DNA from: a virus
Length of the DNA: 30,741 nucleotides
Strand: one strand, 5' to 3'
IMG/VR virus record: IMGVR_UViG_3300017769_000074
Location: 1-30,741 of that record
Part shown: positions 1 through 30,741 of the stretch, in pieces
Layout: each line of letters opens with the position of its first letter
How positions within the stretch are numbered: position 1 is the stretch's first letter
Program-made: the position numbers and the translations under genes
Notes under the pieces: model-generated
The model's input: only the letters and a program-made list of their open reading frames with translations
The model's database searches: none
Told to the model about the DNA's origin: nothing

Positions 1-215
1 ATGGCAATGTAAATCAAGATGGTACATTGAAAATAAAAGAAACTGCTTCTGCTGTAGCAGATACAGCAGCTTATGGTCAGGTTTGGGTAAAAAGTGATAC
101 ACCAAATAATTTATACTTTACAAATGATGCAGGTAATGATGTGCAAATAACAAATGGTACATCTTTGGCAGGAGCAGGATTGAATCCTATAATAGCAAGT
201 ATGATTTTTGGGTAA
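1..215 (+). CDS. Tail fibre / appendage protein, C-terminal part (5'-truncated by window edge)
   Basis: The reading frame is open from position 3 and ends at 213-215. It has no start of its own: the in-frame ATG at 27 lies inside the domain and has no ribosome binding site. The protein is nearly identical to the last ~70 residues of the complete 218-residue protein at 29826-30482, sharing the KIKETASAVADTAAYGQVWV core and the ending NPIIASMIFG. The first 103 bases are identical at the DNA level, and after that most changes are synonymous. This type of C-terminal domain is common in marine phage fibre proteins. It is either the same gene split by circular permutation or a second copy of it. 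Confidence 0.75.
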   Translation, partial: GNVNQDGTLKIKETASAVADTAAYGQVWVKSDTPNNLYFTNDAGNDVQITNGTSLAGAGLNPIIASMIFG

Positions 216-474
216 GGAGAATAGATGTCAGCACCAAATTTAACAAGTATATCAACAATAACAGCAAAGTCAGCACTTATTGAATTAACTACAGGTGGTG
301 CTACTGTTTTATCTAATTCAGCATCATCAAACAAAGTATTTAAAGTATCTAGTCTTATTGTATCAAATATAGATGGCTCTAGTGCAGCAGATTTTACCTT
401 AAGAGTAGCTAAGGCAGGTGGAAGTGCTTTTAGTATTTTTAGCACAGTAAGTGTGCCTGCTGATTCTGTTTTAG
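1..474. repeat. Left copy of diverged terminal repeat
   Basis: Position 1 aligns with 30262 and position 225 with 30492, the difference being a 6-base insertion in the right copy. The first 103 bases are identical. Beyond that, scattered substitutions appear, mostly at third codon positions, and the start of the following gene (225 on) is clearly diverged over its first 120 bases before becoming more similar again. This is not an exact terminal redundancy. Confidence 0.85.
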
Positions 475-587
475 TTGCATTTGATAAGAATACTACCATT
501 TATTTAGAAGAAAATGATTCTTTGACAGGTATAGCTAGTGCAAATAGTGATTTGCTAGCTTTTATAAGCTATGAGGAAATAAGTTAA
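225..587 (+). CDS. Small fibre-associated structural protein
   Basis: 120 residues, starting after GGTAAGGAGAATAG (good ribosome binding site). The composition is Ser/Ala/Thr/Val-rich with no charged clusters, consistent with a beta-rich virion surface protein. The central block FKVSSLIVSNIDGSSAADFT recurs almost unchanged in the truncated gene at the right end (30492 on), whereas residues ~15-35 differ strongly between the two. It overlaps the next gene by one base (TAATG). Similar small proteins accompany fibre genes in marine phages. Function is not known; a fibre tip, chaperone or decoration role is inference. Confidence 0.7.
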   Translation: MSAPNLTSISTITAKSALIELTTGGATVLSNSASSNKVFKVSSLIVSNIDGSSAADFTLRVAKAGGSAFSIFSTVSVPADSVLVAFDKNTTIYLEENDSLTGIASANSDLLAFISYEEIS

Positions 588-1459
588 TGTCAAGATATAT
601 TGGAGGAATAATACACCCTACAGAAAGATATAGAACCCAAACAAACACACAATCAAGAGGTGTCTGGGATATGAAAGAACAATATCAACACAAAGCTAAT
701 GATAATTGGCATAGTCCTCTTGAACTTTATCCAAGCAATGCAGGACAAAGGATGCCTGTTACACTAACAACAGTTGCAGGTGGAAGTGCTGATGATACAA
801 GTGCATATCAAGTACATACTGAAGATTTTGATGCAGCTAGAGCAGTAAGACCAACAGGTCGATTATATTTTGCTATCAAAGTAACTGCTAGCACAGCTTT
901 TTTAAATGATTTTTGCATTGGAGCAGTACAAATAACTACAGGTAATTATGGTGCTTTGAATCATGGTTGGTCATTCAATGTTGTATCAGATTATACAGAT
1001 TGGCAATATGCAACAGTAACAGGATTAAATACAACAAGTGCAGGTTTTGAAAATTATTCAGATATTATAGGAGCAGATAGTCAAAGTTTTGCATCAAATG
1101 TAAATAGTGCAGCAAATGCAAGAATATCAAGGTTATCTAATACAAGTTCTAGTGGTACAGGAGCAGCAGATGGTGTATCAAGCACATATAGCAAATCTCT
1201 TGAAGGTGATGGAACTATTATAGGAAGTAGCACAACTACTATTGCACAATCAGCAGGAACAAGTTTCATGTATACAGAAGCATCAGGAACACAGTCAAAT
1301 ATGAGAGATAAATGGTTTTGGACTAGGAGTCCTGAAGTAACTATTTCTGATGAGAGCAACATAAATTTAACAATAGTATATCATGCAGCTTCTCCATCAG
1401 GAACAGGTATGACAGATGCAGCAGATGAGCCTTTATTTAGGTGGTGGTGGGCAGCATGA
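587..1459 (+). CDS. Phage structural protein, fibre region
   Basis: 290 residues, starting at the TAATG overlap with the upstream gene and preceded by GAGGAAATAAG. The N-terminus (SRYIGGIIHPTERYRTQT) and a Trp/aromatic-containing, Ser/Thr/Gly-rich body suggest a lectin-like beta-sandwich. The protein ends in an unusual Trp-rich tail (FRWWWAA). Its stop is part of an ATGA overlap with the next gene, so it is probably translationally coupled. Position between fibre genes suggests a virion appendage or receptor-binding role. No enzymatic motif is visible. Confidence 0.65.
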   Translation: MSRYIGGIIHPTERYRTQTNTQSRGVWDMKEQYQHKANDNWHSPLELYPSNAGQRMPVTLTTVAGGSADDTSAYQVHTEDFDAARAVRPTGRLYFAIKVTASTAFLNDFCIGAVQITTGNYGALNHGWSFNVVSDYTDWQYATVTGLNTTSAGFENYSDIIGADSQSFASNVNSAANARISRLSNTSSSGTGAADGVSSTYSKSLEGDGTIIGSSTTTIAQSAGTSFMYTEASGTQSNMRDKWFWTRSPEVTISDESNINLTIVYHAASPSGTGMTDAADEPLFRWWWAA

Positions 1460-1767
1460 TTGCAGTTAAGGATATACAGACATCTACATCAACAGTTGAT
1501 GGCAATGAAAAAATTAGTATTGATTTTACAAATTTATCAAGTGTAAGTGTGGGAGATACATTTACCTTGACTGCTTTTGGCAATGAACTAGAAACAAGTT
1601 CAATAGGTTCAAGCACAACAGAATTATGGATAGATTGGGTTGCAGCCAATTATAATGTAAAAGCTAATAATAGCACAGCAACAAGAAACAATAAAGTATT
1701 AGAAATTTTAGCAAGCGATTCATCTGAATCTAATTTAGTGCTAGATACAGGTAATACAGGAGAATAA
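1456..1767 (+). CDS. Small Ser/Thr-rich structural protein
   Basis: 103 residues. I place the start at the ATG at 1456, which overlaps the previous TGA (ATGA), rather than at the in-frame GTG 15 bases upstream inside the previous gene. The sequence is low in charge and rich in Thr, Ser, Asn and Leu, with alternating polar/hydrophobic pattern typical of beta structure. The stop is immediately followed by the ATG of the next fibre gene. I do not recognise the family; location implies a small virion or fibre accessory protein. Confidence 0.6.
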   Translation: MIAVKDIQTSTSTVDGNEKISIDFTNLSSVSVGDTFTLTAFGNELETSSIGSSTTELWIDWVAANYNVKANNSTATRNNKVLEILASDSSESNLVLDTGNTGE

Positions 1768-2565
1768 ATGGCATTAACAAACAAAACAATAGCAAGTTCA
1801 TATAAAGACATACTACAAGTTGATAATAATGGAGGTGGAAGAACTGCTGATGGTACTGTTGTAAAAGATGGTGAGGGAAATCCAACTGCACTTACATTAG
1901 GTGGAAATAAAGCACACATAAAACCTGCTACAAACCAAACAGATGTTTTTATGGTAGAAGATGCAAGTGGTGCAGATATACTAAAGGTTGATACTACAAA
2001 TGCACAAATCAAAGCAGGAGCAACACAGACTTATGTAAATACAAAGGTGCAAAGATTTTGTATCTATAGTTATGATATACCTGATGGTTATCATGTATCT
2101 ATGATGGTGGATGTAGGTTCAAGTGGTCTTTCTGCAACAGGAGCAACATCTGACTCAGGAACAAGTTTTGGTACAGGAACTGACCCTGCAACATCTTTAA
2201 CCTTAGCAGATAACGAGCAGACATCAATGCAACTCTTAAATAGCATTTTTTATGTACCTGTAGCAATTACAATAGATGAGGTTAGAGTTCTTGGAACAGG
2301 TGATGGTTCAAATATTGATTTTCATGTAATGCAGTATGATATGCAAACAGGAACAGGTAGTGATGCAGGTGACTTATCAAATGGAACATTATTAGCACAT
2401 ACAGGAAGTGTAGTAGCTGTTGATGGAGATAGAATAGTTACAACAACACTAACAATAGACCAAGCTAATGTAGCAGCAGATAAAATTATAATAGCTACTG
2501 TAGAACAAATAGGAACATCAACAGATGTATCAGCACAATTATTAATAAAATATCATTATCAGTAA
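1768..2565 (+). CDS. Fibre/appendage protein
   Basis: 265 residues, beginning directly after the upstream stop with GGAGAATAA as ribosome binding site. The N-terminal ~90 residues contain a short repeat pattern seen in phage fibre shafts (LGGNKAHIKPA, VEDASGADILKVDTTNAQIKA), followed by a predicted beta-rich globular domain (~100-265) with no Cys. This modular shaft-plus-head layout is typical of fibres, and it resembles the shaft-like part of the 29826 protein. Receptor binding is an inference from position and layout. Confidence 0.65.
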   Translation: MALTNKTIASSYKDILQVDNNGGGRTADGTVVKDGEGNPTALTLGGNKAHIKPATNQTDVFMVEDASGADILKVDTTNAQIKAGATQTYVNTKVQRFCIYSYDIPDGYHVSMMVDVGSSGLSATGATSDSGTSFGTGTDPATSLTLADNEQTSMQLLNSIFYVPVAITIDEVRVLGTGDGSNIDFHVMQYDMQTGTGSDAGDLSNGTLLAHTGSVVAVDGDRIVTTTLTIDQANVAADKIIIATVEQIGTSTDVSAQLLIKYHYQ

Positions 2566-2574
2566 GGAGATAAA

Positions 2575-4119
2575 ATGGCACAATATACTAAAGAAATTAG
2601 ATTGACAACAGACAAGGGTGACTATATAAAAACCATCACAGGTAATTATGAAGTAATATTTGATAAAATAATGAGAGTAGATAACAATACTAGACCTATA
2701 CAACTTATAGCTTACTCTGATACTATAGCTAGTGACACTATGGATTTTCCAAAAGGTATTTTAATAGAGAATACAGGTAATGTTGCTTGTGAAATTGGTG
2801 TACAAACATCAGAATTTACTGTTGATAATGCTACTGATTCAGCAGATAGTGTGTCAGCAGGTAGTCATTTTCTTATGTTTTTAGTTCCTGCAAAAGAATG
2901 TATATATTTGCCAAATAATAGACTTCTAGGTGCATCTACAAATGCAGGTTGTGGTCTAGGTGTAGAAGTTGATAATGCAGTACCTGATTCTAATGAGTAT
3001 GTAGATAGTGGTGCAGATGTTGACCATGCAACTGCAGCAACTATGGGTTCAGATGCTACTCATACTACACTCAACCTTGAAGATGGGCATAGTAAATTTT
3101 TTAAAGTAGGTGATTTAATTAGGCTAGAAAATGAGATTTGCAAAGTAACAGCAGTAGGAACAGGTGCAGACTTAGCTAACAGTACATTGACAATAGAAAG
3201 AGGTTTATTTGGCTCTACAGCAGCAACTCACGCAGATGATGTTGCAGTTAGATTTCCATTCTTTAATATGCACCATGACTTTGATGATACATCTTATAAT
3301 GGTGGTGGTAATGGGAGTGCTACAGTAGTTAAAACAAATGCTAGTGGTAGATTTAAAGCTATGAACTTTTTTGGAAATGGCAGAACATCTGATGCTGTTG
3401 TAGATGGATTAGTAGCAGGCTCAGTAGCAATAAAATTTTATGAAAGTGGCTATCAAGAATTTGGACTAGCAGGTATTACACCTAGCACAAAGACAGGACT
3501 AGCAGTATCAACTGCCTATGCCTTTGCCTTGACAATAGATGGTGGAAGTTCAGATGATATTAGCTTTACAACAGATTCAAGTGATGTTACCTTTGGTAAT
3601 GTAATAGGTAAGATACAATCAGCTATAAATGATAAGTTTACAGCAGGCACAAATTTAAAAGGCAAGAAAGCAACCATAGCAATTATAGATGGTGATGTGA
3701 GAATTACAAGTGGCTCAAGATTATCTACAGGTGCAATACTTATAGCTGCACCTAGTTCAGGAACTACGCCACTTGGGGTTGGAATTATACCTGCTGTAGG
3801 TGTTTTAGAAAAGGCAGTTGCAGGAAAATTACCTGATGATACTTTACAAGACCCTGTAACATTTGCAACTAAGAAAAACAGTAATGCTTTCTTACTTGAT
3901 GATGGTATGGGTAATTTATCAGGTGCAGGTGGTACAGGAACATTAAACTATGAAACAGGTGAGATTAATTTAAATGCTTACCCTAATGCAGAGTTTGTTG
4001 TAAGTGCCAATACAAAAGCAGGTTTTTCAGGTGGTGCAAGTTCAGGCATACTAACAATGGGTGCTAGAAGTTGTAATCAAAAATCAGACACACAAATAAG
4101 AATAATAAGTTTAGGGTAA
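2575..4119 (+). CDS. Large fibre / head or tail appendage protein
   Basis: 514 residues, preceded by AAGGAGATAAA. Around residues 165-225 there is a compact segment (KFFKVGDLIRLENEICKVTA ... TLTIERGLFGSTAATHADD) of a kind I associate with phage appendage proteins, in which a small beta barrel precedes a variable C-terminal half. The remainder is Gly/Ser/Thr/Ala-rich without enzymatic motifs. It is the last gene of the fibre block; a stable hairpin spans its stop codon and separates it from the connector/tail genes. Specific virion location is unknown. Confidence 0.65.
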   Translation: MAQYTKEIRLTTDKGDYIKTITGNYEVIFDKIMRVDNNTRPIQLIAYSDTIASDTMDFPKGILIENTGNVACEIGVQTSEFTVDNATDSADSVSAGSHFLMFLVPAKECIYLPNNRLLGASTNAGCGLGVEVDNAVPDSNEYVDSGADVDHATAATMGSDATHTTLNLEDGHSKFFKVGDLIRLENEICKVTAVGTGADLANSTLTIERGLFGSTAATHADDVAVRFPFFNMHHDFDDTSYNGGGNGSATVVKTNASGRFKAMNFFGNGRTSDAVVDGLVAGSVAIKFYESGYQEFGLAGITPSTKTGLAVSTAYAFALTIDGGSSDDISFTTDSSDVTFGNVIGKIQSAINDKFTAGTNLKGKKATIAIIDGDVRITSGSRLSTGAILIAAPSSGTTPLGVGIIPAVGVLEKAVAGKLPDDTLQDPVTFATKKNSNAFLLDDGMGNLSGAGGTGTLNYETGEINLNAYPNAEFVVSANTKAGFSGGASSGILTMGARSCNQKSDTQIRIISLG

Positions 4120-4187
4120 AAAATGGAGCAGATATTTGAAATGATAATATTGGGGTTGTTGTTCAAGTTTTTGCTCCACCCTTACCC
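4114..4187 (+). terminator. Long two-part hairpin at end of fibre block
   Basis: GGGTAA (4114-4119) pairs with TTACCC (4182-4187), and TGGAGCA (4124-4130) pairs with TGCTCCA (4172-4178). Together they form 6 + 7 perfect base pairs with a small internal loop and a 41-nt terminal loop. The stem includes the stop codon of the upstream gene. It is followed by an A-rich stretch, not a U-run, so it may be an RNA stability or processing element rather than a true terminator. Confidence 0.5.
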
Positions 4188-4218
4188 AAGTATTAAAAAT
4201 ATAAAAAAGAGGTAAATA

Positions 4219-5223
4219 ATGGCAGTTACTAGCTTTAAATATGCAAGTATATCAGATTTAAGTAACTATTTTAACCAAGCAGGTGATTTTGATAGTAAAA
4301 AACAACTATTTAATCCATCTACAGGCTCAAATTTGCACACATTCCATGATTGTGGATTTGTAGATAAATTTTTTATAAATGGTGATGAGCAAGCTGCATC
4401 TAATAGTGATGGTGATACACCTAATGCAAATGGTGAATGGTTATATACAGCAACAGAAAATAAACTTGAATATTATAATGACACATACACATCTACAACA
4501 ATAAATAATTTAGTGTTTGAAGCAGGTGTAGATTTTACAGATTTTTTAAATCAACAACTTGTAAACTCAAGCATGGAACTTAACAACTTGCTTGATTCAA
4601 GATACCCAACACCCTTACCTAAAAATACACAGATTTCTGAAACTGCATCTAGTGGTTTAACAGTTGAATATGATGCTATAATAATTAAAGCTACCTGTTA
4701 TATTTGTGCAAGTAATATGATTAGAAGTAAAGACCCAATGAGTGAGCAAGCTGACTATTACTACAATTTAGTTACAAATGTTGAAGGAACAGGCATTACA
4801 GACAGACTTAACAAAGGAGAATACAAACTTTCATTTGAGGTAGATAACAAAGATTCTCAAGGCTCTATCAGAAAAATCACACAAGCAGGAACTATGCAGC
4901 TTGTTGAAACAGCAGGTGAGTATATAGGTGAGCCTTATGATGTATTAAGAATAACTTGCACAACAGGTGGTGCTTATGGTGTAGCAAAATGCAAGGTTGA
5001 ATATTATGGTAATGATAAACTCTTTGGTCAAGAAACAACAGATAATATAGTTACAGGAAGCCTTGACCTTTGGTCAGGACTAGGTGGTTTAGCAGTCAGG
5101 TATCAAGGTAGTAGTATGACAGCAGATGACCAATGGGAAATACCTGTAGTATCAGAAGCAAGAAAAATTAGTAATGCTAGCACAGGAACTATAAATTTAA
5201 GCAGAAAAGGTAAAAGATATTAA
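4219..5223 (+). CDS. Head-tail connector-like structural protein
   Basis: 334 residues, start after AAGAGGTAAATA. Residues ~100-185 carry a helical segment (FLNQQLVNSSMELNNLLDSR, then YPTPLP, then an Ala/Cys-containing helix and a Tyr-rich segment) that resembles the arrangement in gp436/DUF1320-type connector proteins, where an 'rY..Pl' motif links two helices. The C-terminal ~150 residues look beta-rich and may be an added domain, since such connectors are usually about 150 residues. It is the first gene of the connector/tail block and its stop overlaps the next ATG. Connector role is inference; confidence is moderate. Confidence 0.5.
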   Translation: MAVTSFKYASISDLSNYFNQAGDFDSKKQLFNPSTGSNLHTFHDCGFVDKFFINGDEQAASNSDGDTPNANGEWLYTATENKLEYYNDTYTSTTINNLVFEAGVDFTDFLNQQLVNSSMELNNLLDSRYPTPLPKNTQISETASSGLTVEYDAIIIKATCYICASNMIRSKDPMSEQADYYYNLVTNVEGTGITDRLNKGEYKLSFEVDNKDSQGSIRKITQAGTMQLVETAGEYIGEPYDVLRITCTTGGAYGVAKCKVEYYGNDKLFGQETTDNIVTGSLDLWSGLGGLAVRYQGSSMTADDQWEIPVVSEARKISNASTGTINLSRKGKRY

Positions 5224-5663
5224 TGGCTATTACATACACAAATAATTTTAATAATATACTTGATAAGGTTATGGAAAATATTAAGTCAGAAATGCCAATA
5301 CCTGTACAAAAAACTACATCTGAACAACCTTTAGTGAAAGCAAATGAGTCAATAAGATTGATACCTAATGGCTCTAGTTTAGTTGAGTATGCTTCACATA
5401 TGGAGCAAAGAGAATTTAGTATAACTATACAATATGTGTTTAGCGACAGGAGAGAAAGTCATAATTTTTTAGACCATGTTATGAACAACTGTAGCAGGCT
5501 AGAAGCACTTATACATGACAATTTAACTATGACATTATCAGATTCAACTACTGCATTTGATTGTAAAATGAATAATTCTGAATTTGATGCAGATATAGAA
5601 GAAGAAGGATTTTATGTTGTAGAGTATGACTTTAGTTGTCAGCATATTGCAAATGTAGCATAG
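5223..5663 (+). CDS. Putative tail terminator / tail completion protein
   Basis: 146 residues, start overlapping the previous stop (TAATG). The pattern of an N-terminal helix (ILDKVMENIKSEMP), a beta segment (REFSITIQYVFSD), a helix (HNFLDHVMNNCSRLEALI) and an acidic beta end (EEEGFYVVEYDFSC) matches what is expected for small tail-terminator or minor tail proteins. Its position between connector and tube genes is the usual place for such a protein. No sequence motif proves it. Confidence 0.45.
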   Translation: MAITYTNNFNNILDKVMENIKSEMPIPVQKTTSEQPLVKANESIRLIPNGSSLVEYASHMEQREFSITIQYVFSDRRESHNFLDHVMNNCSRLEALIHDNLTMTLSDSTTAFDCKMNNSEFDADIEEEGFYVVEYDFSCQHIANVA

Positions 5664-5670
5664 GAGAAAT

Positions 5671-5856
5671 ATGAAAATAAAAGCAAATCAAAAATTTAGC
5701 AATTTAGAGCCACAGGCTATTCCATGTGATGTTTCTATTAGAAAGTCATTACAGAAAGGTAAAGTTGTTGATGTAAGTAAAAAAGTAGCTGAGAGTTTAC
5801 TAGCTATAAACATTGTAGATAAAATAAGTAACAAAAAAAGCAAGGAGAATAAATAA
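5671..5856 (+). CDS. Small basic protein, unknown
   Basis: 61 residues, preceded by AGGAGAAAT. It is lysine-rich, with a basic C-terminal tail (ISNKKSKENK). The pattern of a short beta start, a Lys/Val segment and 'AESLLAINIVDKI' resembles small proteins found beside tail tube or head genes in other phages that look like an SH3-like fold. It overlaps the tube gene (TAATG), so it is translationally coupled to it. Function is unknown. Confidence 0.55.
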   Translation: MKIKANQKFSNLEPQAIPCDVSIRKSLQKGKVVDVSKKVAESLLAINIVDKISNKKSKENK

Positions 5857-6956
5857 TGGCAGATGCTAGAGTTCTTCCTATAAGTAGTGTAATAGCAGGC
5901 ATAAAAGCTGAAGATGGTGCAGGTAATGGTTTTGGTCAAGGTATAGACCAAGCAAGTAATGATAGTACTGCATACAGACAGCTTAACATGGTTCAAGTTC
6001 AAAAACCTGTATTTAACATTACTAGGGAATCAAGATTATTATCAGGTAGAGGTAGTGTAAAAAATGCTGCTGATACAATTATAAGTCAAAAAGGTGGTAC
6101 TGTAACAATGCCATTTGATATGATTGCAACACCAAAACTATTGTCACAGCATTTATGTTTAGTAGGGCAAGAGCATAGTGAGTCAGGTAGTGGAGGAAGT
6201 GAAGTACACACAACAGAGTTTGATGGAAGCAGTAATGCAACATCTGTTGGTAGCACAGAAAGCAACAATATACCACATAGTGTGAATATAGCTTATTATC
6301 CTGCTGCTGCTGAAGGTATAAAAATATGTGGTGCAGTTGCATCAGACCTGTCAATATCTGCTGATTTTGGCACAAATGGTGGGTTTGTTTCTATGAGTGG
6401 TAATTACTTTAGTGGTTTTTCAAAAGTTGGTGCAACTACTAGTGTAATGGAGCAAACATTTGATGGTAGTTGGGTAGCACCTGACACATCATACTATCAT
6501 ATAGGTGGACTAACAACAAAAACACTAGATGTAGAAGGTAATGCTACACAAAACTTAGTTCTAAAATCATTTAATTTTAACATATCAAATGGTGTAAATA
6601 GAATTGGTTTTGATGGCAATGGTAATGCAGAAGCCTATGCACTTCCTGAGTATGCTATAACAGGCAACATTTCACTTAAGTATGATGATGAGTTTGACTA
6701 TGGAAGTGGTAATAATGTTATACAAGATTTCCTAGATGGTGACACTATGTCTTTGGCACTTAAATGGGGAGATGGAACTGTTAGTGCTTTAGGTGAAATG
6801 AATATTTTAGCTGAAATACAATATACAGGAGACCCTGCACAAGACATAAGTGAAAATGGAATATTTCATAATTTATCTTTTGAGTGTGTGCAAAACAGTT
6901 CTACAGAAGCATTTAAATTAGAGCAGTTTGTAGGAGAATCTCAATCAGCTTGGTAA
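5856..6956 (+). CDS. Major tail (tube) protein
   Basis: 366 residues, starting after GGAGAATAA. The beta-rich Gly/Ser/Asn composition, the N-terminal block (LPISSVIAGIKAEDGAG) and the position immediately before the frameshifted chaperone pair and the tape measure gene are the classical signature of the siphovirus tube subunit. It is longer than lambda gpV (246 residues), so it probably carries a surface-exposed extra domain. An 8-bp hairpin follows the gene. Role assigned mainly by synteny. Confidence 0.65.
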   Translation: MADARVLPISSVIAGIKAEDGAGNGFGQGIDQASNDSTAYRQLNMVQVQKPVFNITRESRLLSGRGSVKNAADTIISQKGGTVTMPFDMIATPKLLSQHLCLVGQEHSESGSGGSEVHTTEFDGSSNATSVGSTESNNIPHSVNIAYYPAAAEGIKICGAVASDLSISADFGTNGGFVSMSGNYFSGFSKVGATTSVMEQTFDGSWVAPDTSYYHIGGLTTKTLDVEGNATQNLVLKSFNFNISNGVNRIGFDGNGNAEAYALPEYAITGNISLKYDDEFDYGSGNNVIQDFLDGDTMSLALKWGDGTVSALGEMNILAEIQYTGDPAQDISENGIFHNLSFECVQNSSTEAFKLEQFVGESQSAW

Positions 6957-6967
6957 ACTTAGTTTAC

Positions 6968-6989
6968 TTTAGTATATTAGCATACTAAA
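6968..6989 (+). other. Hairpin downstream of tail tube gene
   Basis: TTTAGTAT (6968-6975) and ATACTAAA (6982-6989) form a perfect 8-bp inverted repeat around a 6-nt loop (ATTAGC). It lies in the 45-base gap between the tube gene and the chaperone gene, just ahead of the GGAGA ribosome binding site. It has no U-run, so it is more likely a 3'-end stabiliser or a weak attenuator that lowers chaperone levels relative to tube protein. Confidence 0.45.
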
Positions 6990-7001
6990 TGGAGATTTAA
7001 A

Positions 7002-7271
7002 ATGTCTAAAAATGCTAAAATAAAGGGTGAGAATGTTAAGGAATTGACATTTGAGGTTAAAGATTTAAACTTAGATGAAAGGATTGACTTTAATAACATC
7101 ATAACAAAAAGTGGTGGTATATCAAATATTGTTTTTGGTGATTGGGTAAACTTAGTAAGAATAGCTACAACACTAACTGATGAACAAATAAATGATTTTA
7201 CTGACACAGAAATTATAGCAATAGCAAATAGATGTTATGAGGTTGTGAATAAAAAAAAATTGAAGAAATAA
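7002..7271 (+). CDS. Tail assembly chaperone, short form (gpG-like)
   Basis: 89 residues, start after GGAGATTTAAA. It sits exactly between tube and tape measure genes, where siphoviruses encode the gpG chaperone. The gene ends a few codons after a run of nine A residues (7251-7259) read AAT AAA AAA AAA TTG in frame 0. A -1 slip there leads into the open frame that runs to 7660, giving a longer G-T fusion. The protein is mixed charged and helical, with no catalytic motif, as in this family. Chaperone role is inferred from synteny plus the slippery site. Confidence 0.7.
   Translation: MSKNAKIKGENVKELTFEVKDLNLDERIDFNNIITKSGGISNIVFGDWVNLVRIATTLTDEQINDFTDTEIIAIANRCYEVVNKKKLKK
7251..7259 (+). promoter_or_regulatory. 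Slippery site for -1 programmed ribosomal frameshift
   Basis: Nine consecutive A residues contain the heptamer A AAA AAA in the correct phase for tandem -1 slippage. It is followed within 12 bases by the 0-frame stop TAA (7269-7271). The -1 frame is open on both sides of the site and continues for 134 codons including the stop. I did not find a strong downstream stem-loop by eye. Confidence 0.7.
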
Positions 7272-7660
7272 CTTTGATTTTGAATGTATGGTTTGCAGTA
7301 AAAAAACCATCTACACAACATACTAAAGAGTTTCCTTACTCTGCTTTTAATCCTGTAACACAAGAATCAGTTACAATAACAAATAAAGAACAAATATATG
7401 GTCTATTAATGGAATGTTACAATGAAGCAATAGAAAAAGGATATGATATAGGTGAAGCATTATACAATCAACTTTTTTTCTTTGCAGACCCTGTTAAAAT
7501 GTTCGACCAAGAATGTCAAAACCTTATTAAAAAATACATATTCTGTGATGCTTTTAAGTGTCCACCTTATCCTAGCTTACAAGAAACACCTGCTGAATTA
7601 GTTGATAATTTTTTACTAATAAAAAAAGAAATACAAAGTGCAAGTATAGAAGGAAAATAA
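7259..7660 (+). CDS. Tail assembly chaperone, frameshift extension (gpT-like part of G-T fusion)
   Basis: After a -1 slip on the A run, translation would continue ATT GAA GAA ATA ACT TTG ... without a stop to 7658-7660, adding ~133 residues to the first ~86 and giving a fusion of about 219 residues. There is no good independent start: the first candidates are TTG codons at 7274 and 7280 without a ribosome binding site, which supports expression by frameshifting. The product is helical with Cys and aromatic residues (FAVKKPS ... YNQLFFFADPVKMF). The tape measure gene begins immediately after. In lambda the equivalent fusion wraps the tape measure protein during tail assembly. Confidence 0.7.
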   Translation: MEEITLILNVWFAVKKPSTQHTKEFPYSAFNPVTQESVTITNKEQIYGLLMECYNEAIEKGYDIGEALYNQLFFFADPVKMFDQECQNLIKKYIFCDAFKCPPYPSLQETPAELVDNFLLIKKEIQSASIEGK

Positions 7661-7661
7661 T

Positions 7662-9422
7662 ATGTCTAATACATTTACAGAAAGAATTAAAATAAAACTA
7701 GATGGTGCTAACAAAGCAGCTACAGGAGCAAATAAAGTATCTAGTGGTATGAGCAACTTAGCTAAGTCTGCTTTAGCAGCAGGTGCAGCATATTTTGGTG
7801 CAAGAGGTATCATTAGTGGATTAAAAACTTCAGTAAATCTATTTGCACAGCAAGAGTTAGCAGAAAAAAAATTAGAAGCAGCACTAGGCAAAACATCAGA
7901 AGCATTACTATTTCAAGCAACAGCTTTACAAAAATCTACAATGTTTGGTGATGAAGCAATTATAGAAGCACAGGCACTTATAGCTTCATTTGTAAAAGAA
8001 GAAGATGCTATAAAAGCAGCTACAGCAGCTACCTTAGATTTAGCAGCAGCTAAAGGTATGGAATTAGTAGTAGCAGCAGACCTTGTATCTAAAACACTTG
8101 GCTCATCAACAAATGCTTTGTCTAGATATGGTATACAAGTTGAGGGTGCAGTTGGCTCTACAGAAAGGCTTAATTCACTTACAGGTAATTTAGCAAAAGT
8201 ATTTGGTGGGCAAGCAACAGAACAAACAGAAACACTTGCAGGTGCTTTAGAACAAGCAAGCAATAGCATAGGTGACATGGCAGAAAAAATTGGTGAAACA
8301 CTTGCACCTTTTGTTATAGATATGGCTTTATTTTTTGGTAATGCAGCAGTAGCAGTTGGTGATTTTTTTAAAGAATTTAATGAAAGCACACTAGAAACAC
8401 AAGTAAGGGAACTAAAAGAATTAGGTGCTTCAACAGATGTTGTGCTACAACTTGAAAAACAATTAGCTAATGAAAGAAGAAATGAAGTAAACGAACAAAT
8501 AAAAGACAGAAGAACAGTAGATGAACTAAATGAAAGAGCAAAAGAAGCACTAGCTGAACTTATAGTAGTAGAAGAAGAAAAAGCACTTAAAACAGCAAAA
8601 TTTGAAGAAGAATCAACATTGCAAGGTAGAAGCAGAAGCAGAGCATTATCAGCACAAACAAAAGCAGAAAGAGATTTAATAGAAGAAAAAGAAAAAGAAA
8701 TAGAGCAACTTAATGAAGAGATAAAATTAAAAACAGAATTAATTTCTTTAGATAATACAATATTTGGAATAGCATCAAAACAAAAGGGTGTAGATTTAGA
8801 GCAAGCAGGAATAAAAACATTACTTAAAACAGAAAATGAAAAAAATAATGAACTAAAACTAAAATCTATTGAAATACAGACAAAAGAATTTGAACAGGTC
8901 AATCCTTTTTTAAACAATCTAAATCAGGGATTTAATGATATTATAGTAAATTCTAAAAAATCAGGTGAACAAGTAGCACAAGCAGGTTTAGCAATAGGTT
9001 TATCTGCTAAAAGTTCATCAGAAGCAGTAAGTCAGGCATCAGCAGCATATATAACAGCAGAAATACAAAGTGCAATTTCTACAATGATAAAGAAAGCATT
9101 TCAAGAAGTAGGTTTCTTTGGTGGTTTAGCTATAGCAGCAGGCTCATCATTGGTAGGGCAAGGCATAGCAAAGAATGTGAGGTCTATTGCAGCAGCAGAA
9201 GGTTTTGATGGCATAGTTACAGAGCCTACATTATTCCTAGCAGGTGAATCAGGTGCAGAGTTTGTTGATATAGAGCCTACAAACAATGAAGGTGCAAACA
9301 GAAACGATAGCATGAATATTACTTTTACAGGCAATGTGATGTCACAAGATTTTATAGAATCTGAAGCAATACCTATGATTAAAAAAGCAATTAGGAAAGG
9401 TGGAGATATAGGCATAGGATAA
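7662..9422 (+). CDS. Tail tape measure protein
   Basis: 586 residues, start after GGAAAATAAT. It is largely helical and Ala/Glu/Lys-rich. The N-terminal region contains a hydrophobic segment (LAKSALAAGAAYFGARGIIS, ~30-50) followed by long amphipathic helices. Residues ~245-390 are a strong coiled coil (repeated KELxx, EEKEKEIEQLNEEI). A Gly/Ala hydrophobic segment near 485-505 (FFGGLAIAAGSSLVGQG) is typical of tape measure proteins. Using the usual ~0.15 nm per residue, a tail of roughly 85-90 nm would be expected. The gene lies right after the chaperone pair and overlaps the next gene by one base. Confidence 0.85.
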   Translation: MSNTFTERIKIKLDGANKAATGANKVSSGMSNLAKSALAAGAAYFGARGIISGLKTSVNLFAQQELAEKKLEAALGKTSEALLFQATALQKSTMFGDEAIIEAQALIASFVKEEDAIKAATAATLDLAAAKGMELVVAADLVSKTLGSSTNALSRYGIQVEGAVGSTERLNSLTGNLAKVFGGQATEQTETLAGALEQASNSIGDMAEKIGETLAPFVIDMALFFGNAAVAVGDFFKEFNESTLETQVRELKELGASTDVVLQLEKQLANERRNEVNEQIKDRRTVDELNERAKEALAELIVVEEEKALKTAKFEEESTLQGRSRSRALSAQTKAERDLIEEKEKEIEQLNEEIKLKTELISLDNTIFGIASKQKGVDLEQAGIKTLLKTENEKNNELKLKSIEIQTKEFEQVNPFLNNLNQGFNDIIVNSKKSGEQVAQAGLAIGLSAKSSSEAVSQASAAYITAEIQSAISTMIKKAFQEVGFFGGLAIAAGSSLVGQGIAKNVRSIAAAEGFDGIVTEPTLFLAGESGAEFVDIEPTNNEGANRNDSMNITFTGNVMSQDFIESEAIPMIKKAIRKGGDIGIG

Positions 9423-11314
9423 TGTTAGACTTACCACAAATATTCCAACAAGACATACAAAGCAAAGATACTTATCTTATACCACTTATAAACATAGATG
9501 ACAGAGTGTTTTTATCTATTAGTAAGATTACTTTAGACAATGAATACAAACCTTTATTAAAAAACACAGGCTCAATAAACCAAGCATTAGATTTTCAAGA
9601 GAAAAAACTCAAAATATCAAGTGTTAGTTTTGAGGTCTATAATTACGATTACCAAAATACTTTTTTATCAGAGCAACTGTTTTCACCTTCAGTTATGAAT
9701 AAAAAAATTACTTTTTATCTTAAATCACAGTCTGCACAAAACATCAATGACTGCCTGTTGGTTTATAGTGGTTATATAAAAAATATTACAGAGAATGCAG
9801 ATACTTTGAGTATTGAAGCAGAAGATGAAACACAAGATGTTATGAATACAAAACTTCCTTCAAAGTTTGTGCCTGACAATATTAATATTCCTGATAGATA
9901 TAGAAATGTAAGAGTACCTTTTGTATATGGTGTTGTTGATAAAGCACCTTGTGTATATTATGATTTGTATGCAACAACTGTGCAAAATGGAAGCAGAGAT
10001 TATGCAATAAGTCCTGACCTCTTTGCTATACAAGAAATAAAGAAACCTTATGTATTTAATAATGATACTTATGGTGAGATTACAGAAGACACTTTGCATT
10101 TTGATGAGCAAAAAGACAACACATTATTTAGAAATGCTATTTCAGGCAATCAATACCAAATACTTTACAATAAAATACTAGTTCCTAAGTCAATAGATGT
10201 GCATGACAATTTAGAAGATACAAATGGCTTAGTAGCACCTATAACTGCTTTTGGTATGGTAGAAGTTCAAGTTATATCTGATTTGAACTACAATACTTCA
10301 AGATTTAGGCTTGATTATAAAGCAGCAGGACAAACAGAAGTATCAGGTAAAACACACATAGTTTCCTATGAAACACCTGAAGGCATTACACCTACAACAA
10401 AACTTGAAGATTCATATTTATTAGTAAAAGATTTTTCATCAGAAAGCAGCCAAGAGTTTCCATTTCAGCATTGGTACTATGGCAACAATACATCTCATGT
10501 ATCAGGGTATGATAATATATATGGAGAATCTGTAATAAATTTTGAAGCAAAACAATTTTTTAGTAGTAGTGATATAGTAGAAAATTTAATTACTAATACA
10601 AATGGTGACACAAAAGATATATTTCACTCTGCTAGGCTATTATATAACCTTTCTGCAAATGTTCAAAGAGTTAGTGATGGGTTACCTGTTTTGTATTTTC
10701 AGTATACAGATACAGGCTCACAGTTATGGAATATGAGCAATCAAATAAATGAAGAAAATATACCATTCTCACCATTTACAATAAATACTGATTTTGGTGC
10801 ATACCTACCACCTTATGACTTTTATGGCTCAATTTCACCTTATACAGAAACAAAAAAACCTACTGATAATAAAGTAGTTATTGGACAAAGAATTATTGTT
10901 GGAGACAGTTGGCAAGCACAAGAACAAAAAGGAATAATAAATTGGCTTCAAATAAAAAATATGAAGTTAGTAAGAAATGTTATATTAAAAGATTTTATAA
11001 ATTATGATATATATGCAGATGTAAATGGTAGAGTTGATGATATAGCAGGAACATATACAGGCACACCACAACTTACAGCAGGAGAAAGAATAGAAACAGT
11101 ATTTGGCAGAGTACCTGTACAACAAGATGCAGCATCAGTATATAAGCCTATAAAACCTAGAAGTAAAATTCCTACAAAACCTTCTATAGCACAAATTACA
11201 AGAGTTGTTCAAAATGTTGCAAATAAAACAGATAAAATAAAACAAGCTGTTAAACAACAACAAGCAGTAAAAACACAACAACAAAGAAAAAGAAAAAAGG
11301 AAACTAAATACTAA
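9422..11314 (+). CDS. Distal tail / tail tip protein
   Basis: 630 residues, start at the TAATG overlap with the tape measure gene. It is a large beta-rich protein with a 'SISKITLDNEYKPLLKN' N-terminal part, then a region (~35-140) that reads like a distal tail protein domain ending in 'LSIEAEDETQDV', and a middle 'FVYGVVDKAPCVYYD' region. The C-terminal 45 residues are extremely basic and Gln-rich (KQAVKQQQAVKTQQQRKRKK), an unusual tail that could contact nucleic acid or another acidic protein. It overlaps the next tail gene (TAATG). Tail tip assignment is by position and composition. Confidence 0.6.
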   Translation: MLDLPQIFQQDIQSKDTYLIPLINIDDRVFLSISKITLDNEYKPLLKNTGSINQALDFQEKKLKISSVSFEVYNYDYQNTFLSEQLFSPSVMNKKITFYLKSQSAQNINDCLLVYSGYIKNITENADTLSIEAEDETQDVMNTKLPSKFVPDNINIPDRYRNVRVPFVYGVVDKAPCVYYDLYATTVQNGSRDYAISPDLFAIQEIKKPYVFNNDTYGEITEDTLHFDEQKDNTLFRNAISGNQYQILYNKILVPKSIDVHDNLEDTNGLVAPITAFGMVEVQVISDLNYNTSRFRLDYKAAGQTEVSGKTHIVSYETPEGITPTTKLEDSYLLVKDFSSESSQEFPFQHWYYGNNTSHVSGYDNIYGESVINFEAKQFFSSSDIVENLITNTNGDTKDIFHSARLLYNLSANVQRVSDGLPVLYFQYTDTGSQLWNMSNQINEENIPFSPFTINTDFGAYLPPYDFYGSISPYTETKKPTDNKVVIGQRIIVGDSWQAQEQKGIINWLQIKNMKLVRNVILKDFINYDIYADVNGRVDDIAGTYTGTPQLTAGERIETVFGRVPVQQDAASVYKPIKPRSKIPTKPSIAQITRVVQNVANKTDKIKQAVKQQQAVKTQQQRKRKKETKY

Positions 11315-13614
11315 TGCTATTTTGGGAAACAGTTGGTTTTATATCACCATCAAGTATAAAACTTAGAATTAAATCTACAGAGGGTTTGCTATCTGAAACA
11401 AATGAGGGTATACAATTATTTAATGTTGTAGAAAGTAGTGATACTTCACAAATTGTATATAATGAGTTTAGGTGGAGTTTAGGTTTTGGACAACAAAATT
11501 TTAATTATGATGATTTCTTTGGAACATTAGCTGCTCACCCTGATTATAGTGATAAATTTGCTTCATTTGGTAATGGAATAGGTGCTGTTAAAGATAGAGA
11601 TAAAAATTTGATGACATATATGAATAGTGTTGCTGTAATGAGTTATGAATCATCTTGGAGGGTTGGTAATGATGTTAGAGTTGCAAACATTTATTGGGAA
11701 ACTTATGATGTTTCATGTATTGTAGAGATTTATATACCTAATTGGACAACTACACTAAATGCAAGTCAAGGTCAGGGTTTTGGGAATATTCAACCTATTT
11801 ATACTCAAATCTTGCCAAATATATTTGGAGATGCAGGTTTTTTAAATTATGACCATACAGAAGATGATGCAATTTTGTTTTCAGACATTGATGGCTATAA
11901 TATATTGATAAGCACGACTTTAAAACTAGGCAACATAAAGATTGAGCCTGTAACTAACAATACTTTACAGAATTTTACATTATTTGCTCCTGTACACTTT
12001 ACAGATTCTATTTATGACTTTAATCTAACATTTGCAAATATAAGCACACCTACAAGTGTAGATGAAGCTAGTACAGCAGTTTTTCAGTTAGATGTACAAT
12101 CTAATGATTATGCAGGTGGTGTAGAATTATTTTTGCTAGATAAAAATACTAGAGATAGTGTTAATCAAGAAATAGGCAATGAAATAGAACAATTTTATGG
12201 CACTATAGAAAATGATGTTGTAGCACAATATGGTAATTTAAAATTCACACAAAACAATTCACATAAGATAGCAACAACTATAAGTAAAAATGAGATATTA
12301 AATTTTAATATTGAATATAATGCAGACAATGTAAGTGCAGGGCAACAAGATACTTTTGCTATTTTTGTTAGGTATAATAATTTAAACACCACAATATATA
12401 GTGATGATTTGTTTGATGCTAGCTATCAATTTAATCTATTGCCAATAGCACAAAAATATATTTATAGTGATAATCTGAGAATATCAGTTTTAGACACACA
12501 AGAGGAATTTATAGAAGCATATGACCCTTCTGAAAATATTATAACACAACCATCTGATGTAGTTCATCATATACTATCAGAAGAATTAGGATTTGATAAA
12601 AACAAGATAGATACAGCTTCAAAAATACAATCAAGAAATGTTCATCAAAATTATGAATTAGGTTTTTCAGTACATGAAGAAATTGAAGGTAAAAAACTTA
12701 TACAAGAAATATGCAAATCAACACAAATGGTTGCAACATTATCTAGCGATAAATTAAAATTTGTAAATATACAAGACACATATGATAGCACAGAAAGTAT
12801 TGCAACAATTAAGGCAAATGATGTTTTAAGTTATAAATTTACAAGAACACCTTTAGAAGATATTAAAACACAAGTTGAAGTAAAATATGAAAAAGACTAT
12901 GGTGTTGACAGATATTTATCATCAACAGATGAAATGCAAGTAGATACAAATAACTATTTTTTGTCAGGCAAATATGGTAATTATGTAAATGCTACAATAG
13001 AAAGTGAAAATTATTATGGTATTGAATCAGATAATGATGAAATAAATCACTTAAACACAATGTTAGTATATGAAAGTGATTATATTAGAAATGCTAACAC
13101 AGCAGATAGATTAGCAAAATATTTATTAGAATGGAATAAAAATCAGCACAATATTGTAACACTAAAACTACCTTTAAAATATTATGGATTAGAAATAGGT
13201 GATTTAGTTGAGTTTGACCAAATGATACATAATAAAAAAGTATATAATGAAACTTATGTATTTGATAACCCTGATGATATGCCAATAAGATGTGGTCAAT
13301 ATATACTACCACTTTTTATAATTACAGAAACAAAAAAAACTGTAAATGGTGTAAATTTAAAAGCTACACAGTTACATCATATGAGTGATAGTATTTTGAA
13401 TTATAAAGGCTATCAATATCCAAAACCTGTTATACAGACACCTGAAGAAGTGCAAACAGAATATAATGTACTAGATGTTGTACAAGCTGTTAATTTTCTT
13501 GTTAACAATATTGAGTTGACAGAAACAGAATTTCAAAAATATGATATAAATAATGATGGCTTAGTTGATGTCTTAGATATAGTTTCTATAGTATTGGAGA
13601 TAATTAATGAATAA
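11314..13614 (+). CDS. Tail hub/tip protein with C-terminal dockerin-like domain
   Basis: 766 residues. The middle part (~430-680) has the feel of phage tail hub or late-control (gpD/gp27-like) proteins: 'DVVHHILSEELGFD', 'GKKLIQEICKSTQMVATLSS' and 'ADRLAKYLLEWNKNQHNIVT', followed by 'LKYYGLEIGDLVEFD'. The last ~45 residues contain a calcium-loop motif of dockerin type I, DINNDGLVDVLD, followed by 'IVSIVLEIIN', with a partner half-repeat 'YNVLDVVQAVNFLVNN' just before it. Dockerin/EF-hand loops bind calcium and mediate protein-protein contacts. The gene overlaps both neighbours by a few bases. Confidence 0.6.
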   Translation: MLFWETVGFISPSSIKLRIKSTEGLLSETNEGIQLFNVVESSDTSQIVYNEFRWSLGFGQQNFNYDDFFGTLAAHPDYSDKFASFGNGIGAVKDRDKNLMTYMNSVAVMSYESSWRVGNDVRVANIYWETYDVSCIVEIYIPNWTTTLNASQGQGFGNIQPIYTQILPNIFGDAGFLNYDHTEDDAILFSDIDGYNILISTTLKLGNIKIEPVTNNTLQNFTLFAPVHFTDSIYDFNLTFANISTPTSVDEASTAVFQLDVQSNDYAGGVELFLLDKNTRDSVNQEIGNEIEQFYGTIENDVVAQYGNLKFTQNNSHKIATTISKNEILNFNIEYNADNVSAGQQDTFAIFVRYNNLNTTIYSDDLFDASYQFNLLPIAQKYIYSDNLRISVLDTQEEFIEAYDPSENIITQPSDVVHHILSEELGFDKNKIDTASKIQSRNVHQNYELGFSVHEEIEGKKLIQEICKSTQMVATLSSDKLKFVNIQDTYDSTESIATIKANDVLSYKFTRTPLEDIKTQVEVKYEKDYGVDRYLSSTDEMQVDTNNYFLSGKYGNYVNATIESENYYGIESDNDEINHLNTMLVYESDYIRNANTADRLAKYLLEWNKNQHNIVTLKLPLKYYGLEIGDLVEFDQMIHNKKVYNETYVFDNPDDMPIRCGQYILPLFIITETKKTVNGVNLKATQLHHMSDSILNYKGYQYPKPVIQTPEEVQTEYNVLDVVQAVNFLVNNIELTETEFQKYDINNDGLVDVLDIVSIVLEIINE

Positions 13615-14032
13615 TTTTGTAAAGAATGCTGCAAGTGCTAACAAAGCTACTTTAAAATATGGTAGAGGTAGTGTAACCTTAGAAACAAATGGCGAAATAG
13701 CAGCTATAGAAATAGATTTTATAGGTGCTATAAAGGGTATAAAAAAGCTAGGTCAAGGGTGGACTATAAAGATAGGTGAAAATAAAATTTTAATATTTAG
13801 TATGGCAAAATCAAACTATAGTGAAGATTTGTTTGACTATGTAGGTGAATTAAAAATAAATGCCTGCAAATTTGTTAATTGGAACAAAGAGTTGCATCAT
13901 GCACAAGTACAAGATTTAAATCAAAACACATGGAATCAAAACTATGGTACATTTAATTTTGATGCAAGAAAACCTGAAGAAATAGAAACACAAACAATAA
14001 TTGGTAGAAAAGTAAAGAAATCAAGCATTTAG
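13607..14032 (+). CDS. Unknown tail-region protein
   Basis: 141 residues, start at an ATG that overlaps the end of the tail hub gene by eight bases and is preceded by TTGGAGATAATTA. The beta-rich middle (GSVTLETNGEIAAIEIDFIG, WTIKIGENKILIFSMA) and a basic C-terminus (IIGRKVKKSSI) do not match a family I know. It lies between two tail genes and is probably a small virion or tail assembly protein. Confidence 0.55.
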   Translation: MNNFVKNAASANKATLKYGRGSVTLETNGEIAAIEIDFIGAIKGIKKLGQGWTIKIGENKILIFSMAKSNYSEDLFDYVGELKINACKFVNWNKELHHAQVQDLNQNTWNQNYGTFNFDARKPEEIETQTIIGRKVKKSSI

Positions 14033-14041
14033 GAGATAGTT

Positions 14042-15049
14042 ATGGCAAAAAGAAGTTTAGGAAAACCAAGATTTTATGTAGATATGATGCAATATCTAAA
14101 AACATTAGGATATTATGAAGGTAGTGACAATCCTGAACTATTTAACTTTGACCCTACTAATGCACAAGAATATGAACTAACCCAACTAACTACTAATACA
14201 GGTGGTTTTGTAGAAACCTATGCACAACCTTACACTTTTAATATAAATAAACAATCACCATCATTAGACAGGCTTTTAACACAAATTTCAAGTGAGTCAG
14301 GTATATATGCAGCAATTTTAGGACACAACATAAAAGATATATTGTTTACAGTAAAAAGCAATACAACAATATTTACTAGTGATGAATTTTTTAATGTTTA
14401 TAGCAACATACCTGAGTACAATGGGTATTCTATTGTAAATTTTACTGATTGTGGCAATGATAATAATATATCTGAAATAACATTCACATTAGCACCTTAT
14501 GCAGCACAAATGCCTAGAACAGTTAATTTAGGTGCATTGAGTTTTGGCAGATGGTTTGAGCCTGAGTTTGCTTTTGATGTACAAGCTAGTCTTTCTACAT
14601 CATATGAGGGCATTAGCACACAAACTACAGTAGGTGGGTATACCTTATCAAATGTAAAGCATTTAGGACAACCAAATTGGGGTAATGGATTACCTGCATG
14701 GACACTACAAAAACTTGACAATGAAGATTATCAACTAGGTGGGTCAAAGGGCAGAAGACAATGGGAAGTAGGCTTTAGTTTTATGTCTGATGATAAATTA
14801 TTTAACAAGTCAAGCAATCCTGATAAATTTTTTACATATAATCAAGACTCAAACGAACACACACTAGATACCTCATTATCATCCTTTTTCAAACTTACAT
14901 TTAATGGTAAACTGCCATTTATGTTTACACCTGATAGTAGTGCAGATGAGAAAGAATTTGCATTATGCAGAATCACTAATCAACCTAAATTCAAACAAGT
15001 AGCTAACAACTTATTTAGCACATCATTAGTTATCACAGAAACTTGGTAG
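14042..15049 (+). CDS. Tail-associated structural protein, unknown
   Basis: 335 residues, start after TAGGAGATAGTT. It is aromatic-rich and Asn/Thr/Ser-rich, with few Cys and no catalytic motif (MAKRSLGKPRFYVDMMQYLK at the N-terminus; 'RRQWEVGFSFMSDD' near residue 240). It is the last gene of the late tail operon and its stop lies inside a hairpin. A tail tip or baseplate-peripheral role is inferred from position only. Confidence 0.6.
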   Translation: MAKRSLGKPRFYVDMMQYLKTLGYYEGSDNPELFNFDPTNAQEYELTQLTTNTGGFVETYAQPYTFNINKQSPSLDRLLTQISSESGIYAAILGHNIKDILFTVKSNTTIFTSDEFFNVYSNIPEYNGYSIVNFTDCGNDNNISEITFTLAPYAAQMPRTVNLGALSFGRWFEPEFAFDVQASLSTSYEGISTQTTVGGYTLSNVKHLGQPNWGNGLPAWTLQKLDNEDYQLGGSKGRRQWEVGFSFMSDDKLFNKSSNPDKFFTYNQDSNEHTLDTSLSSFFKLTFNGKLPFMFTPDSSADEKEFALCRITNQPKFKQVANNLFSTSLVITETW

Positions 15050-15069
15050 TATAAAATAATTATACTGCC
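15045..15069 (+). terminator. Hairpin at end of tail operon
   Basis: GGTAGTATAA (15045-15054) pairs with TTATACTGCC (15060-15069), 10 bp with one G-U pair and a 5-nt loop. The TAG stop of the upstream gene is in the stem. A second all-A/T hairpin, AAAAAAG-TTTT-CTTTTTT (15097-15114), follows. Together they look like a transcription stop between late and early operons, although the first stem lacks an immediate U-run. Confidence 0.5.
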
Positions 15070-15116
15070 TTACCCTCGATAAAATAAAAAAAATATAAAA
15101 AAGTTTTCTTTTTTCC

Positions 15117-15166
15117 TTGACTTTAATAATACAAATGTAATAACTTATTGGAGGTTAAGGAAACAA
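15117..15166 (+). promoter_or_regulatory. Early promoter/leader element, copy A
   Basis: TTGACT (15117-15122) is a good -35-like box. AACTTAT (15142-15148), 3 nt, then AGGTTAAGGAAACAA (15152-15166) follow. The same block with the same internal spacing occurs at 24621-24645 upstream of another small gene, also after an A-rich run with ATATAAAA and a TTG box. No perfect -10 box at the standard distance is visible, so the exact promoter architecture is uncertain. It starts the early gene block. Confidence 0.55.
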
Positions 15167-15180
15167 CAAAGGAGATTAAA

Positions 15181-15411
15181 ATGAAGAATAAAAAACAAGA
15201 TAAATTGCCAAGAACATTTGGAGCAGGGCATATAGCTAAAAGAACTAATAAGCAAAGAAGCCCTAGAAAGTATGATATGTGGCAGTTTTTAGCTGATAGA
15301 GGGTTAAGATTTAGTTTATTGGGAGTTTCTGTTGCTACTTTAAAAAAACACTTTGCAGAAAGAGGTGGATTAGAGTGGTGGGAAAAAAAGAATTTAAATA
15401 AACAAGGTTAA
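15181..15411 (+). CDS. Small basic early protein, unknown
   Basis: 76 residues from the ATG at 15181, preceded by AAAGGAGATTAAA. An in-frame TTG at 15148 is rejected because it lies within the conserved leader element. The N-terminal ~40 residues are Lys/Arg-rich (MKNKKQDKLPRTFGAGHIAK), followed by an aromatic-containing helix pair. It is the first gene after the early leader, the typical position for host-takeover or regulatory proteins, but there is no family recognition. Confidence 0.6.
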   Translation: MKNKKQDKLPRTFGAGHIAKRTNKQRSPRKYDMWQFLADRGLRFSLLGVSVATLKKHFAERGGLEWWEKKNLNKQG

Positions 15412-15421
15412 GGAGATTAAA

Positions 15422-15592
15422 GTGAAAAATAAAAAACAATTAAACAAAGTAAGTAAAGAAGAAGCATTAGACGCTTTAGAATATTTTTGGCAAACAGCTA
15501 ATTTAGATGATGAAGGCGATACAATACATTATACTAAAATACTGATGAAAAAAGTTGCTAATGATTATAAGATTAAATTAGAGGGTATATAA
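15422..15592 (+). CDS. Small early protein with GTG start, unknown
   Basis: 56 residues starting at GTG, with the ribosome binding site TTAAGGAGATTAAA placed exactly as in the preceding gene. The first codons (VKNKKQL) nearly repeat the MKNKKQD start of that gene, and the DNA around the two starts is almost identical over ~28 bases, suggesting a local duplication of the translation start. The rest is helical and acidic (SKEEALDALEYFWQTANLDD). Function unknown. Confidence 0.6.
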   Translation: MKNKKQLNKVSKEEALDALEYFWQTANLDDEGDTIHYTKILMKKVANDYKIKLEGI

Positions 15593-15599
15593 ACTTGTT

Positions 15600-15662
15600 T
15601 GGCTCACACAAGGCACTTGACTACAGAAAAACCTATAGGGGTGGAAGAGCAAAAGTGAGCCA
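15600..15662 (+). other. Structured non-coding segment in early region
   Basis: TGGCTCAC (15600-15607) and GTGAGCCA (15655-15662) form a perfect 8-bp stem closing a 47-nt interior that contains the palindrome CCTATAGG (15632-15639). The segment occupies the gap between two small early genes and ends ~12 bases before the AAGGAGAAG ribosome binding site of the next gene. It is too short and lacks T-loop bases for a tRNA. A regulatory RNA element is possible. Confidence 0.4.
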
Positions 15663-15687
15663 CAGAATTTAATTAAGGAGAAGTAAA

Positions 15688-15900
15688 ATGAAATACATTG
15701 AAGTTGATTTTAGTCATAGATTTAAAAAGGATGAAGTAATTGGATATGGCGACACAAGTAGAGAAGGCACTTATTATATTAAAGTCTTTTTAAAGAATGG
15801 AACTAATGTCGAAGTTGACTTTGGAGATGACCTTGATTGCGAAAGTGCTAAAGAAGAGTGTTTTGAAATGTTAGATAAAATCTTTTTAAAAGGAGAGTAA
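15688..15900 (+). CDS. Small early protein, unknown
   Basis: 70 residues, start after TTAAGGAGAAGTAAA. It appears to be an alpha/beta protein: beta strands (KYIEVDFSHRF, TYYIKVFLKNGTNVEVDF) followed by an acidic helix (CESAKEECFEMLDKIFL). I do not recognise the family. Its downstream neighbour begins one base after its stop, so the two are co-translated. It has more CpG dinucleotides than most of the window, a slight compositional difference. Confidence 0.55.
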   Translation: MKYIEVDFSHRFKKDEVIGYGDTSREGTYYIKVFLKNGTNVEVDFGDDLDCESAKEECFEMLDKIFLKGE

Positions 15901-15901
15901 A

Positions 15902-16018
15902 ATGCTAGAAAGAATACTAGATAAGATTGAAGATTATGCAGAGCAATATATGCCATTGTTCTTTATGGTGACTATGTTATACTTTATAATTTATTTAATA
16001 TGGGGAGCAACACTATGA
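15902..16018 (+). CDS. Small membrane protein
   Basis: 38 residues. A short amphipathic N-terminus (MLERILDKIEDYAEQ) is followed by one clear transmembrane segment (PLFFMVTMLYFIIYLIWGA). The start is right behind AAAGGAGAGTAA. The TGA stop overlaps the start of the HTH gene (ATGA), coupling the two. Single-span micro-proteins in phage early regions often modify host membrane functions, but nothing here proves a role. Confidence 0.55.
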   Translation: MLERILDKIEDYAEQYMPLFFMVTMLYFIIYLIWGATL

Positions 16019-16263
16019 GTGAAATGTATATAAGAGTAGATGAGCATACACCTTTGTTATTAAAAGCATTAGTGTATTACTCACCTTACAAGCAAAAATA
16101 TTTTGCAGAACAACTAGGTATAAAGCCTAGTAATTTATCTGCATATTTAAATAGTAAAAAGAAAATGTCAAAAGATTTATGTAGAGAGTTATTAGTGTTG
16201 CTTGATTTCAACCCTAAGTATCCATACATAATAATAAATCAACAACCAATAACAACAAGATAA
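16015..16263 (+). CDS. Helix-turn-helix DNA-binding protein
   Basis: 82 residues using the ATG at 16015, which has GGGGAG seven bases upstream and overlaps the previous TGA. An earlier ATG at 16000 precedes that binding site and is rejected. Residues ~27-60 (KQKYFAEQLGIKPSNLSAYL, then NSKKKMS) fit a Cro/CI-type HTH, with AEQLGI as helix 2 to turn and PSNLSAYLN as recognition helix. It probably regulates phage transcription. There is no integrase or lysogeny module, so a Cro-like lytic role is more likely than a prophage repressor. Confidence 0.65.
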   Translation: MSEMYIRVDEHTPLLLKALVYYSPYKQKYFAEQLGIKPSNLSAYLNSKKKMSKDLCRELLVLLDFNPKYPYIIINQQPITTR

Positions 16264-16275
16264 GGAGATAGTAAA

Positions 16276-16827
16276 ATGCCTGTAAATATACATGGAAAAG
16301 AATATAAAACAGTTGCAGAAAGAGTAGCAGAGTTTCATGAAAAACATAAGGAAGATAGAAAGTCTATAATAACTGAATTATTAAAGTTTGAAGATAATAC
16401 TATTATATTTAAAGCTACTATAACAATAAATGAAGAAACTTATGTTGGTCATGCTTTTGAAGAAGTAGGTTCTAGTAAAATAAATGAAACTTCAGCAGGA
16501 GAATGTGGAGAAACTAGTGCAATAGGTAGAGCATTAGCAGCAGCAGGTTATGCAGGAACAGAATATGCTAGTGCAGATGAACTTGTAAGTGCTTTAGAAA
16601 AACAGAAAGATGGATACATAACTAAAACACTACAAAAGAAAGCAGGTAATGGTTTGCCATCAGATAAACAAAAGTGGCTTATAATGAAACTAAACCAAGA
16701 AAAAGAATATCTTGGTGAAGAAGATATGAAGCTAAAAGTAGATAAAATGACAACAAAATCAGAAGCTAGTGAGATGATTGAAACTTTGCAAAAGTATAGT
16801 CCTAGTGATTCTGATGAACTATTCTAG
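16276..16827 (+). CDS. Single-strand annealing protein, Erf/Rad52-like
   Basis: 183 residues, start after AAGGAGATAGTAAA. The conserved segment GETSAIGRALAAAGYAGTEY followed by ASADEL is the hallmark of the phage Erf-type recombinase/ssDNA-binding family (E-x-S/T-A-x-G-R-A-L ... A-S-A-x-E). The acidic C-terminus (SDSDELF) resembles the tails used by SSB-like proteins to recruit partners. It probably anneals single strands during recombination-dependent replication, next to a PD-(D/E)XK nuclease, an HNH nuclease and the initiator. Confidence 0.7.
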   Translation: MPVNIHGKEYKTVAERVAEFHEKHKEDRKSIITELLKFEDNTIIFKATITINEETYVGHAFEEVGSSKINETSAGECGETSAIGRALAAAGYAGTEYASADELVSALEKQKDGYITKTLQKKAGNGLPSDKQKWLIMKLNQEKEYLGEEDMKLKVDKMTTKSEASEMIETLQKYSPSDSDELF

Positions 16828-16835
16828 GAGGTATT

Positions 16836-16934
16836 ATGTACGAACTATTATTAATATCAATTAGTGTTAATGTTATTTTAATTATAAAGCTAAAAAAAAC
16901 CTTAGACAAATTGTCTAGGGTTTTGGGGAGATAG
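16836..16934 (+). CDS. Small membrane protein with an internal RNA hairpin
   Basis: 32 residues behind a perfect AGGAGG ribosome binding site (16827-16832). The N-terminal half is one hydrophobic span (LLLISISVNVILIIKL) followed by a basic tail. Its last third is encoded by a 13-bp inverted repeat (16896-16924). Two bases separate its stop from the next start. The strong ribosome binding site makes it a real gene candidate; function unknown. Confidence 0.55.
   Translation: MYELLLISISVNVILIIKLKKTLDKLSRVLGR
16896..16924 (+). terminator. Strong hairpin inside micro-gene, attenuator candidate
   Basis: AAAACCTTAGACA (16896-16908) pairs with TGTCTAGGGTTTT (16912-16924): 13 bp with one G-U pair and a 3-nt loop, ending in four U residues. 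It lies just before the GGGGAG ribosome binding site of the nuclease gene at 16937. It could terminate part of the transcripts (A-run upstream, short U-run downstream) or act bidirectionally. Confidence 0.45.
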
Positions 16935-16936
16935 GT

Positions 16937-17422
16937 ATGAATCAAGCACTTGAAAGAAGAAAAGCATATGGTCATATTGGTGAGTTGGCATTTGAAAAGT
17001 TTTGCAAAACAAACCACATATGGTACAAGCAATATGGAATTTCAAATAAAGAAGGTTTTGAAATGGGAGATTTGTATTTTAAGATACCAAAGCTAGTTCA
17101 AGCATCACCTGATTATATAATGATTGAAAGTAAATTTAGTTTTGTTGAGTGTAAAGTAGCAGACAAAGCAACAGGTGACCATGTAAAAATAAAAGAGTAT
17201 GATTTAAAATATTATACACAATATGATAGCTTGGCAGAAGATGGTGGCTTAAAGTTTTTTATACATAATCCTAAATACAATGAATCATTTTTAGTTGAAC
17301 TTTATTATGTGCAGCAACTATTTGAGCATGGTGATTTAGAAATAGGTTATTATCCTGAAAGCAATAAAAAGTTTCACAAAGTGCCTATGGATAGAATAAG
17401 GAATTTTGGAACAGAAATATGA
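16937..17422 (+). CDS. PD-(D/E)XK-type nuclease
   Basis: 161 residues, start after GGGGAGATAGGT. The N-terminus contains GELAFEKF (helix with catalytic-site Glu), then SPDYIMIE followed by FSFVECKVA, i.e. Asp, then Glu-x-Lys in a beta strand, the active-site arrangement of PD-(D/E)XK nucleases. It is similar in size to phage resolvase and VRR-like nucleases. In the replication block it probably acts with the annealing protein on DNA ends or junctions. It shares an ATGA overlap with the following HNH gene. Confidence 0.6.
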   Translation: MNQALERRKAYGHIGELAFEKFCKTNHIWYKQYGISNKEGFEMGDLYFKIPKLVQASPDYIMIESKFSFVECKVADKATGDHVKIKEYDLKYYTQYDSLAEDGGLKFFIHNPKYNESFLVELYYVQQLFEHGDLEIGYYPESNKKFHKVPMDRIRNFGTEI

Positions 17423-17703
17423 AAGATGATTCTTTGCAGTATATTGATTACATAAAAAAACAATACTGCTTGATATGTTTTATGCACCCTGTAGACCCTG
17501 ACCACTTAGAAGCTATAGGTATGGGTGGAAATAGAAAAAAACCATCAGTAAAGCATTATAGTTGTGTGCCATTATGTAGAATACATCATACTGAGAGACA
17601 CTCTTTAGGTTTAAAAAGATTTGAAAGTAAATACAAAATAAACTTATGGAAAGAATCATTTAGGAAATTAAGAGAATATTTAATAAAATTAAAACAAGGT
17701 TAA
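17419..17703 (+). CDS. HNH-type nuclease, DUF968-like
   Basis: 94 residues, start at the ATGA overlap. CLICF (Cys pair), DPDHLEAIGMGGN (conserved D-H with downstream Gly), then CVPLCRIHHTERHSLG (Cys-x4-Cys-x2-HH) match the small HNH/DUF968 proteins found in phage recombination modules. These proteins are zinc-bound, metal-dependent nucleases with the catalytic H in the D-H motif. It probably works with the neighbouring annealing and replication proteins. Ends in a basic tail. Confidence 0.65.
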   Translation: MKDDSLQYIDYIKKQYCLICFMHPVDPDHLEAIGMGGNRKKPSVKHYSCVPLCRIHHTERHSLGLKRFESKYKINLWKESFRKLREYLIKLKQG

Positions 17704-17709
17704 GGTTAA
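17697..17709 (+). repeat. Iteron-like AGGTTAAGG repeat upstream of initiator gene
   Basis: AGGTTAAGGTTAA at 17697-17709 is followed by a near repeat (GATAAGG). The same 13-mer occurs inside the initiator gene at 18101-18113. The 9-mer AGGTTAAGG also occurs at 15152, 15405 and 24631, and in reverse at 18659-18667. Candidate binding sites for the initiator or another phage DNA-binding protein. Confidence 0.35.
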
Positions 17710-17724
17710 GATAAGGAGATTACA

Positions 17725-18570
17725 ATGGCAAAGCGATTTGTTGAAACTGATTTATGGAAGAAGAAGTGGTATAGAACAATGCCACCAAGAATGAAATTAT
17801 TTTATTTTTATTTACTAACTAACTGTGACCATGCAGGAATGTATGATGTAGACTTAGAACTTGCAGAGTTTCAGATAGGTATGGAAGTAAAGCAAAAAGA
17901 TATTGATAAGCATTTAAAAGAACATATTGATGTTATAAAAGAAGATAAGTGGTGGGTAAAATCTTTCCCAACATTTCAGTATGGTGATTTAAATCCTAAT
18001 GTCAAGGCTCATGCTTCTGTAATAAAAATTCTAACAAGATATAACTGTTTGCAAAGGGTTTCAAACACTTGCGAAAGTGTACAAAACAAAGATATAGATA
18101 AGGTTAAGGTTAAATACAAAGAAAAGGAGATACAAGAAATGTTAAAAAATACTGATACAATAGATATGAATGACCCTTATGAGTTTTTCAGAATATTAGA
18201 AAAGAAGAAAGATACAACAACTATTGGCTATAGGTATGTAAGGTTCTGCTATGGTATATCTGAGTTTCATGAGTTATATGACAAAGATATGAGAGTTGCT
18301 TTTAAAAAATATTGGACAGAGTCTAATAAGTCAGGTACTAAAATGAGATTTGAACTTGAAAAAACATGGGATACTAAGAGAAGACTAGACAGGTGGGCAA
18401 AAAATAACTTTAATAAGAAAGAAGAAACAACTATATTTAAAATGGATACTACAGGCAAGTTTTACATAGCATATTGTGAAAAATGTAATAAATCAGATTT
18501 TTATGATAAGTTTGAAGTAAAGCAAGACAGTAGATGTTGTAAATCAAAACTTTTAGCAGAGAGGAAGTAA
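17725..18570 (+). CDS. Replication initiation protein candidate (winged-helix N-terminus, zinc-binding C-terminus)
   Basis: 281 residues, start after AAGGAGATTACA. The N-terminal ~90 residues (RFVETDLWKKKWYRTMPPRM, then KLFYFYLLTNCDHAGMYDV) look like the winged-helix region of phage DnaD-like or replication initiator proteins. The C-terminal 40 residues have a Cys pattern (CEKCNKSDFY ... SRCCKS) that could bind zinc. The middle contains AT-rich DNA and an AGGTTAAGGTTAA repeat (18101), as in phages whose origin lies inside the initiator gene. Assignment by composition, context and Cys motif; moderate. Confidence 0.55.
   Translation: MAKRFVETDLWKKKWYRTMPPRMKLFYFYLLTNCDHAGMYDVDLELAEFQIGMEVKQKDIDKHLKEHIDVIKEDKWWVKSFPTFQYGDLNPNVKAHASVIKILTRYNCLQRVSNTCESVQNKDIDKVKVKYKEKEIQEMLKNTDTIDMNDPYEFFRILEKKKDTTTIGYRYVRFCYGISEFHELYDKDMRVAFKKYWTESNKSGTKMRFELEKTWDTKRRLDRWAKNNFNKKEETTIFKMDTTGKFYIAYCEKCNKSDFYDKFEVKQDSRCCKSKLLAERK
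18101..18113 (+). repeat. AGGTTAAGG repeat inside initiator gene
   Basis: AGGTTAAGGTTAA, identical to the copy at 17697, in an AT-rich coding stretch of the initiator candidate. It encodes part of a Lys/Val segment (DKVKVKYK). Because the repeat is preserved at both sites, a DNA-level role such as an origin iteron is possible, but coincidence of Lys-rich coding cannot be excluded. Confidence 0.3.
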
Positions 18571-18648
18571 ATGGCAAGATATTATTTAAAAAGAAAAAGA
18601 ACAAGCACAAGAATTAGAAGAGTAAGAAGAGTTAGAAGAAAAAAGTGA
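18571..18648 (+). CDS. 25-residue Arg/Lys-rich peptide
   Basis: Start right behind AGAGGAAGTAA, one base after the initiator stop. The product (MARYYLKRKRTSTRIRRVRR, then VRRKK) has 10 Arg and 4 Lys in 25 residues and no acidic residue. A DNA- or RNA-binding or condensing role is plausible. It ends inside the left arm of the structured segment at 18645. Short, but the ribosome binding site and position support it. Confidence 0.5.
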   Translation: MARYYLKRKRTSTRIRRVRRVRRKK

Positions 18649-18719
18649 GTAGCCTGTACCTTAACCTACTTCAAATCCCTACACTCTTATAGGGTTTGAA
18701 TCTCCTATGGGTTACTCAC
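18645..18719 (+). other. Structured RNA segment overlapping zinc-finger gene start
   Basis: GTGAGTA (18645-18651) pairs with TACTCAC (18713-18719), extended by CC/GG. Inside, TTCAAA-t-CCCTA (18670-18681) pairs with TAGGGTTTGAA (18690-18700), 11 bp with one bulge and an 8-nt loop. It starts on the stop codon of the Arg-rich peptide and covers the ATG (18707) of the next gene, which has no ribosome binding site. On the complementary strand a T-run follows. It resembles a cloverleaf superficially but lacks tRNA spacing. Confidence 0.5.
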
Positions 18720-18880
18720 TACAATTATGTACAGAATGTGGCAAGCAAAAACTACATAATGAATTTTATAGAATATATGCAGGCTACAGGAGTAAAAAAT
18801 GCAAAGTATGCTATAGTGAAATGAGAAAAGCAGAAAGAAAAGAAAAAGAAAGAAGAAAAAAGGCTGCAAAGTTATGGTAA
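18707..18880 (+). CDS. Small zinc-finger protein
   Basis: 57 residues from the ATG at 18707. It has CTEC (Cys8/Cys11) and CKVC (Cys32/Cys35), a four-Cys zinc site, followed by a long Lys/Arg/Glu-rich helix (SEMRKAERKEKERRKKAAKL). Such small zinc-finger proteins are common in phage replication modules. There is no ribosome binding site; the start is embedded in the RNA structure at 18645-18719, suggesting regulated or coupled translation. It overlaps the methyltransferase gene by seven bases. Confidence 0.6.
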   Translation: MGYSLQLCTECGKQKLHNEFYRIYAGYRSKKCKVCYSEMRKAERKEKERRKKAAKLW

Positions 18881-19764
18881 TCAATGTATTAAGTTTATTT
18901 AATGGAATGTCCACAGGGCATACTGCTCTTGATAATGTAGGTATAAAAGTAGGTAAGTATTATTCTTCTGAAATAAAGCCTGCTGCTATAAAGCTGACTC
19001 AACATCACTATCCTAACACAATACAACTAGGAGATGTAAGTAATTGGAAAAAATGGGATATAGATTGGAAAAGCATTGATATGGTTCTAAGTGGTAGTCC
19101 TTGTCAAGACTTAAGTGCAGCAGGACAACATCAGAAAAGAGATGGATTAAAAGGGTGTAGAAGTAATTTGTTTTTTGTGTTTGTAGATATTTTGAACCAC
19201 ATAAAAGAACTAAATCCTAAAGTATTGTTTTTGCAAGAGAATGTTGGTTCTGCACCTAAAAAAGATGTAGGTATTATGTCAAGAGCATTAGGTGTGTACC
19301 CTGTTAGAATAAATAGCAAATTAGTAACTGCTCAATTAAGAGATAGATACTATTGGAGCAACATAAAAACTGCACCTGATGGAATGTTTGGAGATATTGT
19401 TACAGATATACCTGAGCCTAAAGATAAAAACATTATGTTGCAAGATATACTGCAAAGTGGCACACCTGATAGAGATAAACATTGTTGTCTAATGGAACAT
19501 TATATAAATGCAAATACAACAAAAGATGATAAAATATATGAAAATTTTCAAGAATATATAGTTAATAGACCAAAAGGAATGGTTACATTAATTACAGATA
19601 ATGATAAATATAGATTAGTAAATAAAATAGAAATGTGTAGGCTGCAAGGATTTCCTGATGATTGGTGTGATATATTAAGTTATAGAGATGCAGGTAGTTT
19701 ATTAGGTGATGGTTGGACTTTACCTATAGTAGAACATATATTTAGTTTTTTAAATGAAAGATAA
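18874..19764 (+). CDS. DNA (cytosine-5)-methyltransferase
   Basis: 296 residues. It transfers a methyl group from S-adenosylmethionine to C5 of cytosine in DNA. Motifs are in order: I (NVLSLFNGMSTGHTALDNVG, residues 4-23), IV with the catalytic Cys77 (SGSPCQDLS), VI (ENV, 122-124), VIII (QLRDRYYW, 154-161), IX/RLQGFP-type (MCRLQGFPDDW) and a degenerate motif X near the end (LLGDGWTLPIVEHI). The target-recognition region between VIII and IX is short (~90 residues), so specificity cannot be read. No cognate restriction enzyme is seen, pointing to self-protection or host mimicry. It overlaps the RusA-like gene. Confidence 0.85.
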   Translation: MVINVLSLFNGMSTGHTALDNVGIKVGKYYSSEIKPAAIKLTQHHYPNTIQLGDVSNWKKWDIDWKSIDMVLSGSPCQDLSAAGQHQKRDGLKGCRSNLFFVFVDILNHIKELNPKVLFLQENVGSAPKKDVGIMSRALGVYPVRINSKLVTAQLRDRYYWSNIKTAPDGMFGDIVTDIPEPKDKNIMLQDILQSGTPDRDKHCCLMEHYINANTTKDDKIYENFQEYIVNRPKGMVTLITDNDKYRLVNKIEMCRLQGFPDDWCDILSYRDAGSLLGDGWTLPIVEHIFSFLNER

Positions 19765-20104
19765 AATAGAAATAAATCACAGACCTTACTCTAGAAATGC
19801 AATAGATAAGTGGCATTGGTCAAAAAAACAAAACCTAAAAAGAGAATATCAGTTTTTAATTAGAAATGAGATGAATAAAAAACAAATTAAAGGTACTTGT
19901 GTAAAATGTAGTATAAAAATTACTTGTGCTGTAAAAAGATTTATGGATATAGACAACCTAATTGCAGGACTTAAACAATTTATAGATGCACTAGCTATTG
20001 AAAGATATATACATGATGATGCACCTAAGTGGTTAGACTTAGAAGTAAAACAAGAAAAATCAAAGGAATATAATATTTTAGTTGAAAGAAAGGTACTACA
20101 ATAA
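19754..20104 (+). CDS. RusA-like Holliday junction resolvase
   Basis: 116 residues, start inside the end of the methyltransferase gene. The conserved RusA core is visible: FMDIDNLIAGLKQFIDALA with the Asp-x-Asp-Asn pair, then IHDDAPKWLDLEV with paired acidic residues, which coordinate the metal. RusA enzymes resolve four-way junctions as dimers, consistent with recombination-dependent replication or debranching before packaging. It is one of the last early genes before the packaging genes. Confidence 0.75.
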   Translation: MKDKIEINHRPYSRNAIDKWHWSKKQNLKREYQFLIRNEMNKKQIKGTCVKCSIKITCAVKRFMDIDNLIAGLKQFIDALAIERYIHDDAPKWLDLEVKQEKSKEYNILVERKVLQ

Positions 20105-20117
20105 TTATAATACGACT
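20082..20117 (+). promoter_or_regulatory. Promoter for packaging operon, probably giving a leaderless terS mRNA
   Basis: TTGAAA (20082-20087), 18 nt, TATAAT (20106-20111), then ACGACT and the terS ATG at 20118. Transcription would start at or next to the A of the ATG. There is no ribosome binding site before the ATG. The hexamers are nearly consensus for a sigma-70-type promoter. Confidence 0.5.
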
Positions 20118-20429
20118 ATGGCAAGACCTAAAAAATATAACATTAACGAATTAGAAGTAGAAAAACTAGCATCTTATGGTTGTACTGTAAGAGAAATAGC
20201 TAATTTTTTTGGTTGTAGTGAAGATTTAATAAAAAAGAGTTATTCCCAATTTGTGACAAAAGGGCAAGATGAGGGAAAAACAAGATTAAGAAAACTACAA
20301 TGGAAAGCAGCAGAAAAAGGTAATGTACCTATGTTAATTTGGTTAGGCAAACAAGTGTTAGGTCAAACAGATAAACAAGAACTCACAGAAGTTAAGCCTA
20401 TTGATGAAATAGTATTTGATGGCATCTAA
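20118..20429 (+). CDS. terS: Terminase small subunit
   Basis: 103 residues from the ATG at 20118. The N-terminus MARPKKYN and the following HTH (KLASYGCTVREIANFFGCSE) are characteristic of phage small terminases that bind the packaging site. The helical C-terminal half (RKLQWKAAEKGNVPMLIWLG, then KQVLGQTD) matches the oligomerisation part and ends in an acidic tail thought to contact TerL. An in-frame TTG at 20082 is less likely because the gene begins MARP. It overlaps terL by 11 bases. Confidence 0.8.
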   Translation: MARPKKYNINELEVEKLASYGCTVREIANFFGCSEDLIKKSYSQFVTKGQDEGKTRLRKLQWKAAEKGNVPMLIWLGKQVLGQTDKQELTEVKPIDEIVFDGI

Positions 20430-21681
20430 CTTAAGAATATACAAAGAAGATTACTTTCCACACCAATGGGATTTCCTAAAAAGTAAAAAACAAATTAATG
20501 CCTATGTTGGTGGTTTTGGTTCAGGTAAAACATATAGTTTCTTACATAAAACATTCATAAATCATATAACAAGAAAGAACAAAGAAGGTATTAGTAATGG
20601 TTGGATAATATACCCTACTTATTCATTAGCAGAAGAAGTGTTTGTGCCACCATTTTTAGATATATTAGAAAACAAAGGTATTGCATATGATTACAATATA
20701 TCAAAACACACAATTAAAACAGTTTATGGCAACATTAAGATATTCCAAATGGTTAAGCCACAATCTATTGTTGGTGTATCTCTTTCTTACTGTGGTTTTG
20801 ATGAATTTGATATATCTACACACAAATACTGTGAATTAGCATTTAATAAAGCTATTGGTAGAATGAGAGATTGCGAAAATCCTGAGATTTATATTTGCAC
20901 AACACCTGAAGGTATGAAATACACATACACACTTATGGTTGAAAAAGCAGATAATAATAAATTTTTAGTTAGGGGAAAAACTCAAGATAATGTATATTTA
21001 CCAAAGTCTTATTTAAAACTTTTAGAAGAAAACTATGATAAAAAACTGCTCAAAGCATACAGAGATGGACAATTTGTCAACTTGCAGCAAGGGCAAACAT
21101 ACTATCAGTTCAACAGGGATTCCAATGTGGGAGAAGTCCAATACGACAGAGGGAAGCCTGTTAGATATGGAATTGATTTTAATGCAGACCCTGAATGTGC
21201 AGTTTTATTCCAATTATACGAACAACGACCCCAAATAAGAGTGTTTGATTGTATAGCATTATCACATGGTGGTAGTGGTGATTTATTAACTGAAAGAATG
21301 GTTAATACAATTAAGCATAAGTACCCAAATAGTGAATATATAGCATATCCTGATGCAACAGGAATAAGAAGAGGAAGTTCATCTATGTTTAGTGATATAG
21401 AGATTATTAGAAGAGGTGGGGTAAGGATTAAAGCCCTTAAGTCGAATCCACCTGTTACTGATAGAGTTAATGCTCTCAACAAAGCATTAGATGGAAACCT
21501 CATAATAGACACAAAATGCAAAGCACTTATACAAGACCTAGAAAAAGTAGTAAATAAAGAAGGAACTAGAGAGATTGATAAGAGCAATAAGGAACTTTCA
21601 CATATGTCTGATGCTTTAGGATATGCAGTTCATTGGGAAAAACCAATTATAAAACAAACATTGGGGAGTATTAAAAGATGA
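20419..21681 (+). CDS. terL: Terminase large subunit
   Basis: 420 residues, ATG at 20419 within the end of terS. Walker A GGFGSGKT (31-38) and Walker B CGFDEFD (~125-131) of the packaging ATPase are clear. The C-terminal nuclease domain starts near RYGIDFNADPE (Asp253) and has a second acidic site at YPDATG (Asp312), as in RNase-H-like terminase nucleases. It cuts concatemeric DNA and pumps it into the prohead through the portal. The gene shares an ATGA overlap with the portal gene. Confidence 0.9.
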   Translation: MASNLRIYKEDYFPHQWDFLKSKKQINAYVGGFGSGKTYSFLHKTFINHITRKNKEGISNGWIIYPTYSLAEEVFVPPFLDILENKGIAYDYNISKHTIKTVYGNIKIFQMVKPQSIVGVSLSYCGFDEFDISTHKYCELAFNKAIGRMRDCENPEIYICTTPEGMKYTYTLMVEKADNNKFLVRGKTQDNVYLPKSYLKLLEENYDKKLLKAYRDGQFVNLQQGQTYYQFNRDSNVGEVQYDRGKPVRYGIDFNADPECAVLFQLYEQRPQIRVFDCIALSHGGSGDLLTERMVNTIKHKYPNSEYIAYPDATGIRRGSSSMFSDIEIIRRGGVRIKALKSNPPVTDRVNALNKALDGNLIIDTKCKALIQDLEKVVNKEGTREIDKSNKELSHMSDALGYAVHWEKPIIKQTLGSIKR

Positions 21682-23030
21682 TAAGAAGTGCAAGAGAATT
21701 AGTATTGAATGCAAAATATAGTGCAGAACAAAAAAGAAAAGACCAATGGAGAGGTAGTAGGTTAGATGCTTTGGAATATTATAAAGGCAGGTCATTACCT
21801 TATACAATGGATTATTTTGATACAACTCTATTTCAGAAAGTTCCTGCTGCAAATATTAATGTAACTAAAAGAATAATTGATAGAATTTCTTTAGTATATA
21901 TGAAACCACCTAAAAGAGTCTACACTAATGAGCAGACACCTTTACTGTTTCACAACAAAGATTTTAAGCTACAAAGAGCAGAAAAAATGTGTAACCTTTT
22001 AGATGCAATACTTATAAAACCTTGCATGAGATTTAATGACAATAACGAAATGCACATTGAGTACGATATTATATTTGACTATGAGCCTATATTTGGTGAT
22101 GACCCACTAAAACCTGAAGCTATTATATACCCTATATCAAGTAAAGATACTGTCTTAGATGATACACCTGTACTTCATGTATATTGGGATAAAGACAATA
22201 CTTATACATTTGACAATAATGGTAAGATATATACAGATGAAATGAATCCTGATATGATTAATCCTTATGGTGTATTACCATTTGTAGAGTGCTTTAGAGA
22301 TGGTAAGCCTGAATCAAGTTATCTAGATACAGATGCAAGCACAGATTTAATACAAACTAATTTGCTTATCAATGTTGCAGAAACAAACAAGAATGCGAAT
22401 ATCATGTTTCAGTCATTTGGATATATTTATGTAAATGGCAGCATGATAGAAAAAGATGATATAGAAGTTGGTGCAGATAAAATAACTTTCTTAGGTGCAG
22501 ATGGTACTATGAATCTTGTATCACCTCCTAACACAGTAGAATCTATTACAAGTGCAGTTACTACAGCATACAAAATGCTAGCACAAAACTACCACATAGA
22601 CATAAACTTTGTAGAGGGAACAACAGCACAGTCAGGTGTAGCAATAAAACTAAGAAATCAAGAGTTGACAGATGAGAGAATAGTTGATGTTATTAAATGG
22701 AGAGATATAGAAAAAAAATTATTTGAATTAGAAAGTTTAATAATAGCAGTAGATATGGGCAAAGATGCAGGAGACCTAGAGCAAGTAGACTATGAAGAGA
22801 GCATGGAAGTATTGTCAGATAAAGAGCAAAGAGATAAATGGGAGTGGGAACTAGCAAATGGCTTAATAGACAAAGCTGATATACTTATGCAAAAAGACCC
22901 TGACAGATTTATAGATAGAGATGCAGCAGAAGATTACTTGTTTGAAAGAAGCAATCCTGATATTGCAGAAGATGATGAAGAAACAGAAGCAGAAAATACA
23001 CTACTAGCACAACTAACTAGACCTGTGTAA
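21678..23030 (+). CDS. Portal protein
   Basis: 450 residues, ATGA overlap with terL. It is directly after terL and of usual portal length. Features include an early helical region with a conserved-type 'VTKRIIDRISLVYMKPPKR', a central beta part, a long stem helix near 'AVTTAYKMLAQNYHIDINFV', and an acidic C-terminus. It forms the dodecameric ring through which DNA is packaged and to which the connector and tail attach. Confidence 0.8.
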   Translation: MIRSARELVLNAKYSAEQKRKDQWRGSRLDALEYYKGRSLPYTMDYFDTTLFQKVPAANINVTKRIIDRISLVYMKPPKRVYTNEQTPLLFHNKDFKLQRAEKMCNLLDAILIKPCMRFNDNNEMHIEYDIIFDYEPIFGDDPLKPEAIIYPISSKDTVLDDTPVLHVYWDKDNTYTFDNNGKIYTDEMNPDMINPYGVLPFVECFRDGKPESSYLDTDASTDLIQTNLLINVAETNKNANIMFQSFGYIYVNGSMIEKDDIEVGADKITFLGADGTMNLVSPPNTVESITSAVTTAYKMLAQNYHIDINFVEGTTAQSGVAIKLRNQELTDERIVDVIKWRDIEKKLFELESLIIAVDMGKDAGDLEQVDYEESMEVLSDKEQRDKWEWELANGLIDKADILMQKDPDRFIDRDAAEDYLFERSNPDIAEDDEETEAENTLLAQLTRPV

Positions 23031-23326
23031 TGGCAGAATATCAAGGTAAATCAGTTAGACTTAATAAACCATCAAGAATTACAAAAGGTGAAGCAGGGTA
23101 TGGCAGAAAGAAGTTTAAGGTATATGTGCAAGATGGTGACAAAGTTAAAAAGGTAATGTTTGGTGACCCAAAAATGAAGATTAAAAGATTTTCTGATAAA
23201 GATAGAAGAAAGTTTGATTCAAGATTTAATTGTGCGACAGCTAAAGATAAAACAAAAGCAAGATATTGGTCATGCAAAATGTGGCAAAAAAATAAAACTG
23301 TTACAGAAGTATTAAGTGGGAGTTGA
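23030..23326 (+). CDS. Small basic protein next to portal
   Basis: 98 residues, start overlapping the portal stop (TAATG). The sequence is Lys/Arg-rich with a conserved-looking core 'SRITKGEAGYGRKKFKVYVQ', a DPKMKIKRFSDKDRRKFDSR segment, and 'ARYWSCKMW' near the end. Similar small proteins occur beside portal or capsid genes in other marine phages. Function is not established; possibly a head protein. Confidence 0.6.
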   Translation: MAEYQGKSVRLNKPSRITKGEAGYGRKKFKVYVQDGDKVKKVMFGDPKMKIKRFSDKDRRKFDSRFNCATAKDKTKARYWSCKMWQKNKTVTEVLSGS

Positions 23327-23333
23327 TGGTTTA

Positions 23334-24065
23334 ATGTCAGACCAACTTTTTATAGAACAAAACTCTGAACTTGTTACAAGTATTTTGTTACAGGTACAGG
23401 AAGAAACTATAGAGCAGCTATACAAACTAAAAGGTCAAAAAACTGCTGAACAATTTTTAATATTTGTACAAGACTTAAATGTAAAAGAAATAATTAGAGC
23501 AAAATCTGCAAATGCAATAAACATATATGATGCTTCACATGGCACTATGTTACAAACTGTTCAAGGTTTTGCAGCAGTATCTGAAGAAACACTCACAGCA
23601 CTAAAAAACTACAGCACAGGCTCACTTTTAAATAAACTTGATGACATGGCACAGATAATCAAAAAAGAGGTTGTAAATGGCATTCTAGCAGGTAATCCTG
23701 TAACAACAGTATTGCAAGCAGTACAAAATCAAGCTGCATTAAGTCCTACACAGTTAAAAACCTTAATTGATACATCTATGAACGAATACAGCAGAAGTGT
23801 TACTAAAGTTATGGTAGATAAGATGCCACAGGAAACAAAATATGTTTATATAGGTGCATTAGATGAGAAAACAAGACCTGAGTGCCTAGAATATATGTCA
23901 GCAGGTGAATTAACTAAAGATGAAATAGAGTCAAGAGGTTGGGGAGATAGCTTTATAAATGGTGGTGGTTATAACTGTAGGCACAAGTGGGAGATTGCTG
24001 TACAAGATAAGTTTGCACATGACCCTGAGGGTGCAAAGAAAATAATAGATAAAAGCAAAAACTAA
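23334..24065 (+). CDS. Minor capsid protein, MuF-like
   Basis: 243 residues from the ATG at 23334; an in-frame GTG at 23316 overlapping the upstream gene is the alternative. The C-terminal region has the MuF pattern: YIGALDEKTRPECLEYM, then 'NGGGYNCRHKWE', i.e. D-x-x-T-R-P-x-C and a second Cys/Arg/His motif. MuF proteins are minor head proteins encoded after the portal and injected or involved in head assembly. The N-terminal half is helical. Confidence 0.75.
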   Translation: MSDQLFIEQNSELVTSILLQVQEETIEQLYKLKGQKTAEQFLIFVQDLNVKEIIRAKSANAINIYDASHGTMLQTVQGFAAVSEETLTALKNYSTGSLLNKLDDMAQIIKKEVVNGILAGNPVTTVLQAVQNQAALSPTQLKTLIDTSMNEYSRSVTKVMVDKMPQETKYVYIGALDEKTRPECLEYMSAGELTKDEIESRGWGDSFINGGGYNCRHKWEIAVQDKFAHDPEGAKKIIDKSKN

Positions 24066-24547
24066 TGGCAGAGAAGGGCAAAAGATTTAAGATACCTACA
24101 CCATTATTTGATAGAGAAGCATTTGAATTGTTTGAAGGGGTTGCAGTAAATGAATACAGAAAGATTACATTTGATAAGTCAAATCCAAGAATGGCTGATG
24201 ATAGACCTTTTCCTAAATATTCAAAAGCATATGAGAAAAGAAAGAAAGCAGGCAAACTTCGCAGGCAAAACTCAAGCTATGCTAATTCAACAGCACCATA
24301 TGTAGTAGGTGACCTAGCTAATGATACTAATTCTAGCTTTGATGCAAAAAAAGACTCTATATATATAAATTGGTCATCTCATGGTTACAAGCTACAGCAT
24401 TTAAGAAACAATGGCAGAATATTAACTAGCAGGCAGCACCCTATCAATCCAAAGGTTATAAAAAAACTAATGCCTAACTTCAACAAAGAACTCAAAAGAA
24501 TAATGCCTAAGGGCAAACACACCATAACTATTGGTAAGAAAAGATAA
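24065..24547 (+). CDS. Putative virion morphogenesis protein
   Basis: 160 residues, start overlapping the MuF-like stop (TAATG). It is basic, with 'MADDRPFPKYSKAYEKRKKA' in the middle and a 'QHPINPKVIKKLMPNFNKEL' segment, resembling small neck or virion morphogenesis proteins that lie after MuF genes. No catalytic motif. It is the last gene before the conserved leader copy B. Confidence 0.5.
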   Translation: MAEKGKRFKIPTPLFDREAFELFEGVAVNEYRKITFDKSNPRMADDRPFPKYSKAYEKRKKAGKLRRQNSSYANSTAPYVVGDLANDTNSSFDAKKDSIYINWSSHGYKLQHLRNNGRILTSRQHPINPKVIKKLMPNFNKELKRIMPKGKHTITIGKKR

Positions 24548-24596
24548 TAGTTATATTTATTTCTCCTTAATAAAACAAAAAAAAATATAAAAATGC

Positions 24597-24645
24597 TTGC
24601 TTCGTAAAATTAAAAGTGCGAACTTATGACAGGTTAAGGAAACAA
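24597..24645 (+). promoter_or_regulatory. Early-type promoter/leader element, copy B
   Basis: TTGCTT (24597-24602), then AACTTAT (24621-24627), 3 nt, AGGTTAAGGAAACAA (24631-24645). The block matches copy A at 15142-15166 with identical spacing and is preceded by the same A-rich ATATAAAA run. It lies in a 115-base gap upstream of an isolated small gene whose 3' end carries a strong terminator. Confidence 0.55.
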
Positions 24646-24662
24646 ACAAACAGGAGATTAAA

Positions 24663-24974
24663 ATGAAAACTACATTAAAATTAGATAAAATAGAAAAAAG
24701 TGGAAGTGGTGTAAAATTTGCCCACATTATGGTAACTATTGATACATCAGAAGAAAAAAATGGATTTGCTAAAGCACATTGGGATTTAATATGTACCTCA
24801 ATGGCTACAAGAATTAAGGGCAATCATCATATTAATAGTTTAAAATGGTTTCTTGAAGTATTAGAAAAAGAAACTAAAACAAGTGTTTCGTTAGAATCAA
24901 GAATAAGAGTATTTGCTAAAAAAGTAATAGATGCAGACGATTTGATGGATAAAACACAAGACATAACAATATAA
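24663..24974 (+). CDS. Isolated small gene with its own leader and terminator (moron-like), unknown
   Basis: 103 residues, start after CAGGAGATTAAA. The product has a beta-rich N-terminus (KTTLKLDKIEKSGSGVKFAH, then IMVTID) and helical C-terminus (SLKWFLEVLEKETKTSVSLE ... RVFAKKVIDADDLMD). It interrupts the head gene cluster between a morphogenesis candidate and scaffold. A promoter/leader identical in design to the early one precedes it, and an intrinsic terminator follows. It would thus be expressed early and independently. Function unknown; accessory role such as host modulation is inference. Confidence 0.65.
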   Translation: MKTTLKLDKIEKSGSGVKFAHIMVTIDTSEEKNGFAKAHWDLICTSMATRIKGNHHINSLKWFLEVLEKETKTSVSLESRIRVFAKKVIDADDLMDKTQDITI

Positions 24975-24994
24975 ATCCTACTAAAATAGCAAAG

Positions 24995-25031
24995 AAAAGC
25001 CCTGAGTGTAATGCTTGGGGTTTTTTGTTTT
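24995..25031 (+). terminator. Intrinsic terminator after isolated gene
   Basis: AAAAGCCCTGAG (24995-25006) pairs with CTTGGGGTTTT (25014-25024) around a 7-nt loop, including three consecutive C-G pairs and some G-U pairs, and is followed by a T-rich stretch (TTTTTTGTTTT in total). This is the most convincing Rho-independent terminator of the window. Confidence 0.75.
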
Positions 25032-25043
25032 AAAAATAAATAT

Positions 25044-25072
25044 TTGTTGTAATTGTTTTTTATTTATATTAT
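25044..25072 (+). promoter_or_regulatory. Promoter candidate for scaffold/capsid operon
   Basis: TTGTTG (25044-25049), 17 nt, TATTAT (25067-25072). It lies directly after the terminator and 39 bases before the scaffold ATG, where a new transcript would be needed for the highly expressed capsid gene. The region is very AT-rich, so chance matches are possible. Confidence 0.45.
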
Positions 25073-25111
25073 AAAGATAGTTTAATAACTAATACTCACA
25101 AAAGAGGTAAA

Positions 25112-25687
25112 ATGTCAGAAGATAACACAACTCAAACTGAAGCAAATCAGGCACAACAACCTAGCACAGAAGCTAGTAAAAACAATGTATCAGATGGTAT
25201 TCCTAAGTCAAGATTTGATGAGGTTAATAATCAGAAAAATGATTATAAGACTCAAGTAGAAGAACTACAGGCTCAACTTGACAAACATAAAGCAAATCAA
25301 GAAGCAACTCGCAAAGCAAAGCTAGAAAAAGAAGGTGAGTACAAGACACTTCTTGAAGAAACTAATGTTAAACTAGAAGCAGCACAAGCTGACTCTAAAG
25401 CATGGGGTGAATATAAAACTAATAAAAGAAACACTCTCATGGAGCAAATAACTGAAGATTCAGACAAATCTATAGCTGAAAGCTTACCATTGGAAAAATT
25501 GGAGTTGTATGTAAGTAAACTTAACAAAGGAAGTAGTTTACCCACTAACAATGCAAGAGCAGCAAGTCAAGCACCACAAGGTAATTTTGGTGGCTATGAT
25601 TCTATTGTAGAATTTGCTTCAAAAGACCCAAAAGGTGCAGAAAAATACTTAGCTGAAAATGTGCAAGGTTATAAGTGGGGTAAATAA
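25112..25687 (+). CDS. Capsid scaffolding protein
   Basis: 191 residues, start after AAGAGGTAAA. It has the usual scaffold layout: low-complexity Gln/Thr/Ala-rich N-terminus, a coiled coil around residues 40-95 (YKTQVEELQAQLDKHKANQE ... GEYKTLLEETNVKLEAAQAD) and a Gly/Ser/basic C-terminal end that probably binds the capsid protein (YLAENVQGYKWGK). It is encoded immediately upstream of the major capsid protein. There is no protease motif. Confidence 0.8.
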   Translation: MSEDNTTQTEANQAQQPSTEASKNNVSDGIPKSRFDEVNNQKNDYKTQVEELQAQLDKHKANQEATRKAKLEKEGEYKTLLEETNVKLEAAQADSKAWGEYKTNKRNTLMEQITEDSDKSIAESLPLEKLELYVSKLNKGSSLPTNNARAASQAPQGNFGGYDSIVEFASKDPKGAEKYLAENVQGYKWGK

Positions 25688-25720
25688 TTTCTTTTATAAT
25701 TAAATTTTAGGAGAAAAAAA

Positions 25721-26647
25721 ATGGCTCAAACTAGTAACGTAAGTGATGTTGGTGTAAGTGCAGGTGGATTAGGTGTAGCTATTGCAGCAGCGATAGTGCA
25801 ACTTAATAAAGCAGCAGTCACACCACAATGTATAACAATGGTTTCTGCACCACAAGGTACAAACACAGTTAAATTCCCACTATATACAAAGCATGATGTA
25901 ACTAATGCTAATTATGGTGTAAAGAATATGGCTTCAGGAGCAGAAGAAACTGATGCTAACTTAACATCTATAGAAACTACTGCTGTTAGCTTAGAAGTCT
26001 TAAGAAATGCTATTAGAGCAGAAATTAGTGACTTAGCAGCATATGGTAACGAAGATGCTTTAATGGTAAATGCAGGAACTCAATTAGGTAATGATATTGC
26101 AAAAGAATTTGACCTAAATGTATGTGCTTTATTTGATGGGTTTGCTACAAGTAAAGGCACATCAACACATGGTTTAAAATTTGTTGATATTATGGATGCA
26201 TTAGCTTCACTAGAAGCAAATGATGCTCCAAGACCTTATCATGCAGTACTACACCCACAGCAAATGTATGGCTCATTTGGTTTGTCAAATGAATTTGGCT
26301 CATCAACATTAAATGAAAGTAATGCTTCATTTAATGGTATTGGCAGCACAGGTGGTGTTGGTGAACAGTTTTTAGGTGCAGGATTTGTTACTTCTTTAGC
26401 AGGTATCAATATCTACACCTCAACATCAGTACCTGATGGTGGTGATGCAACAGAGAAGAAGGGTGCAATCTTTTCATCTACTGCTATTGGTTGTGGATAT
26501 ATTGACCAAGGTGGTGGTAACTTTGTGCAAATGGCTCAGGAAAGAGAAGAGAAGAGTGCAAAGACTATCATGGTTGCAAATGCTTACTATGCTGTATCAG
26601 AACTTGTAGACCTACATGGTGTAGAAATACATACTGAAATATCATAA
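25721..26647 (+). CDS. Major capsid protein
   Basis: 308 residues, start after TTAGGAGAAAAAAA, a strong ribosome binding site. It follows scaffold and has the expected length and composition for an HK97-fold capsid subunit without a large N-terminal delta domain. Recognisable segments include an N-arm ('GGLGVAIAAAIVQLNKAAVT'), a central 'AAYGNEDALMVNAGTQLGND' helix and 'PYHAVLHPQQMYGSFG'. A 9-bp hairpin follows the gene. Family is assigned by synteny and general pattern. Confidence 0.75.
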   Translation: MAQTSNVSDVGVSAGGLGVAIAAAIVQLNKAAVTPQCITMVSAPQGTNTVKFPLYTKHDVTNANYGVKNMASGAEETDANLTSIETTAVSLEVLRNAIRAEISDLAAYGNEDALMVNAGTQLGNDIAKEFDLNVCALFDGFATSKGTSTHGLKFVDIMDALASLEANDAPRPYHAVLHPQQMYGSFGLSNEFGSSTLNESNASFNGIGSTGGVGEQFLGAGFVTSLAGINIYTSTSVPDGGDATEKKGAIFSSTAIGCGYIDQGGGNFVQMAQEREEKSAKTIMVANAYYAVSELVDLHGVEIHTEIS

Positions 26648-26656
26648 ATCAATACA

Positions 26657-26682
26657 TAAGGGTGGTGTAAAAGCCACCCTTA
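26657..26682 (+). terminator. Hairpin after major capsid gene
   Basis: TAAGGGTGG (26657-26665) and CCACCCTTA (26674-26682) are a perfect 9-bp inverted repeat with an 8-nt loop, ten bases after the capsid stop. The following bases (CTTATATATG) are not U-rich enough for efficient termination, so it may stabilise the capsid mRNA or reduce downstream expression. The next gene starts eight bases after it without a ribosome binding site. Confidence 0.55.
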
Positions 26683-26689
26683 CTTATAT

Positions 26690-26956
26690 ATGTCAAACAA
26701 TAAAAAAGATATAGGAAATTTAAACAACAAGAATCTAGGGGTACAACTTGACCCTGACAACAAACTAAAACTTGTTGAGGATAAAGACAAAGGTCAGCAA
26801 GCATATTACAAAGGTAAAAAAATTAAGTATTTAGATTATATGCAAGAAGTTACTGATAGAGTGCATAGAAATAAATCAGGCAAAGGTGCAGATAACATAG
26901 GCATTTTTGGTGGTGTAAGTTTTGATAAAAATGGTAACATAACAGGAGATGTATAG
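26690..26956 (+). CDS. Small structural-region protein, unknown
   Basis: 88 residues, from the ATG at 26690, which has no visible ribosome binding site and follows the capsid hairpin. It is Lys/Asn/Asp-rich and hydrophilic (NNKKDIGNLNNKNLGVQLDP, then a 'GQQAYYKGKKIKYLDYMQEV' segment). No motif is recognised. It may be a head completion or linker protein. Translation may depend on read-through coupling or RNA folding. Confidence 0.55.
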   Translation: MSNNKKDIGNLNNKNLGVQLDPDNKLKLVEDKDKGQQAYYKGKKIKYLDYMQEVTDRVHRNKSGKGADNIGIFGGVSFDKNGNITGDV

Positions 26957-27115
26957 ATGCCAAGTAAAAAGAAAGAAGTTAAAGAAGTAAAAAAAGTAGA
27001 ATCAGTTATGAAATATAAAATTACAAAACCTAATGGCAAAGTTATTTATAGAGAAGGATTAGGTGATTATGTTAAAGTATATAAATCTAAAGGTTGTAAA
27101 GTGGAGGAAGTGTAA
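26957..27115 (+). CDS. Small Lys-rich protein, unknown
   Basis: 52 residues, ATG directly after the TAG of the previous gene, with AGGAGATGTATAG upstream. Lys/Val/Glu-rich N-terminus (MPSKKKEVKEVKKVESVM) and a beta-like part (KYKITKPNGKVIYREGLG). The next ATG follows its stop immediately. Such small proteins can be head or tail completion proteins. Function unknown. Confidence 0.55.
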   Translation: MPSKKKEVKEVKKVESVMKYKITKPNGKVIYREGLGDYVKVYKSKGCKVEEV

Positions 27116-27421
27116 ATGATATTTAAACCTGTCACAACAGAAGCAGCACTTGGCACATCAACAGGTGCAGCATCAAATGTATCATCAAGTGAGTTTGTTA
27201 AGTTATTCAATTCTGCTAACCAAAACACACAGCATTTAGTAACACTAGAACAAGCAGATGGTACAGATATAGGAACATTCACAGTAGGTGGGCATGAATC
27301 AATAATTATTCACAAAGAGCCTACTGATAAATTGTTTGCAGCAGATGCAGCAGTACTAGCTTGTGGAGTTGTAGTTATTGATGTATCTCAACCAAGAGTA
27401 TTTAGCAAGCCTATCAAATAA
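27116..27421 (+). CDS. Putative head decoration / completion protein
   Basis: 101 residues, preceded by GTGGAGGAAGTGTAA. Beta-rich with few charges and a 'LVTLEQADGTDIGTFTVGGH' core, like small beta-sandwich proteins found after capsid genes. It ends with TAATG, coupling it to the lysozyme gene. A decoration or surface role is inferred from position and composition. Confidence 0.5.
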   Translation: MIFKPVTTEAALGTSTGAASNVSSSEFVKLFNSANQNTQHLVTLEQADGTDIGTFTVGGHESIIIHKEPTDKLFAADAAVLACGVVVIDVSQPRVFSKPIK

Positions 27422-27828
27422 TGCCAAACCTTATTGACAAAATAAAAGAGTCAGAAGGGTTTAGAGCAACTGTATATAAATGCACAGAAGGTTATGACAC
27501 TATTGGGTATGGTTTTACAGTTAAAGATTTAGTTTTAGGTGAAGATATTTGCGATATGATACTAGAAAGAAAAATTGCAGAACTAAAACTTAAGATAGAC
27601 CAATACTTTCCTTTTTATAGCGATATGCCTGAACAAGCACAAGACATAGTATTAGAAATGTGTTATCAATTAGGCATTTATGGCTTTTCAAAGTTTAAAA
27701 AAACAATAGACCATCTTATGAGAAAAGACTACAAAGCAGCTTCTTTAGAAATGCTAGATAGTAAATGGGCAAGACAAACACCTAATAGAGCAAAGAAGTT
27801 ATCTAACCACATGAAAAATGTCAGATAG
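27421..27828 (+). CDS. Endolysin, GH24 (T4-type) lysozyme
   Basis: 135 residues. It hydrolyses the MurNAc-GlcNAc bond of peptidoglycan. The active-site block SEGFRATVYKCTEGYDTIGY aligns with T4 lysozyme: Glu12 = catalytic Glu11, Thr27 = Thr26, while Cys21 replaces Asp20. The family spacing E-8-x-5-T is preserved. There is no signal peptide or membrane segment, so release depends on a holin. The C-terminal helix pair (DYKAASLEMLDSKWARQTPN) is as in the family. It overlaps the phosphoesterase gene by 11 bases. Confidence 0.85.
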   Translation: MPNLIDKIKESEGFRATVYKCTEGYDTIGYGFTVKDLVLGEDICDMILERKIAELKLKIDQYFPFYSDMPEQAQDIVLEMCYQLGIYGFSKFKKTIDHLMRKDYKAASLEMLDSKWARQTPNRAKKLSNHMKNVR

Positions 27829-29014
27829 ATTTGGATGCCCAAACTGTTACAGTATACAATTAATTAAAAGTGGTTGGGAGCATGGCAAGCAAAGATATAA
27901 ATGCAAAAGATGTGGACACAGGACAGTACATCCTGTAAGTGATGTAGAATTACTTAGAGAAAATGTAAGATACAGAAAAGAAAAGCAGAAAGCACAAGAT
28001 GTTAACAGGATTGAAAGAAAGGCTTTTAGGGAACACACAAGAATTGAAAATGCTGTAACTGAATACAGCAAAGAGTTAAAAAAGCTATTTGAAAAATATA
28101 AACTTAACAAAGTTACTAAAATACATAAAAGCACAAGCAAGGCAGTTGGTGTAATACAATTTAGTGATTTGCATTTTAATGAGTTAGTTAACCTTGAGAA
28201 TAACAAGTATGATTTTAGTGTTGCTGCTAAAAGATGTCAATATTTTGTTAAGAAAGCTAAACAATACTTCAAGAATGCTAATATAACGAATGTAGTTGTG
28301 GCTTTAACAGGAGATATGCTAAATTCTGATAGAAGGTTAGATGAACTACTAAATCAAGCTACAAACAGGGCAAAAGCAACATTCTTATCAGTAGACATAA
28401 TGCAACAAGTTCTACTAGACTTAAACAAAGATTTTAATTTATCAGTTGCAAGTGTAGTAGGTAATGAGGGTAGAGCAAATCAAGAATTAGGTTGGAGTAG
28501 TTCAGTTGCCACAGATAATTATGACTACACTATATTTAACTGTCTTAGATTTTTATTTAAAAAAACAAATGTAGAGTTTATAGATGGAGACCCAAGTGAG
28601 ATTGTGGTTAATGTAGCAGGACAAAATCTTTTACTGATACATGGTCATGGTGGATTAAGAGGTGGCTTAGAAAAAGCAATTAATCAAATAATGGGTAGAT
28701 ATGCTAGTAAGGGAATAGAAGTTGATTATGTAATTTTTGGTCATGTTCATTCTGCAAGAGTAGGAGATAATTATGGTAGGTCATCAAGTATGGTAGGTGC
28801 TAATGATTATTCAGATAAAGCATTAAACCTTACAGGCAGAGCATCGCAAAATTGTTACATATTTTACAATAATGGAAACAGAGATGGAATTAAAGTAGAT
28901 TTACAAAATGTTAGTAACAAAGGATACAATATTGATAAAAGTTTGGAAGCATACAATGCAAAATCAGCCAATAAATCACAAAGTACACATACAATCTTCA
29001 AAGTTGTTGTATAG
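27818..29014 (+). CDS. Zinc-ribbon metallophosphoesterase
   Basis: 398 residues. The N-terminus has a zinc ribbon (CPNC at 7-10, CKRC at 29-32) of the type found at the start of IS1-like transposases, then a basic helical linker (40-105). The calcineurin-like phosphoesterase domain shows its metal motifs in order: DLH (117-119), GD (165-166), GNEGR (215-219, in place of the usual GNH), HGH (275-277) and GHVH (308-311). A DNA-directed phosphodiesterase or nuclease is suggested by the ribbon. It sits between lysozyme and holin candidates, an odd place for such an enzyme. Confidence 0.75.
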   Translation: MSDRFGCPNCYSIQLIKSGWEHGKQRYKCKRCGHRTVHPVSDVELLRENVRYRKEKQKAQDVNRIERKAFREHTRIENAVTEYSKELKKLFEKYKLNKVTKIHKSTSKAVGVIQFSDLHFNELVNLENNKYDFSVAAKRCQYFVKKAKQYFKNANITNVVVALTGDMLNSDRRLDELLNQATNRAKATFLSVDIMQQVLLDLNKDFNLSVASVVGNEGRANQELGWSSSVATDNYDYTIFNCLRFLFKKTNVEFIDGDPSEIVVNVAGQNLLLIHGHGGLRGGLEKAINQIMGRYASKGIEVDYVIFGHVHSARVGDNYGRSSSMVGANDYSDKALNLTGRASQNCYIFYNNGNRDGIKVDLQNVSNKGYNIDKSLEAYNAKSANKSQSTHTIFKVVV

Positions 29015-29061
29015 TACCTCCTATCTTATGTGTTGTATGCTCCAATATCTAGGAGAAAATT

Positions 29062-29211
29062 ATGTTAGATAGTATTAGACCATTGATGGCAGGAGCAAGT
29101 GGGATTACAGTAACTTGGATGGAATGGCTGCCTATAGCTGTTAGAGTGCTTGTAGGGTTGGCAACATTTGTATATATATGTGTTAAGATTTATAAGTTAG
29201 CTAAAAGCTAA
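29062..29211 (+). CDS. Holin candidate, small membrane protein
   Basis: 49 residues, start after TCTAGGAGAAAATT. The peptide has one clear transmembrane segment (WLPIAVRVLVGLATFVYICV) with a preceding amphipathic part and a short basic tail (KIYKLAKS). It overlaps the next gene by one base (TAATG). Size, hydrophobicity and proximity to the lysozyme suggest a holin or pinholin component. Confidence 0.6.
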   Translation: MLDSIRPLMAGASGITVTWMEWLPIAVRVLVGLATFVYICVKIYKLAKS

Positions 29212-29516
29212 TGGATTTTCTGACAATATTAGAGCAATATGGAATACCAATTTGTGTAGCAATAGCATTTGGTTTCTTTATATGGAAACAAAACAAGTTT
29301 ATCCAAGACCAACTAATGGAAGAACTTGATGAAAGGTTTAAGAGGTTAGAAGCTATACTTATAAAACTTATTGACCAACAAAAAAAAATGCAGATAGAGC
29401 AGAAAGGCATAGAAAAAAGTTACAAAGGTTTAGTAGATATTATATCAAAGCTAATGAACAAAAATAGTGGTAATGGTTTTAAAAACAAATTAGAAAAATT
29501 TATAAAAAATAATTAG
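29211..29516 (+). CDS. Membrane-anchored coiled-coil protein, holin-associated
   Basis: 101 residues, start overlapping the previous stop (TAATG). One N-terminal transmembrane segment (GIPICVAIAFGFFIWKQ) is followed by a long helical, charged region (MEELDERFKRLEAILIKLID ... KSYKGLVDIISKLMNK). This layout resembles BhlA/UviB-type holin-like proteins or an inner-membrane spanin. It probably works with the 49-residue protein in lysis. Confidence 0.55.
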   Translation: MDFLTILEQYGIPICVAIAFGFFIWKQNKFIQDQLMEELDERFKRLEAILIKLIDQQKKMQIEQKGIEKSYKGLVDIISKLMNKNSGNGFKNKLEKFIKNN

Positions 29517-29672
29517 ATGCTAAATAATAAGATAATCCAAAGTAAATTATTGGCAATGGAAGTAAGGCACAATGCACAATCTTTACAAATTAAAAAGTGC
29601 AGAAATGAAATAACTACCTTAAGAGCAAAAGTAAAAAAATTAGAAAAGGAGAAAAACAATGAAGTATGTTAA
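29517..29672 (+). CDS. Small coiled-coil protein in lysis region
   Basis: 51 residues, ATG directly after the upstream TAG. It is helical and basic with heptad-like pattern (LRAKVKKLEKEKNNE) and no membrane span. The 3' end overlaps the next gene in another frame. It may be an accessory lysis or structural protein. Function unknown. Confidence 0.5.
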   Translation: MLNNKIIQSKLLAMEVRHNAQSLQIKKCRNEITTLRAKVKKLEKEKNNEVC

Positions 29673-29826
29673 ACTAATATCACAGATAGTATGGAAAGCA
29701 CTAATAACATTACTACCTGTAGGTTGGAAAAAACAATTAATACTAGCAGTTCTAGATTGGGCAGTTAAATCAACTAAGACAAAAGTAGATGATAAATTAT
29801 TTGAAGCAATTAAAAGCAAGCTATAG
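29659..29826 (+). CDS. Small amphipathic protein upstream of fibre gene
   Basis: 55 residues, start after AAAAGGAGAAAAACA, inside the end of the previous gene. The N-terminal ~30 residues are hydrophobic/aromatic (ISQIVWKALITLLPVGWKKQ, then LILAVLDWAV), followed by a Lys-rich tail. It may associate with membranes. Its TAG stop overlaps the GTG start of the fibre gene. Function unknown; an antiholin-like or lysis accessory role is only a guess. Confidence 0.5.
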   Translation: MKYVKLISQIVWKALITLLPVGWKKQLILAVLDWAVKSTKTKVDDKLFEAIKSKL

Positions 29827-30482
29827 TGAGCAAAAAAGTAACATTAGAAAACTCACTAGACACACACCTTAAACCACTTAAGGTAGATGATGACACTTTG
29901 CCTATAGAGGTATCTAAAGATGATATAAGAATTTCTCAATCATTAGATGTTAATGGAGATTTAAATGCTAAAGGTAATATAAATTTACAAGGCAACAGTA
30001 TAAACTTTGAAAATAATTCAACTATTAATGCTTCAACGACTGAAGGCAGATTATCTTTTTTACTTAATGATATTGAAATAAAAGATATTAATGCTTCTCC
30101 AAGAATTTTTATGGTAACTACAGCAGGAAATGACCCACACATTGTTTTATACCAAGGTGGCTCAAGTATTAAAACATTAGCTATGACAGGTGATGATAGT
30201 GGTACATTTATGATAGGTAATGGTCAAGATAATAGTTTGCCTATATGGACTATACAAAATGATGGCAATGTAAATCAAGATGGTACATTGAAAATAAAAG
30301 AAACTGCTTCTGCTGTAGCAGATACAGCAGCTTATGGTCAGGTTTGGGTAAAAAGTGATACACCTAATAATTTATACTTTACAAATGATGCAGGTAATGA
30401 TGTACAGATAACTAATGGTGCATCTTTAGCAGGTGGTAGTTCAGGATTAAATCCTATAATAGCAAGTATGATTTTTGGTTAA
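29826..30482 (+). CDS. Tail fibre / appendage protein (complete copy)
   Basis: 218 residues, GTG start overlapping the upstream stop (TAGTG). It has a repetitive N-terminal shaft (LDVNGDLNAKGNINLQGNSI), a middle beta region and a C-terminal domain that matches the truncated gene at the left window edge (ADTAAYGQVWVKSDTPNNLY). The repeat of Gly/Asn-rich beta turns is typical of trimeric fibre shafts. It begins the fibre block, which in a circular genome continues at position 1. Confidence 0.7.
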   Translation: MSKKVTLENSLDTHLKPLKVDDDTLPIEVSKDDIRISQSLDVNGDLNAKGNINLQGNSINFENNSTINASTTEGRLSFLLNDIEIKDINASPRIFMVTTAGNDPHIVLYQGGSSIKTLAMTGDDSGTFMIGNGQDNSLPIWTIQNDGNVNQDGTLKIKETASAVADTAAYGQVWVKSDTPNNLYFTNDAGNDVQITNGASLAGGSSGLNPIIASMIFG

Positions 30483-30741
30483 GGAGAATAAATGTCAGCA
30501 CCAAATTTAACAAATATATCGACAATAACAGCAAAGTCTGCAATAATTACGATTGATAATATTGGAGTAACTATTTTAAATAATCCTGCTTCTTCTAATA
30601 AAGTATTTAAAGTATCTAGTCTTATAATTTCAAATATAGATGGCTCTAGTGCAGCAGATTTTACATTAAGAGTAGCAAAAGCAGGTGGTGCATCTTTTAA
30701 TATGTTTCAGACAGTAAGTGTCCCTGCTGATTCAGTTTTAA
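30262..30741. repeat. Right copy of diverged terminal repeat
   Basis: Aligns with 1 to ~474 as described for the left copy. Within it the fibre C-terminus has one 6-base insertion (adding two residues in the LAGGSSGLNP segment), and the next gene's early part (about codons 15-35) differs strongly while its later part is conserved. Confidence 0.85.
30492..30741 (+). CDS. Small fibre-associated structural protein, 3'-truncated by window edge
   Basis: Start after GGTTAAGGAGAATAA. 83 codons are visible. The protein begins MSAPNLTNISTITAKSA and contains FKVSSLIISNIDGSSAADFT, matching the complete 120-residue protein at 225-587. Residues ~17-30 are different in the two copies. It is either the same gene from a variant genome or a paralogue in a tandem cassette. 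Confidence 0.75.
   Translation, partial: MSAPNLTNISTITAKSAIITIDNIGVTILNNPASSNKVFKVSSLIISNIDGSSAADFTLRVAKAGGASFNMFQTVSVPADSVL

Follow-up and report, generated by a model that had tools for sequence, protein, structure and literature searches.

What is a gene for a 103-aa protein doing between two head genes of a small marine phage? We addressed this question in a single virus record, IMGVR_UViG_3300017769_000074, the whole of which (30741 nt) is referred to here as the window. The two ends of the record (1-473 and 30262-30740) match one another at 83-97% identity, as though the contig ran on beyond one ~30.27-kb unit, with differences between strains. A preliminary description of this DNA had placed the gene (24663-24974, hereafter the M103 gene) between a morphogenesis candidate and the scaffold gene, and had proposed that it is a moron with a promoter/leader and a terminator of its own. 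The ORF and both flanking genes are present in the window, arranged as follows (relatives are named by our G and L numbers):

15061..15180, + strand: early operon leader, related to the M103 leader
15181..15592, + strand: early accessory slot with two small orphan genes; the same slot holds an M103 homolog in G052
24065..24547, + strand: g160, a 160-aa head morphogenesis candidate and the left flank; immediately 5' of the scaffold gene in relatives
24548..24662, + strand: leader of the accessory unit, resembling the phage's own early leader, the early leaders of G021, G031, G051 and G052, and the head-slot leader of G052
Within this leader, + strand: promoter-like block (24558-24603), shared AACTTAT...GGTTAAGG block, ribosome-binding site AGGAGATTAAA
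24663..24974, + strand: M103 gene, an ORF for a 103-aa accessory protein with a 101-aa homolog in the G052/L136 early slot
24975..25031, + strand: 3' end of the unit with an intrinsic terminator, identified by fold and rank and near-identical to the terminator of the G052 unit
24996-25024, + strand: terminator hairpin, with a T-tract to ~25030
25032..25111, + strand: intergenic region older than the insert, found in insert-free relatives, with the promoter-like TATATTATA and TACTCACAAAAGAGGT leader of the scaffold/capsid genes
25112..25687, + strand: scaffold protein candidate and the right flank, assigned by its position before the major capsid protein and kept in relatives

The M103 ORF starts with ATG and has AGGAG upstream. 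The scaffold candidate also has a weak match to Pfam Phage_scaffold (E 0.005, under the curated cut-off), and the next gene after it encodes the major capsid protein (MCP).

The M103 unit is an insert at a site that is empty in almost all relatives

A search with the capsid protein yielded 64 loci. With copies of this phage left out, both the pre-scaffold gene and the scaffold gene were readable in 47 of them (a few contigs may stem from the same phage), and in 47/47 of these comparable loci the g160-scaffold gap is 16-90 nt long and contains no gene. They include the closest relative, L022 (protein identity 92% for g160 and 84% for the scaffold), which has a clean empty site with intact flanks, reading ...GGTAAGAAAAAATAAATATTTGTTG... 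where the window reads ...GGTAAGAAAAGATAATAG-unit-TTTTAAAAATAAATATTTGTTG.... The edges of the insert thus defined lie at ~24540-25031 (488-491 nt), almost exactly the 24548-25031 proposed earlier. Inside them are a leader, the ORF for M103 and the terminator that ranks highest on the + strand. The relatives were also inspected for M103 as a conserved core head gene, an outcome named beforehand as fatal to the moron reading, and did not show it. One contig, L002, stops where the insert has its right-hand edge (L002 7400-7408), with last bases that differ from the window and may reflect mixed alleles in that sample.

The group of L006-L014 and L065 has a rearranged head region (L007 inspected) and was left out of this comparison. 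We also observed exchange of the capsid gene (window 25721-26647; L006-L014 and L065; L145 5042-5944): some contigs encode a capsid protein 78-82% identical and yet lack g160 and its upstream neighbours, L007 carries its terminase on the opposite strand, and in G052 the flanks are similar, but the capsid protein is just 28% identical. Elsewhere in the window, a C5 cytosine DNA methylase gene (18874-19764) was not detected in L022, G021, G031, G018 or G052 and is a candidate for another accessory gene.

The insert is bounded by a short imperfect A-rich direct repeat, AAAAGATAA / AAAAATAA, although such repeats are too common in this AT-rich genome for this one to prove a mechanism. It is the feature that a strict mobile element, either transposon-like or driven by a homing endonuclease, could have left on bringing the gene in. 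We consider such an origin highly improbable, as the 490-nt unit encodes no transposase, integrase or endonuclease and has no family match.

The unit carries an early-type leader and the strongest predicted + strand terminator

The M103 leader and the early leader of the same phage (15079-15180) have two blocks in common, of 42 nt at 86% and 33 nt at 85% identity. Their local alignment score is 60, compared with a mean of 22 for dinucleotide shuffles (n=1000), and 0/1000 shuffles scored as high. Scores against the early leaders of L093, G021 and G031 likewise exceeded 1000/1000 shuffles. The scores against the G021 early leader (65) and against a second leader, in the head region of G052 (68), are both slightly higher than that against the phage's own early leader, and blastn aligned the full M103 leader to the G021 early leader (72% identity, E 7.5e-11). 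No leader of this type was found at the empty site of L022 by sequence comparison. The preliminary description had called the M103 leader a copy of the early operon leader; the relationship is far beyond chance, but it is that of a diverged relative rather than an exact copy. Its proposal that the unit has its own promoter/leader holds for the leader, which is homologous to those of early operons, whereas the promoter part is a conserved AT-rich block without a clear sigma-70 match.

In G021, G031, L093 and L136 the early-type leader directly follows the last structural gene and directly precedes the small gene that opens the early region. The first early gene is different in each of the window, L093, G021, G031 and G052. 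We also noticed an 11-nt match, TAAATCCTACT, 3' of the stop codons of the M103 gene and of the first early gene of G021; we discarded it as evidence because its 10-nt core occurs elsewhere in the relatives.

Just 3' of the early accessory slot of the window lies a separate conserved intergenic element (15594-15665), likely an H-type pseudoknot in which CTTGT pairs with ACAAG and the loop GGCTCAC with a downstream GTGAGCC. It is also present in G021, G052, G051 and L137, and in G031 the second helix reads GGTGCAT / ATGCACC, with three pairs altered on both sides. In an alignment of six rows, 72/72 cells were paired, compared with 19-47% in slid versions, and the covariation score was reached by 0/500 shuffles. 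Two of the six rows are wrapped ends of a single contig, which leaves five phage records, and the compensatory changes may therefore represent one evolutionary episode. The element matched no Rfam family.

At the other end of the unit, the terminator (24996-25030; AAAGAAAARCCCTGAGTGTAA) folds as RNA at -16.1 kcal/mol (z -3.2). Among + strand hairpins of the window that are followed by a T-run it is the most stable (computed -13.6, against -9.4 for the runner-up), which bears out, for the + strand, the earlier view that it is the best intrinsic terminator of the window; a simple terminator scanner did not list it. The capsid genes downstream had been credited with a new promoter candidate. An AT-rich, promoter-like stretch does precede the scaffold gene, but it is not new: the region with TATATTATA and TACTCACAAAAGAGGT is present in insert-free relatives, and the scaffold/capsid genes therefore retain an older promoter region.

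A distant relative carries another gene in the same frame

G052 (IMGVR_UViG_3300030060_001342) is a distant relative whose terminase and portal proteins are 70% and 73% identical to those of the window. Between its g160 and scaffold genes lie a related leader, a 105-aa gene and a near-identical terminator. The 105-aa cargo gene is unrelated to M103. The window and G052 each have a single copy of the terminator motif, which was found nowhere else in the sequence compared.

The early operon of G052 supplied the second link. Reading the early operon of L136 revealed that G052 has, as its first early gene and behind a leader of the same type, a gene for a 101-aa protein homologous to M103, with 30% identity over nearly the full length (pairwise BLASTP E 8e-13; phmmer E 9e-9 to 3e-8 among 9925 ORFs). 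One frame has therefore been reused with different cargo at one site, and one cargo family occurs in both early and head slots. Together, the same-site unit and the early-slot homolog in G052 point to a recurrent slot for cassettes, with cargo traded between it and the early accessory slot, although the slot rests on two cases, as only two distinct filled units (window and G052) are known.

The position of the homolog bears on whether M103 is instead a dispensable head or assembly accessory protein, such as a regulator of scaffold or capsid assembly. The M103 gene does lie within the head gene cluster, on the same strand; in G052, however, the homolog is encoded in the early operon, separate from the head genes. 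M103 is also absent from 47 relatives with similar scaffold genes, and its leader is of the early type, all of which makes a head role quite unlikely.

The two filled slots imply at least two changes

On a tree built from terminase and portal, the window and G052 fall in one well-supported clade of eight rows, in which the other four lineages (L022; G031; G018; G021 with G023) have empty sites. The filled slots do not form one clade, and at least two changes are required. On this tree, two gains, or a transfer between the window and G052 lineages, are more economical than one gain followed by at least four losses. A leader score of 68 and an almost unchanged terminator, beside g160 genes that are only 71% identical in DNA, fit either transfer or strong constraint.

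The slot might alternatively be ancestral to the clade and have been deleted precisely in most lineages, in which case the window and G052 would have kept the unit and not recently acquired it. Two distant members do agree in position, leader start and terminator, and the A-rich repeats at both edges would permit deletion. At least four losses would then be required, where two gains or a single transfer would otherwise suffice, and the two terminators resemble each other far more than the flanking genes do, a pattern in favour of transfer or strong constraint. We regard an ancestral slot as unlikely, though it deserves to be kept in mind; it differs from our preferred explanation in history alone and not in how the unit works.

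M103 matched no known family

Searches with the single M103 protein (viral contigs, genome contigs, phage records, PDB sequences, Pfam, PHROGs, NCBIfam and PADLOC) recovered copies in only two contigs, which are 99.6 to 99.96% identical to the window. There was no match in Pfam (E up to 10), NCBIfam or PADLOC (which covers defence but has no counter-defence families), and PHROG matches were insignificant, in line with the initial impression that the product lies outside known families. Alignment-based scans found no further homologs; the 101-aa G052 homolog came to light only through the reading of the L136 early operon. The structure prediction suggested at the outset yielded no confident fold. 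The model from one sequence was poor (pLDDT 51.8) and that from two sequences modest (pLDDT 63.6), the latter suggesting four strands, two helices and a final strand. Foldseek and VIA-align of the models gave nothing above background; OB-fold, CdiI-like and AcrF10-like matches (Z 4.8 for AcrF10, within background) were set aside on these grounds.

Phage genes for host takeover or counter-defence are typically small, exchangeable, narrowly distributed and placed behind early-type leaders. The M103 family has these traits, with early-type leaders in both phages, and may belong to this class. Action on the host early in infection, by takeover or counter-defence, is for us the leading candidate function, at roughly even odds. 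A function as a single-stranded-DNA-binding protein (SSB) or replication accessory factor, not directed at the host, appears improbable: several SSB/PriB chains and one DUF669 protein are among the weak Foldseek matches, but every one of these has E > 0.04 and comes from a low-confidence model, and M103 has no Pfam match at E up to 10.

A proposed moron-type cassette in a recurrent slot

We propose, with a probability of about 0.75, that this unit is an accessory cassette of the moron type, occupying a recurrent g160/scaffold slot, with a reused frame and a gene family that G052 carries in its early operon. The empty site in L022, the absence at 47 comparable loci and the early-slot homolog in G052 all support the original moron reading. 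A frame consisting of an early-type leader 5' and a strong terminator 3' is re-employed with different genes at the slot. It would probably spread by recombination via the shared leader, with the other end formed via the terminator or short A-rich matches, and such recombination could move whole units among phages and single genes among early and head slots. The putative M103 promoter is probably active early, as suggested by the leader homology and the early position of the G052 homolog, so that transcription of the unit would begin at this early-type promoter shortly after infection. The terminator would insulate the unit from the head genes, which would keep their older promoter.

More tentatively, this lineage may keep two linked plug-in slots, one early and one in the late head region, that share leaders and trade accessory genes by recombination, with the M103 family as a new class of host-takeover or counter-defence proteins. 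If so, early counter-host genes would be carried within, and expressed from, the late region. The swap picture, with its empty site, same-site replacement and early-slot homolog behind it, illustrates how accessory genes might be gained and swapped by small marine phages that use no dedicated mobile element. The common leader and terminator also provide a signature by which more cargo genes can be sought, and these would be candidates for unknown early host-takeover or counter-defence proteins.

Comparison with known systems

Morons are recently acquired single genes, often with their own promoter and terminator (PMC2147016). Like them, M103 is an extra gene between genes that are adjacent in relatives, in a unit that has its own leader and computationally identified terminator and is predicted from its layout to be transcriptionally isolated. 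The composition of the unit also departs from that of its neighbours, with a GC content of 27.6% compared with 34.2% for g160, 35.2% for the scaffold gene and 37.3% for the MCP gene, which is a weak criterion because 27.6% falls within the range of this phage's other genes. Unlike in morons, the frame shares homology with the early leader of the phage itself and serves different genes at a single site, and the gene family is found in the early operon as well. The capsid protein is 27-34% similar to those of four pelagiphages and phage DSL-LC06, and this similarity makes SAR11 a possible host; a search of our paper library for morons in pelagiphages found none.

Promoter early stem-loops (PeSLs) are reported to mediate the shuffling of genes between T4-like phages (PMC4503421). 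The PeSL cassettes of T4-type phages resemble the M103 unit in that an early promoter (putative in our case) and a stem-loop terminator frame orphan genes, apparently permitting shuffling. In contrast to these cassettes, the M103 unit is housed in a small (~30 kb) phage outside the T4 group, in a fixed slot among head genes rather than a dense array. Instead of many motif copies per genome, the window and G052 have one head-slot unit each.

Phage early operons have hypervariable first-gene slots. The early slot described here is of this kind, as the small orphan genes behind its conserved leader differ from relative to relative; what sets this lineage apart is that the late head cluster apparently holds another such slot.
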